From Hylemonella gracilis (GTDB taxonomy: Bacteria; Pseudomonadota; Gammaproteobacteria; Burkholderiales; Burkholderiaceae_C): a stretch of DNA of 64,000 nt. A program made the translations under genes and the position numbers. Shown one piece after another: positions 1 through 64,000 of this stretch. Positions within the stretch are counted from its first letter, which is position 1. Every line of letters starts with the position of its first letter. The notes under the pieces were generated by a model that saw nothing but the letters and a program-made list of their open reading frames with translations, ran no database searches and was not told the origin of the DNA. The stretch spans positions 2,133,501 through 2,197,500 of the forward strand of contig NZ_CP031395.1 of assembly GCF_004328645.1 (NCBI RefSeq), in the 5' to 3' direction.

Positions 1-1184
1 GCGAAACCGCGCCCCTGCTCGCCGGCGCGCGCGGCTTCCACGGCCGCGTTCAAGGCCAGGATGTTGGTCTGGAAGGCGATGCCATCGATCACGCCAATGA
101 TTTCAGAGATCTTGCGCGAGCTCTGGTTGATGCCCTGCATGGTCTGCACCACTTGGCCCACCACTTCGCCCCCGTTCATCGCGACCGTGTGGGCCTGCCG
201 CGCCAGCTCGTCGGCGCGCCCCGCGTTGTCGGCGTTCTTGCGCACCGTTGCGCCAAACTGTTCCATGGCGGCGGCGGTCTGCTCCAGCGAGCTGGCCTGG
301 CTTTCGGTGCGTGAGGCCAACTCAGCGTTGCCGCCCGCGATTTGCTCGGAGGCCAGCGACACTTCACGAGCTTCTTCCCGCACCGTGGCGACGATGCCTC
401 GCAGGCCCTGTTGCATGCGCGCGATCGTGGCCAGGACGCTGCGCTGATCACCCTCCCGAACCGCGAGCGCGGCGGACAGGTCGCCGGCCGCCACGGTGCT
501 GACCAAGTTGCGCATCTCGACCGGTTCCGCGCCCAGGTCGCGTCGCAGATTGCGCTCGATCAGCAGTCCGGCGGTGATCGCGAGGGCGATCGCCGCGACG
601 CAGACGGCGATCAGCAGCGCACGTTGACGTTCATAGGACTGGCGCGCGGCGGCCACGCGTTGGTCCGCGCGCTCCGCCGTGAACCGGGCGTAGCCGTCGG
701 TGGCCTGGATCAAACGCGCCAGCAAGGGGCGGCATTCCTCGTTCATCTTGCGGATGGCTTCCTCGCGTTGGCCACGCACGGCCAGATCCACGATGTTCAG
801 GGCGACTGGCGCGTACAGGGTTTCGATGGCCACGATGTCGTCGATGAATCGACGCGCCTGTTCCGACGCCTCCGGGTCCCTTCCCAACTCGGCTAGGCGT
901 CGCAGCGCCTCGGTGGCCTCTTGATGCGATTGCTGTGCGATGCGTTGTTCTCCAGCGATTTCCTCGGGCCGGGTGATGAGAACGAGGTTGCGGGCCGCGA
1001 TGGCGCGCTGGTCGACTGCGGCGCGCACCTGGGCCGCCGTGAGTGCGCGTGCGTTGATGCCGGTGAGGTAATTGTCGAAGCGGGCGTTCGCCTCGGAGAG
1101 CAGGTAGATCGCGAGCCCGATGGCCAGCAGAACGACGCCCACCACCGAGCCGAAAGCCAGCATGAGTTTGTAGCGTATGGTCAT
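1..1184 (-). CDS. Methyl-accepting chemotaxis protein, C-terminus cut off by the window edge
   Basis: This is a transmembrane chemoreceptor that would signal through CheA/CheW. Reading from ATG at 1184, the protein begins [11 protein letters not shown] and has a first hydrophobic helix within the first 30 residues. A four-helix-bundle-like periplasmic domain follows (motifs [10 protein letters not shown] and [13 protein letters not shown]), then a second membrane helix near residue 185 and a HAMP linker. The highly conserved signalling hairpin ([20 protein letters not shown], then RAGEQGRGF) lies at the very start of the window, so the C-terminal arm of the hairpin is missing. The gene lies 49 bases downstream of cfa and could be the last gene of that transcript, but no function link is visible. 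Family is sure; ligand unknown. Confidence 0.93.
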
Positions 1185-1233
1185 GAAGTCGATGAAGAGG
1201 GGTGGAAAAAAGAGAGGCCGGAATGAAGCGGGT

Positions 1234-2502
1234 TCACCGGGCGCCGGGCTTTGCGAGCAGCATGTGCACGTCGCCGAGGGCGCGTTCCTCGAAGCCGCCT
1301 TCACAGTAGCAGAGGTAGAAATCCCACATGCGGATGAACGTGTCCGTATAACCGAGTAGGCGCACCTCGCCCAGACGGGCCATGAAGCGCTCTCGCCAGT
1401 GACGCAGCGTGGTCGCGTAGTGCGGTCCGATGTCGTCGAGCTGTACCAGCTTCATGTCGGTCTTGGCCGTGATGGCGTTGAGCAGGGCCGTGATGGATGG
1501 GATGGTGCTGCCCGGGAAGATGTGGCGCTGGATGAAATCCACCGACTTGCGCGCCGCCTCGTAGCGCTGGTCGGCGATGGTGATGGCCTGCAGCAGCATC
1601 AACCCATCGTCCTTGAGCAGGCGCGCGCACTGCGCGAAATAGGTGCCGTAGAACTGGTGGCCCACGGCCTCGATCATCTCCAGAGACACCAGCTTGTCGT
1701 ACTGACCTTTCAGATCGCGATAGTCCTCCAGCAGCAGAGTGATGCGATCCTGCAAACCGGCGGCCGCCACGCGTTCACGCGCCAGCTCATACTGCTGGCG
1801 CGAGATCGTGGTGGTGGTCACGCGGCAGCCATAGTGCTGGGCCGCGTGGATGGCCATGCCGCCCCAGCCGGTGCCGATTTCGAGCAGGTGGTCATCCGGC
1901 CCCAACTTGAGGTGCCGGCACACCCGATGCAGCCGGGCTTGCTGGGCCTCTTCGAGCGTGGACTGCGGCGTCTCGTAGTAGGCGCAGGAATACATCAGGC
2001 TCGGGTCGAGGAAGAGGGCAAAGAAGTCGTTGCCCAGGTCGTAGTGCGCCGCGATGTTGCGGCGCGAGCCGCTGCGCGTGTTGCGATTGGTCCAGTGCAG
2101 GGCTTTCTGCAGCGGCGCGGTCAGCCGGGCAAGGCCACCTTCCATGCCGTCGAGCACCTCCCGGTTCTGCAGCAGGATGCGCATCAGGCCTGTCAGGTCG
2201 TCGCAGCGCCAGTAACCTGCCATATAGGCTTCGCCCGCGCCAATGGAGCCTCCGAAGGCCAGTTCGCCCCAGAAACGCGGGTCCAGCACGTCGAGCTGCA
2301 CGCTCATGGGGCAGTGCGCGCTGGGCGAGCCGTAGTCCGTGCGTTGGCCCCGCTCGATCAGGCTCACGCGGCCATGCCGGAGTTGCGCCAGGCGCGCACG
2401 CACGCCACGCTCGGCCAAGCCGTCGAGGAAGTGCGGTTTGGGGGTGTGGCCGGCGATGGAAGAAGGCCCGCTGGCGGGGGCGGTGTTCGCGACGGTGTTC
2501 AT
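1234..2502 (-). CDS. cfa: Cyclopropane-fatty-acyl-phospholipid synthase (last gene of the lipid operon)
   Basis: The 422-residue SAM-dependent methyltransferase transfers a methylene group to the double bond of unsaturated acyl chains in membrane phospholipids. The SAM site is visible as [16 protein letters not shown] around residues 205-220. The conserved [15 protein letters not shown] and MYSCAYY segments precede it, and SLEMIEAVG plus [11 protein letters not shown] follow. Length fits the CfaA family (about 380-420). The ATG overlaps the stop of the DUF1365 gene by four bases (ATGA), so translation is probably coupled. DUF1365 and flavin amine oxidase neighbours are the typical context of this Cfa subfamily in proteobacteria. 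The substrate here is inferred from the family. Confidence 0.93.
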
Positions 2503-3302
2503 GGCTTGGGCTCCTGCGGGGAGGTGGCGCTCGCCGGGGTGGGTTCAGGCGCGCGTTTGCTTGGATGGGTGTGGAAGGGCGTGCGCTTGAGCCACAGCCT
2601 GAGCGCCTGCCAGTGGATGCCGACGATCACTTGCGCGGTCATCAGCGGGAAGAACAGGAGCACGCGCGCGAGGCTGGCGCTGGTGATGGCCTGACGCTCC
2701 AGGGCCAGCGTGGCATCGAAGACCTTCTCGCCCGCCTGCAGGTTCTCCATGTGCACCGAGAGCGTCTGGCTCGGCGTAGAGAAGCGCCAGTCGTAGTCCT
2801 GCGCCATGGGCATGAAGGGCGAAACGTGGAAGTCCTTGGCGAAGCGGTGGCGATGCACATCGACTCGCGCCGCTTGCCCGTCCTGGGGCAGCACGTAGCT
2901 GTGCCGTTCTTTCCAGGGCGTGTTGGTGATCTCGGCGACGATGGTCTCCACCCGCGTGTCGGCCGCGTCGTGGACGTAATAGAACGTCACCGGGTTGAAG
3001 ACATAACCGAAGTAGCGCAGGTGCGTGAGCATGCGGATGGGGCCGTTCGGACGCTGACCTGTGACCTGGGCCACGCGCTGGCGCACGGCCTCGTCCAGTG
3101 GCTGGGCCGGGTCGCCCAGGTAGTCCGCGCGTTTGAAGCGGGCCAGGGCCAGGCGACGGGTGGACCAGAACCAGCGCCCCGCGAACGCGCGGTCCAGCTC
3201 GGCCAGGTCCAGGTAGACCATGTAGAGGCCATGGCGGAATTCATGTGCGTGAGGCTGGAAGCGGCGATGCCGCACGTGTCCCACGTAGAGCGCGCTATAC
3301 AT
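2499..3302 (-). CDS. DUF1365 domain-containing protein
   Basis: The start is taken at the ATG giving MYSALYVGHVRHRR, because this is where the conserved family begins and because it overlaps the upstream amine oxidase stop by eight bases. That gives 267 residues. Family landmarks are HVRHRRFQPHAHEF near the N-terminus, VNPVTFYYVHD around residue 100, and a conserved HVSPFMPM segment around residue 150. The biochemical role of DUF1365 is not firmly established. The family is nearly always encoded between a flavin amine oxidase and a Cfa-type methyltransferase, as here, and related clusters respond to singlet oxygen. A role in modifying unsaturated membrane acyl chains is inferred from that context. 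Confidence 0.9.
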   Translation of the reverse strand: MYSALYVGHVRHRRFQPHAHEFRHGLYMVYLDLAELDRAFAGRWFWSTRRLALARFKRADYLGDPAQPLDEAVRQRVAQVTGQRPNGPIRMLTHLRYFGYVFNPVTFYYVHDAADTRVETIVAEITNTPWKERHSYVLPQDGQAARVDVHRHRFAKDFHVSPFMPMAQDYDWRFSTPSQTLSVHMENLQAGEKVFDATLALERQAITSASLARVLLFFPLMTAQVIVGIHWQALRLWLKRTPFHTHPSKRAPEPTPASATSPQEPKP

Positions 3303-4545
3303 GGCCGCGTGCCTTGAAATGTTGCAGCGCGGCCAGGGCGCTGACCACACCGTCCTCGTGGAAGCCGTAGCGCCAGTAGGCACCGCAGTAATAGGTGTTC
3401 AGCGGGCCGTTGATCTCGCCTTGGCGCGCTTGCGCGGCCACCCCGGCACGGGTGTAGAGCGGATGTTCGTAGGGGATGCGCTTGATCACCTTGGCCGGGT
3501 CGATGGCGTCGCCATGGTTGAGCGTGACCAGCACTGGCGAGGGCGTGTCCAGCGATTGCAGGATGTTCATGTTGTAGGTCAGCGCGACCCGGCCCGTGTC
3601 CTGGGGTAGCACGTGGTAGTTCCACGCGGCCCAGGCCCGGCGCGCGCGCGGCAGCAGTCGCATGTCGGTGTGCAGCACCGCCTCATTGGGCTGATAGCGG
3701 ATGGCGCCCAACACCTCGCGCTCGGCCGCGCTGGGGTCGGCCAACAGACGCAGGGCCTGGTCGCTGTGGCAGGCCAGGAAGACCGCGTCGTAGCGCTCGG
3801 CCGTCTGGCCCTGCGCCTGCACCCAGGCATGGTCACCTTCGCGGCGGATCGACTGCACTGGCGTGTTCAGGCGGATCCGGTCGCGAAAGGGGGCCACCAG
3901 GGCTTCGACGTACCGCGCGGAACCGCCCCGGATCACGCGCCACTGTGGGCGTTCGTTGACCGAGAGCATGCCGTGGTTGTGGAAGAAGCGCACGAAGTAG
4001 CGGGCCGGGAAGGCCAGCATGTTCACCGGGTCGGTGGACCAGATGGCCGCGCCCATGGGCACGACGTAATGGTCGATGAAGTTGCGCGTGTAGCGCCCCC
4101 GTTCCAGGTAGTCACCCAGCGTGATGTCCTCGGCGCTGTCCTGCAGCAGGGCCGGCGCTTCGCGGTTGAAGCGCAGGATGTCACGGATCATGCGCAGGAA
4201 GGCGGGGCGCAGCAGGTTGCGCCTTTGCGCGAACAAGGTGTTGAGCGTGGTTCCGTTGTATTCCAGGCCGCTGCGTTCGTCGCGCACCGAGAAGCTCATG
4301 CTGCTGGGCTGCGAGGCCACGCCGAGTTCGTCGAGCAGGGCGATGAAGTTCGGGTAGGTCCAGTCGTTGTAGACGATGAAGCCCGTGTCCACCTGATGGC
4401 GGACGCCGCCCAGCTGAATGTCATGGGTGTGGGTATGGCCACCGACATGGGCGCCGGCTTCGTACACCGTGATGTCATGTCCGCGCGCAAGATGGTGCGC
4501 GACCACGTTGCCGGCGATGCCGGTGCCGACGATGGCGATCCTCAT
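3295..4545 (-). CDS. FAD-dependent amine oxidase-family oxidoreductase of the Cfa/DUF1365 cluster
   Basis: The 416-residue protein opens with a dinucleotide-binding fold, MRIAIVGTGIAGNVVAHHL, followed by YEAGAHVGGHTHTH. This marks the NAD(P)/FAD amine oxidase-like family found beside DUF1365 and Cfa. The start is set at this ATG because everything upstream in frame lacks family similarity and the ATG overlaps the desaturase stop as ATGA. Other recognisable segments are DTGFIVYNDWTYPNF (about residue 60) and AAIWSTDPVNML (about 170). Homologues are annotated as amine oxidases but probably act on lipid, not on amines. Desaturation or oxidation of methylated acyl chains, as in furan fatty acid synthesis, is one candidate role. 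Family certain, reaction uncertain. Confidence 0.9.
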   Translation of the reverse strand: MRIAIVGTGIAGNVVAHHLARGHDITVYEAGAHVGGHTHTHDIQLGGVRHQVDTGFIVYNDWTYPNFIALLDELGVASQPSSMSFSVRDERSGLEYNGTTLNTLFAQRRNLLRPAFLRMIRDILRFNREAPALLQDSAEDITLGDYLERGRYTRNFIDHYVVPMGAAIWSTDPVNMLAFPARYFVRFFHNHGMLSVNERPQWRVIRGGSARYVEALVAPFRDRIRLNTPVQSIRREGDHAWVQAQGQTAERYDAVFLACHSDQALRLLADPSAAEREVLGAIRYQPNEAVLHTDMRLLPRARRAWAAWNYHVLPQDTGRVALTYNMNILQSLDTPSPVLVTLNHGDAIDPAKVIKRIPYEHPLYTRAGVAAQARQGEINGPLNTYYCGAYWRYGFHEDGVVSALAALQHFKARGHV

Positions 4546-5498
4546 GCCGGGCCCCCCGGTTGGTCTTCGGGGTTCGAGGGGGCCGTACGGCCTCCCGCGC
4601 GAATGGCCTCGGGCACGGGCCGCAGGTCGCGGATCAATCCCAGCACCGCCAGCGCGCGCAGGCCGCAATAGGTGAGGTCGATTTCCCACCAGTAAAAGCC
4701 CTGGCGTGCCGAGCCGGGGTAGCGGTGGTGGTTGTTGTGCCAGCCTTCGCCGAAGGTGAGCAGGGCCAGCCAGAAGTTGTTGCGCGAGGTGTCACGCACG
4801 GCGTACCGCCGGCTGCCGACCTTGTGCGCCATCGAATTGACCAGAAAGGTCGCGTGGTAGAGCGCGACGGTGGAAACGCAGAACCCCCAGACCAGCAGCA
4901 TGGGTCCGTCCGTGCCCAGCGCGGGCCAGGCGGTGGCCAGCCATTCGCCTGTGCCGTAGAGGCCCAGGGCGAGCAGCAGGGGCACGAGCACGTCGAAACG
5001 ATCCAGGAAGCGAAGCTCGGGATAACGCGCCAGGTCGGGGACCTGGGCCACGCGCGTGGCGAAGTTCTCCCGTGCGAGGAACCAGCCCATGTGGGACCAC
5101 AACAAGCCGTGTTGGCGCGGGGAATGCGCATCGGTCTCGCGGTCGGCGTGCGCGTGGTGGTGCCGGTGGTGCGATGCCCACCACAGCGGGCCGCGCTGGA
5201 CCGCGCTCGCGCCGAGCACGGCGAAGACCAGTTGCATGGCGCGCGAAGCGCGGAAGGCCTTGTGCGAGAAGTAACGGTGGTAGAAGCCCGTGATGGCGAA
5301 CATGCGCAACGCGTAGAGCGCCACGGCCACGGCCAGCGCGGTTGGGCTCACGCCCGTCCAGAAGGCGGCCAGGCAAGCCAGATGCAGGCCAATGAAGGGC
5401 AGCACGCGCAGCCAGTCGATGCGGCGCGTGGGCTTGCCGTTGGGAAGGGAGGGATCAGCGACGGAGTTGTTGTCGAACCAGGCTAGCAAGCTGCGCAT
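4542..5498 (-). CDS. Membrane acyl-CoA/acyl-lipid desaturase (delta-9 type)
   Basis: This is an integral-membrane di-iron desaturase of about 318 residues. All three histidine clusters are visible: HRYFSH near residue 75, HHRHHHAHAD near 110, and HNNHHRYPG near 255. Hydrophobic segments flank them. The product would introduce a double bond into a saturated acyl chain using oxygen and electrons from a reductase not encoded here. The ATG at 5498 is preferred over the GTG immediately upstream because an AAGGAG ribosome-binding site lies five bases before it; that ATG shares one base with the lipocalin stop. In this operon the desaturase could supply the cis double bond that the Cfa-type enzymes modify. 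Confidence 0.92.
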   Translation of the reverse strand: MRSLLAWFDNNSVADPSLPNGKPTRRIDWLRVLPFIGLHLACLAAFWTGVSPTALAVAVALYALRMFAITGFYHRYFSHKAFRASRAMQLVFAVLGASAVQRGPLWWASHHRHHHAHADRETDAHSPRQHGLLWSHMGWFLARENFATRVAQVPDLARYPELRFLDRFDVLVPLLLALGLYGTGEWLATAWPALGTDGPMLLVWGFCVSTVALYHATFLVNSMAHKVGSRRYAVRDTSRNNFWLALLTFGEGWHNNHHRYPGSARQGFYWWEIDLTYCGLRALAVLGLIRDLRPVPEAIRAGGRTAPSNPEDQPGGPA

Positions 5499-6058
5499 CA
5501 CTGCTCCTTGGCCGAAGGCCAGTGCTGCGGCACCTTTTGCAGCTGGTTGACGTCGTAGCCTAGCGCGCCGACGTGGCGCACCAGGGTAGCGTAATCAGTG
5601 TCCGAAATCGAGGGTGTGCGCGCCATGATCCAGACATAGTCACGCGCCTGGCGCGCAATCACGGTCTGGCTGTAGTCCGGGTTCAGGAAAGTGATGCGGT
5701 AGTCGGCCTTGATGGGCCACACGAACTGCATGCCCCACAAGGCATTGCTCGAATCCTGCACGAAACCGCGCGGGTGGTAGACCTTCTCGGCACCGTCGAA
5801 ACCGTCGGCGCGGAAGCGGAAGGTTGTGGCGATGCTGCCGTCCGTGTCCAGGCGGTAGCTTTCAACGGCGTTGTGCGCGCCCCGTTCGATGAAGGTGGGG
5901 ATGTTGGCGATGACGTACCAGTCGCCCATGAAGCGTGGCAGGTCTACCTGGGTCACTGTCGGCATGGGGGTCGCGGGGCTGGTCTGGCAGCCGGACAGCG
6001 TGCCGACGAGGCCACTCAGGCCAAGTATCGCGAGGAAGGGGATGAGTCGTTGCAGCAT
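5498..6058 (-). CDS. Lipocalin-family outer-membrane lipoprotein (Blc-like)
   Basis: The 186-residue protein has a lipoprotein signal peptide (MLQRLIPFLAILG) ending in the lipobox LSGC at about residues 21-24, so Cys24 should be lipidated. The lipocalin signature GDWYVIANIPTF follows about 20 residues into the mature protein, and the C-terminal half has YRITFLNPDYSQTVIARQ and YVWIMARTP, as in bacterial lipocalins such as Blc. Family members bind lysophospholipids or fatty acids. Inside a lipid-modification operon a role in lipid carriage or repair at the envelope is reasonable. Its stop shares a base with the desaturase start, which suggests coupled expression. Confidence 0.92.
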   Translation of the reverse strand: MLQRLIPFLAILGLSGLVGTLSGCQTSPATPMPTVTQVDLPRFMGDWYVIANIPTFIERGAHNAVESYRLDTDGSIATTFRFRADGFDGAEKVYHPRGFVQDSSNALWGMQFVWPIKADYRITFLNPDYSQTVIARQARDYVWIMARTPSISDTDYATLVRHVGALGYDVNQLQKVPQHWPSAKEQ

Positions 6059-6094
6059 GGTCGTGTCGGGTGGTGAAGCAATTGAATTGCCTGG

Positions 6095-6817
6095 TCAGAA
6101 GCGCTGGTAGCGCAGGGTTCGGCCGCCGGTGACGCGGGATTCGAGTTGCACCCAGTCGTCGGCGCCGTCGTACCAGAGGTCGATCTGCAGATCCTCGCCG
6201 CGCAACGCATAACGGCGCGCACTCGTGGGCGTGCCGAGCACGGTCAGCGTCTCCGTGCCCCGGGGCTCGATGCGCACGTCTTGCCAGAGCCCAGTCTGAC
6301 TGTTCAGCAGCCGGGTCTGCTGGCGCATGCGCGGGTTCCAGTAGGCGAAACTCATCACGCAGCCCGTCATCTGTTCCTGGCCCTTGGGGCCGTCCACCGC
6401 GAAAGCCTCTGCGCGACGTTCACCCCGCACCGCCAGGATGTCGCCGTTGTCGTCGGTGCGAGCTTCGATGCGCGTCAGACAATCACCTTGCCAGCGCTCA
6501 CGGGCCTCGTGGGCGTAGCGGTAGGCATTGAGGAAAAGAAAGCGGACCGTGAAGCGTGCCTCGCTGCGCACCTCGCGCTCGCCACGCTGGGGCTCGTCAC
6601 TGACGCGAAAGCTGTGGGTACCAACCTCGTCGTCGTCGAGCAGCACGCGGAATTGCCAGACGCGTTCACTGGCCCAAGCCGTGGTGGAGCCAAGCCCGAA
6701 CCCGAACGCGAGGGGTATCGCGATCAGGCTGCCTCGCAAGCAAGCCCTGAGCCCGTGGGCCAGTCTCGCCGGCGTCGTTGAGTGGCCCGGCCTGCGCGGC
6801 AAGGAGCCGTGGTTCAT
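6095..6817 (-). CDS. Secreted protein of the DUF6134-like family
   Basis: The start at MNHGSLPRRPG is chosen because its ATG overlaps the stop of the DUF1295 gene by four bases. It gives 240 residues with an N-terminal basic stretch and a hydrophobic core (GSLIAIPLAFGFGLG) followed by TTAWAS, which looks like a Sec signal peptide with cleavage after Ala. The mature part is beta-rich, with WQFRVLLDDDEVGTHSF and later VMSFAYWNPRM; this matches my memory of DUF6134. No catalytic motif is evident. The family accompanies DUF1295, DUF2878 and lipocalin genes in similar clusters, so a periplasmic job connected with modified lipids is inferred only from context. Confidence 0.78.
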   Translation of the reverse strand: MNHGSLPRRPGHSTTPARLAHGLRACLRGSLIAIPLAFGFGLGSTTAWASERVWQFRVLLDDDEVGTHSFRVSDEPQRGEREVRSEARFTVRFLFLNAYRYAHEARERWQGDCLTRIEARTDDNGDILAVRGERRAEAFAVDGPKGQEQMTGCVMSFAYWNPRMRQQTRLLNSQTGLWQDVRIEPRGTETLTVLGTPTSARRYALRGEDLQIDLWYDGADDWVQLESRVTGGRTLRYQRF

Positions 6818-7602
6818 GCGCGCTCCTTCGGGAACCAGGGCAGGAAAGCGTTGGTGCGCCGGATGTAGTCGGCGTAAGCGGGCCGGCGCTCGGTGATGTC
6901 CTGCTCCAGCAGGGCCACGCCCGACACCTTGAGCAGCAGCAAGGTCATGAGCAGTGGGGCATACACGGTCCACCAGCCACCGGCCGGGATGGCGATCAGG
7001 AAAAAGCCCCACCACAGCAAGGCCTCGCCGAAGTAGTTGGGGTGGCGGGTGTAGCGCCACAGACCGGTGTCCAGCACGCGACCCCGCTGAGTCGGATCGC
7101 TCTTGAAGCGGGCGAGCTGCGCATCGCCCACGGTTTCGAAGAACATGCCGAGCAGCCAGGCGATGGCGCCCAGGGCGTCCACCCAGCCCAGGGGCGCGGG
7201 GCTGGCCAGGGCGGTGAACAGGGGCGCGGCGATGATCCAGGCCAGCAGCACCTGCAGGCCGAAGACCAGGTACAGGCTCTTGAAGGCGAAGCCCGGCTCA
7301 TTGCGCGCGCGGATGACCTGATAGCGGTGGTCTTCGGGCTGACCCCAGTTGCGCCAGGTCAGGTAGATCGAGAGGCGCAAGGACCAGACCAGCAAGAGGC
7401 CGAGCAGCAGCAGGGCGCGGGGTCCCGGGCTGGTCAGGCCAGTCTGGGCAATCACATGGACCCAGGCACCGAGCAGAAAGAACAGCGACCAGAGGCTGTC
7501 GACGATGCTCACGTCGCGCCGGGCCAGGCTGAGCAGCCAGCCGGCGATGCCCAGCAGACTCATGGCGAGCAGGGCCCAGAGGGCGGCATTCCAGTCAAAC
7601 AT
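6814..7602 (-). CDS. DUF1295 membrane protein (steroid 5-alpha-reductase-like fold)
   Basis: The product is a multi-spanning membrane protein of 262 residues when started at MFDWNAALWALLAMSLLG; this ATG overlaps the DUF2878 stop by eight bases. The conserved DUF1295 signatures are visible: DVSIVDSLWSLFF near residue 30, LRLSIYLTWRNWG near 85, and GLWRYTRHPNYFGEALLWWG near 190. The latter resembles the NADPH-binding end of steroid 5-alpha-reductases and isoprenylcysteine methyltransferases. Members are predicted NADPH-dependent reductases of membrane lipids, but a substrate has not been settled. Its place between the DUF2878 and DUF6134-like genes suggests a shared lipid pathway. Confidence 0.9.
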   Translation of the reverse strand: MFDWNAALWALLAMSLLGIAGWLLSLARRDVSIVDSLWSLFFLLGAWVHVIAQTGLTSPGPRALLLLGLLLVWSLRLSIYLTWRNWGQPEDHRYQVIRARNEPGFAFKSLYLVFGLQVLLAWIIAAPLFTALASPAPLGWVDALGAIAWLLGMFFETVGDAQLARFKSDPTQRGRVLDTGLWRYTRHPNYFGEALLWWGFFLIAIPAGGWWTVYAPLLMTLLLLKVSGVALLEQDITERRPAYADYIRRTNAFLPWFPKERA

Positions 7603-8146
7603 GGGAAGTCTCCAGAGTCGTGGGAGGCGTGATCGCACGAAAGCCGTCGAGGCGGCGCGCGATCAGGCACAGAAGGGGCGTGATGAGGGCCCAGCCGATG
7701 GCCAGCAGGGGCAGGGCGAGGTTGCTGTCGGGCAGGGACAGGGCACCAAGCCTGGCGCCGGCCAGATAGGCCAGTGGCCCACCCACTGCGCCCAGGATGG
7801 CGGCGCCCAGCAGGTGTTGCTTGAGCCAGGCCAGGCTGACGTTGAGTGTCGTGGCGAACAACACCCACAGCGCGACCATCCAGTGCGCGGCCGTGCCCTC
7901 GATCAGCACGCCGTTGGCGAAACGCACCAGACCGCTGGCGGCGAGCGCGGAATCCCAGAGCGCGCCCACCAGGGCCGCGATCAGGACCAGTCCGAACTCG
8001 GGACGCGCGTCGTCCGCGCGGCTCAGGTGCCAGGCCAGGGCCAGCAGTGCAAAGGCCGTGCCGGCCCAGGGCCAACCTCGGGCCGCGCCGAGCACGCAGA
8101 CCAGCCAGCCGGTCTGATAGATCAGGAAGTTGATGAGCTTGCGCAC
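7595..8146 (-). CDS. DUF2878 membrane protein
   Basis: I start this at the GTG giving VRKLINFLIYQTGWLVCVLG. The open frame extends further upstream but that part lacks family character, and 183 residues matches the usual DUF2878 length of about 170. Five or so hydrophobic helices are visible, with the conserved WLVCVLGAARGWPWAG and LIAALVGALWDSAL segments. Function is unknown. In other proteobacteria DUF2878 occurs in the same set with DUF1295, Cfa-like methyltransferase and the amine oxidase, often under photo-oxidative stress control. It lies 85 bases after the methyltransferase stop, the only sizeable gap in the operon, and could have an internal start of transcription there. Confidence 0.82.
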   Translation of the reverse strand: MRKLINFLIYQTGWLVCVLGAARGWPWAGTAFALLALAWHLSRADDARPEFGLVLIAALVGALWDSALAASGLVRFANGVLIEGTAAHWMVALWVLFATTLNVSLAWLKQHLLGAAILGAVGGPLAYLAGARLGALSLPDSNLALPLLAIGWALITPLLCLIARRLDGFRAITPPTTLETSHV

Positions 8147-8231
8147 GGGGGCCTCTGGGTCAGGAACATGGGGGTATCGGTGGCGTGAATGCGGGTCGTT
8201 GTGTCTTGGTGGGGGGGCGGCGTTCGCAGCC

Positions 8232-9311
8232 TCAGGCATTGGGGCGTTCGAACAGGTAGTGGCTGACCCACCACTGCTGACCGTTCTCGTAGCCAAACAA
8301 CTCCGCGCAAGCCATGAAGAAAATGCGCCAGCGCTGGAACCACTGGGCAGCCTGCTTCGGGCCGTAGGTCGCGGCCAGCACCGGCAAGACCTCGGCGCGC
8401 CGGGCATCAATGTTGCGCAGCCAGGCATTGGCGGTCTTCTCGTAGTGCGTGCCGTCCCAGCGCCAGCGGCGCAGCAGTCGCAGGTCGCGCTGGAAATGCA
8501 GGGCCATGTCGTCGCTGGGCATCATGCCGCCGGTGAAGAAGAACTGGCTCATCCAGTCGCTCTCGTCGCGCACCTCGAAGGCGTAGGGCACGGCGCGGTG
8601 CACGAAGACATGCATGAAGAAGCGCCCTCCCGGCAGCAGCCACCCGTGCACGCGGCGGAAGATTTCGTCCCAATTGCGCATGTGCTCCAGCATCTCGACC
8701 GAGACCACGCGGTCGTACTGCTCCGGCGCAGCGAAGTGGTTCATGTCCTTGGTGATCACGGTCACGTTGTCGAGCTTGCGGCGCAGTGCCTCGGCCATGA
8801 TGTGTTCGCGCTGGGAGTTGGAGTTGGACACCGCCGTGATGCGTGCGTGCGGGTAATGCTCGGCCATCCACAGCGTGAGCGAGCCCCAGCCGCAACCCAA
8901 CTCCAGGATGCGCTGGCCATCGGCCAGATCGGCGTGTTCGCAGGTCGCCGCCAGACCGCGCGCCTCGGCGTCGTCGAGGGTGTGCACGCCTTCGGGCCAC
9001 CAGGCCGAACTGTATTTGCGGTGCTTGCCCAGGGCATGGCGGAAGAACTCGGCCGGCACTTCGTAATGCTGGGCGTTGGCGGCTTCTGGCACCAGGGCCA
9101 CGGGCAGGTGGGGCAGGGCCGCGATGAAGCGCGCCGCGTGTTCAGCACCGGCCTCGGCATCGTCGGCCTCAATCTCCCGCAGGCGCTCGCCCGTGAGACG
9201 GCGGATGCCGTATCGGATCAGGGCGTCGGGCAGATGGCCCTGTTCGGCCCAGCGCAGTGCGAGGGACACTGGCGCGTTCGAGGGCGGTGCGTTCCGGGTC
9301 AGGGCGGTCAT
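8232..9311 (-). CDS. Second Cfa-like SAM-dependent methyltransferase
   Basis: This 359-residue protein is a class I SAM methyltransferase of the cyclopropane synthase superfamily. The glycine-rich site ILELGCGWGSLTLWMAEHYP lies near residues 150-170, followed by ITAVSNSNSQREHI and VVSVEMLEHMRNWDEI. It is distinct from the canonical Cfa at the far end of the operon: shorter, without the usual Cfa C-terminal end. Homologues are found beside DUF2878/DUF1295, and some methylate unsaturated acyl chains without ring closure (the UfaM role in furan fatty acid synthesis), which is an attractive but unproven assignment. The ATG lies four bases after the photoreceptor stop, so it is the first gene coupled to that regulator. 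Confidence 0.88.
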   Translation of the reverse strand: MTALTRNAPPSNAPVSLALRWAEQGHLPDALIRYGIRRLTGERLREIEADDAEAGAEHAARFIAALPHLPVALVPEAANAQHYEVPAEFFRHALGKHRKYSSAWWPEGVHTLDDAEARGLAATCEHADLADGQRILELGCGWGSLTLWMAEHYPHARITAVSNSNSQREHIMAEALRRKLDNVTVITKDMNHFAAPEQYDRVVSVEMLEHMRNWDEIFRRVHGWLLPGGRFFMHVFVHRAVPYAFEVRDESDWMSQFFFTGGMMPSDDMALHFQRDLRLLRRWRWDGTHYEKTANAWLRNIDARRAEVLPVLAATYGPKQAAQWFQRWRIFFMACAELFGYENGQQWWVSHYLFERPNA

Positions 9312-9315
9312 GGGT

Positions 9316-10239
9316 TTACTCCGAAGGATTGAGGGTGAGGTGCAACTGGCGCAGCCCGCGGGTGATGTCCGTGCCCAGGGGGATGGCGCCTGCGGCGCGC
9401 AGTTCGTCGTGCTGATGCACCGAGGTCGGGCCACCGACGAAGACCGGGATGGCCGCGTCGCGCAGGAGGGTGGGCAAGGCTTCGGCGTACAGCGACGCGG
9501 GCGCCTCGATCGAGCCCGACAGCACGATGCCGGCGGCCTGGGTGCGCTGCGCGGCGTAGGTCAGTTGGTCCAGTGGCATGTTGGCGCCGAGCAGGACCAT
9601 GCGGTAACCCTGTTCGTGCGCGGCCAGCGCGAACAGCAGCAGGCCGATTTCATGGTGTTCACCGGGCAGGCAGGCCGCCACCAGCTTGGGGCCGACCACG
9701 GCGCGGCTGCGGTGGTGCAGGCGCGCGCCCAGTTTGATGCGCATGTACATGCCGAAGAAATGCTCTTCCGCAATGCCGCCCGGGTGGTTGTCCCAGCGCT
9801 GGCCCAGGTCCACCAGCAGGGGCAGCAGCAGCTTGGCCGTGACTTGCTCGATGGCATGCACCGCCAGCAATTCGTTGTACAGCGTCTCGAGCCGTGTTTC
9901 GTCGAAGCGGGAGATGGCGTCCACCATCTGCGCGCGCGCGCGGACCCAGGGACCTTCGTCGGCGGCGGGTGGGGACGGCGAACGCGCTTGCGCGGCCAGG
10001 GCCTCGCGCACATGGCCGATGGCCACGCCCGAATCCACCAGGGACAGGATGCGGCGCACCGCGTCGATGTCGGCTCGGGTGTAGACCCGGTGCCCCGTCG
10101 CCGTCCGCGTCGGGCGGATCAGCCCATGGCGGCGCTCCCAGGCGCGCAGGGTGATCGGATTCACACCGGTCAGCGTGGACACGGTGCGGATCGGAAAGAA
10201 CTCCTGGGCGGTGACGTCTTGCGACGGATCAGTCGGCAT
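9316..10239 (-). CDS. carH: MerR-family regulator with B12-binding domain, CarH/LitR-type photoreceptor
   Basis: The 307-residue regulator has a MerR winged helix at residues 14-75 (FPIRTVSTLTGVNPITLRAW, RRHGL, GHRVYT), a helical bundle at about 100-175 and a cobalamin-binding Rossmann domain after that. The bundle contains W149 with E159 and H160, which is the W-x9-E-H signature that caps adenosylcobalamin in CarH. The B12 domain contains E194-x-H196-x-x-G199, supplying the lower axial histidine. In known CarH proteins a dark tetramer represses and light breaks the Co-C bond to release DNA. The ATG at 10239 is preferred over a TTG five codons upstream. It heads the nine-gene lipid operon, and direct repeats fitting a CarH operator lie just upstream. 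Confidence 0.92.
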   Translation of the reverse strand: MPTDPSQDVTAQEFFPIRTVSTLTGVNPITLRAWERRHGLIRPTRTATGHRVYTRADIDAVRRILSLVDSGVAIGHVREALAAQARSPSPPAADEGPWVRARAQMVDAISRFDETRLETLYNELLAVHAIEQVTAKLLLPLLVDLGQRWDNHPGGIAEEHFFGMYMRIKLGARLHHRSRAVVGPKLVAACLPGEHHEIGLLLFALAAHEQGYRMVLLGANMPLDQLTYAAQRTQAAGIVLSGSIEAPASLYAEALPTLLRDAAIPVFVGGPTSVHQHDELRAAGAIPLGTDITRGLRQLHLTLNPSE

Positions 10240-10246
10240 GCGTATC

Positions 10247-10276
10247 TTGTACAAAAGTTGTACATAATTTATACGA
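10247..10276. promoter_or_regulatory. CarH-type operator: three 11-bp-spaced nTnTACAn repeats
   Basis: TTGTACAA at 10247-10254 and TTGTACAT at 10258-10265 both fit the CarH half-site nTnTACAn and start exactly 11 bases apart. A third, degenerate copy (TTATACGA, 10269-10276) keeps the same spacing. The array begins eight bases upstream of the carH ATG, so a bound tetramer would sit over the transcription or translation start. A TATAAA that could be a -10 (minus strand) lies inside the array. Autorepression in the dark is the inference. Confidence 0.72.
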
Positions 10277-10494
10277 ATACCGATTCATCAGGATGTTTTG
10301 GGGATATTTTTTAAATAATCTATACAAAACCAGTGCAAATATGGATGTAAACCCAGTATTTTGGTGATGACAGCAAGGCGCTTGTACAGCGCTTGCTCAG
10401 CGGTGGGCAGGCAGGGACAGGCCTCCGCCTATCGAGGGTGCCGCATCTTTCCGTCTTGGGTCGGCGCAGGCCGCTCGATGGGCCTCGGGCTGGT
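10277..10494. other. Non-coding AT-rich interval between hslR and carH
   Basis: No supported gene is seen here. The interval is markedly AT-richer than its surroundings at 10261-10370 and must hold the carH-operon promoter. An imperfect hairpin at 10372-10397 (AGCAAGGCGC, loop TTGTACA, GCGCTTGCT) could end hslR transcription, though no clear T tract follows on the minus strand. Confidence 0.5.
10309..10327. promoter_or_regulatory. Possible second CarH-type site pair
   Basis: CTATACAA at 10320-10327 fits nTnTACAn fully. A weak copy (TTTTAAAT) begins 11 bases before it at 10309. A further full match, TTGTACAG, lies at 10382-10389 inside a small hairpin. These may extend the operator region or be chance matches in AT-rich DNA. 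Confidence 0.35.
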
Positions 10495-10926
10495 TCAGTC
10501 CAGTGAGGCGCTCCAGCGCTCGCCCCAGTTGCTGGAATCGGCCTGCGGCCCGCCGCGCTCACGGTCGAGCTGGCGGCGGTCGCGTTTGGTGGGGCGGCCC
10601 TGGGCCAGCGAGAGCGCGGGCTCGGCCGCCAGGCGGTGCTGCTCGGCAGCGGCCGCGCGGTGCGCGATGGACTCGGGGGTCTCTTCGTAAAGCAGGGCCG
10701 CCACCGGGGCCGGACCGCGTTGCGCACTCAGGGCCCGCACGAGCACCGTGCGCTCCATCGCACCTTGGCGCAGTTCCACCATGTCGCCGGGCCTGAGTTC
10801 ACGCGCGGGCTTGGCAACCTGGCCGTTCACGCGCGCGCGGCCTTTGCCGATTTCCTCGGCGGCCAGGGACCGGGTCTTGTAGAAGCGCGCGGCCCAGAGC
10901 CATTTGTCCAGCCGCATTGTGTTCAT
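10495..10926 (-). CDS. hslR: S4-domain RNA-binding protein, Hsp15 (HslR) family
   Basis: The 143-residue protein begins MNTMRLDKWLWAARFYKTRS, a classic S4 RNA-binding start, followed by GRARVNGQVAKPARELRPGD. HslR/Hsp15 binds free 50S subunits carrying nascent chains and helps recycle them after heat shock. The C-terminal tail is long, basic and low in complexity (GRPTKRDRRQLDRERGG), as in betaproteobacterial members. ATG at 10926 is taken; a second in-frame ATG three codons on is equally possible. It stands alone, transcribed toward carH. Confidence 0.88.
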   Translation of the reverse strand: MNTMRLDKWLWAARFYKTRSLAAEEIGKGRARVNGQVAKPARELRPGDMVELRQGAMERTVLVRALSAQRGPAPVAALLYEETPESIAHRAAAAEQHRLAAEPALSLAQGRPTKRDRRQLDRERGGPQADSSNWGERWSASLD

Positions 10927-11245
10927 CCCCGTGCGTTCGGACGCAGAAGGATCGACGGTGGACGCGGGACGATGGACTGGCATGTGTGCAGTGGCGTTGC
11001 TGCGCGCGATTCTAGGCCCGCCATGAGCGCAGTGACAGGTCCGACCGTGATCCGAGTGTGCGCTGTGCCGGGGTGCCCCCGCGCATGCGATTACGTACAA
11101 CTACGCAGGGCAGGAAAACCCTCTGAGTTGCTCGCATGAAGCTCCACACAATGCGGCGGCGCAGAAGGCGCGGTCTCGACCGGCATGCCGTATCGATGGT
11201 TCGCGCCCGCAGACCCGACCACAACAAGCACGAGAGGAGACTTCC
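10927..11245. other. Divergent intergenic region between hslR and an ABC operon
   Basis: No gene is supported in these 319 bases. The right end carries a strong ribosome-binding site (GAGAGGAGAC, about six bases before the binding-protein ATG). Promoters for hslR (leftward) and the ABC operon (rightward) must lie here; none is clear enough to place. Confidence 0.5.
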
Positions 11246-12439
11246 ATGCAACGACGCACGTTCGCAGCGGTGGCAACACTGCTGGCCACTCTGTTGGCCG
11301 TACCTGCCTTCAGTCAGTCCGGCGAAATACGCATCGCCCAGATCCACAGCAAGACGGGTCCGCTGGAGGCCTACGCCAAGCAGAGCAATGTGGGCCTCAT
11401 GATGGGCTTGAGCTACGCGACCGGTGGCACCATGACCGTGGCCGGCAAGAAGATCGTGGTGATCGAGAAGGACGACCAGGGCAAACCCGATGTGGGCAAG
11501 AGCCTGCTGGCCGCGGCCTATGCCGACGACAAGGTGGACATCGCCATCGGCCCGACCGCCTCGCCCGTGGCGCTGGCCATGCTGCCCGTGGCCGAGGAAT
11601 ACCAGAAGATCCTGCTGGTGGAGCCCGCCGTGGCCGACTCCATCACCGGCGACAAGTGGAACCGCTACATCTTCCGCACGGGCCGCAGCAGCAGCCAGGA
11701 CGCCGCCGCCAACGCCATCGCCCTGGACGCGCCGGGCAACGTGATCGCCACCCTGGCCAATGACAACGCCTTCGGCCGCGACGGCGTGAAGGCCAGCAAG
11801 GACTTCATCAAGAAGGCCAAGGTGGTGCACGAGGAGTATTTGCCCGTGGGCACGACGGATTTCACAGCCGGTCTGCTGCGCATCGTGGACCAGCTCAAGA
11901 ACGAGAAGGGCCGCAAGTTCATCTCCGTCATCTGGTCGGGCGCACCCACGCCCTTCCCGAAGATCGCCGAGATGGACCTGAAGAACCGCTACGGCATCGA
12001 ACTCGCCACAGGCGGCAACATCCTGCCCGCCATGGTGGCCTACAAGCAGTTCCCCGGCATGGAAGGCGCGCTCTATTACTACTTCGGCATTCCGAAGAAC
12101 CCGGCCAACGACTACCTGGTCAAGGAGCACCAGAAGCAGTTCAACGCGCCGCCGGACTTCTTCACCGCCGGTGGCTTCTCCGCCGCGATGGCCGTGGTGA
12201 CGGCGCTGAAAAAGACCAACGGTGACGCGAGCGCCGAGAAGCTGATCGCCGCCATGGAAGGCATGAGCTTCGACACGCCCAAGGGCAAGATGACCTTCCG
12301 CAAGGAAGACCATCAGGCTCTGCAGAGCATGTACCACTTCCGCATCAAGGCCGATCCGGCCTACGCCTGGGGCGTGCCCGAGCTGGTGCGCGAGATCAAG
12401 CCCGAGGATATTGACTTGCCCATCCGCAACAAGCGCTGA
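11246..12439 (+). CDS. Periplasmic substrate-binding protein of a LIV-type ABC transporter (operon 1)
   Basis: The 397-residue protein has a Sec signal peptide (MQRRTFAAVATLLATLLAVPAFSQ) and then the periplasmic binding fold of the Leu/Ile/Val family, with IRIAQIHSKTGPLEAYAK, VDIAIGPTASPVALAMLPVA and NDNAFGRDGVKA. It would capture the ligand for the permease and ATPase genes that follow. Length is normal for the family. A strong terminator-like hairpin directly after its stop probably keeps the binding protein in excess over the membrane parts. Ligand unknown; the linked hydrolase hints at an ester, amide or aromatic compound rather than simple branched-chain amino acids. Confidence 0.92.
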   Translation: MQRRTFAAVATLLATLLAVPAFSQSGEIRIAQIHSKTGPLEAYAKQSNVGLMMGLSYATGGTMTVAGKKIVVIEKDDQGKPDVGKSLLAAAYADDKVDIAIGPTASPVALAMLPVAEEYQKILLVEPAVADSITGDKWNRYIFRTGRSSSQDAAANAIALDAPGNVIATLANDNAFGRDGVKASKDFIKKAKVVHEEYLPVGTTDFTAGLLRIVDQLKNEKGRKFISVIWSGAPTPFPKIAEMDLKNRYGIELATGGNILPAMVAYKQFPGMEGALYYYFGIPKNPANDYLVKEHQKQFNAPPDFFTAGGFSAAMAVVTALKKTNGDASAEKLIAAMEGMSFDTPKGKMTFRKEDHQALQSMYHFRIKADPAYAWGVPELVREIKPEDIDLPIRNKR

Positions 12440-12459
12440 GCGCTCGATCTGACGAACAC

Positions 12460-12487
12460 GCGCCCGGCGTTTGCCGGGCGCTTCTTT
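12460..12487 (+). terminator. Intrinsic terminator/attenuator after the binding-protein gene
   Basis: A perfect nine-base-pair stem (GCGCCCGGC / GCCGGGCGC) with a four-base loop is followed by TTCTTTT. It lies between the binding protein and the first ATPase gene and ends about eight bases before the ATPase ATG, so it likely reduces but does not abolish read-through. Confidence 0.8.
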
Positions 12488-12495
12488 TGCGATCC

Positions 12496-13254
12496 ATGCT
12501 GCAAACAGAAAACCTCACCGTCCGCTTCGGGGGCCACGTCGCGGTCAACGCCGTGTCCTGCGCCTTCGCGCCCGGCACGCTGACCGCCATCGTCGGCCCC
12601 AACGGGGCGGGCAAGACCACGTACTTCAACTTGATCTCGGGCCAGATCCCGGCCAGCGCGGGGCGTGTGCTGCTCAACGGGCAGGACCTCACGCCGCTGC
12701 CCGCGCCGCTGCGCACGCGCGCAGGTCTGGGCCGTGCTTTCCAGTTGACCAATCTGTTCCCCAAGCTCAGCGTGCTGGAGAACGTGCGGTTGGCCGTGCA
12801 GGCCAAGGCAGGGGCGGGGCTGGACTTCTGGCGTATCTGGAGCGATCGGCGCGATCTGCTTCGAAAAGCGGAGCAGATTCTGGAGACGGTGGCCTTGACC
12901 GCGCAGCGCGACGCAAATGCTGCCAGCCTGCCACACGGTGACCAGCGCAAGCTGGAAGTGGCCCTGCTGATGGCGCTGGAGCCGCGCGTCTTCATGTTCG
13001 ACGAGCCCACGGCAGGCATGAGCGTGGACGAAGCCCCCGTCATCCTGAACCTGATTCGCCAGATCAAGCAGGACACATCCAAGACCATCCTGCTGGTGGA
13101 GCACAAGATGGACGTGGTGCGGGAGCTGGCCGACCGCATCATCGTGCTGCACAACGGCGAACTGGTGGCCGATGGGCAGCCGGCGACGGTGATCGCCTCG
13201 CCCATCGTGCAACAAGCCTATCTGGGTATCAACCCCGAGGAAGAGACCGCCTGA
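12496..13254 (+). CDS. livG: LIV-type ABC transporter ATP-binding protein LivG (operon 1)
   Basis: This is a 252-residue ABC ATPase. Walker A is GPNGAGKTT near residue 37, the signature region reads LPHGDQRKLEVALLMA near 150, and Walker B is RVFMFDEPTAG near 170. The usual LSGGQ is replaced by LPHGDQ, which is common in LivG. The start is set at ATG 12496 (MLQTENLTVRFGGHVAVNAV) over a TTG three codons upstream. It is the first of two paired ATPases that energise import; the second follows after a single base. The permeases come after the ATPases, an unusual but known order. Confidence 0.93.
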   Translation: MLQTENLTVRFGGHVAVNAVSCAFAPGTLTAIVGPNGAGKTTYFNLISGQIPASAGRVLLNGQDLTPLPAPLRTRAGLGRAFQLTNLFPKLSVLENVRLAVQAKAGAGLDFWRIWSDRRDLLRKAEQILETVALTAQRDANAASLPHGDQRKLEVALLMALEPRVFMFDEPTAGMSVDEAPVILNLIRQIKQDTSKTILLVEHKMDVVRELADRIIVLHNGELVADGQPATVIASPIVQQAYLGINPEEETA

Positions 13255-13255
13255 G

Positions 13256-14029
13256 ATGCCCGAACCCTTGTTGAAGCTCGATGGCGTGCACACGCACATC
13301 GGGGCCTACCACATCCTGCACGGCGTCGACCTCGTCGTGCCCGAGAACGAGCTCACTATGCTGCTGGGCCGCAATGGCGCGGGCAAGACGACCACGCTGC
13401 GCACCATCATGGGCCTGTGGCGCGCCAGTGCAGGCCGCATCACGCTGGCGGTGAATCAAGACAACACGCGGCGCGTGTTGGACATCACTGAATGGCGGAC
13501 GCCGGACATCGCGCGGGGCGTCGGCTCCGGCGGCGTGGCCTACGTGCCCGAGAACATGGGCATCTTTTCCGACCTCAGCGTGAAGGAAAACCTGCTGCTG
13601 GCCGCGCGCGCCGCGCGCACGGTGGATGACATCGACACGGCCCGGCTGGAGTGGATCTTCGGTTTCTTCCCCGCGCTCAAGAAGTTCTGGCTGCACCCGG
13701 CGGGCAAGCTCAGTGGCGGTCAGAAACAGATGCTGGCCGTGGCCCGCGCCATCATCGAGCCACGTCAATTGCTGCTGATCGACGAACCCAGCAAGGGCCT
13801 GGCGCCCGCCATCGTCCAGAACATGATCACGGCCTTCAAGGAACTCAAGGCCGCGCGGACCACCATCCTGCTCGTGGAGCAGAACTTCCATTTCGCGCGC
13901 CAGCTGGGCGACAGCGTGGCCGTGATGGACGACGGGCGCGTGGTGCACAGCGGCAGCATGGCGGCGCTGGCGGAGGATGAGGCCTTGCAGGCGCGTTTGC
14001 TGGGCTTGTCACTGGGGGCGCACGGATGA
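13256..14029 (+). CDS. livF: LIV-type ABC transporter ATP-binding protein LivF (operon 1)
   Basis: The 257-residue ATPase has Walker A GRNGAGKTT near residue 37, signature KLSGGQKQMLAVARA near 155 and Walker B LLLIDEPSKGLAP near 175. The YVPENMGIFSDLSVKEN stretch is typical of LivF. It contains a somewhat longer insertion after Walker A (RITLAVNQDNTRRVLD) than the standard LivF. Its stop overlaps the permease start as ATGA. It pairs with LivG to power the importer. Confidence 0.93.
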   Translation: MPEPLLKLDGVHTHIGAYHILHGVDLVVPENELTMLLGRNGAGKTTTLRTIMGLWRASAGRITLAVNQDNTRRVLDITEWRTPDIARGVGSGGVAYVPENMGIFSDLSVKENLLLAARAARTVDDIDTARLEWIFGFFPALKKFWLHPAGKLSGGQKQMLAVARAIIEPRQLLLIDEPSKGLAPAIVQNMITAFKELKAARTTILLVEQNFHFARQLGDSVAVMDDGRVVHSGSMAALAEDEALQARLLGLSLGAHG

Positions 14030-15011
14030 AAGTGCTGAAAGACTTTGACTGGAAGCCGTTGGCCCTGGTGCCCGTGCTGGCTCTGTTCGCGCTGCCGGCC
14101 ATCGGCAGCCCCTCAACTTGGCTCACGCTGACGGTGGCGGGCCTGGCGATGGGCCTGATCATCTTCATCATCGCCTCGGGGCTGACCCTGGTCTTCGGTC
14201 TGATGGACGTGCTCAATTTCGGCCATGGCGTCTTCATCGCACTGGGCGCATTCGTCGCCGTGTCGGTGCTGGGGGCATGGGGAGCTATGTGCAGGCCGAC
14301 AGCCTGTGGCTGAATCTGATGGCCCTCCTGCCCGCGATGCTGATTGCCATGGCCGTGGCGGGCACGCTGGGCTGGGCCTTCGAGCGCATCATCGTGCGGC
14401 CGGTCTACGGCCAGCATCTGAAGCAGATCCTCATCACCATGGGCGGCATGATCATCGGCGAGGAACTGATCAAGGTCATCTGGGGGCCGCAGCAGATCGC
14501 GCTGCCGCTGCCACCGGCCTTGAGCGGCGTGCTCTATGTGGGCGACGCGGCGGTCGAGAAGTTCCGCCTGCTTTGCGTGCTCGTGGGCCTGGCGGTGTTC
14601 TCGGCCCTGGCCTGGACGCTGAACCGCACCAAGATCGGCCTGCTGATTCGCGCGGGCGTGCAAGACCGTGAAATGGTCGAGAGCCTGGGCTACCGCATCC
14701 AGCGTCTCTTCATTGGCGTCTTCGTCGCGGGCAGCGCGCTGGCGGGCCTGGGCGGCGTGATGTGGGGCCTGTACCAGCAGAGCGTGACGCCGCAGATGGG
14801 CGCCCAAGTCAATGTGTTGATCTTCATCGTCATCATCGTCGGCGGGCTGGGGTCCACGCTGGGGGCCTTGATCGGTGCCTTGCTCGTGGGTCTGATGGCC
14901 AATTACACCGGCTTTCTGGTGCCCAAGGTGGCGCTGTTTTCCAACATCGCCTTGATGGTCGCCATTCTGTTGTGGCGGCCACAAGGCGTTTATCCGGTCA
15001 CCAACAGATGA
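14026..15011 (+). pseudogene. livH: LIV-type ABC permease LivH (operon 1), split by a one-base frameshift
   Basis: The gene starts normally (MKVLKDFDWKPLALVPVLAL) with four-base overlap to livF, and reads through DVLNFGHGVFIALGAFVAVSVLG. After the G5 tract at 14271-14275 the family sequence continues in another frame: MGSYVQADSLWLNLMALLPA and on to LLWRPQGVYPVTNR at 15011. Adding one G to the tract restores a single 328-residue LivH with the usual eight or so membrane helices and the EELIKVIWGP motif. As written, translation stops after 95 residues. Everything downstream of the break is intact and shows no decay, so a recent mutation or a homopolymer sequencing error is more likely than an old pseudogene. 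Confidence 0.85.
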
Positions 15012-15110
15012 AACACCCCCAGGCTACGCGCCTCGTTGGGCGCTTCGCTACCCCCTCAAGGGGACGCTCCCAGCGGCCTGGCAAAGCCAGCTCCGCGGGA
15101 GCCTTGGCCT
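15012..15110. repeat. Dispersed Comamonadaceae-type intergenic repeat, copy A
   Basis: Between livH and livM lies a non-coding stretch containing CCCCCTCAAGGGGACGC and a core at 15070-15094 (CCAGCGGCCTGGCAAAGCC and on). The core matches 23 of 25 positions of the element at 29109-29133, which sits in the equivalent binding-protein/permease gap of the second ABC operon. Elements of this style recur between genes in Comamonadaceae genomes. Confidence 0.7.
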
Positions 15111-15159
15111 TGAGATGGCTCAGCACGGCCTGGATGTGCGCTGAGAGAAATGGTTTGAA

Positions 15160-16257
15160 ATGCTGACACGTATTCTGTCCAAGGACCTGCCGCGCAGCCG
15201 CGTGCTGGCGGTGCTGCTCATCGTGCTGGTGCTGGGTCTGGCCTTCGCGCCCTTTCTCGTGCCGGGTGTCAAGGCGCTGAACGTTGCGGCCAAGGTGCTG
15301 GTCTTCATTGCCCTGGTGGCGAGCTTCGACCTGCTGCTGGGCTACACCGGCATCGTGAGCTTCGCGCACACCATGTTCTTCGGCATCGGCGCCTATGGCG
15401 TGGCCATCGCCTTCACGCGCCTGGGCGCGAACTGGACGGCCCTGGCCGCGGGCCTGGCCGGCGCCTTGTTCGTCTCGCTGCTGCTGTCCTTGCTGATCGG
15501 CCTGTTCTCCTTGCGGGTCAAGGCCATCTTCTACGCCATGATCACGCTGGCCGTGGCCTCGGCCTTCCTGACGCTGGCCTCGCAGCTTTCGGAGTTCACG
15601 GGCGGAGAGGATGGCCTGAGCTTCCGTGTGCCGCAGCTGCTGACGCCGGGCTTTCGCCTGTTCGAATCGGACCTGCTGGGTGTGGCGGTCAACGGCCGCA
15701 TCGTCACCTACTACCTGATCTTCCTGATGGTGGCGCTGATGTTCCTGGCCCTGCTGCGCATCGTCAACTCGCCCTTTGGCCGGGTGCTGCAGGCCATCCG
15801 CGAGAACGATTTCCGCGCCGAGGCCTTGGGTTATCGCACGGTCATCTACCGCACCTTGTCCAACATGATCTCGGCCGGTTTCGCCACCCTGGCGGGTTGC
15901 CTGCTGGCGCTCTGGCTGCGCTACAACGGGCCGGACACATCCCTGTCCTTCGAGATCATGCTGGACATTCTGCTCATCGTCGTCATCGGTGGCATGGGCA
16001 CGCTGTACGGCGCCATCGTCGGCAGCACGATCTTCCTGCTCGCGCAGAGTTATCTGCAGGACGTGCTCAAGGCGCTGGGTTCGGTGATGGAAGGCTGGCC
16101 GCTGCTGCCCGCCATCTTCACGCCCGACCGCTGGCTGCTCTGGCTGGGTCTGCTCTTCGTGCTCTCGGTCTATTACTTTCCGACCGGCATCGTGGGCCGG
16201 CTGCGGGAACGGGCCAGCCTGCGTGCCATGTTGAACGCCCCGAAGGACAAGCCATGA
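15160..16257 (+). CDS. livM: LIV-type ABC permease LivM (operon 1)
   Basis: The 365-residue integral membrane protein has about ten hydrophobic segments. LivM landmarks are LLLGYTGIVSFAHTMFFGIGAYG near residues 60-85, RVLQAIRENDFRAEALGY near 210 and IVVIGGMGTLYGAIVGSTIF near 275. With LivH it would form the transmembrane channel. ATG 15160 is used; the protein starts MLTRILSKDLPRSRVLAVLL. Its stop overlaps the hydrolase start by four bases, which makes the hydrolase part of the transport operon. Confidence 0.93.
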   Translation: MLTRILSKDLPRSRVLAVLLIVLVLGLAFAPFLVPGVKALNVAAKVLVFIALVASFDLLLGYTGIVSFAHTMFFGIGAYGVAIAFTRLGANWTALAAGLAGALFVSLLLSLLIGLFSLRVKAIFYAMITLAVASAFLTLASQLSEFTGGEDGLSFRVPQLLTPGFRLFESDLLGVAVNGRIVTYYLIFLMVALMFLALLRIVNSPFGRVLQAIRENDFRAEALGYRTVIYRTLSNMISAGFATLAGCLLALWLRYNGPDTSLSFEIMLDILLIVVIGGMGTLYGAIVGSTIFLLAQSYLQDVLKALGSVMEGWPLLPAIFTPDRWLLWLGLLFVLSVYYFPTGIVGRLRERASLRAMLNAPKDKP

Positions 16258-17114
16258 CCCAGCCTAGCTCCAACTACCTGCGCTGCGAAGGGCGTGAGAT
16301 CCATTACATGGATTGGGGCACGGACAACGCGGACCGCAAGGGCACGGTGATCGCCTGGCACGGGCTGGCGCGCACGGGCCGCGACATGGATGAATTGGCC
16401 GGTCATCTGGCCGCGAACGGCTACCGCGTGATCTGCCCGGACACGATAGGCCGGGGCCTGAGCCAGTGGAGCCCGAAACCGCTGGAGGAATATTGCCTGG
16501 CCTTCTACGCCAGGCTGGCAGTCTCGCTGGCCGACCAGCTTGGCTTGCAGCAGTTCCATTGGGTGGGCACCTCGATGGGCGGCGCCATCGGCATGGTTTG
16601 CGCGGCCGGCCCCCTGCGAGGGCGCATCACGCGCCTCGTGCTCAACGACATCGGCACCGAGCTGGCCGAGGCCGCGGAGCAGCGCATCCGCTCCTATGCC
16701 GGCAACCCGCCGGCCTTTGACACCGTGAGCGAGCTGGAGGCCTACTTCCGCACCATCTACAAGCCCTATGGCTGGATCAGCGACGCGCAATGGCGCCGCA
16801 TGGCGGAGACCTCGGTCCGTCGCCTGCCCGATGGCCGTGTGATGCCGCACTACGACCCGGCCATGGCCGGGCAGTTCATCCACCATCCGGACGACTACAA
16901 GCTGCATGACGCGTACGCGCGCATCGAGGCGCCGGTGCTGCTGGTGCGCGGCGAGTCCTCCGACCTGCTCTTGCCCGAGACCGTGGCGGCCATGCGCCAG
17001 ACCGGCCCCGGCCGGGCCGGGCGCCTGCAGGTCATTGAAGTACCGGGTTGCGGACACGCGCCCGCGCTCAACACACCCGAGCAATACGCCTGGGTGGAGC
17101 AGTTCCTGCTCTGA
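16254..17114 (+). CDS. Alpha/beta hydrolase linked to ABC operon 1
   Basis: A 286-residue alpha/beta-hydrolase-fold enzyme. The nucleophile elbow is GTSMGGAIGM near residue 103, with the oxyanion region WHGLARTGRDMDELA near 35. The acid is probably in LLVRGESSDLLLP near 230 and the catalytic histidine in VPGCGHAPALN near 268. No signal peptide, so it acts in the cytoplasm. Translational overlap (ATGA) with livM implies that it processes the imported compound, for example an ester or a ring-opened aromatic; the substrate cannot be read from sequence. Confidence 0.9.
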   Translation: MTQPSSNYLRCEGREIHYMDWGTDNADRKGTVIAWHGLARTGRDMDELAGHLAANGYRVICPDTIGRGLSQWSPKPLEEYCLAFYARLAVSLADQLGLQQFHWVGTSMGGAIGMVCAAGPLRGRITRLVLNDIGTELAEAAEQRIRSYAGNPPAFDTVSELEAYFRTIYKPYGWISDAQWRRMAETSVRRLPDGRVMPHYDPAMAGQFIHHPDDYKLHDAYARIEAPVLLVRGESSDLLLPETVAAMRQTGPGRAGRLQVIEVPGCGHAPALNTPEQYAWVEQFLL

Positions 17115-17118
17115 TTCT

Positions 17119-17859
17119 TTAGTCCAGGCCCGTCTTGCCGACGGCCCAATGCGGTTTGACGGTCTGCGTGGCGTCGATGCCCGCCGCGCGCAATTGCGCG
17201 CGCACCGTCTGGATCGATTGCGCCTGCCCCGTGAGGACCAGCTCGATCGTTTCGCTCAAGCCCGGGCTCATGCCGCTCAACTGCCGGAGTGCCGCACGCA
17301 GCGCCTCGGCGGTCCGGGGCAGATGCGCGCCATCCCGCTGACGTTCGATCAGCACGGCCCGCTCCAGGCCCAGCGTGGCGAGCACAGTCTGAGCGGCAGC
17401 AACGTCGCTCACTTCAAAGACGGCAAGACTGTCGGCGAAGCTTTGCGCCATCAATGCGATGCCGAACGAGGTTTCGTCACCGAAGACCGCCGTGCGAACG
17501 CGCCCCTCGGCCAGCCGCGCCGCACGGCGCGAAGGCTCGGGGCCAAAAACCTGCACGGCATCGCCCGCGCGGACGGTTGATCCCCAGGCCGAGCCCGGGC
17601 CTTGACCGTGCAGATGCAGCAAGGTTTCGGCTTGGCCCGTGGCCGAATCCAGCGAGAGCAGCGTGTAGGTGCGCAGTTCCGGGCCGGGCTGCGCGATGCG
17701 GAAGTTGGAGCCTGGCTCAAAGCGCTTGCCCCGCCAGGCTGGAATCTCGAGCGTGATGCGGCGGTAAGCGAGCGCGGGGGTCTGCACCCGGGTGACATGG
17801 CCATCCTCGAACAGCAGGCGGCCGAGGATCTGCGTGATCAGTTGCTTGGGTGTTGCCAT
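17119..17859 (-). CDS. Siderophore-interacting protein-family FAD oxidoreductase
   Basis: The 246-residue protein resembles SIP/ViuB ferric-siderophore reductases: an N-terminal FAD-binding barrel with LRTYTLLSLDSATGQ (near residue 63) and HGQGPGSAWGSTVRAGDAV (near 85), then a pyridine-nucleotide-domain-like half with GDETSFGIALMA near 127. These enzymes release iron from ferric chelates using NAD(P)H or ferredoxin. No siderophore genes are nearby. It is convergent with the hydrolase, with only four bases between stops. The family call is good; a role in iron release is inferred. Confidence 0.82.
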   Translation of the reverse strand: MATPKQLITQILGRLLFEDGHVTRVQTPALAYRRITLEIPAWRGKRFEPGSNFRIAQPGPELRTYTLLSLDSATGQAETLLHLHGQGPGSAWGSTVRAGDAVQVFGPEPSRRAARLAEGRVRTAVFGDETSFGIALMAQSFADSLAVFEVSDVAAAQTVLATLGLERAVLIERQRDGAHLPRTAEALRAALRQLSGMSPGLSETIELVLTGQAQSIQTVRAQLRAAGIDATQTVKPHWAVGKTGLD

Positions 17860-17973
17860 GAACCCAGCATAAGCGGCTGGTGTATCGCCTTGGTAAAGCG
17901 TGGCTGTCGAGTGCGCGGGTCGGATTCGTGGCTGTGGGTATAGTCTCCCCGCCTCAGAACCAAAAGGAACAAG

Positions 17974-18660
17974 ATGAGTTCGACGACGCGCCTGACGATC
18001 TACGGCATCCAGGCTTCACGGGCCTTGCGCCCGCTGTGGGCGGCGACCGAGTTGGGTCTGCCTTTCGAGCATGTGCAGACCGACTACCGCCAGGGCTACA
18101 CCCGCACGCCGGAGTTCCTGGCGCTCAACCCCAACGGGCGCGTGCCGGTGGTGGTGGACCATCGGCCCGAGAGCGAAGGCGGTGACATCGTGATCTGGGA
18201 AAGCATGGCCTGCGCGCTCTACATCGCGCGTTATCACGGCACGGTAGGCGGCAAGGCCGATGGCACCACGATTGCACCCGCCACGCCGCGCGAGGACGCC
18301 GAGGCCCTGCGCTGGTCCTTCTGGACCATGACGGAAGTGGAGAAGGACGCGCTCACCGTGCTCATGCACCGCCTGAGCATGCCCGAGCCCCAGCGCAAGC
18401 CCGAGCTGGCCGACCAGGCCGAGCGCCGCCTGCACGTGCCGCTGCGCGTGCTGGAAGCACATCTGGCGCGGCAGCAAGCCCAGGGCGAGGCCCACATCGC
18501 CGCCGACCGTTTCACCGTGGCGGATTTGTGCGTGGCGAGTGTGCTGTTGTGGGTGCGGGCGACGCGCTCGTTGATGGACAACTTTCCGGTGACGAGTGCC
18601 TGGCTGAAGGGATGTCTGGCTCGGGAGGCGTACCAGGCGCTGAAGAAAAAGGCGGCCTAA
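17974..18660 (+). CDS. Glutathione S-transferase family protein
   Basis: The 228-residue protein has an N-terminal thioredoxin-like GST domain (LTIYGIQASRALRPLWAATE at residues 6-25, NPNGRVPVVVDH near 50, and the glutathione-contact IWESMACALYIARY near 72) and a helical C-terminal domain with FTVADLCVASVLLW near 185, the usual GST N-capping region. The substrate cannot be predicted. The gene stands alone, upstream of the HepT remnant on the other strand. Confidence 0.9.
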   Translation: MSSTTRLTIYGIQASRALRPLWAATELGLPFEHVQTDYRQGYTRTPEFLALNPNGRVPVVVDHRPESEGGDIVIWESMACALYIARYHGTVGGKADGTTIAPATPREDAEALRWSFWTMTEVEKDALTVLMHRLSMPEPQRKPELADQAERRLHVPLRVLEAHLARQQAQGEAHIAADRFTVADLCVASVLLWVRATRSLMDNFPVTSAWLKGCLAREAYQALKKKAA

Positions 18661-18676
18661 AGGTCGCGCGCGATGC

Positions 18677-18845
18677 TCAAATCTTGAGCTTTTCCAGTTT
18701 CTTCAGAAGGGCTGGGAACTCTTCCTGGATGAAGTTCCAGAGGACATCGTCATCGATGCGTGCCGAGGTAGGCGTGGGTGAGTCGATTGCGGGTCGCGAT
18801 GATCATGCTCCGACCTGTTGCGGAGCGTTCAAGGTTTTTCAGCAC
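18677..18845 (-). pseudogene. Frameshifted remnant of a HepT-like (DUF86/HEPN) toxin
   Basis: Directly after the hemH stop the minus strand can be read as VLKNLERSATGRSMIIATRN followed by RLTHAYLGT, then after a frameshift near 18766 as RIDDDVLWNFIQEEFPALLK and a lysine-rich end at TGA 18677. The R-N-x-L-x-H-x-Y core and the ID-x-x-x-LW end match the HepT ribonuclease/toxin family (partner MntA nucleotidyltransferase antitoxin). The N-terminal half and any antitoxin gene are absent. It is therefore a decayed fragment of a toxin-antitoxin module. Identification rests on motif recognition only. Confidence 0.6.
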
Positions 18846-18854
18846 AAATCCTGG

Positions 18855-19865
18855 TCAAACCCACCCTCCCAGATGCCGTTGCGTAAGCCGCCCCAAGGCC
18901 TCGATCCACGCCGCCTCGTCATTCAAGCAAGGGATGTAGCGGAACGCCTGCCCGCCTGAGGTCAAGAAGGCTTCACGCACCTCCTGGTCGATTTCTTCCA
19001 GCGTTTCGATGCAGTCGCTGGTGAAGCCGGGGCAGGCGATATCCACGCGCTGCACGCCCGAGCGGGCCAGGGCCATGACTGTGGGCTCGGTGTAGGGCTG
19101 CAACCACTTCGCCGCGCCGAAGCGCGACTGGAAGGTGACGAGGTATTGATCGGGTGTGAGTCGCAGCGCTTCGGCCAGCAGCCGTGCCGTGGTCTGGCAT
19201 TCGTCGTAATACGGGTCACCCAGGGTGCGGTTGCGCTCGGGCAGGCCGTGGAAGCTGAGCACGAGCTTGCCGGTTCGGCCGTCCGGACGGCCATGTTGCT
19301 GCCAATGCGCGTCGATGCGCTGGGCCAGGGCACCGATGTAGCCGGGGTCGTCGTGGTAGCGGTTGACGAAGCGCAGTTCGGGCAGGGAGCGGATCTTGCT
19401 CGTCCAGTGCGCCACCGCATCGACCACGCTGGCCGTGGTGGTGCCGGAATACTGCGGGTAGGCCGGCAGGATGAGGATGCGCTGCACGCCCTCGGCCTGC
19501 AGGGCGTCGAGTTGCTGGGCGATGGAGGGCGAGCCGTAGCGCATGGCATAGCGCACCGTCAGGTCCGGGTTGCCGGCTTGGAGCTTCTCGTTCAGGGCGA
19601 TGGCCTGCCGTTCGGTCCAGATCCGCAGGGGCGAGCCTGATTGGTCGCCGTCCCGCATCCAGATGCTGGCGTACTTCTTCGCCGACTTGGCCGGGCGCAC
19701 GCGCAGGATGATGCCGTGCAGGATGGGCCACCAGACGAAGCGGGGCAGTTCGACCACGCGCTGGTCGCTCAGGAATTCACCCAGATAACGCCGCAGCGCG
19801 GCGGGCGTTGGGGCATCGGGCGTGCCGAGGTTGCAGAGCAGGACGGCGGTCTTGGGAGTGGACAT
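18855..19865 (-). CDS. hemH: Ferrochelatase
   Basis: The 336-residue enzyme inserts ferrous iron into protoporphyrin IX, the last step of haem synthesis. Typical segments are AVLLCNLGTPDAPTPAALRR at the N-terminus, GSPLRIWTERQA near 78, LPAYPQYSGTTTASVVDA near 135, LVLSFHGLPERN near 205 with the metal-site histidine, and YLVTFQSRFGAAKWLQPYTE near 240. Full length for the family. It lies behind the penicillin-acylase-like gene on the other side of a 30-base gap, both leftward. Confidence 0.96.
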   Translation of the reverse strand: MSTPKTAVLLCNLGTPDAPTPAALRRYLGEFLSDQRVVELPRFVWWPILHGIILRVRPAKSAKKYASIWMRDGDQSGSPLRIWTERQAIALNEKLQAGNPDLTVRYAMRYGSPSIAQQLDALQAEGVQRILILPAYPQYSGTTTASVVDAVAHWTSKIRSLPELRFVNRYHDDPGYIGALAQRIDAHWQQHGRPDGRTGKLVLSFHGLPERNRTLGDPYYDECQTTARLLAEALRLTPDQYLVTFQSRFGAAKWLQPYTEPTVMALARSGVQRVDIACPGFTSDCIETLEEIDQEVREAFLTSGGQAFRYIPCLNDEAAWIEALGRLTQRHLGGWV

Positions 19866-19895
19866 GGAAGAGGGCGTTGGGGTGATGGGGCGGTT

Positions 19896-22421
19896 TCAAT
19901 CGTCGGGCATCAGCATCAGGATGCTGCGCGTGGACTTGCGCACGTCGTCGGCGTCCAGGTGCATGGTGTAGTAGCGGCCGAGCACGTAGTCCACGGCTTG
20001 GTCCTTGTAATGCGGGTCGAACAGTGCGCCGCTTTGGCCCACGGGGTTGATGCCTTGGGCCTGGCCGGGCGCGGCGAAGTCGATCACTCGGCGGGTGGAC
20101 GGCCCCTGGTGCACGCTCCACGGCGCGGGGCCGAAGGCGTTGTTGAGATTGTTCGGCAGTTCGTGCCCGCCGGAAACGGGGTAGGGGCCGACGTTGAACA
20201 GCAGGTTCAGCGGCTTGATCTGGCCCAGTGGGTGCTGGTGGGTCAGCTGGTGGTTTTCGCTCCAGGCCCAGTGGTTGATGGCCGATTTGCCGTGCAGCTT
20301 CACCAGATGCGCCAGGGCGGCCTGCCAGGCTTGGCTCACGATGTCGGCGCGGGTTTCCTTCTCGTCCAGCGTGCCGCGGTCGTCCCACCAGGGCGAGTTC
20401 TCGTCGTTCACCAGTCGCGTCAGCGCGACGTCGATGGCGCGGGTGCGAAGCAGGTTGTTGAAGAAGGCGGGGCCCAGTTCATCGGCGAAGGTCGCGCGCG
20501 CCAACTCATAGAGAAACTGGTTGAACACCGTGGCAGCGATGCTGCCCGCGTCGTGGCTGCCGTTCCAGTGGCTCAACTGGTCGAGCAGGACTTTCTGCTC
20601 GACGGTGTTTTCCTGGGATTGTTCCACCGCCGCGCGCAGCAGGGGCAGCAGCGGGCGCAGGATGCGCGCCGCGTAGCCGCTCTGCTCGTCCAGTTGCAAG
20701 GCCTGGCTGTCGGCCGTGGTCCAGCCGCTGCGCTTGCTGCTCAGCACGAAGTCGAGCCGGCGCACGCGCTCCGGGTTGTGGTAGTAGCCATACACGGGTA
20801 CGCCGCTGCGCGGCAGGGGTTGTTGATTGCCCGAGACGATGTAGCCGCGTGCCGGGTTCTCCTCCTGCGGGTTGTCGGCGAAGCGGTAATAACCGGGTTT
20901 TTCGGCCTGGCCCTGCGTGCTGTCGAGGATGAAGGCCGGGTTCACGTCGGTGGGGCGCTGCACCAGTTTGGCGGCGGCCCACCAGCCGATGTCGCCCGCC
21001 GCGTTGGCCCAGACAATGTTCAGGCCAGGTGCATGCAGTTTGCTGGCGGCCTGCCGGGCCTTGGTCAGGGTGTCGGCGCGGTTGAGCTCGTAGAACGCTT
21101 CGAGAATGGGGTTCTCGGCATCGTAGAAGGTCCACCACAACGCGATGGGCGTGGCCGAGGAACTGGTGCCCAGCGTGTCCGCAAAGACTGCGTTGATGAT
21201 GGGCCCGTAAGGCGTTTGCCGGACCTGCAGGGGTTCGGGCTCCCCGCCCTTGACCTCAATGACTTCCTGGCGGGTGGCGAGATCCACCCACTGGCCCCGG
21301 TACCAGACCTGACGCGGGTTGGCCGGGTTGGGGCGCAGGGCGACCAAGTCCATGTCGTCGTTCTGGAACATGGTCAGGCTCCAGCCGAACTTGCTGTTGT
21401 GGCCCAGCATGGCATAGGGACTGAGTGCCTGGAAGTGGCCGTAGAGTTCAAAGCCGGGGGCGCTGAGGTGCGCCTCCCACCAGACCGCCGGCAGGCTGAA
21501 AGCGATGTGCGGGTCGCCCGCCAGCATGGGTTTGCCGCTGGCCGTGCGTTGGCCCGAGAGGGCCCAGGCGTTGCTGCCCTCCATCATGGGCACGCCCGCC
21601 AACTCCATCGCTTGCTGGCTGACCTCGCCCACGCGGGCCAGGGTCCGCCAGTCCGCGTCGCTCAGGGCCGCAAGTTGGGACACACGTGGCGGCGCGCCTG
21701 CGGTCCTGTCACCGTCCAGGCCGACCGGGGCGGCCTGCCCCAGCAACTGGGCCTGCGGGCTGAGCACGCCCAGTGGGTTCCAGTCCAGGTCGAAGATGCG
21801 CAGGTAGTCGGGGCCGAGCCGGTCGCGCACATAGCTCAGCACGGGCTCGGTCCGCAAGGCGGCGGCGAAGCTGTAGGCCAGGTAGCCGGTGACGGCCAGG
21901 GTGTCCTCGGGCGAGTAGGGCAGGGGGTTGTGGATGCCCAGAATCTCGAATTCCAGCGGCAGCGGACGGGTCTCTTGGAATTCGTTGATCCCGTCCAGGT
22001 AGGCTTGCAGCGCCGGCCAGGACGGGTGCCGCGGATTGATGGTTTGCACCCGCGCCTCGGCCTGGGCGCGCAGGCCCAGGGTGCGGAAGAGCTTGTCCGT
22101 CTCCAGCAGCTTGGGGCCGAGGATCTCGGACAGCTCGCCCTTGGCCAGGCGGCGCATCAGCTCCATCTGGAACAGGCGGTCCTGGGCGTGCAGGAAGCCC
22201 AGGGCGCGGTAGAGGTCGGTCTCGTTCTTGGCCTGGATGTGCGGCACGCCGCGTTCGTCCCAGCGCACCTGCACCGGGGCCGACAGGCCGCGCAGGTAGA
22301 TCTCTCCGTCCCGCTGCGGCAGCTTGCCGCGCGCGTACCAGTAGCCCAGCGCGGCCGCCAGCAGCGCGGCGATCAGCAGAGTGAGCAGGGAGACGGCGAG
22401 GAGTTTGAGCAGGGTTTTCAT
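19896..22421 (-). CDS. Penicillin acylase-family Ntn hydrolase
   Basis: A large (841 residues) exported Ntn-hydrolase of the penicillin/acyl-homoserine-lactone acylase family. It starts MKTLLKLLAVSLLTLLIAAL, a signal anchor or signal peptide. The alpha-chain region has VRWDERGVPHIQAKNETDLY and RALGFLHAQDRLFQMELMRR. Autocatalytic processing is predicted before the serine in EGSNAWALSGQRTASGKPML, at about residue 250, which would begin the beta chain. Members cleave amides of fatty acids, aromatic acids or acyl-homoserine lactones. The substrate is unknown. The gap upstream to hpnE is 73 bases. Confidence 0.92.
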   Translation of the reverse strand: MKTLLKLLAVSLLTLLIAALLAAALGYWYARGKLPQRDGEIYLRGLSAPVQVRWDERGVPHIQAKNETDLYRALGFLHAQDRLFQMELMRRLAKGELSEILGPKLLETDKLFRTLGLRAQAEARVQTINPRHPSWPALQAYLDGINEFQETRPLPLEFEILGIHNPLPYSPEDTLAVTGYLAYSFAAALRTEPVLSYVRDRLGPDYLRIFDLDWNPLGVLSPQAQLLGQAAPVGLDGDRTAGAPPRVSQLAALSDADWRTLARVGEVSQQAMELAGVPMMEGSNAWALSGQRTASGKPMLAGDPHIAFSLPAVWWEAHLSAPGFELYGHFQALSPYAMLGHNSKFGWSLTMFQNDDMDLVALRPNPANPRQVWYRGQWVDLATRQEVIEVKGGEPEPLQVRQTPYGPIINAVFADTLGTSSSATPIALWWTFYDAENPILEAFYELNRADTLTKARQAASKLHAPGLNIVWANAAGDIGWWAAAKLVQRPTDVNPAFILDSTQGQAEKPGYYRFADNPQEENPARGYIVSGNQQPLPRSGVPVYGYYHNPERVRRLDFVLSSKRSGWTTADSQALQLDEQSGYAARILRPLLPLLRAAVEQSQENTVEQKVLLDQLSHWNGSHDAGSIAATVFNQFLYELARATFADELGPAFFNNLLRTRAIDVALTRLVNDENSPWWDDRGTLDEKETRADIVSQAWQAALAHLVKLHGKSAINHWAWSENHQLTHQHPLGQIKPLNLLFNVGPYPVSGGHELPNNLNNAFGPAPWSVHQGPSTRRVIDFAAPGQAQGINPVGQSGALFDPHYKDQAVDYVLGRYYTMHLDADDVRKSTRSILMLMPDD

Positions 22422-22494
22422 GCGGAGCGTCTGGAAGGGGCCGTGGACAACTCGGAGTCGTGGGGCGGTGTCTGGGGCAGACTGCGTGTTTGTA

Positions 22495-23856
22495 TCACTG
22501 TGGGGCGGGCTTGCCTTTCGAGGGGACGATGCCTGGGCCGCAGGCCCGGGCGGCGGCGATGCCGCTGCGCACGGCGCCTTCCAGAGTGGCGGGGTAGGGC
22601 CCCGCCACGTAGTCGCCGCAGGCGTGCAGATCGGGGCCGATGGACGCTGGGGGACGCTGCAGGCCGGGTGTGCAGGCAAAGGTCGCGCGTTTCTCGACGA
22701 CGGTCTGCACGGCTTGTAGCGCCAGGCCCAATTGTTCCCGTGCCTGCTGCAGCACTTGTATTTCGATGTCTTCGCGCTCGCCTGTGCTCGCGCTGACGAC
22801 AAAGGCCAGCAGGCCCTGGCTCTGGCCGGAGGCGTCCAGTTGCCCGCGGTCGAAGACGAATTGCGCGGGGCAGCGCGCCGAGCTGGGCAGGGCCAGCATG
22901 GGCGCGTGCAATCGGGCCTGGGGTGCCCAGGCGTAGACCGTGCTGATGACGGTGTGGTGCAGGGCCTGGGCCCGTGCCGCCCAGGCCGGGTGCGATTCGC
23001 GCGTCAGCCGTGCCGCCTCGGGGGCGGGACAGGCGAGGAGGATGGCGTCATGGCCCTGTAGCTCATGCAAGTCACGCACGCGTTCGCCCAAGCGCAGGAC
23101 GGCACCGCGTGCCTGCAGCCAGCGCAGGGCGGCTTCAGGGAAGAGCGTTCCCAGGTCCACGCGCGGCAGCAGCAGGTCGGCCCCGTCGGGCGTCAAGAAC
23201 AGCGCGTCGCGCAGCACACGCAGCAAGACCTCGGCGCTGGCTTCGTGGGCTGGGGTGTTGAGCGCGGACACGCACAGCGGCTCGATCAGCTCGGTCAGCA
23301 CGCGTGGGCCGATGATGCCAGGCGGATGGGCGCAGAGCTCGGCCACGCTCCAGGTGGCATCGCACTGAAAGCCGGAGCGTTGCCAACCCAGCGCGGCGCG
23401 CAGGAGGCCAAGGCGTTCGCGCCAGGGCCAGGACGGGTGCCGCAGCACGCCGACCAGCACGCGCCAGGACGCGGGCATGAAGGCCGGCAGACGCGGCAGG
23501 CGCAGGCCCTCGCCGTCAGGGCCGACCAGTGTCAGGGGCAGGCGCAACAGGGCCCCGTCCTGGGCGGCGTTCGGGCCGGTGTCCGTGGTCACGCCCACCG
23601 TGCGCAGCAGGCGCAGGGTCTCGGTGTAGGCGCCGATCAGGATGTGCTGGCCGTTGTCCAGCGTCAGCGTCCGCCCATCGGGCAGAGGCAGGTCCACGCC
23701 GCGGGCCCGCCCACCCGCAGTGCGCGCGGTGTCGTGCAGCGTGATTTGGTGGCCGGCTTGCGTGGCCGTGATGGCGGCGGCCAGACCGGCCCAGCCGGCT
23801 CCGACGATGGCGATCTTCACGGCGGTTGTGACGCGAATGCCGGCCGAGCCATGCAC
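22495..23856 (-). CDS. hpnE: Hydroxysqualene dehydroxylase HpnE
   Basis: A 453-residue FAD enzyme that reduces hydroxysqualene to squalene in the HpnCDE route. The FAD-binding motif VKIAIVGAGWAGLAAAITAT lies near the N-terminus, then GGRARGVDLPLPDGRTLTL and LDNGQHILIGAYTETLRLLR, which is diagnostic for HpnE. The C-terminus has the GDYVAGPYPATLEGAVRSG flavin segment. ATG 23856 is used; a GTG at 23820 (directly before KIAIVG) is a real alternative and neither has a good ribosome-binding site. It follows hpnD by 25 bases. hpnC is at 36.4 kb and no squalene cyclase is in the window. Confidence 0.92.
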   Translation of the reverse strand: MHGSAGIRVTTAVKIAIVGAGWAGLAAAITATQAGHQITLHDTARTAGGRARGVDLPLPDGRTLTLDNGQHILIGAYTETLRLLRTVGVTTDTGPNAAQDGALLRLPLTLVGPDGEGLRLPRLPAFMPASWRVLVGVLRHPSWPWRERLGLLRAALGWQRSGFQCDATWSVAELCAHPPGIIGPRVLTELIEPLCVSALNTPAHEASAEVLLRVLRDALFLTPDGADLLLPRVDLGTLFPEAALRWLQARGAVLRLGERVRDLHELQGHDAILLACPAPEAARLTRESHPAWAARAQALHHTVISTVYAWAPQARLHAPMLALPSSARCPAQFVFDRGQLDASGQSQGLLAFVVSASTGEREDIEIQVLQQAREQLGLALQAVQTVVEKRATFACTPGLQRPPASIGPDLHACGDYVAGPYPATLEGAVRSGIAAARACGPGIVPSKGKPAPQ

Positions 23857-23881
23857 GCCGGACCGAGCCTGCGCAGGATCT

Positions 23882-24775
23882 TCACAGCCGGCCCAGGGCC
23901 TGGACCTTCCAGGCCAGCCAGAGCTTGCGCAGCGGTGTCAGGGCGATGCGCTGGTGCAGCACCTGGAAGTCGTCGCGTTCGATCTCGCCCAGCAGGGTGC
24001 GGTAGATGCTGGCCATCATCAGGCCGGGCTTCTGCGCGCGACGCTCGGCCGCGGGCAATTGGGCGTGCAAGGTCAGCGCCTCGTCGTACAAGGCCTGCGC
24101 CCGTTCGGCCTGGAAGCGCATCAGCGCGATGAAACGCTCCGAATACTGGCGGTTCAGGATTTCATGGGCCTTCACGTCGAAGCGCTGCAGCTCGTTGATC
24201 GGCAGGTAGACGCGCCCGCGCAGGGCGTCCTCGCCCACGTCGCGAATGATGTTGGTGAGCTGGAAGGCCAGGCCCAGGGTGTGGGCGTAGCGTGTACGAC
24301 CTTCGTCCAGGGCCGGATCCGCCACGCGCGAACCGCCAAAGATGCTGGCCGCCACTTCGCCCACCACGCCCGCGACCAGGTGGCAGTAGCGTTGCAGACC
24401 GGGGTAGTCCAGGTAACGGCTTTGCTGCAGGTCCATCTCGCAGCCTTCGATGACGGCCAGCAAGTGCCGCGCCTCGATGCCGTAGGTCGCGACATGCGGC
24501 ATCAGCGCCTGCAGCACGGGGTGGCCGGGCTGGCCTTGCCAGGCACGCCGCACCTCGGCTTGCCACCAGGCCAGTTTGGCGGCGGCCACGCCTGGGTCGT
24601 TGACTTCGTCGACCACATCGTCCACTTCGCGGCAGAAGGCGTAAAACGCCGTGATCGCAGCGCGCCGGGGCGCGGGCAGAAAGAGAAAAGCGTAATAAAA
24701 GCTGCTGCCCGAGGCAGCGGCCTTGTCTTGGGCGTACTGCGCGGGGGAAGGCGACGAAGGAGCATGAACCGGCAT
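23882..24775 (-). CDS. hpnD: Presqualene diphosphate synthase HpnD
   Basis: This 297-residue prenyltransferase condenses two farnesyl diphosphates into presqualene diphosphate. Both aspartate-rich motifs are visible: FCREVDDVVDEVND near residue 50 and LTNIIRDVGEDALRGRVYLP near 170; SSFYYAFLFLPAPRR precedes the first. The start is placed at MPVHAPSSPSPAQYAQ because upstream in-frame codons lack family similarity. It is followed by hpnE in the same direction, so the two are probably co-transcribed. Product use (hopanoids or other squalene derivatives) cannot be decided here. Confidence 0.93.
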   Translation of the reverse strand: MPVHAPSSPSPAQYAQDKAAASGSSFYYAFLFLPAPRRAAITAFYAFCREVDDVVDEVNDPGVAAAKLAWWQAEVRRAWQGQPGHPVLQALMPHVATYGIEARHLLAVIEGCEMDLQQSRYLDYPGLQRYCHLVAGVVGEVAASIFGGSRVADPALDEGRTRYAHTLGLAFQLTNIIRDVGEDALRGRVYLPINELQRFDVKAHEILNRQYSERFIALMRFQAERAQALYDEALTLHAQLPAAERRAQKPGLMMASIYRTLLGEIERDDFQVLHQRIALTPLRKLWLAWKVQALGRL

Positions 24776-25001
24776 GGCTCGGCATTCTCCCATGCCGGGC
24801 TTCATGGATCGCACGGTGCTGGTTCTGTTTGGAATGGATTCGAGGGTTTACCCTGGTGCCATCGCAGACGCAACGTCTTGTTAACAAGAGCCAGCCAATG
24901 CCGACAATCTATGTACTATCCACAGGCGCCTGAAGCGTTGGCAGGCCCGGGCCACAATCGGCCCCTTTTCCTTTTGCTTGATCAGAAGAAAGTCGATCCA
25001 G

Positions 25002-26639
25002 ATGAGTCACAGGCTGTTCGCGCTGATGCGCCAATTCACCATTCGTTTCCGCATGTATGCCGCCATTGGCGTCGTGCTGGTGCTGCTGCTGTTGGTGGGA
25101 GGCGCGGGCATGTTCGGCATGTTCCGCATTCACCAGATCAGCGGTCAGGTCATCAATGAGTCCCTGGACGCGGTGGACCGGGTATCCAAGCTGCGCCTGG
25201 AAATGGCGCTGGCCCGCCAGCACGAAAAGGACATGATCATCCAGTACGAACAGCCCGAGCGCGTGGCCGAGACCCGAACGCGCTGGGAGGCCTCGGCGAC
25301 CCGCATCGAGCAGGCCCTGAATGAGCTGGCCGAGAGCCTCAAGGGCGAGCAGAAGGATCAGATCGCCAAGGCGATGGAGCACTTCAAGCAATACCACGCC
25401 CTGTTCGGCCATCTGTCCCGCCAGATCGAAAGCAGCGTCTACGACACCGCCACGGCCGCCAACCGCATGAGCATGCGTGCGGTGGGCGAGCTGACCGCCA
25501 CCGACAAGGCACTGAACCAACTGGACGAAACACTGCGGGTGGAGGCCAAGGACGCCAACACCAACCGCAACGATCTGCTGGACAACATGCTGTTCATCTT
25601 CGCCGGCTTGGTGGTGATGAGCCTGCTGATCGTCGTGCCCCTGACCCTGCTGAACATGCGAGCGATCTGCCAGCCGGTGGAACAGGCACGGCAGCTGTCG
25701 CAGTCCATTGCCAGTGGCGACTTGACGCAGAGCCAGCAGGCGGAGGGCCGCGACGAAGTCGCAGACCTGTTGCGCGCGCTGGAACAGATGCGCGCCGAGC
25801 TGGCTGGCATGGTGGGGCAGTTGCGCGACGCGGGCGAGAACATCGCCACGGCCAGCCGCGAGATCGCCACCGGCAACCAAGATCTGTCCAACCGGACCGA
25901 ACAGACCGCGAGCAACGTCCAGCACACCGTCAGCTCCATCAGCGGGCTGACCGGCCATGTGCAGCACACGGCCAACGCGGCGCAAAACGCCAACCAGCTC
26001 GTCGCCAAAGCCACGCAGTCGGCCCAGAGTGGCGGCAAGGAAATGGAAGAGGCGGTGCAGAGCATGTACAGCATCAGCGCCAGCGGCAAGAAGATCGCGG
26101 ACATCGTCGCCGTGATTGACGGCATTGCCTTCCAGACCAACATCCTGGCGCTGAACGCGGCGGTGGAAGCCGCGCGCGCGGGCGAACAGGGGCGGGGTTT
26201 CGCGGTGGTGGCCAGCGAGGTGCGTTCGCTGGCTGGCCGCAGCGCGGACGCGGCCAAGGAGATCAAGACCTTGATTGGGGCCAGCGTCTCCGCCATTGAC
26301 GGCGGCGCGCGCCAGGTGGAGGCCGCCGGCGCGGCCATGCAGGAAATCGTCTCTGGCATTCAGCGTGTGCGCGACATCATGGGCGAGATCACCACGGCGG
26401 CGGACAGCCAGTCCCATGGCATCGGCCAGGTGGATCAGGCGGTCCAGGAAATCGACCGCATGACCCAGCAGAACGCCGCGCTGGTGGAAGAGTCCACGGC
26501 CGCAGCGCAGTCCATGCGCGAGCAGGCGGATCGCCTGGCCGACATCGTGCGTCAGTTCCGCCTGGCCTCGTCGGGCGGCCGGGGCGCCTCGGGTGGCGCG
26601 GTCACGGGCTCGGCACGGCCTCTGTTGCTGACGTCCTGA
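25002..26639 (+). CDS. Methyl-accepting chemotaxis protein
   Basis: A 545-residue chemoreceptor with two membrane helices: [20 protein letters not shown] near residue 20 and [20 protein letters not shown] near 200. Between them is a four-helix-bundle ligand domain ([20 protein letters not shown]). A HAMP domain follows and then the signalling hairpin, with [20 protein letters not shown] near 380. The tail is Gly/Ala/Ser-rich and has no CheR-binding pentapeptide. ATG 25002 is chosen over a TTG eight codons upstream. The helical-bundle domain suggests a small-molecule sensor; ligand unknown. Confidence 0.94.
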
Positions 26640-26663
26640 GCGGGCCCGCGCACGGCGCGGTGG

Positions 26664-27650
26664 TCAGTTGAGGGGCCTCTGCGAGGCCCTGAATTCCCGC
26701 GGGCTCAAGCCCGTGTAGTCGCGGAACACGCGGCTGAAGTGCGCCATGTTGCTGAAGCCCCAGGACAGGGCGATCTCGGTGATGGCGCGTTCCTTGAGCG
26801 AGAGGGCCGCGGCCGTGCGGCGCAATTCCTGGAGGCAGCCGTCCAGCCGCAGGGTCTGGATATGACTGGACAGCGTGCGGGTTTCGTCGGACCAGGCGTT
26901 GTAAAGGTGCCGCTTGCTGCAGTTCAAGGCCGCGGCCATGCGTTCCACTGTCAGCGCGGGGTCGCGCAGGTGCAGGGCGAGGTAGCCATGGATGCGGTCC
27001 TTCAGTGCCTCGCGCTGGGTGTGCCGGGTTTCCTGTCCAGCGAGTTCGATCAGCGAGAGTCGCACCAGTTGGGCGATGAGCTCACCCGCGCCGTGGGCGG
27101 CGTCAGCGCTCATGTGCGGCAGTTCCTGGAAGGTGCTGCGCATGGCGGAGAGCGCCACTCGGGCGATGCCCGCGGCCGGGCCGTCCCGGTCCGCGCCGAT
27201 CGGTCGGGCCACCAGCGGGTCCAGCCGCAGTCCACGCTCGGTCAGCTGAGCCTTGGGCAGCATCACGATCAGGTGTTCCACGTCGCCGGGGTTGTCCACT
27301 GTGTAGCCGCGCGTGGTGTCGTAGAGCGTCCATGCCCCCGGACCTACCCACGCCTCGCGGCCGTCCTGCTCCACGCGGGCACGCCCTTGCAGGGGCGCGA
27401 CGATCTTGAGGTAGGCCGGGGCGGTATCGGCGCGCGCCAGTAGGTGTGTGCGTTGCACGCGGTGGCGCTGGGCTTCGAGTCGGGTGAGGATGATGTCGCC
27501 CGCATGCAGGCGCGCAATGCTGCCGTCAAAGGCCGTGTCGCCATAGAGATCGGATTCCAGTCCACCGAAGAGCGTCCAGTTCCATTCGCGCCAGAGCGAT
27601 GCCCGCTCGGTGGGGGCATAGGCATCGGTACTCAAGGTGGCGGCATGCAT
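26664..27650 (-). CDS. AraC-family regulator, FeaR-like
   Basis: The 328-residue regulator has an N-terminal AraC-binding-like domain (WREWNWTLFGGLESDLYGD near residue 20, LVARADTAPAYLKIVAPLQG region near 70-90) and a C-terminal double helix-turn-helix: LTVERMAAALNCSKRHLYNA near 240 and ITEIALSWGFSNMAHFSRVF near 295, ending YTGLSPREFRASQRPLN. The layout matches FeaR, the activator of aromatic-amine catabolism. It is divergent from ABC operon 2, which ends in an aldehyde dehydrogenase, so it is a good candidate for that operon's activator. The start is MHAATLSTDAY. Confidence 0.9.
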   Translation of the reverse strand: MHAATLSTDAYAPTERASLWREWNWTLFGGLESDLYGDTAFDGSIARLHAGDIILTRLEAQRHRVQRTHLLARADTAPAYLKIVAPLQGRARVEQDGREAWVGPGAWTLYDTTRGYTVDNPGDVEHLIVMLPKAQLTERGLRLDPLVARPIGADRDGPAAGIARVALSAMRSTFQELPHMSADAAHGAGELIAQLVRLSLIELAGQETRHTQREALKDRIHGYLALHLRDPALTVERMAAALNCSKRHLYNAWSDETRTLSSHIQTLRLDGCLQELRRTAAALSLKERAITEIALSWGFSNMAHFSRVFRDYTGLSPREFRASQRPLN

Positions 27651-27829
27651 TCGGGGATTATCGGATCGCCATCCGGGTGGACAAGAGGCGCGCGGGTTAA
27701 CCCCGATGCTCGTGCGCGGAGGGGCAATTACTTTGTGCACGCTCAGCAAAGCCGCGCGGCGGGCAGGCCCCTAGGATTGCAGAGCATCAAAGATGGCATC
27801 ACAGCCCTACAACCCGAGAGGAGACAAAC

Positions 27830-29032
27830 ATGGCCCCAGCCCAGGTTCAACAGAGCAAGCGCACCCTGATCAAGGGTGCTGCGGCCGTCGTCGGCGCGGC
27901 GACCTTCGCCCCGCAACTGATGGCACAAAACGCACCCGTGCGTATCGGCTACACCATGGCACGCACCGGTCCCTGGACGGGCGGCGCGCAGACCAGCCAG
28001 GAGCCCAACTATCTGCTGTGGGCCGAGCAGCAGAACGCGGCGGGTGGCCTGGACGTCAAGGGCACGCGTCGCAAGATCGAGCTCGTCAGCAGCGATGACC
28101 AGAGCAATGTGGAAACCGTGGTGCGCACCTATGAAAAGCTCATGGGCAGCGACAAGGTGGATCTGGTTTTGCCGCCCTGGGGCAGTGGCGCGAACTTCGC
28201 CGTCGCGCCCCTGGCCAACCGCTATGGCTACCCCTTCCTCGCGCCGACCGCGCTCTCCAAGAAGCTGGTGGACCTGAAGTTGCCGTACTTCTTCCTGTTG
28301 CTGCAGCAGCCGGCGTCGATGATCGGCGCGTTGGTTGATCTGCTCAAATCGCAAGGCGTGAAGACCGCGGCGGTGATCTACGTCGACGACCTGTTCGGTC
28401 TGGAGAACTACGCCGCGCTGAAGGAGGCGGTGAAAGGCAGCGGCATCCGCCTGGTGGAGGAGAAAAGCTATCCCGGCAGCACCCAGGACTTGTCGCCCGT
28501 GCTGCGCGCGATCAAGGACAAGAACCCGGATGCCTTCATCGGTTTTTCCTATCCGCCAGACACCATCCTCGCCAGCAAGCAGTCCAAGGAAGTCGGCTTC
28601 AACCCGAAGTTCTATTACGCCTCGGTGGGCACGGCCTTCCCGCTCTATACCAAGGTGATGACGGTGGCGGGCGCCGAGGGCGTGATGGGCATGGGTTCGT
28701 GGAATACCAAGACCAGCCCCGGTGCAAAGGCCTACTTCGACGCGCATGTCGCGAGCCAGAAGAAGGAGCCGGACCGCTGGGCCAGCGGCGCCGCCTGGGC
28801 CGGGCTGGAGATCCTGACCAATGCGGTCAAGAGCGTGGGCCTGGACCGCAAGGCGATCCGCGATTTCGTGGCGAACAACACGCACCAGACCATCCTCGGC
28901 GAGATCAAGTTCAACGGTAGCGAGAACGTGGGCACGCCAGGCACGGTGGGGCAGTGGCAGAAGGGCGAGTTCGAGGTGGTGTGGCCGCCGGCGCGTGCCA
29001 CCGCAAAGCTCATCACCAAACCGAAATGGTGA
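27830..29032 (+). CDS. Periplasmic substrate-binding protein of LIV-type ABC operon 2
   Basis: The 400-residue protein has a Tat-like or Sec signal (SKRTLIKGAAAVVGAATFAP, QLMAQ) and a periplasmic binding domain starting APVRIGYTMARTGPWTGGAQ. Further landmarks are VDLVLPPWGSGANFAVAPLA and AAVIYVDDLFGLENYAAL. The ATG follows the same ribosome-binding site (GAGAGGAGAC) used by the binding protein of operon 1. The sequence belongs to a divergent LIV-family branch that takes up aromatic and other non-amino-acid compounds. The downstream aldehyde dehydrogenase supports such a ligand. Confidence 0.92.
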   Translation: MAPAQVQQSKRTLIKGAAAVVGAATFAPQLMAQNAPVRIGYTMARTGPWTGGAQTSQEPNYLLWAEQQNAAGGLDVKGTRRKIELVSSDDQSNVETVVRTYEKLMGSDKVDLVLPPWGSGANFAVAPLANRYGYPFLAPTALSKKLVDLKLPYFFLLLQQPASMIGALVDLLKSQGVKTAAVIYVDDLFGLENYAALKEAVKGSGIRLVEEKSYPGSTQDLSPVLRAIKDKNPDAFIGFSYPPDTILASKQSKEVGFNPKFYYASVGTAFPLYTKVMTVAGAEGVMGMGSWNTKTSPGAKAYFDAHVASQKKEPDRWASGAAWAGLEILTNAVKSVGLDRKAIRDFVANNTHQTILGEIKFNGSENVGTPGTVGQWQKGEFEVVWPPARATAKLITKPKW

Positions 29033-29036
29033 AGTG

Positions 29037-29150
29037 ATCGGTAGTCCCCCTGAGGCACTGCGCGCCTTCCCCCCTGAACGCCAACCTTCGGTGGCAGGGG
29101 GGACGCAGCCAGTGGCCTGGCAAAGCCAGATCCACGGCTGCCCCGAATTG
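29037..29150. repeat. Dispersed Comamonadaceae-type intergenic repeat, copy B
   Basis: The interval between the binding-protein and permease genes contains CCCCCTGAGGC, GGGGGGACGC and the core at 29109-29133, which agrees with copy A (15070-15094) at 23 of 25 positions. C-rich and G-rich blocks at its ends could pair to form a stem. No coding potential is supported. Confidence 0.7.
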
Positions 29151-29175
29151 GAACTCCCTGCCTCTCTCTTCCTTC

Positions 29176-30066
29176 ATGTCCTTCACCGCCTGGCTTGAAC
29201 TCATCGTCTCCGGTCTGATCACCGGGGGCATTTATGCGCTGATCGCCCTCGGGTTGAACCTCCAGTACGGGCTGATGCGCATCCTCAACATCGCGCACGG
29301 CGAATTCCTGATGGTCGGGGCCTACCTGACCTGGCTGGTGCAGACGCAGTTCGGTCTCTCTCCGCTGCTGATGATTCCGGTGTCCTTTGCCGTGCTGATG
29401 GTGCTGGGCATGGTCTTGCATTTCCTCTGCTTCCGTCGCTTGACTCAGACCTCACCCAACCTCGATGTGTTCGAGGCGCGCAGCCTCATGGTGGCCTTTG
29501 GCTTGATGTTCCTGGTACAGAACTTCGTGTCCTGGGTTTGGGGCGGGGATCTGCGCGGTTACGACTACCTGACCGAACCGGTGAAATTCGGCGACATGCA
29601 GTTCGCGGGCAATAAGCTGCTGATCTTTGGCCTGGCCCTGGTGTTCGCCGGTGCGCTCATCGTGTTGATGCGTCAGACGCTGTTGGGCAAGGGTGTGCGT
29701 GCGTTGATGCAGTCGCCCACGGGCGCGCAGCTCATGGGCATCGACACGAAAAAGCTGCATCCGCTGATGTTCGGCATCGGCCTGGGGCTGTCGGGCGTGG
29801 CCGGCGCGCTGCTGTCCATGGCCTACACCATCACGCCTTTCATGGGGCAGCCCTACACGGTGACCGCCCTCGTCGTCATCACCCTGGGCGGTTTCGGCAG
29901 CATGGGCGGCGCGCTGGTGGGCGGCTTGTTCCTGGGCGTGATCGAAGCCCTGGGCATGCACTTCACGAACCCCTCACTCAAGGCGCTGTTGTCCTACGCC
30001 GTCTTCATCGCCGTGTTGCTGTTGCGGCCCGAGGGCTTGTTCACGCGCAAGAGCCGCAAGGCTTGA
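29176..30066 (+). CDS. livH: LIV-type ABC permease LivH (operon 2)
   Basis: The 296-residue membrane protein starts MSFTAWLELIVSGLITGGIY and carries the LivH landmarks GLNLQYGLMRILNIAHGEFL near residue 27 and VVITLGGFGSMGGALVGGLF near 235. About eight hydrophobic helices. It is intact, unlike its counterpart in operon 1. Twenty bases separate it from livM. Confidence 0.94.
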   Translation: MSFTAWLELIVSGLITGGIYALIALGLNLQYGLMRILNIAHGEFLMVGAYLTWLVQTQFGLSPLLMIPVSFAVLMVLGMVLHFLCFRRLTQTSPNLDVFEARSLMVAFGLMFLVQNFVSWVWGGDLRGYDYLTEPVKFGDMQFAGNKLLIFGLALVFAGALIVLMRQTLLGKGVRALMQSPTGAQLMGIDTKKLHPLMFGIGLGLSGVAGALLSMAYTITPFMGQPYTVTALVVITLGGFGSMGGALVGGLFLGVIEALGMHFTNPSLKALLSYAVFIAVLLLRPEGLFTRKSRKA

Positions 30067-30086
30067 CGCGGCGTTGACCGATTCAG

Positions 30087-31124
30087 ATGCTTGTGATGAC
30101 ATCAAGACAAATCCTCATTCGCGACCTGCTGGTGCTGCTGGCCTTCACGGGCTGGGCGCTTGCTTTGCCGGCCTATGCCAGCGAGTTCGTTTCGTCCATG
30201 GCCTTGACTTGCCTGATGTACGTGGCGTTGTCCTCGAGTTGGGGCCTGTTCTGCGGCAGCACACGCTACCTGTCGCTGGCGACCTCGGCCTTCTTCGGCA
30301 TCGGGGCCTACACCTCGGCCATGCTGCTGGGCGAATTCGCCTGGCTCACGGTCATTCTGATTGGTGCGGGCATCGCGGTGATGGTCGCCATTCTGATGGG
30401 GGCGGCCGTGCTGCATCTGCGCGGCACGTATTTCGCGGTGCTGACCTTCGGCATGACGGAGCTCATCCTGCACGCCGTGACCTATTTCGAGAAGTCGGTC
30501 ACGGGTACGGTGGGGCGGGTGCTGATGGTCGTGCCCGAGCGCGAGACCATCTACCTCACGGTGCTGGCCCTGGCCGTTCTGGCGGTGGCCGTGTCCATCG
30601 TCGTGCGGCGCACGCGCTTCGGCCTGGCACTGTTGGCCATCGGCGCCGACGAGCAACGCGCGCAGACCCTGGGCGTGAACACGCGCCTCGTGAAAGTCGC
30701 GGGGTTTGCACTGACGGCGGCTTTCGCGGGTGCGGTGGGCGCGGCCATGGCCGTGCGCTGGACCTACATCGACCCGCACACCGTGTTCAATCCTTTCATC
30801 GGTTTCCAGACCGTGCTGATCACCCTGATCGGTGGCGTGCTCACGCTCTGGGGGCCACTGCTGGCCGCCATCATTTTCAGCGTGCTGGCCGAGTCGCTGC
30901 GCTTGCAGTTTCCGCAGATCTATCTGATGTCACTGGGCCTGCTGCTCATCCTCTGTGTGCTCTACCTCCCGGGCGGACTGGCGTCCTTGCGCTGGGCCAC
31001 GTTCAAGGGTTGGTGGACCGACTGCCGCGAGTGGGTCCGGGATTTGAAGCGCGACCTGTCCGGCGAGAAGGAACGCGAGAAGCAGCGTGCTTTGAAGCGC
31101 GCGCGGGAGAACTACTTTGTCTAG
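30087..31124 (+). CDS. livM: LIV-type ABC permease LivM (operon 2)
   Basis: The 345-residue permease has the LivM family segments ALSSSWGLFCGSTRYLSLAT (near 50), FFGIGAYTSAMLLGEFAW (near 72) and LITLIGGVLTLWGPLLAAII (near 250). The C-terminal tail is strongly charged (RDLKRDLSGEKEREKQRALK), longer than usual, and probably cytoplasmic. ATG 30087 is used; a second ATG three codons later is possible. The stop TAG lies one base before the ATG of the ATPase gene. Confidence 0.93.
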   Translation: MLVMTSRQILIRDLLVLLAFTGWALALPAYASEFVSSMALTCLMYVALSSSWGLFCGSTRYLSLATSAFFGIGAYTSAMLLGEFAWLTVILIGAGIAVMVAILMGAAVLHLRGTYFAVLTFGMTELILHAVTYFEKSVTGTVGRVLMVVPERETIYLTVLALAVLAVAVSIVVRRTRFGLALLAIGADEQRAQTLGVNTRLVKVAGFALTAAFAGAVGAAMAVRWTYIDPHTVFNPFIGFQTVLITLIGGVLTLWGPLLAAIIFSVLAESLRLQFPQIYLMSLGLLLILCVLYLPGGLASLRWATFKGWWTDCREWVRDLKRDLSGEKEREKQRALKRARENYFV

Positions 31125-31125
31125 C

Positions 31126-32009
31126 ATGCCCACCTTCCCCCCTGTTGTCGCGCGCACCGCACTTTCCTCCGAGGGGGCGTCGCTTGCCTTGCGGCAAGCC
31201 GGCGGCGACCGGCCCCAGACCTACCTACTCGAGGCACGGGAGGTGACCGTGCGTTTCGGCGGTCTGGTCGCCGTGGATGCCGTCAGTGCTCGTTTCATGC
31301 CCGGCGAGCTGGTGGGCATCATCGGCCCCAATGGCGCGGGCAAGACGACTTTCTTCAACGCCATTTCAGGCGTGCAGCCGCCAACCGAAGGTCGCTTGCT
31401 ATGCCAAGGCCATGACCTGACGGGCAGGCGGCCGCATCGCTACGCAGCGCACGGCGTGGCGCGTACGTTCCAGACACCGCGCGTCTTCGGCGACATGGCG
31501 GTGACGGACAACATTGCCTTCGGGCTGAAGTTCGCGGGCCGGCGCCCGCGCAAGTACATCTTCTGGGGCGAGGAGAAGGACGTGCCCTGGGCCCTGCGGG
31601 ACGCGGCCAGCATCCTGCAGCTGATTGGCCTCTCGCAACAGGCGAACCTGCCCGCGGCGGCCATCACGCCGAGCCAGCAGCGCTTGCTGGAAATCGGCAT
31701 GGCGCTGGCCACGCGGCCCAAGCTGCTATTGCTCGACGAGGTGGCGGCGGGTCTGACGGAAGCCGAGATCGAGGACATGGCGCGCCTGATCGGGCGCCTG
31801 CGCGACGAACTGGACTTGACCGTGATCTGGATCGAGCATGCCGTGACCACGCTGCTGCGCCATGTGGAGCGCGTGATCGTGCTGCACCAGGGCCGCAAGA
31901 TCGCTGACGACACCCCGCGAAGGTGGTGCGCAACCCCGAGGTCATCGAGGCCTACCTGGGCGATGAGATGGCGGAACCTGACACCGGAGTTGAGGAGGCT
32001 TCGACATGA
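31126..32009 (+). pseudogene. livG: LIV-type ABC ATPase LivG (operon 2), frameshifted near the C-terminus
   Basis: Walker A (GPNGAGKTTFF), signature-equivalent ITPSQQRLLEIGMALATRPK and Walker B (LLLLDEVAAGLTE) are intact. The family sequence holds to VIVLHQGRKIADDTP, where CCCCG at 31913-31917 lacks one G. Adding it gives AKVVRNPEVIEAYLGDEMAE, the normal LivG tail, and a stop at 32007-32009 that overlaps the next ATG by four bases, just as in operon 1. As written, the protein gets an unrelated tail to 32046. Because only the last 30 or so residues are altered, the ATPase could still work. The N-terminal 33 residues come from repeat-like DNA. Confidence 0.85.
31129..31215. repeat. Repeat-like segment forming the N-terminus of livG (operon 2)
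   Basis: This G/C-block sequence includes a perfect hairpin (GCTTGCC, TTGC, GGCAAGC at 31182-31199) and a C-block/G-block layout like copies A and B, but no core match. It lies inside the open frame, encoding MPTFPPVVARTALSSEGASL before the ATPase fold begins near TYLLEAREVTVRFGG. No alternative start codon lies between the repeat and the fold except internal GTG codons. Confidence 0.45.
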
Positions 32010-32866
32010 TGGGGTGGCGCGACACCCCCTTTGTGCTGGGGGATAAGAAACATGCGCATCTGCAGGTGCGGGGCCTGAGTGCCGGTTATGGTGCCTTTCT
32101 CGTGCTGCGCGACCTGCGCTTCGAGGTCAAGCCCGGCCTGACGGTCATTCTCGGCCCCAATGGCGCGGGCAAGACCACCTTGCTGAAGGCCTTGATGGGG
32201 TTGATCCCGCGCCAGGGCCTGGTGCTGCTCGATGGCGAGGAACTGCCGGAAAAGACGCACGAGGTGGTGCGCGTCGGCGTGACCCTGGTGGCCGAGGGCC
32301 GGCAGCTGTTCCCGCAGATGACGGTGCTGGAGAACCTGGAGCTGGGTGGCTGGCTGGTCGAGAAGAAGGAGCGTGCAGGCCGCGTCGACCAGGTGCTGGC
32401 CGACTTTCCCAAGTTGCGTGAACGCGCTCAGCAGCTGGCCGGCACCATGAGTGGCGGCGAGCAGCAGATGGTGGCCGTGGCCCGCGCCATGATGTGCGCC
32501 CCCCGCCTGCTGATGCTGGATGAACCCTCTCTGGGTCTGGCACCGCGCATGGTCGATGAGCTCTTGGCCATTGCCCGCCGCATCGCCGACGCCGGTACCA
32601 CCGTGCTGATGGTGGAGCAGAACGTCAAGAAGGCGCTGGCCGTGGCCGATCGCGGGTATGTGCTGGAACGCGGCGTGTTGGTGGCCAGCGGCCCGGCCCG
32701 TCTGCTGGAGCGCAGCAACGTCATCCGCGAGGCCTACCTGGGTGCGGACGCCACCGACCAGACCACGGCGAGCGACGCCGTGCAGCGCCGCAGGTCTCAA
32801 ACACCTCAAACCGTTTCGGCTGAACCTGTTGAAGCCCTTCGACAAGCTCAGGCTGAACGGGCCTGA
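32006..32866 (+). CDS. livF: LIV-type ABC transporter ATP-binding protein LivF (operon 2)
   Basis: A 286-residue ABC ATPase, with Walker A GPNGAGKTT near residue 50, signature TMSGGEQQMVAVARAMM near 150 and Walker B LLMLDEPSLGLAP near 170. It starts MMGWRDTPFVLGDKK, giving about 12 extra N-terminal residues relative to a typical LivF, and overlaps livG. The last 25 or so residues (QTVSAEPVEALRQAQAERA at the end) are encoded by an inverted repeat and are not family sequence. Core motifs are intact, so it should be functional. Confidence 0.92.
   Translation: MMGWRDTPFVLGDKKHAHLQVRGLSAGYGAFLVLRDLRFEVKPGLTVILGPNGAGKTTLLKALMGLIPRQGLVLLDGEELPEKTHEVVRVGVTLVAEGRQLFPQMTVLENLELGGWLVEKKERAGRVDQVLADFPKLRERAQQLAGTMSGGEQQMVAVARAMMCAPRLLMLDEPSLGLAPRMVDELLAIARRIADAGTTVLMVEQNVKKALAVADRGYVLERGVLVASGPARLLERSNVIREAYLGADATDQTTASDAVQRRRSQTPQTVSAEPVEALRQAQAERA
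32812..32859. repeat. Imperfect inverted repeat of the GAGCTTGTCGAAG type, read as the LivF C-terminus
   Basis: Two 23-base arms (32812-32834 and 32837-32859) are separated by two bases and are complementary at about 17 of 23 positions. The right arm contains CTTCGACAAGCTCAGGCTGA, the widely dispersed proteobacterial repeat that in the other direction reads GAGCTTGTCGAAG. It ends seven bases before the livF stop and may act as a transcript-end hairpin. Confidence 0.7.
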
Positions 32867-32892
32867 TTCATTCTGACCACAAGGAGTCCACC

Positions 32893-34347
32893 ATGTCCGA
32901 TCTGTCCATGCTCATCAACGGCCTGAAGGTCACGGCCGAGAAAGGCGCCACCTTCGAGCGCCGCAATCCGCTGGATGGCACGGTGGCCACGCGCGCGCCC
33001 GCTGCGTCCCCCGCCGATGCCGTGATGGCCGTTGAAGCCGCTGCCGAAGCCTTCAAGACCTGGAGCCAGACCGGTCCCACCGAACGTCGGATGTTGCTGC
33101 TCAAGGCCGCCGATGCGATGGAGGCCAAGACACCCAAGTTCATCGAGGCCGTCGGCGCCGAAACCGGTGGCACGGCCATGTGGGCCGGCTTCAACGTGCA
33201 CCTGGCCGCCGGCATGCTGCGCGAGGCGGCGGGGCTGACCACGCAGATCGCGGGCGAGGTCATTCCTTCCGACGTGCCGGGCAGCCTGGCCATGGCCGTG
33301 CGCCAACCTGCGGGTGTGGTGCTGGGCATCGCGCCCTGGAACGCACCCGTCATCCTGGCCACGCGCGCCATCGCCGTGCCGCTGGCCTGTGGCAACACCG
33401 TGGTGCTCAAGGGTTCGGAGAACAGCCCGCGCACGCACCAGTTGATCATCGAGTCCTTCATGGACGCGGGCTTTCCGCCCGGCGTGGTGAACTACATCAC
33501 CAACGCACCGGCCGACGCGGGCGCGGTGGTCGAGGCCATGGTCGCGCACCCGGCGGTGCGGCGCGTCAACTTCACGGGGTCGACCCGCGTGGGGCGCATC
33601 ATCGCCATGACCTGCGCCAAGTACCTCAAACCCGTGGTGCTGGAACTGGGCGGCAAGGCGCCCATGGTCGTGCTGGACGATGCCGACCTCGACGACGCCG
33701 TCAACGGCGCAGCCTTCGGCTGCTTCGCCAACAGCGGGCAGATCTGCATGAGCACCGAGCGCCTGATCGTGGACGAGAAGATCGCCGACGCCTTCGTCAA
33801 GAAGTTCGCCGACAAGGCCAGGAACCTGCCGCTGGGCGATCCGCGCAAGCCCGAACCCGTGGTGCTGGGCTCGGTGATTGGCATGAGCACGGTCGAGCAC
33901 TGCAACGCCCTGATCGACGACGCGCTGGCCAAGGGCGCCAAGCTGTTGTGCGGCGGCAAGGCCACCAACACGCTGATGCCCGCCACCTTGCTCGACCGTG
34001 TGACTCCGGCCATGAAGATCTACCACGAGGAAACCTTCGGCCCGGTCAAGGCCATCGTGCGCGTCAAGGGGGTGGAAGAAGCCATTGCCTGCGCCAACGA
34101 CAACGAGTACGGGCTGTCGTCTGCCGTGTTTGGCGGTGACATCGGGCGTGCCATGAACGTGGCGCGCCGCATCGACAGCGGCATCTGTCACGTCAATGGT
34201 CCCACGGTGCACGACGAAGCCCAAATGCCTTTCGGCGGCGTCAAGGCATCGGGCATCGGGCGTTTCGGTGGTCGGCAGGGTGTGAACGAGTTCACCGAGC
34301 TGCGCTGGATCACCGTGCAGACCACCCCACGCCACTACCCTTTCTAA
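32893..34347 (+). CDS. NAD(P)-dependent aldehyde dehydrogenase, salicylaldehyde/vanillin dehydrogenase-like
   Basis: The 484-residue enzyme oxidises an aldehyde to the acid. The catalytic cysteine lies in ANSGQICMSTERLIVDE near residue 285, the general base in VLELGGKAPMVV near 250, the cofactor site in FTGSTRVG near 228 and the conserved APWNAPVILATRAIA near 150. The TERLIV context is typical of aldehyde dehydrogenases for aromatic aldehydes. It lies 26 bases after livF with a fair ribosome-binding site (AAGGAG), so is the last gene of ABC operon 2 and probably degrades the imported compound. Confidence 0.92.
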   Translation: MSDLSMLINGLKVTAEKGATFERRNPLDGTVATRAPAASPADAVMAVEAAAEAFKTWSQTGPTERRMLLLKAADAMEAKTPKFIEAVGAETGGTAMWAGFNVHLAAGMLREAAGLTTQIAGEVIPSDVPGSLAMAVRQPAGVVLGIAPWNAPVILATRAIAVPLACGNTVVLKGSENSPRTHQLIIESFMDAGFPPGVVNYITNAPADAGAVVEAMVAHPAVRRVNFTGSTRVGRIIAMTCAKYLKPVVLELGGKAPMVVLDDADLDDAVNGAAFGCFANSGQICMSTERLIVDEKIADAFVKKFADKARNLPLGDPRKPEPVVLGSVIGMSTVEHCNALIDDALAKGAKLLCGGKATNTLMPATLLDRVTPAMKIYHEETFGPVKAIVRVKGVEEAIACANDNEYGLSSAVFGGDIGRAMNVARRIDSGICHVNGPTVHDEAQMPFGGVKASGIGRFGGRQGVNEFTELRWITVQTTPRHYPF

Positions 34348-34513
34348 AGAAGGCTCGCTTCAACCTGCTGCGCGGGCCGATCTTGCGCCTGCGGTGCTTG
34401 CCGTACTCCAGCACGGCTGCGCTTATCGGCGCAACCTCGACCCGCTCGCCACGGTTTCTCCGCGCCTTCTTGGAACCCAGTCGGCGCGGTTTCTTTTTCA
34501 GACGCGCAGGCGG

Positions 34514-35293
34514 TCACACCAGCATGCCGCCAGAAGCCTCGATGCGCTGCGCGTTGATCCAGCCGCTGCCGGGCGCGAGCAGGGCAGCAATGGCGCCGCC
34601 AATGTCGTCCGGCAGTCCCACCCGACCCAGGGCGGTCTGGGTGGCCAGGGCGCGGTTCAGGTTGGCGTCATCGCGCACTCGGCCGCCTCCGAAGTCGGTC
34701 TCGATCGCGCCGGGCGCCAGCGTGTTGACGGCGATGCCGCGCGGCCCCAGCTCCTTGGCCAGGTAGCGCGTCATCACCTCGACCCCGCCCTTCATCACCG
34801 CGTAGGCGGAGCTGCCGGGGAAGCTGAAGCGCGCCAGGCCGCTGGAGATGTTGAGGATGCGGCCGCCATCGGCGATCAGCGGCAGCAGCGCCTGCGTCAG
34901 GAAATACGGCCCCTTGAGGTGTACGCGGTACAGGGCATCGAAGTCGTCTTCCTTCGTTTCCGCAAAGGCGGCGTGATGTCCGAACCCCGCGTTGTTGACG
35001 AGGTGATCGAACTGCGGGCGTTGCCATTGTGTGTTCAGCAATTCGCGCAGCCGCGCCGCGAACGCGGGAAAGCTGGCGCTGTCGCCCGCGTCCAGGGGTA
35101 GCGCGGCGGCGCGCCGGCCCTGTGCTTTGTAGTGCTCCTGGATCTGCGCCACCACGGCCAGGGCGTCGGCTTGCTGGCGTTGGTAGGTGAGGATCACGTC
35201 ACTCCCCTGGGCGGCCAGGGCGAGCGCGGCGTTGCGGCCCAGGCCGCGGCTGCCGCCGGTGATCAGGGCGATGGGGGTGGGTGTCTGCGTCAT
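34514..35293 (-). CDS. SDR-family oxidoreductase
   Basis: A classical short-chain dehydrogenase of 259 residues. The cofactor motif is ALITGGSRGLGRNAALAL near residue 9, NNAG lies near 100, and the catalytic Ser/Tyr/Lys set is visible in LNISSGLARFS and SSAYAVMKGG near 155-175. The TTG two codons upstream is less likely than ATG 35293. It is divergently transcribed from a LysR regulator, the usual arrangement for a regulated target gene. Substrate unknown. Confidence 0.92.
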   Translation of the reverse strand: MTQTPTPIALITGGSRGLGRNAALALAAQGSDVILTYQRQQADALAVVAQIQEHYKAQGRRAAALPLDAGDSASFPAFAARLRELLNTQWQRPQFDHLVNNAGFGHHAAFAETKEDDFDALYRVHLKGPYFLTQALLPLIADGGRILNISSGLARFSFPGSSAYAVMKGGVEVMTRYLAKELGPRGIAVNTLAPGAIETDFGGGRVRDDANLNRALATQTALGRVGLPDDIGGAIAALLAPGSGWINAQRIEASGGMLV

Positions 35294-35380
35294 GGTCAAG
35301 CTCCAGTCAGGGTTGGGGTTGGGACAGGAGTGACTTTATTGATCGATATGAATAAGATAAATTGGCTGTTTATGATTAAT

Positions 35381-35401
35381 TTGTTCGTAATTATTGAACA
35401 A
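35381..35401. promoter_or_regulatory. Probable LysR operator between the SDR and LysR genes
   Basis: TTGTTC at 35381-35386 and GAACAA at 35396-35401 form a perfect inverted repeat with a nine-base AT-only-like centre. The T-N11-A layout is that of LysR-type binding sites. It lies 42 bases upstream of the lysR ATG, within the AT-rich divergent promoter region 35330-35405. Confidence 0.55.
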
Positions 35402-35442
35402 TAAGGCGTCTACAGTCCAGTCACCGCACCCAGGAGCCCGCC

Positions 35443-36369
35443 ATGCTGCGTCCCGAGCAATTGCAGATCTACACCCGCGTGGCTGAACTGGCCAGTTTCA
35501 CTCAGGCGGCGGACAGTCTGGGTCTGCCCAAGGCCAGCGTGTCGCAGGCGGTGCAGCAACTGGAGTCCAGCCTGGGCACGCGACTGCTGCACCGCACGAC
35601 CCGGCGCGTGCAGACCACGCAGGACGGCCAGGTGTTCTACGAGCGCTGCAAGGACCTGCTGGCCCAGCTGGACGAGGCCCAGTCTCTGTTCCGCACCGGT
35701 GGCGAGGCCGTGCGCGGGCGCCTGCGTGTGGACATGCCCAGCGGCGTGGCGCGCCAACAGGTGCTGCCTCGGCTGGGGGAGTTCCTCGCGCAGCACCCCG
35801 AACTGGAACTGGAACTCAGCAGCACGGACCGGCGTGTGGACCTTGTGCGTGAAGGCTTCGACTGCGTGCTGCGCATCGGGACGCTGGACGACTCCGCCTT
35901 GGTGGCCCGGCCCCTCGGGTACATGGTCCAGCTCAACTGCGCCAGCCCCGTCTATCTGGCCCGATACGGCACGCCCCAAACGCTGGAGGATCTGGCAGAC
36001 CATCGCCTCGTGCACTACCTGCCGACGCTGGGCGCGCGGCCCGTGGGCTGGGAGTATTTGGAGCATGGCGCAGTGCGCACCCTGCCCATGGCGGGCGCGC
36101 TGACGGTGAACGACACGGCGGCGTACTCGGCGGCCTGCGTGGCGGGCCTGGGCCTGATCCAGGCGCCCGCCATCGGCATGCGACCCCTGATCGAGCAGGG
36201 CCTGCTGGTCGAGGTGTTGCCCCAGTGGCGCGCTCCTGCCATGCCGGTGTCACTGGTCTACGCCCACCGCAGACAGTTGCCGCGCCGCGCTCAGGTGTTC
36301 ATGAACTGGCTGGCCGAGATCCTGGGGGCCAAGCTGGCGCCGGCGGCCACCACCGACCCAGCGTCTTAG
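35443..36369 (+). CDS. LysR-family transcriptional regulator
   Basis: The 308-residue regulator has the LysR helix-turn-helix at residues 2-60 (EQLQIYTRVAELASFTQAAD, LPKASVSQAVQQLE, LGTRLLHRTTRRVQTT) and a substrate-binding domain beginning RGRLRVDMPSGVARQQVLPR. This belongs to the subgroup near DsdC/AaeR-like regulators that often control an adjacent SDR. The divergent SDR gene is its likely target. The inducer cannot be inferred. Confidence 0.93.
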   Translation: MLRPEQLQIYTRVAELASFTQAADSLGLPKASVSQAVQQLESSLGTRLLHRTTRRVQTTQDGQVFYERCKDLLAQLDEAQSLFRTGGEAVRGRLRVDMPSGVARQQVLPRLGEFLAQHPELELELSSTDRRVDLVREGFDCVLRIGTLDDSALVARPLGYMVQLNCASPVYLARYGTPQTLEDLADHRLVHYLPTLGARPVGWEYLEHGAVRTLPMAGALTVNDTAAYSAACVAGLGLIQAPAIGMRPLIEQGLLVEVLPQWRAPAMPVSLVYAHRRQLPRRAQVFMNWLAEILGAKLAPAATTDPAS

Positions 36370-36417
36370 GCAGACTTGACCTTTCCATGGTGCCCGAGCC
36401 TGCCCCGGATCGCTGGT

Positions 36418-37356
36418 TCAAGGTGGTTGGTTCAAGGTGGTTGCGCGCATTCCGATGGCACGCCACAGCAGCAGCGCTGTGTCGGCCGCGGTGATGCGTG
36501 GCCGGAGCTGCAGGGGGTTGCAGCCCTGGGCCTCGATCTTGTCGAGGATGCGCAGGCCGCCTTGCACGACGAAGCGCAACTCCCAGGCCATGCGGCCGGG
36601 CACGCGGTGCACCAGCGGGGCGCCTTGCCGCATCAGGTTGCGCGCCCAGGCGCAGCAGTCGGCGATCAGGGCCTGCGTTTGCGGGGTGCTGTGCAGCGCG
36701 TGCAAGTCCGCGTCGTTCACGCCATGGGCGGCGCGGTCGGCTGCCGTCAGGTAGTGGCGACCACGCGGGATGTCCCGGCTGAGGTCCTGCCAGAAATTGA
36801 TCAGTTGCAAGGCCGTGCAGATGGCGTCGCTTTGCGCCAGCGACGCTGGGTCACCGATGCCATGAAGGTGCAGCATCAGGCGGCCGACCGGGTTGGCGGA
36901 TCGACGGCAGTAGTCCAGCAGTTCGGCGCGATCGGCGTAGGCCGCGCCAGGGGCCTTGCCCTGTTCGGTCTGGCGGGTCTTTTCCACGTCTTGCATGAAG
37001 GCGGACAGCAGATCAGTCAGCGGGGCTTCTGGAAGCTGGAAGTCATGGACGGCGAGGCGCAGCGGGCCGAAGATGTGGGGCCAACGCGACGCGGCTGCGG
37101 CAGCGGCGGCAGGGCCAACGGGCACGGAAGGGGCAAAGCAGGCCAGCAGCTCGGCCCGGTAGGCCGCCAGATCGGCCAGCCGTTGCGTGGCTGGTGCATC
37201 GCCCTCGTCGGCCAGGTCGTCGGCCGTGCGGGCGTAGTGGTAAAGCGCCCGAACCGGCGCACGCAAACGGGGCGGGCACAGTACCGAGGCGACAGGGAAG
37301 TTTTCGTAATGCTGGATCGAGGAAGCTTCGTTCACGACAGGGAGATGGCTTGACAA
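36418..37356 (-). CDS. hpnC: Squalene synthase HpnC (hydroxysqualene-forming)
   Basis: A 312-residue prenyltransferase homologue that converts presqualene diphosphate to hydroxysqualene. It starts with the family hallmark IQHYENFPVASVLCPPRLRA, then YARTADDLADEGDAPATQRL near 40 (first Asp-rich motif) and LINFWQDLSRDIPRGRHYL near 185 (second motif). The open frame begins at a TTG; a GTG at 37335 (before NEASSIQHYENF) is the other option and neither has a clear ribosome-binding site. It is separated from hpnD and hpnE by about 12 kb. A TetR-type palindrome lies just upstream, between it and the RND efflux genes. Confidence 0.92.
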   Translation of the reverse strand: MSSHLPVVNEASSIQHYENFPVASVLCPPRLRAPVRALYHYARTADDLADEGDAPATQRLADLAAYRAELLACFAPSVPVGPAAAAAAASRWPHIFGPLRLAVHDFQLPEAPLTDLLSAFMQDVEKTRQTEQGKAPGAAYADRAELLDYCRRSANPVGRLMLHLHGIGDPASLAQSDAICTALQLINFWQDLSRDIPRGRHYLTAADRAAHGVNDADLHALHSTPQTQALIADCCAWARNLMRQGAPLVHRVPGRMAWELRFVVQGGLRILDKIEAQGCNPLQLRPRITAADTALLLWRAIGMRATTLNQPP

Positions 37357-37379
37357 GCCATGGGGGTTTTATTTAAATT

Positions 37380-37393
37380 ACTGACTGGTCAGT
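37380..37393. promoter_or_regulatory. TetR-type operator palindrome upstream of the RND genes
   Basis: ACTGAC, TG spacer, GTCAGT forms a perfect inverted repeat of the kind bound by TetR-family repressors of RND pumps. It lies 29 bases before the adaptor ATG and 23 bases from the hpnC start, so it could affect both directions. No tetR gene is nearby in the window. Confidence 0.6.
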
Positions 37394-37421
37394 CATTAAC
37401 AATCCAATCGGCGGAACTCTC

Positions 37422-38576
37422 ATGCGGCATCGTTCTTTATCTTTCCTGCTCCGGGTGGGCGGCATCGGCCTGGCACTGATGGCTGCCATTGTGCTGTCGG
37501 CGTGCTCGAAATCGACCCCGGTGGAAGAACCGGTGCGTGCCGTCAAGGTACTGACGGTGGGAGCCAGCCCATTGCAATCCACACGCGAGTTCGCGGGCGA
37601 GGTGCGCGCGCGCACCGAGTCGCGGCTCGGTTTCCGTGTCGCGGGCAAGATCGTCCAGCGGCAGGTGGATCTGGGCCAGCATGTGAACGTGGGCGAGGTG
37701 CTCGCGCAGCTGGACGCGCAGGATTATCAGCTCACGGCGGATGCGGCCCGCGCTCAGGCCGCGGCAACCCGGACCAACCGCGATCTAGCAGCCGCCGATC
37801 TGCAGCGCTACCGCGAACTGCGGGCGCAGAATTTCATCAGCGATGCCGAGTTGGACCGGCGTGAGGCGCAACTGAAGGCTGCGCAGGCGCAACTGGATCA
37901 GGCCGAGGCTCAGTTGACGACACAAGGCAACCAGGCCCGCTACGCCAAGCTGGTGGCGGATGCGGCCGGCGTGGTCACCGCGATCGAGGCGGAGCCGGGT
38001 CAGGTGGTGGCCGCAGGCGCGCCGGTGCTGCGCATCGCTCAGGACGGTCCGCGCGACGTGGTGTTTTCCGTGCCCGAAGGTCAGGTCGCGACGATGATCA
38101 ACGGCAAGCCGGTTCAGCTGCGTATCTGGGCCACCGGGGAAATGCTGCCCGGTCGCGTGCGCGAGGTCGCGGCGAGCGCCGATCCGGTGACCCGTACCTT
38201 CCTGGTCAAGGCCAGCATCGAAGCCGCGGACGCCGTGCGCAAGTTGCCGCCGCTGGGTGCGACCGTGGCGGTGCTGCCGTCCGCTCCCGCGCCGGCGAAG
38301 AACGCCAATGCCAGTGCAACCACCATGCAAGCCATCAAATTGCCCAGCAGTGCCTTGCGGCAGGATGGACAGGTCACCGCAGTCTGGGTGCTGGACACCG
38401 CAAGCATGACCGTGCGGTCCCAGGCCGTCCAGGTCTCGACCGCCGACGGCAACGAAGCCGTGATCGCGTCCGGCCTGCAGCCAGGGCAACTGGTCGTGGC
38501 CACCGGGGTTCATGTGCTGTCGCCGGGTCAGAAAGTGACGATCTACCAACCGAAATCGGCCCAGGCTGCGGAGTGA
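37422..38576 (+). CDS. RND efflux periplasmic adaptor lipoprotein
   Basis: The 384-residue membrane-fusion protein has a lipoprotein signal (IGLALMAAIVLSAC, lipobox LSAC near residue 28). The barrel-sandwich half-motifs are RLGFRVAGKIVQRQVDLGQH and VNVGEVLAQLDAQDYQL near 75-105, followed by a coiled-coil hairpin (AAADLQRYRELRAQNFISDA) and a matching second lipoyl half (ADAAGVVTAIEAEPGQVVAA). It would bridge the RND pump to an outer-membrane channel that is not encoded here. The RND gene follows after seven bases. Confidence 0.94.
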   Translation: MRHRSLSFLLRVGGIGLALMAAIVLSACSKSTPVEEPVRAVKVLTVGASPLQSTREFAGEVRARTESRLGFRVAGKIVQRQVDLGQHVNVGEVLAQLDAQDYQLTADAARAQAAATRTNRDLAAADLQRYRELRAQNFISDAELDRREAQLKAAQAQLDQAEAQLTTQGNQARYAKLVADAAGVVTAIEAEPGQVVAAGAPVLRIAQDGPRDVVFSVPEGQVATMINGKPVQLRIWATGEMLPGRVREVAASADPVTRTFLVKASIEAADAVRKLPPLGATVAVLPSAPAPAKNANASATTMQAIKLPSSALRQDGQVTAVWVLDTASMTVRSQAVQVSTADGNEAVIASGLQPGQLVVATGVHVLSPGQKVTIYQPKSAQAAE

Positions 38577-38583
38577 GACTGCC

Positions 38584-41500
38584 ATGACGCAGATGGAACC
38601 TAAAAAGGGCTTCAACCCCTCGCGTTGGGCCCTAGAGCATCCCGCGCTGACGCGCTACCTGATGGTGGTGCTGATGGTGCTGGGCATGGCGGCCTATTTC
38701 CAGCTCGGGCAGGACGAAGATCCGCCTTTCACCTTCCGGGCCATGGTGGTGCGCACCACCTGGCCAGGGGCCACCGCGCAACAAGTGGCCGAGCAAGTGA
38801 CGGACAAGCTGGAGCGCACCCTGCAGGAGGTGCCCTACGCCGACAAGATCCGCAGCTATTCCAAGCCGGGTGAGTCCCAGATCGTTTTCAACCTCAAGGA
38901 CTCGATGCCCCCGTCCGACGTGGCGGGCACCTGGTATCAGGTGCGCAAGCGGGTGGGCGACATGCGCCATACCCTGCCTTCGGGTGTCCAGGGCCCTTAC
39001 TTCAACGACGATTTCGGTGACGTGTACGGGGTCATCTACGCCCTGGAGGCCGAGGGCTTCAGCTACGCCGAACTCAAGGACTTCGCCAATGACGCGCGCC
39101 AGCAACTGTTGCGCGTGCCCGATGTGGCCAAGGTCGAGCTGTTCGGCGCGCAGGACGAGAAGGTTTTCGTCGAGATCTCGCAGAAGACGGCGGCGCAGCT
39201 CGGGCTGGACATGAACCAGGTGCTGGCCCAGCTGGGCCAGCAGAACGCCGTGGAAAGCGCGGGGGCGGTGCAGACGCCGCTGGACGTGGTGCAGGTGCGC
39301 GTGGCCGGGCAGTTCAACGCGCTGGACGAGTTGCGCGAGATGCCGATCCGCGGCACCTCGGGCGCACAACTGCGCCTAGGCGACATTGCCACGATCACGC
39401 GCGCCTATGCGGACCCGCCGACGGTCAAGGTCCACCATGATGGACGTGAAGTCATCGCCCTGGGCGTGTCCATGGTCAAGGGGGGCGACATCATCGCGCT
39501 GGGCAAGGCGCTCAAGGCGGTCTCGACGCGCATCGAAAAAACCTTGCCGGCGGGCGTGCGCCTGCTGCAGGTGCAGGATCAACCGCGGTCCGTGTCCGAG
39601 TCGGTCAACGAGTTCGTGCATGTGCTGATCGAGGCCGTGGTGATCGTGCTCGCGGTCAGTTTCCTCAGTTTGGGTTTGCACAAGCGTGAGACCCCGGTGG
39701 GCCGTCCGCTGCCACTGTGGCGCCGCTGGTACGTGGACATGCGTCCAGGGCTGGTGGTGGGCATCACCATTCCGCTGGTGCTGGCGGTGACCTTCCTGGC
39801 CATGCACTACTGGGGCATCGGCTTGCACAAGGTGTCACTGGGGTCACTCATCATCGCGCTGGGCCTGCTGGTGGACGACGCCATCATCGCCGTCGAGATG
39901 ATGGTGCGCAAGATGGAGGAGGGCTACGACAAGGCACGCGCCGCCACCTTTGCCTACGAGGTGACGGCCATGCCGATGCTGACCGGCACGCTGATCACGG
40001 CCACGGGCTTCCTGCCCATCGGCATGGCCAAGTCTTCGACCGGGGAATACACCTTCGCCATTTTTGCGGTCACCGGCATTGCCCTCGTGCTGTCCTGGCT
40101 GGCGTCGATCTATTTCGTGCCCTACCTGGGCAATGTGCTGCTCAAGGTCAAGCCCGCGGCGGCGGGTACGGAGCATCACGAGCATTTCGACACGCCGTTC
40201 TACCAAGTCTTTCGCCGCACGGTCAACTGGTGCGTCCAGCACCGGTGGCTGACCATCGGTGCTACCTTGCTGACCTTCGCGCTCGGCCTGGTCGGCATGA
40301 GCCGCGTGCAGCAGCAGTTCTTTCCGGATTCCGTGCGCCCGGAAATCCTGGTGGATCTGTGGTTGCCCGAGGGCACGTCCTTCGCGGCCAACGAGGAAGT
40401 GACGCGCCGCGTGGAGCGACGTCTGATGGCGGAGGAAGGCGTCACCGCCGTCAGCACCTGGGTGGGTTCTGGTGTCCCGCGGTTCTACCTGCCTCTGGAC
40501 CAGGTGTTTCCGCAGACCAATGTGTCCCAGCTCATTGTCATGTCGAAAGATCTGAAGGTGCGGGAGTCGCTGCGGCTGAAGCTGCCGGTGGTGCTGGCCC
40601 AGGAATTCCCGGAGGTGCGCGGGCGCGTCAAGTTGCTGCCCAACGGGCCGCCGGTGGCCTATCCCGTGCAGTTCCGCGTGATGGGGGCGGACCCGACGGT
40701 GTTGCGCGCGCGCGCCGACGAGGTGAAGGCGGTGATGCGCGAGAACACGAACACGCGGGGTGTCAACGACAACTGGAACGAATCGGTCAAGGCGATCCGC
40801 CTGGAAGTGGATCAGGACAAGGCCCGCGCCCTGGGTGTGACCAGCCAGTCCATCGCTCAGGCCACCAAGACCACGCTGGTTGGCGCGACGGTGGGGCAGT
40901 TCCGCGAGGGGGATAAGCTCATCGATATCGTGCTGCGCCAACCGCTGGACGAGCGCGATGCCGTCACCGACCTGGGCAACGCCTATCTGCCCACGGCCAC
41001 CGGCCGCCAGATTCCGCTGACCCAGATTGCCAAGCCCCAGTTCACCTGGGAGCCGGGCGTGATGTGGCGCCAGAACCGCGATTACGCCATCACGGTGCAG
41101 AGCGACATCGCCGAGGGCCTGCAGGGCGCGACCGTGACCGCAGAGCTGCTGCCCGCGCTCAAGGCCCTGGAAGCGCGTTGGCCGAATGGCTACCACATCG
41201 AGGTGGCCGGCACCGTGGAGGAAAGCTCCAAGGGTTCCAGTTCGATCGCTGCCGGCCTGCCGGTGATGCTTTTCATCACCTTCACCCTGCTGATGCTGCA
41301 ATTGCAGAGCTTCAGCCGTGCCCTGCTGGTCTACCTGACGGGCCCGCTGGGCATCGCGGGCGTGGCAGCGGCCTTGCTGCTGTTCAATCGGCCTTTTGGC
41401 TTCGTCGCGCTGCTGGGCGTGATCGCGCTCATGGGCATGATCCAGCGCAACTCGGTGATCCTGATCGATCAGATCGAGCAGGAGCGCGCGAACGGCGTGC

Positions 41501-41733
41501 CGACCTGGGATGCGATCGTCGAGTCCGCGGTGCGACGCCTGCGCCCCATCGTGCTGACCGCGGCGGCGGCGGTGCTGGCGATGATCCCTCTGTCACGCAG
41601 CGTGTTCTGGGGCCCGATGGCCGTGGCCATCATGGGGGGGCTGATCGTGGCGACCGTGTTGACGCTGCTGGCCTTGCCGGCGATGTACGCCGCATGGTTC
41701 CGCGTGAAGCGTGACAAACCGGCCTTGTATTGA
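38584..41733 (+). CDS. RND efflux transporter permease (HAE1/AcrB-like family)
   Basis: The 1049-residue inner-membrane pump is driven by the proton gradient. It has the first membrane helix near residues 20-40, a large periplasmic porter domain (PPFTFRAMVVRTTWPGATAQ), a central helix group with SLIIALGLLVDDAIIAVEMM near 420 (the proton-relay DD), a second porter domain and a final helix group with GFVALLGVIALMGMIQRNSV near 945. Length and layout are standard. It pairs with the adaptor gene seven bases upstream. Substrates are unknown. Confidence 0.95.
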   Translation: MTQMEPKKGFNPSRWALEHPALTRYLMVVLMVLGMAAYFQLGQDEDPPFTFRAMVVRTTWPGATAQQVAEQVTDKLERTLQEVPYADKIRSYSKPGESQIVFNLKDSMPPSDVAGTWYQVRKRVGDMRHTLPSGVQGPYFNDDFGDVYGVIYALEAEGFSYAELKDFANDARQQLLRVPDVAKVELFGAQDEKVFVEISQKTAAQLGLDMNQVLAQLGQQNAVESAGAVQTPLDVVQVRVAGQFNALDELREMPIRGTSGAQLRLGDIATITRAYADPPTVKVHHDGREVIALGVSMVKGGDIIALGKALKAVSTRIEKTLPAGVRLLQVQDQPRSVSESVNEFVHVLIEAVVIVLAVSFLSLGLHKRETPVGRPLPLWRRWYVDMRPGLVVGITIPLVLAVTFLAMHYWGIGLHKVSLGSLIIALGLLVDDAIIAVEMMVRKMEEGYDKARAATFAYEVTAMPMLTGTLITATGFLPIGMAKSSTGEYTFAIFAVTGIALVLSWLASIYFVPYLGNVLLKVKPAAAGTEHHEHFDTPFYQVFRRTVNWCVQHRWLTIGATLLTFALGLVGMSRVQQQFFPDSVRPEILVDLWLPEGTSFAANEEVTRRVERRLMAEEGVTAVSTWVGSGVPRFYLPLDQVFPQTNVSQLIVMSKDLKVRESLRLKLPVVLAQEFPEVRGRVKLLPNGPPVAYPVQFRVMGADPTVLRARADEVKAVMRENTNTRGVNDNWNESVKAIRLEVDQDKARALGVTSQSIAQATKTTLVGATVGQFREGDKLIDIVLRQPLDERDAVTDLGNAYLPTATGRQIPLTQIAKPQFTWEPGVMWRQNRDYAITVQSDIAEGLQGATVTAELLPALKALEARWPNGYHIEVAGTVEESSKGSSSIAAGLPVMLFITFTLLMLQLQSFSRALLVYLTGPLGIAGVAAALLLFNRPFGFVALLGVIALMGMIQRNSVILIDQIEQERANGVPTWDAIVESAVRRLRPIVLTAAAAVLAMIPLSRSVFWGPMAVAIMGGLIVATVLTLLALPAMYAAWFRVKRDKPALY

Positions 41734-41860
41734 GCGGTGCGCAGGAGGGACCCTCGGCATGGGCAGAGTCCCGCAGGGAGAAAAGCCTTGCGGGATACCC
41801 AGCCAGGGGCGAGGAATCAGGGTGTCGGCCCGGTTAAAATAGTCGGTTCACCGATTTCGT

Positions 41861-41909
41861 AAGGCGGTGTTGCAAGCCAAGAGGCTTGTGATGACCGCCT
41901 TTTGTCTTT
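41861..41909 (+). terminator. Terminator-like hairpin directly upstream of tRNA-Leu
   Basis: Outer arms AAGGCGGT (41861-41868) and ACCGCCTT (41894-41901) enclose inner arms CAAGCC and GGCTTG with an AAGA loop; the tail is TTTTGTCTTT. It has the form of an intrinsic terminator yet ends only about five bases before the tRNA. It could end RND transcription or act as a leader structure on the tRNA transcript. Confidence 0.65.
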
Positions 41910-41913
41910 CCTT

Positions 41914-42000
41914 GCGCGGGTGGCGAAATTGGTAGACGCACCAGGTTTAGGTCCTGACGCCCGCAAGGGTGTGGGGGTTCGAGTCCCCCCCCGCGCACCA
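41914..42000 (+). tRNA. tRNA-Leu (anticodon UAG)
   Basis: An 87-base leucine tRNA with encoded CCA. The acceptor stem GCGCGGG pairs with CCCGCGC. The anticodon stem CAGG/CCTG holds the loop TTTAGGT, giving anticodon TAG. A long variable arm (CGCCCGCAAGGGTG) and a TTCGAGT T-loop are present. It lies directly upstream of tig, as in many Comamonadaceae. Confidence 0.97.
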
Positions 42001-42078
42001 CACAGTGGCAATTCCTGGCGGCCAAGGCCGCTGTAGTTGTCCCGATCTGTCCGAATCGTCGATTTTTTGGAGTAGACC

Positions 42079-43392
42079 ATGGCCGTTACCGTTGAAACCC
42101 TCGAGAAGCTCGAGCGCAAGATCACCCTGAACCTGCCGGTGGACGTGATCAAGACCGAGGTGGACGCACGCCTCAAGAAGCTGGCGCGCACCGTGCGCAT
42201 GGATGGTTTCCGTCCTGGCAAGGCACCGATGAGCGTCGTGGCCCAGCGATATGGCTTCTCGGTGCAGTACGAGGTGATGAACGACAAGGTGGGCGAGGCG
42301 TTTGCCGCCGCCGCCAACGAAGCCAAACTGCGTGTCGCGGGCCAGCCGCGCATCACCGAGAAAGAAAACGCGCCCGAGGGCCAGGTCAGCTTCGACGCGG
42401 TGTTCGAGGTCTATCCCGAAGTGAAGATCGGAGATCTCGCTGGTGCCGAAATCGAAAAGGTCAATGCCGAAGTCAGTGACGCGGCCATCCAGAAAACCGT
42501 CGAGATCTTGCGCAAGCAGCGTCGAAGTTTTGCCCAGCGTGGCAAGGACGAGGCTGCCCAGGATGGTGACCGCGTGGCGGTGGATTTCGAAGGCAAGATC
42601 GATGGTGAGCCCTTCCAAGGGGGCAAGGCCGACGGCTTCCAGTTTCTGGTTGGCGAAGGCCAGATGCTCAAGGAGTTCGAAGAGGCCGTGCGTGGCATGA
42701 AGACGGGTGAAAGCAAGACCTTCCCCCTCGCTTTCCCCGCGGACTACCACGGGCAGGACGTGGCAGGCAAGACCGCCGATTTCCTGGTCACGGTCAAGAA
42801 GATCGAGGCTGCGCATCTGCCCGAAGTGGACGACGCCCTGGCCAAATCCCTGGGTGTGGCCGAAGGCACGGTAGCAGCTTTGCAGGCGGATATCCGCAAG
42901 AACCTGGAGCGCGAGGTCAAGGCTCGCCTGGCGGCGCGCAACAAGCAGGGGGTCATGGACACCCTGATCGCCAAGGCCGAGCTCGACCTGCCCAAGAGCA
43001 TCGTCGCGGCCGAGCTGGACCGCATGGTCGAGAGCGCGCGCGCCGACCTGAAGGCCCGTGGCATCAAGGACGCCGACAAGGCCCCGATCCCGACCGAACT
43101 CTTCACCCCGCAAGCCGAGCGTCGCGTGCGCCTGGGCCTGGTGGTGGCTGAGTTGGTGCGTGCCAACAAGCTGGAAGCCACGGCCGAGCAGATCAAGGCG
43201 CACGTGGACGAGCTGGCTGCCAGCTATGAGCGTCCGGAAGAGGTCAAACGCTGGTATTTCAGCGACAACCGCCGCATGGCCGAGGTCGAAGCTGTGGTGA
43301 TCGAAAACAACGTCACCGAGTTCGTGCTGTCCAAGGCCAAGGTGTCGGACAAGTCGATTTCCTTCGATGACCTGATGGGTCAGCCTGGCTGA
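42079..43392 (+). CDS. tig: Trigger factor
   Basis: The 437-residue ribosome-associated chaperone and prolyl isomerase. The ribosome-binding signature is GFRPGKAPMSVV near residue 43, the FKBP-like domain spans about 160-245 (GDRVAVDFEGKIDGEPFQGG) and the helical C-terminal domain ends KAKVSDKSISFDDLMGQ. It starts MAVTVETLEKLERKITLNLP. It begins the classic tig-clpP-clpX-lon set for folding and degradation of proteins. Confidence 0.97.
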   Translation: MAVTVETLEKLERKITLNLPVDVIKTEVDARLKKLARTVRMDGFRPGKAPMSVVAQRYGFSVQYEVMNDKVGEAFAAAANEAKLRVAGQPRITEKENAPEGQVSFDAVFEVYPEVKIGDLAGAEIEKVNAEVSDAAIQKTVEILRKQRRSFAQRGKDEAAQDGDRVAVDFEGKIDGEPFQGGKADGFQFLVGEGQMLKEFEEAVRGMKTGESKTFPLAFPADYHGQDVAGKTADFLVTVKKIEAAHLPEVDDALAKSLGVAEGTVAALQADIRKNLEREVKARLAARNKQGVMDTLIAKAELDLPKSIVAAELDRMVESARADLKARGIKDADKAPIPTELFTPQAERRVRLGLVVAELVRANKLEATAEQIKAHVDELAASYERPEEVKRWYFSDNRRMAEVEAVVIENNVTEFVLSKAKVSDKSISFDDLMGQPG

Positions 43393-43410
43393 TCTCGTCG
43401 TCGCGCGTGA

Positions 43411-43453
43411 ATGGGGCCTGAGCCGGGCTTGCAGTCCTGGCGGCAGGCCCCAT
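43411..43453 (+). terminator. Hairpin between tig and clpP
   Basis: ATGGGGCCTG (43411-43420) and CAGGCCCCAT (43444-43453) are perfectly complementary, with a 23-base loop that can fold further. Only a weak T-rich tail (TTTGCTTG) follows. It probably lowers read-through from tig to clpP. Confidence 0.55.
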
Positions 43454-43548
43454 TTGCTTGAACGGCGGCCTGACCGCTGTTCACGGGCCTTGCCGGATTT
43501 CCGTTATATAAATGGCGATAAAGTCCGGGTCTCTCATTTGGAGTCAAC

Positions 43549-44196
43549 ATGAATCTGCGCAACTCTGTCGCTCACCCCACCGCCTACCACGGCGCCACCG
43601 AAACGCAAGCCTTGGGCATGGTGCCGATCGTGATCGAGCAGTCGGGGCGTGGCGAGCGTTCCTACGACATTTACTCGCGCCTGCTGCGCGAGCGTGTGAT
43701 CTTCCTGGTGGGGCCGGTGAACGACCAGACCGCCAACCTGGTGGTGGCGCAACTGCTGTTCCTGGAAAGCGAGAACCCCGACAAGGAGATTTCGCTCTAC
43801 ATCAATTCCCCGGGTGGCAGCGTGAGCGCGGGCATGTCCATCTTCGACACGATGAACTTCATCAAGCCCGACGTGTCCACCCTGTGCATCGGCATGGCGG
43901 CCAGCATGGGCGCTTTCCTGCTGGCGGCAGGCGCCAAGGGCAAGCGGTTTTCCCTGCCCAATTCCAAGATCATGATCCACCAGCCGCTCGGTGGCGCACA
44001 AGGCCAGGCAACGGAGATCGAGATCCATGCCCGAGAAATCCTCAAGACACGCGAGCAACTGAACAAGATCCTGGCCGAGCGCACGGGCCAGCCGCTGGAA
44101 AAGATTGAGCGCGACACCGAACGTGACTACTACCTGTCGGCCGACGAAGCCAAGGACTACGGCCTGGTTGACCAGGTGATCGCGAAACGGCCCTGA
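43549..44196 (+). CDS. clpP: ATP-dependent Clp protease proteolytic subunit
   Basis: The 215-residue serine peptidase forms the double-ring chamber that works with ClpX or ClpA. The nucleophile S119 lies in [16 protein letters not shown] and H144 in [13 protein letters not shown]; the [11 protein letters not shown] oxyanion segment is near 86. Full length. It stands 135 bases upstream of clpX. Confidence 0.98.
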
Positions 44197-44331
44197 GCCT
44201 CCTCGCGGCGCGGTTTTTGCATGGCAAAACCAGGACCTTTTTCGAGGCCTGGATTGCCCGCCCTAACAGGCCGCGCGCTTGGTTATGATCTGCCCGGGAA
44301 TTTCCCGGTGGGCAAGGAAGGTGATGAACAT

Positions 44332-45597
<1,266 letters not shown>

Positions 45598-45871
45598 AGA
45601 GCATGTACGAACCGGGAGCCGGCCAGTGCCCAGGCGCCCGCCCGAAGCAAATCGGCCTCGATGCTCATGTTTCGCCCGAAAAGTTGGCAAAAAACGGTGG
45701 AATGTGGAAAGCGATCGGTTTTCCGCTGTTTCCTTCGTGGATTTGGAAGCACAAATCTTTCTTAGCATTCCTGGCGGCTTAATATGCTCCGCAGGACTGG
45801 AAAAATAGGATCGCCCCCGCATCTAAGCACCAGTCACCGCCTGCTCAACAAAAACACTGCAAGGACCCGCC

Positions 45872-48307
45872 ATGTCTGGTCAAACCCATCTGCCGCCTGA
45901 ACCCCTGGAATTGCCACTGCTGCCGCTGCGCGACGTGGTCATCTTTCCCCATATGGTGATCCCGCTGTTCGTCGGGCGCCCCAAGAGCATCAAGGCCCTG
46001 GAGGCCGCGATGGAAGCCGAGCGTCGCATCATGCTGGTGGCGCAGAAAGCTGCGGCCAAGGACGAGCCCCAGGTGTCGGACATGTTCGACGTGGGCTGCG
46101 TTTCCACCATCCTGCAGATGCTGAAGCTGCCCGATGGCACGGTGAAAGTGCTGGTCGAGGGGCAGCAACGCGCGAACGTGCAGAACATCACGGAAGGCGA
46201 AACCCATTTCACCGCCACGGTGTTGCCGGTTCAAGCCGCGCCGGCGGATGTCCTGGGCGAGAAGCTGAGCAGCGAAATCGAGGCCTTGCGCCGTGCCGTG
46301 ATGCAGCAGTTCGACCAATACGTCAAGCTCAACAAGAAGATCCCTCCCGAGATCCTGACGTCGATTTCGAGCATCGATGATCCCGGGCGCCTGGCCGACA
46401 CCATCGCTGCTCATCTGCCGCTCAAGCTGGAGAGCAAGCAGACCGTGCTGGGCCTGTCCGAAGTGAAGGACAGGCTGGAGAACCTGTTCGAGCAGATCGA
46501 GCGCGAAGTCGACATCCTCAACGTGGACAAGCGCATTCGTGGTCGTGTCAAGCGTCAGATGGAGAAGAATCAGCGCGATTTCTATCTGAACGAGCAGGTC
46601 AAGGCCATCCAGAAGGAATTGGGCGAAGGCGAGGACGGCGCCGACCTTGAGGAGATCGAGAAAAAGATCAAGCTGGCCCGCATGCCCGCCGAGGCACGCA
46701 AGAAGGCCGAGAACGAGCTCAAGAAGCTCAAGCTCATGTCGCCCATGTCGGCCGAAGCCACCGTGGTGCGCAACTACATTGACGCGCTGGTTGGCCTGCC
46801 CTGGAGCAAGAAGACCAAGATCAAGCACGACCTTGCGAATGCGGAGGAGGTTCTGAACCAGGACCATTTCGGCCTGGAAAAAGTCAAGGACCGCATTCTT
46901 GAGTACCTCGCGGTGCAGCAGCGCGTGGACAAGGTCAAGGCACCCATTCTGTGCTTGGTTGGCCCGCCTGGCGTGGGCAAGACCTCGCTGGGGCAGTCGA
47001 TCGCCAAGGCCACGGGGCGCAAGTACGTGCGCATGGCCCTGGGGGGCATGCGTGACGAGGCGGAGATCCGTGGCCATCGCCGGACCTACATCGGCGCCAT
47101 GCCCGGCAAGGTGTTGCAGTCGCTGGCCAAGGTCGGCACGCGCAATCCGCTTTTCTTGCTGGACGAGATCGACAAGCTTGGCACTGATTTCCGTGGTGAC
47201 CCGTCGAGCGCCCTGCTGGAGGTGCTCGATCCGGAACAGAACAACAAGTTCGGTGACCACTACGTGGAGGTCGATTTCGACCTGTCAGATGTGATGTTCG
47301 TCGCCACTTCGAACTCCATGAACATCCCGCCTGCCTTGCTGGATCGCATGGAGGTCATCCGCTTGTCGGGTTACACGGAGGACGAGAAGGTCAATATCGC
47401 CAAGCGCTACCTCAGCCCCAAGCAGCTCAAGAACAATGGCGTCAAGGACGAGGAGTTGCTGATCGCGGAAGACGCGATCCGCGACATCGTGCGCTACTAC
47501 ACCCGCGAGGCGGGCGTGCGTTCGCTGGAACGTGAGATCTCCAAGATCTGTCGCAAGGTGGTCAAGGGCTTGCAGCTCAAAAAATTGACGCCTCAGGTTC
47601 AGGTGACCGCGGAGAACCTGCATGAGTACCTGGGCGTGCGCAAGTTCAACTACGGTCGCGCTGAACAACAGAACCAGGTCGGACAGGTCGTGGGCCTGGC
47701 CTGGACGGAAGTGGGTGGCGATCTGCTCACCATCGAAGCCGCGCTCATGCCTGGCAAGGGCAACATCACGCGCACCGGCTCACTGGGTGATGTGATGAAG
47801 GAGTCGGTCGAGGCCGCGCGCACCGTGGTGCGCAGCCGTGCACGTAGCCTGGGTATTCCAGATGAGTACTTCGAGAAGCGGGACCTGCACGTGCACGTGC
47901 CCGACGGCGCGACGCCCAAGGATGGGCCCAGCGCTGGCGCGGCGATGACCACCGCCATGGTTTCGGCCATGACCGGCATCCCCGTGCGCGGTGAAGTGGC
48001 CATGACGGGCGAAATCACACTGCGGGGCGAAGTCACCGCGATTGGCGGCTTGAAGGAAAAACTGCTTGCGGCCCTGCGCGGCGGCATCAAGACCGTGCTG
48101 ATTCCCGAGGAGAACGTCAAGGACCTTCAGGAGATTCCGGACAACGTCAAGAGCGGCTTGAACATCGTTCCGGTCAAGTGGATCGACAAGGTGTTGGAGA
48201 TTGCACTTGAACGTCTGCCCACACCTCTGCCGGATGACGGCCCCACCGCGGTGGAGGCGGTGACGCCTGCCGCGCCCGAGGCGAAGCAGGACTCGCTGAA
48301 GCACTGA
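45872..48307 (+). CDS. lon: ATP-dependent protease Lon
   Basis: The 811-residue single-chain AAA+ protease. It has the N-terminal substrate domain (LPLLPLRDVVIFPHMVIPLF), a coiled coil (RQMEKNQRDFYLNEQVKAIQ), Walker A GPPGVGKTSLG near residue 365 and the serine/lysine protease domain with the nucleophile in KDGPSAGAAM near 685. The gap from clpX is 274 bases and contains AT-rich stretches suited to a separate promoter; I cannot place it with confidence. Confidence 0.98.
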   Translation: MSGQTHLPPEPLELPLLPLRDVVIFPHMVIPLFVGRPKSIKALEAAMEAERRIMLVAQKAAAKDEPQVSDMFDVGCVSTILQMLKLPDGTVKVLVEGQQRANVQNITEGETHFTATVLPVQAAPADVLGEKLSSEIEALRRAVMQQFDQYVKLNKKIPPEILTSISSIDDPGRLADTIAAHLPLKLESKQTVLGLSEVKDRLENLFEQIEREVDILNVDKRIRGRVKRQMEKNQRDFYLNEQVKAIQKELGEGEDGADLEEIEKKIKLARMPAEARKKAENELKKLKLMSPMSAEATVVRNYIDALVGLPWSKKTKIKHDLANAEEVLNQDHFGLEKVKDRILEYLAVQQRVDKVKAPILCLVGPPGVGKTSLGQSIAKATGRKYVRMALGGMRDEAEIRGHRRTYIGAMPGKVLQSLAKVGTRNPLFLLDEIDKLGTDFRGDPSSALLEVLDPEQNNKFGDHYVEVDFDLSDVMFVATSNSMNIPPALLDRMEVIRLSGYTEDEKVNIAKRYLSPKQLKNNGVKDEELLIAEDAIRDIVRYYTREAGVRSLEREISKICRKVVKGLQLKKLTPQVQVTAENLHEYLGVRKFNYGRAEQQNQVGQVVGLAWTEVGGDLLTIEAALMPGKGNITRTGSLGDVMKESVEAARTVVRSRARSLGIPDEYFEKRDLHVHVPDGATPKDGPSAGAAMTTAMVSAMTGIPVRGEVAMTGEITLRGEVTAIGGLKEKLLAALRGGIKTVLIPEENVKDLQEIPDNVKSGLNIVPVKWIDKVLEIALERLPTPLPDDGPTAVEAVTPAAPEAKQDSLKH

Positions 48308-48321
48308 GGGCGGCATGAAAA

Positions 48322-48356
48322 AATTTCGCGCTCGTATCGAAGACGAGCGCGAAATT
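48322..48356. terminator. Perfect 14-bp hairpin between lon and the tRNA cluster
   Basis: AATTTCGCGCTCGT (48322-48335) and ACGAGCGCGAAATT (48343-48356) are fully complementary with a seven-base loop. It lies 15 bases after the lon stop, so probably ends lon transcription, though no T tract follows; instead the tRNA promoter -10 box begins six bases later. Confidence 0.65.
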
Positions 48357-48361
48357 CGATC

Positions 48362-48367
48362 TATAAT
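48362..48367 (+). promoter_or_regulatory. -10 box for the tRNA-Gly/Cys/Gly cluster
   Basis: A consensus TATAAT lies 15 bases before the first tRNA base. A matching -35 element would fall inside the preceding hairpin (around 48339-48344), where no good match is seen. The position suits transcription starting near 48374. Confidence 0.6.
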
Positions 48368-48381
48368 CGTGGTCTCTTAAC

Positions 48382-48457
<76 letters not shown>

Positions 48458-48529
48458 AGATTCCGAAAAGGGAAGCCCATGCTTCCCTTTTTTATTCAGC
48501 CCCGGTGGCTCGGGACTGGAAGTTTTGAA

Positions 48530-48603
48530 GGCGCGATAGCAAAGCGGTTATGCAACGGATTGCAAATCCGTCTAGTCCGGTTCGACTCCGGATCGCGCCT
48601 CCA
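48530..48603 (+). tRNA. tRNA-Cys (anticodon GCA)
   Basis: A 74-base tRNA with acceptor GGCGCGA/TCGCGCC, anticodon stem CGGAT/ATCCG around the loop TTGCAAA region (anticodon GCA), T-loop TTCGACT and encoded CCA. It lies between the two tRNA-Gly genes. Confidence 0.96.
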
Positions 48604-48613
48604 GGTACACAGC

Positions 48614-48689
48614 GCGGGAATAGCTCAGTTGGTAGAGCGCAACCTTGCCAAGGTTGAGGTCGCGAGTTCGAGCCTCGTTTCCCGCTCCA
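48614..48689 (+). tRNA. tRNA-Gly (anticodon GCC), copy 2
   Basis: A 76-base near-identical copy of the upstream tRNA-Gly; the only difference is a T-to-C change in the T-loop (TTCGAGT to TTCGAGC). CCA is encoded. Confidence 0.97.
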
Positions 48690-48747
48690 TTTCTTTGGCC
48701 TCCCGTTTTGCCGTTTGCTTCACAATCGGGCAGATAGTCATTCTGCC

Positions 48748-48839
48748 GCCTCGATGGTGAAATTGGTAGACACAGCGGACTTAAAATCCGCCGCAGCCTG
48801 AAAGGGCGCGTACCGGTTCGACCCCGGTTCGAGGCACCA
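48748..48839 (+). tRNA. tRNA-Leu (anticodon UAA)
   Basis: A 92-base leucine tRNA. Acceptor GCCTCGA pairs with TCGAGGC. The anticodon stem GCGGA/TCCGC holds loop CTTAAAA (anticodon TAA). The long variable arm (GCAGCCTGAAAGGGCGCG) is typical of tRNA-Leu; CCA is encoded. Confidence 0.96.
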
Positions 48840-48861
48840 AGCACCCACACCGACCCTCTTT

Positions 48862-49488
48862 ATGGCCAGCAGCTACGACGCTCCGTTTGAAATTCATGTT
48901 CACGGTGATGTGCCATTGCGCGCAGACGTGGCTTTTGACCAAATTCAAGAGGCACTGAAACCGCTCTGGAAGTATGTCGGTGCCCGTACCCTGGCTGAAG
49001 GGGCGCACAGCCACTACGAGGACGAGCCCGGCATCCGTTTCGATTCGGAGGAGCACATGCTGCGCCTGTGCTGGACAGTGCAGGGCGATGAAGATTTTCG
49101 CCAGTCCCTCGACGAGATGTGCATGAGCCTCAACGAGCTGTCTCAGGCAGGCGCGGGGATCGAGGTGACGTTCTACGACGTGGAGTTCGACGAAGAAGAA
49201 GCGGATCCGGAAACGGAGTCGCGGGATGACTTCCTGATGCTTTTCGTCGGCCCCAACCCAGGCGCCATCATGCAGGTGCAGCGCGATCTGCTGGTGCAGG
49301 ACGTGATCCATGTCATGGAGCGGCATTTCGACGCGGCCGAGCTGAGTGGCCTGGTCGGTGAGATCGACAATCTCTTTCGCAGTCGCTACGACGCGCTGGT
49401 CAATTCGCTGGAAATTGGCAAGCCGCCGCGAGGCGCGGGTGGGACTGGTGGCCATGGTGGTGGTCGCAAGCCACGCCATCTGCATTGA
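48862..49488 (+). CDS. Conserved acidic protein of unknown function
   Basis: A 208-residue cytoplasmic protein, MASSYDAPFEIHVHGDVPLR, with no signal or membrane helix. It is rich in acidic residues (FYDVEFDEEEADPETESRDD near 105-125) and ends in a Gly/His/Arg tail (GTGGHGGGRKPRHLH) that could bind metal or nucleic acid. I do not recognise a domain; it resembles a family confined to Burkholderiales, perhaps DUF6806, but I am not certain of the number. It begins 22 bases after tRNA-Leu. Codon use and reading-frame quality fit the neighbours, so the gene is real. Confidence 0.8.
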   Translation: MASSYDAPFEIHVHGDVPLRADVAFDQIQEALKPLWKYVGARTLAEGAHSHYEDEPGIRFDSEEHMLRLCWTVQGDEDFRQSLDEMCMSLNELSQAGAGIEVTFYDVEFDEEEADPETESRDDFLMLFVGPNPGAIMQVQRDLLVQDVIHVMERHFDAAELSGLVGEIDNLFRSRYDALVNSLEIGKPPRGAGGTGGHGGGRKPRHLH

Positions 49489-49618
49489 TTCCGCCCAGAC
49501 TCTTCACGCGCCTGGACGGATGCTCATCGCCGCGTTTGTCCCGTCCTCCCCAATATTGGTGATCCCGCATCAGTGGGCTTGATGTTACGATCAATGCTGG
49601 GTGCGGGGAGAACCTGTC

Positions 49619-50854
49619 ATGCTTAAATGCATACGCGTCGAGTCGCTGAAAATGGGGATGTGGGTCGAAGAACTGCGAGGTTCCTGGCAGGAGCATCCCT
49701 TTTGGCGCGACAGTTTTCTGCTGACCGATCCCAAGGACCTCGAGCGCATACTGGAGAGCAGCATCCGCGAGGTTTGGATCGACAGCAGCAAGGGACTGGA
49801 CGTTCCTGCGGGGACCGAGGTCGAGACCGAGGAGCAGGCGGCCTTCGAGGCCCAGCTGGAATTGAACGCGGCGGCCCGTCCGCCCCTGGGGACGGAACCC
49901 GTTCCCATCAACGAGGAGCTGTCCCGCGCGGCCCAGATCTGCCAACAGTCCAAGCAGGCGGTCATGTCCATGTTCCAGGAGGCCCGCATGGGCAAGACCG
50001 TGGACGCGGCCCAGGCCCAGCATCTGGTGGAAGAAATCTCCGACTCTGTCTCGCGCAATGCAAGCGCTTTGATCAGCCTCGCACGCCTCAAGACCGCCGA
50101 CGACTACACCTACATGCATTCGGTGGCGGTTTGCGCCTTGATGATTGCGTTGGCCAGGCAGATGGGCTTGAGCGAGGCGCAGACTCGGTCCGCCGGTCTG
50201 GCGGGTCTGCTGCATGACTTGGGCAAGGCCGTCACGCCCCCGCAGGTGCTGAACAAGCCTGGCAAGTTGACTCCGGCCGAATTCGATGTGATGAAGAAGC
50301 ACACGATCGATGGTTACCGCATGCTGCAAAGCGTAGGCAATCTGGATCCGGTTGCCTTGGATGTCTGCCTGCACCACCACGAGAAGGTGGACGGTTCAGG
50401 TTATCCGGAAGGCCTGAAAGACGAGGAAATCAGCCTGTTTGCCAAGATGGGGGCGGTGTGTGATGTGTACGACGCCATCACCTCCGACCGACCCTACAAG
50501 GCCGGTTGGGATCCGGCTCAGTCGCTGCACAAGATGGCCGAGTGGTCACGAGGTCATTTTGACCACCGGGTTTTCCAGGCCTTCGTCAAGAGTCTGGGCA
50601 TCTACCCGGTCGGCTCCTTGCTGCGGTTGTCCTCGGACCGGTGGGGGGCCGTGCTGGCTGTGGTCATCGAGCAGTCTCCTAAGGCTCTGACCAAGCCCGT
50701 GGTCAAGGTGTTCTACTCGGTCGACCGGACCGCCCACATCGCGCCGCAGACGGTGGATCTTTCTTCCTCCAACGTGATTGAGCGCATCGTTGGTCGGGAG
50801 GACCCGGTCGAATGGGAATTCGAGGGCCTGGATCAGTTCTGGGCCGTGGCTTGA
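49619..50854 (+). CDS. HD-GYP domain protein, probable cyclic-di-GMP phosphodiesterase
   Basis: The 411-residue protein has an N-terminal DUF3391-type region (MLKCIRVESLKMGMWVEELR) and a C-terminal HD-GYP domain at about 155-330. The metal-binding HD pair is GLLHDLGKAVTPPQVLNKPG near 200, followed by HHHEKVDGSGYPEGLKDEEI near 257, which contains the GYP motif. Such enzymes hydrolyse cyclic-di-GMP and influence motility and biofilm. Start ATG 49619 follows GGGGAG at a fitting distance. It stands alone. Activity is inferred from intact motifs. Confidence 0.93.
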   Translation: MLKCIRVESLKMGMWVEELRGSWQEHPFWRDSFLLTDPKDLERILESSIREVWIDSSKGLDVPAGTEVETEEQAAFEAQLELNAAARPPLGTEPVPINEELSRAAQICQQSKQAVMSMFQEARMGKTVDAAQAQHLVEEISDSVSRNASALISLARLKTADDYTYMHSVAVCALMIALARQMGLSEAQTRSAGLAGLLHDLGKAVTPPQVLNKPGKLTPAEFDVMKKHTIDGYRMLQSVGNLDPVALDVCLHHHEKVDGSGYPEGLKDEEISLFAKMGAVCDVYDAITSDRPYKAGWDPAQSLHKMAEWSRGHFDHRVFQAFVKSLGIYPVGSLLRLSSDRWGAVLAVVIEQSPKALTKPVVKVFYSVDRTAHIAPQTVDLSSSNVIERIVGREDPVEWEFEGLDQFWAVA

Positions 50855-50928
50855 GTTGAGGGCCGCCTGACCCACGCAGCGGGCCACGCGTCCTGGTGTT
50901 CGCGCACACCCAAGACCGGTGGTATCGC

Positions 50929-51639
50929 TCAGCGACGCTCGTATTGCGTCGTGCCGTAAAGCACTTCCCGTTCCTTGTCGCTGGGCGTCGGTGTGGACTT
51001 GCGCAGGTGGGCCAGGACCTGCGTGCCGCGTTGTACGGCGGGACGAGCCTCGATCTTGTAGAACCAGGATTCCAGATTGGGGTAGTCACCCAGGGTGATG
51101 CCTTGACCCTGCCAGCCGCGTAGCCAGGGGAACACGGCGATGTCGGCGATGGAGTATTCGGCGCCACCCAGCCAGCGACTGCGCGCCAGGCGCTTGTCGA
51201 TCACACCATAAAGACGCTTGGTTTCGTTGGTGTAGCGATTGATCGCATAACCGATCTTTTCCGGCGCGTACAGGCGGAAGTGGTGGGCCTGGCCCAGCAT
51301 CGGGCCGACGCCCCCCATCTGGAACATCAGCCATTGCAGCACTTCGTACTTGCCCCGGACGTCGACAGGCAGGAATTTGCCGAACTTGCCGGCCAGGTAG
51401 AGCAGGATCGCGCCGGATTCGAAAAGGCTGATGGGCTGGCCGTCAGGACCCTGACTGTCCACCAGGGCCGGGATCTTGTTGTTCGGGCTGATCTTGAGGA
51501 ATTCGGGCTTGAACTGGTCACCTTCGCCAATGTTGACAGGGTGCGCATGCCAGTCGTGGCCCTCACGCAGGCCACATTCCTCCAGCATGATGTGAACCTT
51601 GTGGCCGTTGGGCGTAGGCCAGGAATAGACGTCGATCAT
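50929..51639 (-). CDS. Glutathione-dependent disulfide-bond oxidoreductase (YfcG/YghU-like GST)
   Basis: A 236-residue GST-fold protein starting MIDVYSWPTPNGHKVHIMLE, the signature of Nu-class YfcG/YghU enzymes that use two glutathiones and reduce disulfides or peroxides. Other family segments are ISPNNKIPALVD near 54 and FESGAILLYLAGKFGKFLP near 75; the helical domain has WLGGAEYSIADIAVFPWLRG near 160. The start is the ATG shared by the family; the frame upstream is not conserved. It is the last gene of a leftward run of fatty-acid genes but separated by 87 bases. Confidence 0.92.
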   Translation of the reverse strand: MIDVYSWPTPNGHKVHIMLEECGLREGHDWHAHPVNIGEGDQFKPEFLKISPNNKIPALVDSQGPDGQPISLFESGAILLYLAGKFGKFLPVDVRGKYEVLQWLMFQMGGVGPMLGQAHHFRLYAPEKIGYAINRYTNETKRLYGVIDKRLARSRWLGGAEYSIADIAVFPWLRGWQGQGITLGDYPNLESWFYKIEARPAVQRGTQVLAHLRKSTPTPSDKEREVLYGTTQYERR

Positions 51640-51726
51640 AAAAAACTCCGGAAACGCAAGCCGCACCCTGGCGCGGCTTGCAGGGAAAACGAGTCCCTAG
51701 ATTGTGCGTCGTTTCCGTGATCGGCG

Positions 51727-53027
51727 TCAGTAGCCCCGGGTGATGGGCGGTTCCACGAGCCTGGGGTTCGCGGCGTATTTGCCCAGCTCCCATTTGGCAA
51801 TGGCGTTGCGGTGCACTTCATCCGGTCCGTCGGCGAAGCGCAATGTGCGCGCATGGGCCCAGCTGTAGGCGAGCGGGAAGTCCTGGCTGAGTCCACCGCC
51901 TCCGTGGACCTGCATGGCCCAGTCGATCACCTGACAGGCCATGCTGGGGGCCACCACCTTGATCATCGCAATCTCTGTCTGAGCGACTTTGTTGCCCACC
52001 GTGTCCATCATCCATGCGGCCTTGAGCGTGAGCAGGCGGGCCATGTCGATCTGGCAGCGTGCCTCGGCAATGCGTTCCTGCGTCACGGTCTGCGCGGCCA
52101 CGGGCTTGCCGAAGGCCACGCGGGACGAAGCCCGCTTGCACATGTATTCCAGTGCGCGCTCGGCCTGACCGATCAGTCGCATGCAGTGGTGGATACGCCC
52201 CGGCCCCAGGCGGCCTTGGGCGATCTCGAAGCCGCGGCCTTCGCCCAGCAGTATGTTGGACACGGGGACATGCACATGCTTGAAATCCACCTCCATGTGC
52301 CCGTGGGGTGCGTCGTCATAGCCCATGACGGTCAAGGGTCGCATCACGGTGATGCCTGGTGTATTCGTCGGGACCAGGACCATGCTCTGCTGCGAGTGGC
52401 GTGCCGCCTCGGGATCGGTTTTGCCCATGACGATGTAGATGGCGCAGCGCGGGTCGCCCGCGCCAGAGGTCCACCACTTGCGGCCGTTGATGACGTAGTC
52501 CTCGCCGGTCTTTCCAGGCGTGCGCTCGATGCGCGTGGCAATGTTGGTCGCGTCGCTGGAGGCCACGTCGGGTTCGGTCATCGCGAAGGCTGAGCGAATC
52601 TTCCCTTCGAGCAAGGGGCGCAGCCATTGCGAACGGTGCTCGGTGCTGCCGTACCGGGCGATGGTTTCCATGTTCCCGGTATCGGGCGCGGAGCAGTTGA
52701 ACACTTCCGAAGCCCAGGGCACCCGGCCCATGATCTCGGCCAGCGGCGCATACTCCTGGTTAGTGAGGCCCGCGCCGCCCCAGTCGGTGCCCGCGACACC
52801 CGCGATCTCCGCGCTGTCGCGCGGCAGGAACAGGTTCCACAAGCCCCGGGCCCGCGCTTGGTCCTTCAGTTTCTCGATCAGGGGCAGAGGCGTCCAACGG
52901 CGCCCCGCTGCGGTGTTGGCGACCTGTTCCTCATGGTAAGTGGATTCATGGGGGTGGATGTGTTCGTCCATGAAGCGCTGCAGGCGCGCGCGCAACTCCT
53001 GGGTCCGGGGGAATAGTCGAAATCCAT
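51727..53027 (-). pseudogene. Acyl-CoA dehydrogenase family protein with an N-terminal frameshift
   Basis: From 52995 the reading frame is a full acyl-CoA dehydrogenase of the ACAD10/11 type: [60 protein letters not shown] and the C-terminal [20 protein letters not shown]. The natural start is ATG 53027, with a strong AAGGAGA site six to seven bases before it, giving MDFDYSP, and the rest continues as [16 protein letters not shown] only if one base is added to the G5 run at 53007-53011 (C5 on the coding strand). The corrected protein has 433 residues. It follows the kinase gene by 60 bases; the pair may act on 4-hydroxyacyl-CoA. Confidence 0.87.
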
Positions 53028-53087
53028 GGCGTCTCCTTGGGTGTCGTGGTGTCGGTGCTCGCGCGTCGCGTCGATTGAGGTGGCGCG

Positions 53088-54221
53088 CTAGCCGTTCTGT
53101 CGCGCGAACTGCCAGGCCAACGCAGCCATGGGGCGCGCGCCGGCGGCGGACTTGCGCGCCTGCGCGCTTGCGGCCGTGCCGTTTTCGACGCGCTTGGCAA
53201 TGCCTTGCAGGATGGCCGCGATGCGGAACAGGTTGTAGGCCAGGTAAAAATTCCAGTCCGCGTGCAACGTGGCGGGGGTGACGCGTCCGCCGTGGTTGCC
53301 CGTGCGCTCGCAGTAGAGGGCGATGTATTCCTCTTCGAGTGGAATGCCCATGGTCTGCAGGTCGAGGCCCCCGATGCCGCGGAAGTCACCCGGTGGAATG
53401 TGCCAAGCCATGCAGTGGTAGGCAAAATCCGCAAGGGGGTGACCCAAGGTAGAGAGTTCCCAGTCCAGCACGGCGATCACCCGCGGCGCCGTGGCATCGA
53501 ACATCAAGTTGTCGAGCCGGTAGTCGCCGTGCACGATGCTGACCAGGCTGTCGTCACGGGCGCTGGCTGGCAGGTGCGTGGGCAGCCAGTCCAGCAGCTG
53601 TTCCATTTCCGCGATGGGTTGCGAGAGCTCACCCGCACCGTCCGCCGAGGCGCGGTACTGCTTGCCCCAGCGCGCGATCTGGCGCTCCACGTAGGCGCCC
53701 GGCTTGCCATACCCCGCCAAGCCCTGCGCGGTGAAATCCACTTTGTGCAGCGCCGCGATCACGCGGTTCATTTCCAGGTAGATGGCGCGGCGCTCCGTGG
53801 GTGCCAAGCCAGGCAGGGATTGTTCCCACAGCACGCGCCCGGGCATGAAAGCCATGATGTAGAAGGCGCGACCGATGATGGCCTCGTCCTCGCACAGGGC
53901 CAGCATCGCAGGCACGGGTACCTCGGTTCCTGCCAGGCCGCGCATCACGGCGTATTCGCGCTCGATGGCATGGGCCGAGGGCAGCAGCTTGGCGACCGGC
54001 CCGGGCTTGGCGCGCATCACATAGCTGCGCGTGGGCGTGATCAGCTTGTAGGTCGGGTTGGACTGACCGCCCTTGAAGGACTCCACGGTCAGCGGGCCGC
54101 TGAATCCGGGCAGATGCTGCGTCAGCCAGGCTTGCAGGACCGCCGTGTCGAAGGCATGGGTGGCCGGGACGGGCCGCGTGCCGACATAGGGGTTATCGCG
54201 TTCATTTTCGTTCGTGGGCAT
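53088..54221 (-). CDS. APH-type phosphotransferase paired with the acyl-CoA dehydrogenase
   Basis: The 377-residue kinase belongs to the aminoglycoside-phosphotransferase fold. The catalytic loop is [16 protein letters not shown] near residue 225 and the metal-binding aspartate is in [20 protein letters not shown] near 248; a nucleotide-loop-like segment [12 protein letters not shown] is near 49. This subgroup sits beside acyl-CoA dehydrogenases, or is fused to them in ACAD10/ACAD11, and in Pseudomonas (LvaA) phosphorylates 4-hydroxyacyl-CoA so that the partner can eliminate phosphate. The same role is inferred here. Confidence 0.92.
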
Positions 54222-54282
54222 GGTCTCCTCGCGTCTTGTCTTGTCCGTGTTTCATGCCCTCACGCCCGGCGTGCCGACGCGG

Positions 54283-55014
54283 CTAGGGTTCCCGCGCCTG
54301 CTCCACCTCGACGATGCGCATCAGCGCCTCGCGACTGCGCACCACCAGGCCGCCGGGTTCGATGCGGATGGCTTCCTCGCGCTCCATGGCCTTGAGTTCC
54401 TGGTTCACGCGTTGGCGGGAGGCGCCCAGCAGCTGCGCCAGTTCTTCTTGCGCCAGATGCAGGCCGATGCGGGTCTCGTTCGCCGCGTGCAGAGACGGCG
54501 TGCCATAACTGCGCACCAGGTGCAACAGCTGCTTGGCCAGGCGCGCGCGCAAGGGCAGGGTGTTGAGGTCCTCGACCAGGCCGTAGAGCGAGCGGATGCG
54601 CCGTGCCTGCAGGCGCAGCAAGGCCGCGTACAGCTCTGCATGGGTGTCCAGCAGCTTCTGAAAATCGGCTTTTGCCACGCGCAAGGTGCTTGTCTCGCCA
54701 TGGGCATAGGCATCGTGGGTGCGCAGATCGCCGTCGAAGAGCGCCGTGTCGCCCAGCCAGACGCCCGGCTCCACGTAGGCCAGGGTGATCTGCTTGCCCG
54801 CCAGCGTGGTCGAACTCACGCGAATGGCGCCTTTGGCGCAGGCGATCCAATCCTCGGGTGGGTCGCCGCGGGCGGCCAGCAGCTCGCCGTCTTTGTGACG
54901 CAGGACGTAGGCGCATCGCAGGATGTCGTGACGGAGGGTGGGCGATAGGGAAGAGAACCAGCGGCCCGCGTTGATCGCAGTCCGTTCCTCAATGGTAAGT
55001 TTGGGTTCGTCCAT
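54283..55014 (-). CDS. Crp/Fnr-family transcriptional regulator
   Basis: The 243-residue regulator has an N-terminal cyclic-nucleotide-binding-like barrel (LRHKDGELLAARGDPPEDWI near 42) and a C-terminal winged helix with LAQEELAQLLGASRQRVNQE near 187. No cysteine cluster for an Fnr-type iron-sulphur centre is seen, so it is of the Crp-like or effector-free kind. It starts MDEPKLTIEERTAINAGRWF. Placed inside the acyl-CoA catabolic run, it is a likely local regulator of it. Confidence 0.93.
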   Translation of the reverse strand: MDEPKLTIEERTAINAGRWFSSLSPTLRHDILRCAYVLRHKDGELLAARGDPPEDWIACAKGAIRVSSTTLAGKQITLAYVEPGVWLGDTALFDGDLRTHDAYAHGETSTLRVAKADFQKLLDTHAELYAALLRLQARRIRSLYGLVEDLNTLPLRARLAKQLLHLVRSYGTPSLHAANETRIGLHLAQEELAQLLGASRQRVNQELKAMEREEAIRIEPGGLVVRSREALMRIVEVEQAREP

Positions 55015-55133
55015 GGTCTGTCCGCTGGGTGACTCGGGCGGTTTCGTGGGCTGCGGGCCTGTCTTGTGCGTGACGGTCGCGAGGTCAGGTGGCGAGGCGT
55101 TTCTGGCTGGTGGGTCGTTTCATTGGAGCGGAG

Positions 55134-55913
55134 TCACTCGAACTCCGGCGTCTGCCGGTTCAGGAAAGCGGCGATGCCGATGCCCGCATTCGGGTGATGC
55201 AGGTTGCGAACGAAATGACCGCGCTCCTCGGCCAGATGCGTGTGCAAGGTGTTGTGCGTGCCTGATTCGAGCAACTCCTTGCCACTGGTGAGCACATTGG
55301 GCGCCTTGCCGTTCAGTTGTCTGGCCAGGGCGTGCGCCGTGTCCAGGGCATGTCCGGGTTCGCTGACGCGGTTGACCAGGCCCAGGGCGTGCAGGCGCGG
55401 TGCGCCGATGCGCTCACCGCCGAGCAGCAGCTCGCTGGCCAATTGCCGAGGCAGGCTGCGTGTGAGGTGCCAGCTGGCGCCGCCATCGGGCGATAGGCCG
55501 ACCTGGCCGTGGGACATCACGAAGACCGCGTCACTGGCCGCGACGATGAAGTCGCAGGACAGCGCGAGCGCGAACCCCGCGCCCGCGGCAGCGCCTTCCA
55601 CGGCGGCGATGACCGGCTTGGGAAAGGCGCGGATGGACTCGATCCAGCCGTGCAATTGATCGATGCTCTGCGCCTGTACCTCGGGAGGCTGCTGTCGATT
55701 GGCCTGCAGGCGGTTCAGATCGCCGCCCGCGCAGAACATGCCCTCGCCGCCGGTCAGGATGACACTGCGTACATCCGGGTTGGTTTCGGCCACGTTCAAA
55801 GCCTCGATGCCGGCGGCGTAAATGGCGGGGCCCAGCGCGTTGCGCCGGCCTGGGTTGGAGAGGGTCAGCACCATGGTCTGACCTTCGCTGCTGCTCTTGA
55901 GTTGTGCGCTCAT
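55134..55913 (-). CDS. Enoyl-CoA hydratase/isomerase family protein
   Basis: A 259-residue crotonase-fold enzyme. The oxyanion-hole segments are SNPGRRNALGPAIYAAGIEA near 20 and GEGMFCAGGDLNRL near 60; AVEGAAAGAGFALALSCDFI near 100 is the second. The usual hydratase glutamate position (in the SPDGGASWHLTRSLPRQLA region) holds an aspartate, as in several isomerases and CoA-thioesterase-like members, so the exact reaction is open. ATG 55913 is chosen; an upstream ATG at 55961 overlapping the dehydrogenase gene is possible. Follows the 3-hydroxyacyl-CoA dehydrogenase. Confidence 0.92.
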   Translation of the reverse strand: MSAQLKSSSEGQTMVLTLSNPGRRNALGPAIYAAGIEALNVAETNPDVRSVILTGGEGMFCAGGDLNRLQANRQQPPEVQAQSIDQLHGWIESIRAFPKPVIAAVEGAAAGAGFALALSCDFIVAASDAVFVMSHGQVGLSPDGGASWHLTRSLPRQLASELLLGGERIGAPRLHALGLVNRVSEPGHALDTAHALARQLNGKAPNVLTSGKELLESGTHNTLHTHLAEERGHFVRNLHHPNAGIGIAAFLNRQTPEFE

Positions 55914-55947
55914 TCCTGCTTGCTCCAGGGTTGCTTGTGACTCTTGT

Positions 55948-57489
55948 TCATTCTTCTTCATGCAGCAGGGACAGGCCGATGGCGCCTCGTCGACGCAGCC
56001 ATGGGCTCGGGCGGTAGCGCGGGTCGCCATAGACGGTCTGCAGATTGAACAGCACTTCCAACACGTTCGTGGGGCCGTAGCGGTTCCCCATGGCCAGGGG
56101 TCCGAGCGGATAACCCAATCCCAGCGTGACCGCCGTCTCCAGGTCGACGGGCGTGCAGATGCGTTGCTGACAGATGTCCGCCGCCACGTTGACGATGCCC
56201 GCGACCACGCGCTGTGTCACAAAACCGCCGCTGTCGCGGATCACGCTGACGGCCTTGCCGTCGCGCGCGAACAGGGCATGGGCGGCGTCGCGCATGTCAT
56301 GGCGGGTGACTGGGTTGGTGGCCAGCACTCGGCGTCGGGTGGCGGCGTCTTCGACCAACAGATCGATGCCGACGGTACGCGCCGGGTCCAGGCGTTCGAC
56401 CACGGCCACAGTCGTCACGTCATGGCCCAGCGGGGCGACGAGCGTCAGTGCCGCTGCCGAGGGCGACTGGCCGGTCTCGATGCGCGCACCCAGGTCTTTC
56501 AGCAACTGGTACAGCTCGACACGGCGCGCGGCGCGCGGGGACACCCAGACCGGGGGCAATTCCGCCACTTGAGGCACGGGCGGTTCGGGAGGCAGCTCGG
56601 CCTGGCCTTCCACGTAGCGGTAGAAGCCCTCGCCGGTCTTGCGACCCAGCAGACCACCCGCGAGGCGCTGGGCCGTGATGACGCTGGGTCGGTAGCGTGC
56701 TTCCTCGTAATACTGGTGGTAGATGGATTCCATCACCGGGTGAGACACGTCCAGCGCGGTCAGATCCATCAGCTCGAAGGGTCCGAGCTTGAAGCCCACC
56801 TGATCGCGCAGGATGCGATCGATGGTCGCGTAGTCGGCCACGCCTTCGCTGGAGATGCGCAAGGCCTCGGTGCCGTAGGCGCGGCCGGCGTGATTGACGA
56901 TGAAGCCTGGTGTGTCCTGTGCCAGCACGGCTTGGTGCCCCATCTGTCGAGCGTAGACGGAGAGCTGTTTGCAGGCGGTCGCATCGGTCTTCAGGCCCGG
57001 GATGACCTCGACCACCTTCATCAGGGGCACGGGGTTGAAGAAGTGGTAACCCGCCAGTCGCTGTGGGCGTCGCAGCGCGGCCGCGATTGCCGTGACCGAC
57101 AGGGACGAGGTGTTGGTGGCCAGCACCGCCTCTGGATTGACGATGGTTTCGAGCTCGGCGAAGAGTCTTTGCTTGACCTCGATGTTTTCGACAATGGCTT
57201 CGATGACGAGATCGCAGTTCGCCAGTTCGCTCAGACGGGAGGCGCCGCGCAAGCGGGCCTTGCTCGCGGTGACGGCCTCCGCCGTCATGCGGCCCTTGGT
57301 GGCCAGCTTGTCCCACTGTTCGCTGATGGATTGCAGAGCGGCCTCGATGGCTGCGGCGTTTGTGTCGTACAGAGTGACGGTACTGCCCGCCTGGGCAGCG
57401 ATCTGCGCGATGCCCCGGCCCATGGCGCCGGCTCCGATCAGGGCGACGCGGGAGAAGATGGGCGAGGATTCCGGTGACGATGGACTCAT
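55948..57489 (-). CDS. 3-hydroxyacyl-CoA dehydrogenase (PaaH-like)
   Basis: The 513-residue enzyme oxidises 3-hydroxyacyl-CoA with NAD. The cofactor fold is VALIGAGAMGRGIAQIAAQA near residue 15. The catalytic region is LAGYHFFNPVPLMKVVEVIP near 145, with Asn and His present, followed by DTPGFIVNHAGRAYGTEALR near 195. A second, duplicated C-terminal domain (about 320-500) ends with LGLGYPLGPLAMGNRYGP. This two-domain form is like PaaH/PaaC of phenylacetate degradation and related beta-oxidation enzymes. Start MSPSSPESSPIF is chosen. Confidence 0.94.
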   Translation of the reverse strand: MSPSSPESSPIFSRVALIGAGAMGRGIAQIAAQAGSTVTLYDTNAAAIEAALQSISEQWDKLATKGRMTAEAVTASKARLRGASRLSELANCDLVIEAIVENIEVKQRLFAELETIVNPEAVLATNTSSLSVTAIAAALRRPQRLAGYHFFNPVPLMKVVEVIPGLKTDATACKQLSVYARQMGHQAVLAQDTPGFIVNHAGRAYGTEALRISSEGVADYATIDRILRDQVGFKLGPFELMDLTALDVSHPVMESIYHQYYEEARYRPSVITAQRLAGGLLGRKTGEGFYRYVEGQAELPPEPPVPQVAELPPVWVSPRAARRVELYQLLKDLGARIETGQSPSAAALTLVAPLGHDVTTVAVVERLDPARTVGIDLLVEDAATRRRVLATNPVTRHDMRDAAHALFARDGKAVSVIRDSGGFVTQRVVAGIVNVAADICQQRICTPVDLETAVTLGLGYPLGPLAMGNRYGPTNVLEVLFNLQTVYGDPRYRPSPWLRRRGAIGLSLLHEEE

Positions 57490-57569
57490 GGTCGGGGAGA
57501 TTATCGGGGGACGACTCGGCCTCCTGGGCCGGTTCAATGCGTGGCTTGGTGGACGGTCCGGCGCGGGCT

Positions 57570-58595
57570 TCAGCGCGCCAGGGCCTCGGGATTCACGATA
57601 TTGCTGGGCCGGCCCTGGACGAAGTTGAGCAAGTTGTCGAAGGCCGTGCCGAAGTACAGCTCGTAGTTGTCCCTCTCGACGTAGCCGATGTGCGGCGTGC
57701 AGATGCAGTTGCCCAGACCAAGCAGGGGATGGTCGGGCGCGATCGGTTCGGACTCGAACACGTCGATGGCCGCCAGGCCGGGCCGGCCTTGGCGCAGTGC
57801 GTGCAGCAGCGCATCGGGGGCGATCAGCTCCGCGCGCGAGGTGTTGACCAGCAGGGCCGTGGGCTGCATGCGGGCTAGATCCTGCGCGGTCACGATGCCG
57901 CGTGTGGCCTCGTTCAGGCGTAGGTGCAGGCTCAGCACGTCGCTGGCCGAGAAAAAATCCTCACGGCTGGCCGCAGCTTCGAAACCGTCCTGCTTGGCTT
58001 TCTGTCGCGAGCCTTCGCTGCCCCAGACCAGCACCCGCATGCCGAAGGCCCGGCCGTAAGCCGCCACCATCTGCCCGATCTTGCCGTAGCCCCAAAGCCC
58101 CAGCGTCCTGCCGTGCAGGGCGACACCCAGGCCGAAGGCAGGTGGCCAGCCGGTGCCGTCGCCAGTGCTTCCTCCGGCCTTGTCGAAACCGGTCCTTTGC
58201 CAGATGCCTTGCTTGAGGTTGCCGATGTAATGCGGCAGGCGTCGGGTCGCCGCCATCACCAATGCCCAGGTCAGTTCTGCGGGCGCAATGGGGCTGCCCG
58301 CACCATCGGCCACGGCGACGCCCCGTTCCGTGCATGCGGCCAGATCGATGTGTGTGCCCATGCGGCCGGTCTGGCTGATGAACCTTAGCTTCGGAAGTTT
58401 GTCCAGCAGGGCACGGGTGATGGGTGTGCGCTCGCGGATGAGCACCAGTGCTTCGGCGTCATGCAAGCGGATGGCGAGTTGCCCCAGGCCTTTGACGGTG
58501 TTGGTGTAGGCCTTCCAGGGGAGCCCGGCCAGTTTGACGGTGCATTGCAGGTGGCGGACGACATCCTGGTGGTCGTCCAATATCACGGTGTTCAT
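57570..58595 (-). CDS. D-2-hydroxyacid dehydrogenase family protein
   Basis: A 341-residue NAD(P)-dependent dehydrogenase with a flavodoxin-like substrate domain and a Rossmann domain: GRTLGLWGYGKIGQMVAAYG near 165, LVNTSRAELIAPDALLHAL near 250 with the substrate arginine, DVFESEPI near 280 with the glutamate, and CTPHIGYVERDNYELYF near 300 with the catalytic histidine. All three catalytic residues are therefore visible. It is a member of the phosphoglycerate/hydroxypyruvate-reductase-like group. It lies alone; substrate not inferable. Confidence 0.92.
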   Translation of the reverse strand: MNTVILDDHQDVVRHLQCTVKLAGLPWKAYTNTVKGLGQLAIRLHDAEALVLIRERTPITRALLDKLPKLRFISQTGRMGTHIDLAACTERGVAVADGAGSPIAPAELTWALVMAATRRLPHYIGNLKQGIWQRTGFDKAGGSTGDGTGWPPAFGLGVALHGRTLGLWGYGKIGQMVAAYGRAFGMRVLVWGSEGSRQKAKQDGFEAAASREDFFSASDVLSLHLRLNEATRGIVTAQDLARMQPTALLVNTSRAELIAPDALLHALRQGRPGLAAIDVFESEPIAPDHPLLGLGNCICTPHIGYVERDNYELYFGTAFDNLLNFVQGRPSNIVNPEALAR

Positions 58596-58708
58596 GCACC
58601 TTATTGTGCATGGGTGCTCTTGCCTCGACCGTCGTGCGCGGGACTGTCGGGGTCGAGGCTTGCTGTCAGAGGCCTGGGAACGGTATTGACACGGGGCGCC
58701 GGCAAGGT

Positions 58709-58942
58709 TCAGCGATAGGCCGCGACCCCGGCCGTCATGCGTTCCAGCTCGGCGCAGACTTCGGCCATGCGGCCGGAAATGACCATGCGTTGTGCCGTGC
58801 TGGAAAGGTCGTTTGCCGGCACGCTGGATCGGGCGCGTACCACGCGCACAGCGGGACGAGCAGGCACATTCAGAGGCACCCGCAGCGCCGACGCGCTGCT
58901 GAGCGAGAAGAACCGGGGGGCGGGCAGAGTCATCGCGGACAT
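58709..58942 (-). CDS. Small protein of unknown function co-transcribed with lexA
   Basis: A 77-residue protein (MSAMTLPAPRFFSLSSASAL, ending RMAEVCAELERMTAGVAAYR) starting 10 bases after the lexA stop, with a good ribosome-binding site (GAGGAAA, about six bases before ATG). It is probably on the lexA transcript and so SOS-induced. No domain is recognisable. The N-terminal half is basic and Pro/Ala-rich; the C-terminal 25 residues form a likely amphipathic helix. The position recalls the sulA or imuA genes behind lexA in gammaproteobacteria, but no sequence similarity is evident. Confidence 0.7.
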   Translation of the reverse strand: MSAMTLPAPRFFSLSSASALRVPLNVPARPAVRVVRARSSVPANDLSSTAQRMVISGRMAEVCAELERMTAGVAAYR

Positions 58943-58952
58943 GGCGGTTTCC

Positions 58953-59645
58953 TCACATCAGCATGGTGTTACGGATCAGGCCCACGGCCAGACCTTCAAT
59001 TTCAAAAGCATCGCCGGGCTCGACCACGATGGGCTGGTAGTCCGGGTTCTCGGGCAGCAGCTCCACCACGTCCTTGTTGCGGCGGTAGCGCTTGACGGTG
59101 ACCTCCTCGCCCAAACGAGCCACCACGATCTGGCCGTTCTTGGCTTCCTTGACGGCCTGAACGGCCAGCAGGTCGCCGTCCATGATGCCCGCGTCGCGCA
59201 TGGACATGCCGCGCACCTTGAGCAGGTAGTCCGGCTTGCGCTGGAACAGGGAGCTTTCGACGTAGTAGGTCTGATCAACGTGTTCCTGAGCGAGGATGGG
59301 CGAGCCGGCAGCCACACGACCCACCAGGGGCAGGGCCAGTTGCGCCACGCCCGTGGCCACTTTTTCACCGATACTGGACAAGGACGAAGACAAGGTGGCG
59401 CGCAGTGCCTTGCCCTTGAGCCGGATGCCGCGCGAGGTGCCGCTGACCAGTTCGATCACACCTTTGCGTGCCAGGGCCTGCAAGTGCTCTTCCGCCGCGT
59501 TGGCGGACTTGAAGCCCAGCTCGTTGGCGATTTCGGCGCGGGTGGGCGGAGCGCCTGTGTTGGCGATGGCGCTCTGGATGAGGTCCAGAATCTGCTGCTG
59601 GCGGGCCGTGAGCTTGGCGGGAGGGGTGTCGTTCGGCAAGTCCAT
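58953..59645 (-). CDS. lexA: LexA repressor of the SOS response
   Basis: The 230-residue repressor has a winged helix at about 10-75 ([40 protein letters not shown]) and an S24 autoprotease domain. The cleavage bond is A113-G114 in [11 protein letters not shown], the nucleophile S148 in [11 protein letters not shown] and the general base K185 in GEEVTVKRY. RecA filament contact would cause self-cleavage and induction of the regulon. LexA boxes upstream of its own gene indicate autoregulation. Confidence 0.98.
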
Positions 59646-59671
59646 GGTGTGGCTCCTGTATTGCTATCCAA

Positions 59672-59687
59672 CTGTCTTCATATCCAG
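59672..59687. promoter_or_regulatory. Degenerate second LexA box
   Basis: CTGT, eight bases, CCAG (59672-59687) deviates from the LexA consensus CTGT-N8-ACAG at one base in the second half-site. It lies between the full box and the lexA gene, so would strengthen autorepression. A weaker CTGT half-site also occurs at 59656. Confidence 0.45.
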
Positions 59688-59690
59688 TAA

Positions 59691-59706
59691 CTGTATTTTT
59701 CAACAG
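59691..59706. promoter_or_regulatory. LexA box in the lexA/asparaginase divergent region
   Basis: CTGT at 59691-59694, eight AT-rich bases and ACAG at 59703-59706 match the LexA consensus exactly. It lies 46 bases from the lexA ATG and only 11 bases before the asparaginase ATG, so may repress both genes. Confidence 0.85.
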
Positions 59707-59717
59707 TTTTTCAGAGA

Positions 59718-60800
59718 ATGCAAGCAAAAACTTCCGACAAGGCGCAAAAAATCGTGGTTCTCGGCACCGGAGGCACGATTGCCGGGCTTTCCACGCCGGA
59801 AAAGGGCGCCGGGGCTTATGTGGCGGGGCAGAAGCCGATCGAGGACTTGTTGACGGGTCTGGCCATTGCGCCCGCGCTGAAGGGACTCACGATCCAGAGC
59901 GAGCAGGTGGCCCAGATCGACAGCAAGGACATGGACCTGCCGGTCTGGCAGGCGTTGCTGCGGCGTTGTCGGCATTGGCTGGCGCAGGCCGATGTACGCG
60001 GTGTGCTGATCACCCACGGTACCGATACGCTGGAAGAAACCGCCTGGCTCCTGCAGGCGCTGCTGGGGCCGTTGCTGCGCGAGCTCGGCAAGCCGCTGGT
60101 GCTCACCTGTGCCATGCGACCCGCCGATGCGCCGGACGCAGACGGGCCGGGCAATCTGCGCGACGCCCTGCAGGTGCTGGTCGACCCGCAGGCGCGGGGT
60201 GTGCTGGCCGTGTGCGCCCGTCGTGTCATGCGGGCACATGCGGTGCAGAAGGTGCATGCGACCCGACTCGACGCCTTTCGTTCGAGTGGGCGGCCCGATG
60301 CAGGGCAACTTGTGGACGATCCGGCGGGCGCGGGTGGGCTGGCCGTGCGATGGTCGCCGGTGACGGACGCACAAGGTGGGGCTCAGCACGCGCACGATGT
60401 GGTTTGGCCTTTGGAGGCACCTGCGGGCGCCCTGGAGTCGGCGCTGACCGTCTCGGCATGGCCACGCGTCGAGCTTCTGTTCAGCCACGCCGCTGCCAGC
60501 GGCGCCATGGTGCACATGATGTGTGATGCCGACCTGTCCCGGCAGTTGGCTCTCCCGCCCCTGCGTGGCCTGGTGGTCGCGGCCACGGGCAATGGCACCG
60601 TGCACCGGGAACTGGAGGTCGCGTTGGAGCGCGCGCAGGCACGCGGCGTGCGGATCTTGCTAGCCACCCGCTGCACCGAAGGTGGGTTGAAAGCTGGCAT
60701 GCGGGCGAGTGCGGATGAGGGCGCGGGTTTCGCGGCCACCGACCTGAGCCCGGTCAAGGCACGCCTGTCTCTGATGCTTGACCTCCTCGATGGGCACTGA
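59718..60800 (+). CDS. L-asparaginase family protein
   Basis: The 360-residue amidohydrolase carries both catalytic-threonine segments of the L-asparaginase family: VVLGTGGTIAGLSTPEKGAG near residue 13 and LITHGTDTLEETAWLL near 97, with the lysine-region segment LVLTCAMRPADAPDADGPGN near 125. Those features indicate hydrolysis of asparagine to aspartate and ammonia. No signal peptide is seen, so cytoplasmic. The start MQAKTSDKAQKIVVLGTGGT lies 11 bases after the LexA box. The lysine normally before D in the catalytic motif appears shifted (MRPADA), as in several betaproteobacterial members. Confidence 0.9.
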   Translation: MQAKTSDKAQKIVVLGTGGTIAGLSTPEKGAGAYVAGQKPIEDLLTGLAIAPALKGLTIQSEQVAQIDSKDMDLPVWQALLRRCRHWLAQADVRGVLITHGTDTLEETAWLLQALLGPLLRELGKPLVLTCAMRPADAPDADGPGNLRDALQVLVDPQARGVLAVCARRVMRAHAVQKVHATRLDAFRSSGRPDAGQLVDDPAGAGGLAVRWSPVTDAQGGAQHAHDVVWPLEAPAGALESALTVSAWPRVELLFSHAAASGAMVHMMCDADLSRQLALPPLRGLVVAATGNGTVHRELEVALERAQARGVRILLATRCTEGGLKAGMRASADEGAGFAATDLSPVKARLSLMLDLLDGH

Positions 60801-61221
60801 CTTCATCGCCGGCATTGTGTCCAGCGCCTGGGCCTATCCCGTGTTGGAAGTGCTGCATCTGGCCGGCGTCGCCCTCTTGTTGGGCAATCTGCTGCTGCTT
60901 GAACTGCGGGTGTTCGGATGGGGCGCGACCTTGCCCGTGCGTGATCTCGCTCGCCTTGCACTGACGCTGGCCGTGGTGGGATTCGGGCTGGCAGCCGTAT
61001 CGGGCTTGCTGATGTTTGCCGCCCAAGCCGCCGAGCTGATCGCCAACCGCGCATTCACCTGCAAGATGTTGCTGTTATTGGCGGCGGCGTGTAATGCGGG
61101 CTGGTTCCATGGCCGGGCTTCCCTGGACAAATTAGACGCGCTCGCGCGGGTACAGATGGCCTTGTCCACCCTGATTTGGCTGGCCGTGCTGGGCTGCGGC
61201 CGCTGGATCGCCTACCTGTGA
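60790..61221 (+). CDS. Small integral membrane protein of unknown function
   Basis: A 143-residue protein starting MGTDFIAGIVSSAWAYPVLE with four hydrophobic helices at about 15-38, 50-75, 85-105 and 120-140. The helix-1 sequence EVLHLAGVALLLGNLLLLEL contains a His typical of the DUF2214/DUF6644-like membrane families, but I cannot place it firmly. It overlaps the asparaginase stop by 11 bases, so is probably in that transcript, with the DUF6152 protein following 40 bases later. Confidence 0.75.
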   Translation: MGTDFIAGIVSSAWAYPVLEVLHLAGVALLLGNLLLLELRVFGWGATLPVRDLARLALTLAVVGFGLAAVSGLLMFAAQAAELIANRAFTCKMLLLLAAACNAGWFHGRASLDKLDALARVQMALSTLIWLAVLGCGRWIAYL

Positions 61222-61261
61222 TTCCCGGCATTTTGACCATCTGTCTGGAGGAGGATGTCCC

Positions 61262-61726
61262 ATGCAACGCCGTCACTTTGTCCTCGCCGCACTGACCCTG
61301 CCCGGGGCCGCGCGGGCCCACCATGGCTGGAGCAGTTTTGACCAGCAACGCCCCATCTGGCTGCAAGGCCTCGTGGTCAGCGTGCGCTGGCAGAACCCCC
61401 ATGCGGAATTCGTGCTGGAGCGGCCCGTGACCCCCAACCTGCCGGTCGATCTGCGACAGCGCCGGCTACCCGCTCAAAGCGCGCCGGTGGATGGCGCCGC
61501 CTTGCTGGTGCAGGCCCAGTTGCCGCGTCGCCAGGATCGGCGCTGGGAGGTCGAACTGGCCCCGCTGTCGCGCATGAACGCCTGGGGCGTCACGCCGCTC
61601 AAGGTCGGCGACGAGGTCGGGGTGCTGGGCTTCACTTTCGTCGAGGAAAAGGGCGAAGCACTCTTGCGGGCGGAATACCTGTTCGTCGGCCAGCAGGCCT
61701 ACGGTTTGCGCTCCAGCCCAATGTAA
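61262..61726 (+). CDS. Exported DUF6152-family protein
   Basis: The 154-residue protein has a short export signal with twin arginines (MQRRHFVLAALTLPGAARA) and then the family motif HHGWSSFDQQRPIWLQGLVV. The pair of histidines directly after the predicted cleavage site could form an N-terminal metal site, as in copper-handling periplasmic proteins. A beta-rich body follows with NPHAEFVLERPV. Function unproven. It is near the membrane protein upstream and probably co-transcribed. Confidence 0.8.
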   Translation: MQRRHFVLAALTLPGAARAHHGWSSFDQQRPIWLQGLVVSVRWQNPHAEFVLERPVTPNLPVDLRQRRLPAQSAPVDGAALLVQAQLPRRQDRRWEVELAPLSRMNAWGVTPLKVGDEVGVLGFTFVEEKGEALLRAEYLFVGQQAYGLRSSPM

Positions 61727-61769
61727 GCGGCAGGCCAGGGAAAAAGCCCCGGGTCCGTCAGCGTGCACC

Positions 61770-61797
61770 TTGCCCAAAATTCAAAATACTGTATAAA
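61770..61797 (+). promoter_or_regulatory. Promoter for the H-NS-like gene
   Basis: TTGCCC at 61770-61775 and TATAAA at 61792-61797 are separated by 16 bases, in an AT-rich stretch unlike the flanking DNA. The spacing and position (84 bases before the ATG) suit a sigma-70 promoter with a leader of about 75 bases. Confidence 0.55.
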
Positions 61798-61881
61798 ATA
61801 CCATTTACTGATTAAAAAATCAGTCCATGGATCTGGACGCAATCCTTTCGCATCCAGCCGGTAACCCTAGGAACGAAAACC

Positions 61882-62196
61882 ATGAGCCCTGAAATCAACA
61901 ACCTGAGTCTGGAGCAACTGGAGGCACAGAAGGCCAGCTACGAGAAGCGCATTGCCGAACTGCGCCAGCAGGAGCGTGATGGTGCCCTGCAGACCGTGCG
62001 CGAACTGGTGGCCAAGCACAAGTTCACGGCGAAAGAGATCGCCCAGCCCACGGTCAGTGCCCCGTCCGCCGATGCCGTCGAGGCAAAGTACAGAAACCCT
62101 GAAACCGGCGAGACCTGGTCAGGCCGTGGCCGTGCGCCGGCGTGGGTGGAAGGCGCTGCGAACAAGGCACAGTTCCAGACGGCTGTGTCGTCCTGA
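61882..62196 (+). CDS. H-NS family nucleoid protein (Burkholderiales short type)
   Basis: The 104-residue protein has an N-terminal coiled-coil oligomerisation segment (LSLEQLEAQKASYEKRIAEL, residues 8-27) and a C-terminal DNA-binding domain ending YRNPETGETWSGRGRAPAWV, the usual AT-hook-like core that enters the minor groove. The product would silence AT-rich DNA. The gene lies in its own AT-rich promoter island and is convergent with adk. Confidence 0.95.
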   Translation: MSPEINNLSLEQLEAQKASYEKRIAELRQQERDGALQTVRELVAKHKFTAKEIAQPTVSAPSADAVEAKYRNPETGETWSGRGRAPAWVEGAANKAQFQTAVSS

Positions 62197-62295
62197 TCCG
62201 CAGTTGCGAAGGCCGGGGTACCCGGTGCATCGGGTCAACACAGGCGAACTGCCCTGCTCGCAGGATCGGTGAGCGGGCCCCTGGCGCCAAAGACG

Positions 62296-62335
62296 AAAGG
62301 CCTGCATGGGTGCACCATGCAGGCCTTTGCGTTTT
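62296..62335. terminator. Bidirectional terminator between the H-NS-like gene and adk
   Basis: AAAGGCCTGCATGG (62296-62309) and CCATGCAGGCCTTT (62315-62328) form a perfect 14-base-pair stem with a five-base loop, followed by GCGTTTT on the plus strand and by a short T-containing run on the minus strand. It lies in the convergent gap and can serve both genes. Confidence 0.85.
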
Positions 62336-62350
62336 ATCGGGTCGCCGGGA

Positions 62351-63148
<798 letters not shown>

Positions 63149-63928
63149 TCAGTGCGCAAACAGCTTGCGCACCCGTTCCAGATCCTCCGGTGTATCGACA
63201 CCAGGGCCGGGCGCATCCTGCGTGATGTGCACCGCAATACGGTGGCCGTGCCACAGTGCACGCAACTGTTCCAGCGCCTCGCTGTTTTCGATGGGCGCCG
63301 CCGACAACTTCGGAAACTGGCGCAGGAAACCCACGCGGTAAGCGTAAATGCCGATGTGGCGCAGCGGCGTGGCGAATTTCTCGCCCGGCGGTGGCAATTC
63401 ACGCAAGCCTTGTGCAAAGCCATCGCGCCACCAGGCGATGGGTGCACGGCTGAAATAGAGCGCCAGGTCGCGGGCGTCGAGCACCACCTTGACCACGTTG
63501 GGATTGCCGAATTCCGCAACGTCGTGAATCGGGTGGGCCGCGGTGCTCATGCTGGCCTCGGGTCGCTGGGCCAGTAGCTCGGCCACCGCCCGGACCAGGG
63601 CGGGATCGATGAGCGGCTCATCACCCTGCACATTGACGACGGTGGCCTCGTCTGGCAGGCCCAGCAGTTCGCAGGCCTCGGCCAAGCGGTCGCTGCCGCT
63701 GGGATGATCGGCACGTGTGAGGATGCTTTGCACGCCGTGCTGCTCGCAGGCATGCTGGATGCTGGTGTGATCCGTGGCGACGACGACGCGTACATCGCCT
63801 GGCAGGCCACCGCGCACCCGCTGTGCCACGCGCACGATCATGGGCAGGCCAGCAATGTCGGCCAGGGGTTTGTTGGGCAAACGGGACGAGGCAAGCCGCG
63901 CCGGAATGAGGACGGTGGTGTCAGACAT
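63149..63928 (-). CDS. kdsB: 3-deoxy-manno-octulosonate cytidylyltransferase
   Basis: A 259-residue enzyme that activates Kdo as CMP-Kdo for lipopolysaccharide synthesis. Motifs are [20 protein letters not shown] at the N-terminus (nucleotide-binding), [10 protein letters not shown] near 48, [20 protein letters not shown] near 70 and [18 protein letters not shown] near 97. It precedes adk by 141 bases in the Comamonadaceae order lpxK-trm112-kdsB-adk. Confidence 0.97.
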
Positions 63929-63967
63929 CGGAACAAAATCTAGAGAGGGACTGCATGGCCCAGGGGC

Positions 63968-64000
63968 TTATCGTTCGAGCTCCGCGTCGGACAGGGTCCG
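63968..64000 (-). CDS. C-terminal end of a Trm112-like protein, cut by the window edge
   Basis: The minus strand reads RTLSDAELER followed by TAA at 63968-63970, without a start in the window. Gene order around kdsB in this family, with a Trm112-like zinc protein upstream, and the similar acidic ending of such proteins suggest this identity. Only 10 residues are visible, so it is a position-based call. Confidence 0.5.
   Translation of the reverse strand, partial: RTLSDAELER

Follow-up and report, generated by a model that had tools for sequence, protein, structure and literature searches.

A CarH-type B12 photoreceptor-like regulator with a candidate operator in front of a furan-fatty-acid-type operon in Hylemonella gracilis

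Could non-phototrophs form furan fatty acids upon a light signal received via B12, and not in response to singlet oxygen? CarH is known mainly as a carotenoid switch, and the genes RSP1091-1090 of Rhodobacter sphaeroides are under Sigma-E/ChrR control. Here, we study a locus of Hylemonella gracilis that raises this question, i.e., a regulator gene directly followed by nine lipid-related genes. Coordinates without a further label refer to the window, which is the whole stretch of 64,000 nucleotides of contig NZ_CP031395.1 that was analysed. An initial annotation had read the locus as a photoreceptor together with a lipid operon, and the sequence-based evidence presented in the following supports this reading.

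The regulator is encoded on the minus strand (9316-10239) by an open reading frame of 307 amino acids with ATG at 10239. Its Pfam domains MerR_1 (58.8 bits), B12-binding_2 and B12-binding each score above the curated cut-off and correspond to a MerR helix-turn-helix (HTH), a four-helix cap and a B12-binding Rossmann domain. The fold is that of CarH, the best solved relatives are the Thermus CarH structures, and the identity to Thermus CarH is about 31% in the cobalamin domain. The CarH-type identity proposed initially thus holds for both fold and residues. That is, the cap motif W149-x9-E159-H160 and the axial-ligand motif E194-x-H196-x-x-G199 are found where they had been placed (307-aa numbering from the ATG at 10239), and the cap Trp, Glu and His as well as the axial His are kept in all 31 rows of our alignment A2. 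The recognition helix carries an RxWERRY-type motif, which reads LRAWERRH in the window's regulator and LRAWERRY in most relatives. The cap spacing is W-x10-EH instead of x9 in L037 and L038 (both Hylemonella gracilis), L050 and L061; the closest relatives, L037 and L038, would therefore be lost if Wx9EH were strictly required.

Next, we compared the regulator with published motif definitions. The light signature of B12 photoreceptors (GxxW, EH, GxxH, GxxxP; PMC11796333) is complete, with G146xxW149, E159H160, G193xxH196 and G218xxxP222. The published B12 motif wording D/ExHx2G-x41-SxT/V-x22-27-GG (PMC9304148) is matched in part: E194xH196xxG199-x41-S241, a spacer of x25 and G269G270 fit, and the T/V position is occupied by S243. 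The regulator is best read as an AdoCbl-dependent class I LitR/CarH-type protein. The NCBIfam model NF052513 (TransRegCarH) is an equivalog model and narrower than the literature definition of CarH or class I LitR; the regulator misses its cut-off by far (133.5 vs 400 bits), i.e., it lies outside that equivalog and is placed in the family by published motifs only.

Some positions deviate from Thermus thermophilus CarH (TtCarH). W149 is followed by Asp150, and the His found there in TtCarH, which takes part in its bis-His light state, is absent from all 31 rows of A2. The bis-His state is thus predicted not to form in the same way here. Furthermore, the TtCarH residues G160, R176 and D201, which we take to be interface residues, are replaced by R179, H195 and N220 (alignment A2), so the oligomer behaviour may differ from that of TtCarH. 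The position after the Trp also varies in other tested B12 photoreceptors, where the His is missing as well (PMC11796333), and Asp150 is therefore no argument against light sensing.

Upstream of the ATG, the minus strand is composed of three 11-bp units starting with CGTATAA, TGTACAA and TGTACAA. Two repeats, ATGTACAA at 10265-10258 and TTGTACAA at 10254-10247, are spaced by exactly 11 bp; another 11 bp upstream, there is a third, weaker repeat (GTATAA), CGTATAAA at 10276-10269. Of the direct nTnTACAn repeats at 11-bp distance that had been noted upstream of the regulator, the two TGTACA repeats are thus exact, while the third is only a weaker match. Thermus and Bacillus CarH bind tandem 11-bp direct repeats with T-N-N-ACA (PMC9304148), and by its sequence the candidate operator (10247-10276, minus strand) is of this published CarH kind. 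Two H. gracilis genomes share the block TGTACAACTTTTGTACAAGA of the operator core without any change. Within the genome of 3,822,245 bases, TNTACA-N5-TNTACA has a single location, and so has the looser TRTAYA-N5-TRTAYA, namely the 10247-10265 region. A photolyase gene (C1:173027) was considered as a further target of the regulator; given that neither tandem pattern is found elsewhere in the genome, it is not a predicted target by these two patterns.

The region 10240-10400 is A+T-rich (37% GC vs 65% in the window), and the minus-strand promoter of the ten-gene unit is expected here; that is, one promoter probably drives all ten genes. A promoter scan of 1000-10560 gave no consensus sigma-70 promoter. 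For the relatives L084, L085 and L088, inspection by eye reveals TTGACA and TATAAG or TACAAT at a distance of 16-17 bases with the repeats over the -10 element, and the first repeat of L051, L057 and L060 is itself TTGACA.

The nine-gene membrane-lipid operon that had been described behind the regulator is indeed seen as nine tightly packed genes, all on the minus strand. The first, MT2 (8232-9311), starts 4 nt after the regulator's stop and encodes a CFA-like SAM-dependent methyltransferase of the CMAS family (domain search and structural kin). It is followed by genes for a DUF2878 membrane protein (7595-8239; domain search with a longer start, the given start being taken from nearest-start packing), a DUF1295 (steroid 5-alpha-reductase-like) membrane protein (6814-7602), a DUF6134 protein (6095-6817), a Blc-like lipocalin (5498-6058) and a fatty acid desaturase (4542-5501), the last four assigned by domain search. 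A UfaD-type FAD amine-oxidase-like enzyme (3295-4545; nearest solved kin LkcE), a UfaO-type DUF1365 protein (2499-3302) and a UfaM-type CFA-family methyltransferase (1234-2502), which is the second CMAS protein, complete the operon and are assigned by domain and order only. The DUF6134 and lipocalin genes are separated by 36 nt; the remaining neighbours overlap by 4-8 bases when the nearest start is taken. Among solved structures, plant benzylisoquinoline N-methyltransferases are closest to MT2, and the match covers nearly its full length.

In R. palustris, RPA2571-2569 is ufaD-ufaO-ufaM, with UfaO carrying DUF1365, and these three genes suffice for a furan product in R. sphaeroides (PMC7380195). 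The UfaD-, UfaO- and UfaM-type genes of the window are found together in this very order. The operon is hence best read as furan-fatty-acid-type, and it probably makes furan fatty acids with a light-protective role.

Combining regulator, operator and operon, we consider it likely that an AdoCbl-binding, light-released repressor controls its own gene and the furan-fatty-acid-type operon. In the dark, AdoCbl would be held by H196 from below and covered by the W149/E159/H160 cap from above, upon which the protein would assemble. The assembled regulator would occupy the 11-bp repeats at 10247-10276 and block its own gene along with the nine lipid genes. Light would break the Co-C bond and thereby weaken the assembly, such that the operon would be expressed. 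Its products would alter membrane acyl chains, most likely to methylated furan fatty acids, where UfaM would methylate, UfaD desaturate and UfaO close the furan. The furan fatty acids would, in turn, guard the membrane against photo-oxidation.

The same regulation may also serve another product, i.e., a cyclopropane, a methyl-branched chain or a non-furan product of MT2, DUF2878 and DUF1295, which we consider possible yet somewhat doubtful. UfaM is a CFA-family protein, no role is assigned to MT2, DUF2878, DUF1295, DUF6134 and the lipocalin, and the nearest solved kin of MT2 are plant N-methyltransferases (coclaurine N-methyltransferase 6gkv with 4.4e-67 vs CFA synthase 6bqc with 3.7e-26), so that naming it a cyclopropane synthase is not warranted. 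On the other hand, the adjacency and order of ufaD-ufaO-ufaM are those of the R. palustris genes that are sufficient for furan formation, which argues for the furan product.

Carotenoid genes were considered as a target as well. We found no carotenoid synthase in the genome: only two SQS_PSY matches were obtained, and both are hopanoid genes, namely HpnD (23882-24814) and HpnC (36418-37356). hpnE and hpnD are located together (22495-24814), and about 11.6 kb with transporter and other genes separate them from hpnC; HpnE scores just below its cut-off (275.8 vs 283.05). The genome's single place with the tandem operator pattern is the promoter of a membrane-lipid operon in a genome for which no carotenoid synthase was found.

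Next, we studied whether the arrangement recurs. A regulator-similarity scan of genome contigs provided 31 loci, of which 25 were kept; the six Spirosoma loci L062-L067 were excluded, as their match is confined to the HTH. The records behind the 25 relatives are beta- and gammaproteobacterial except for one from Mariprofundus, and 23 of the relatives pass a strict search for the cap together with G[ED]xHxx[GP] (L053 and L061 deviate). Most relatives (16/25) adjoin an MT2-led operon, some of these being incomplete: ten are in line from MT2 to UfaM (several without a DUF6134 or desaturase match), three are cut by the contig end and three show the opposite strand. In L061, the operon is on the opposite strand at a distance of 2.9 kb. 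Another three relatives adjoin ufaD-ufaO-ufaM only, and for 6/25 neither an MT2-led operon nor ufaD-ufaO-ufaM is present in the stretch fetched.

Other neighbours were noted, too. A DCC1-like and an SDR protein are encoded near the L045 regulator and a GST near that of L040. At L041:8891-9949 and L055:9049-9510, fasciclin-domain proteins are divergent to the regulators, and the intergenic stretch that L041 shares with its fasciclin-domain gene contains TGTACA-like repeats. A search of 200 genomes from the window's family, one of them its own, gave a single further close match (G199, 57% identity, on the same contig as L041), and the best matches within two genomes of the window's genus reach 28-29% identity. 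Given this patchy distribution within the family, a horizontal gain of the locus is possible.

We also assessed the repeat spacing. For the window and its 25 relatives, a T.TACA tandem at 11 bp is located upstream of 13/26 regulators, where three of the 13 regions, those of the window and two Hylemonella gracilis, do not count as independent owing to their close kinship; the strict tandem is absent upstream of the other 13. Other spacings between 6 and 23 bp yield 0-3 tandems in the same 26 regions, the maximum of 3 being reached at 22 bp; in dinucleotide shuffles of these regions, the mean is 0.013 tandems. When scanning 84 loci (1.42 Mb, including the two duplicates L050=L072 and L052=L087), 36 TRTAYA tandems were found at 11 bp vs 0-12 for any of the 12 alternative spacings in the range of 7-19. 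Nearly all of them (34/36) precede a CarH-type regulator or the first gene of the operon; the two exceptions are located 1.2 kb upstream of the regulator (L042) and before a weaker MerR (L106). Four loci separate operator and regulator. In G283 (L071) and G351 (L085), the tandem precedes MT2 while the full regulator is found on another contig, and in G242 (L084) and G557 (L088), the tandem is located at the operon promoter with the nearest regulator about 4-6 kb away. This is what control in trans predicts.

The cofactor supply of the genome bears on what the regulator might sense. A BtuR/CobO adenosyltransferase is encoded in the window's genome (205 bits) within a stretch whose proteins were read by eye as BtuB, CobB, CobU, BtuF/C/D, CobW and CobN, and in this stretch, a cobalamin riboswitch (L069:2261-2497) precedes a BtuB-like receptor and several consecutive B12 genes. 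B12 supply is thus regulated, and any CarH-type switch should respond to the cofactor level as well. One may therefore argue that the regulator is a sensor of AdoCbl supply and not of light: the apo-protein would leave the operator when AdoCbl is scarce, the operon would be switched on, and any light response would be a side effect. We consider this improbable: the light signature of the regulator is complete, two of the six relatives away from the operon are found near DNA photolyase genes (L049:10901-12349, L054:7170-8615), and ufaM is light-induced in Pseudomonas (PMC9758184).

As a separate approach, we surveyed DUF2878, which was found in 59 genomes, counting the window's, out of 369 at class level; neighbourhoods cover the 58 other genomes with 59 loci (L071-L129). 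An MT2-first operon is found in 18 of these genomes, again counting the window's. A regulator with more than 300 bits to profile A2 is present in 15 genomes, 14 of them MT2-first, and 12 of these 14 keep W149, E159, H160 and H196; in G361, E194 is changed to His. Checking residues in regulators within the fetched loci, a MerR-type regulator with the four key B12 residues accompanies 12/18 MT2-first genomes vs 2/41 others (G352, G446; Fisher p 1.2e-6), or 3/41 when G565 is counted too (p 5e-6), and bit scores alone give 14/18 vs 1/41 (p 3e-9), where all p values are a guide only, as the surveyed genomes are related. The G565 protein (L110:5628-6695) combines the cap GRLWHAGDVSVAEEH with the axial-His motif GNAHDIG, shows no MerR HTH by pattern, is located about 3 kb from a DUF2878 gene and may be a B12 light sensor of a different type.

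Six of the 18 MT2-first genomes are without a regulator that carries the four B12 residues. Among the related regulators, those of G292 (L141) and G412 (L143) lack the B12-ligand and cap residues and still show 11-bp TRTAYA tandems upstream, i.e., the module can work without B12. Possibly, they represent an independent origin of B12-free CarA-like regulators. Could the window's regulator likewise be class II LitR- or CarA-like, leaving B12 unused and being freed from DNA by a short LOV partner photoreceptor or by some other protein, as published for PmlR2/PmSB-LOV and the ufaM operon of Pseudomonas (PMC9758184)? We see very little chance for this: class II proteins keep one of the two B12 domains, i.e., the four-helix subdomain alone, whereas the window's regulator also has the Rossmann B12-binding domain, and the residues that G292 and G412 lack are present in every row of A2.

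Within the 59 genomes, ChrR exceeds its cut-off in six, and weaker sub-cut-off matches occur in 25 more. It adjoins the MT2-first operon in G241 and G381; of the 14 MT2-first genomes that have a CarH-like regulator, none shows ChrR above the cut-off. G365 and G227, also MT2-first, show neither CarH-like regulator nor ChrR at the thresholds used. That an ECF sigma/ChrR singlet-oxygen system controls the window's operon next to an incidental regulator is scarcely credible, for despite the ChrR neighbours of G241 and G381 and the increase of furan fatty acids upon chrR loss in R. sphaeroides (PMC7380195), the window's genome has no match to ChrR (TIGR02451) at E 0.001, in keeping with the initial annotation's preference for light over ECF-sigma/ChrR control, the gap between regulator and MT2 is only 4 nt, and operators track the operon promoter where the regulator lies elsewhere.

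A second operon layout starts with ufaD-ufaO-ufaM, followed by DUF2878 and often DUF1295 and MT2 (L111, L116 and others); ChrR is found upstream of this ufaD-first operon in L111 (G471) and L116 (G542).

Finally, we related operon and sensor history by means of a quick MT2 tree, which comprises 45 rows, has SH-aLRT as its only support measure, carries CarH labels assigned from bit scores and includes the duplicates (L050=L072, L052=L087) once. Here, the two rows linked to ChrR fall inside the CarH-labelled ones (starred, 99) and adjoin G292 and G412, with root and direction being unsettled. This placement suggests a sensor replacement on the same operon. Distances of regulator and operon correlate (r 0.73-0.87 for those 18 loci in which all five genes are present, duplicates counted once), which could be owed largely to shared species history.

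Given these observations, we see about even chances that two things hold jointly: first, that a clade of B12 photoreceptors in beta- and gammaproteobacteria and Mariprofundus forms a separate, widespread light-to-membrane module whose main job is the furan-fatty-acid operon, and second, that the MT2-led operon has been rewired in evolution among AdoCbl-CarH, B12-independent LitR-like proteins and ChrR. If the module reading is true, a nine-gene extended pathway (with MT2, DUF2878, DUF1295, DUF6134 and lipocalin) would armour membranes on light, i.e., before singlet oxygen arises. The loci also offer a natural comparison, given that the partner of one and the same operon is CarH in some genomes, a relative that lost the B12 residues in others, and ChrR in yet others. 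Furthermore, the five genes without assigned role are placed in a furan-fatty-acid-type unit.

Concerning novelty, among the matches listed, we found by title or abstract start no paper on a B12-type regulator of this operon, its operator, its spread or the ChrR swap, and an earlier mention is possible. Light control of ufaM as such is not new, given that ufaM of Pseudomonas has been published to be light-induced via a B12-independent class II LitR and a LOV protein (PMC9758184).

Among known systems, the MerR/ChrR blue-light response of Vibrio cholerae shares with the window a MerR-type regulator and a CFA-like synthase, the synthase being induced by blue light in V. cholerae; in contrast to the window, the response is linked to ROS and ChrR there (PMC5241685). 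Vibrio LitRs belong to class IV, which has no B12 domain (PMC9758184), and we infer this class for V. cholerae VCA0056. The Pseudomonas class II LitRs PplR/PmlR are of the same family as the window's regulator and have T(G/A)TACA-type sites, and their light-induced targets include an operon with ufaM, an FAD oxidoreductase and hypothetical genes; unlike the window's regulator, they are released by an illuminated LOV protein, their sites are TGTACA-N12-TGTACA, and their gene set includes a photolyase and an SDR (PMC9758184). R. sphaeroides RSP1091-1090 (ufaD, ufaO) encodes furan-fatty-acid enzymes with the same domains in the same order as in the window, while ufaM (RSP2144) is apart from ufaD-ufaO there (PMC7380195), and these ufa genes are linked to ChrR instead of a B12-photoreceptor-type regulator. 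A close parallel of the regulator itself is T. thermophilus CarH (LitR class I), with which it shares the MerR HTH, the four-helix cap, the B12 Rossmann domain, Wx9EH, ExHxxG and the tandem 11-bp T-N-N-ACA operator pattern (PMC9304148). It differs from TtCarH in the missing His after the Trp and in other changed positions, and it precedes lipid genes where TtCarH precedes carotenoid genes.
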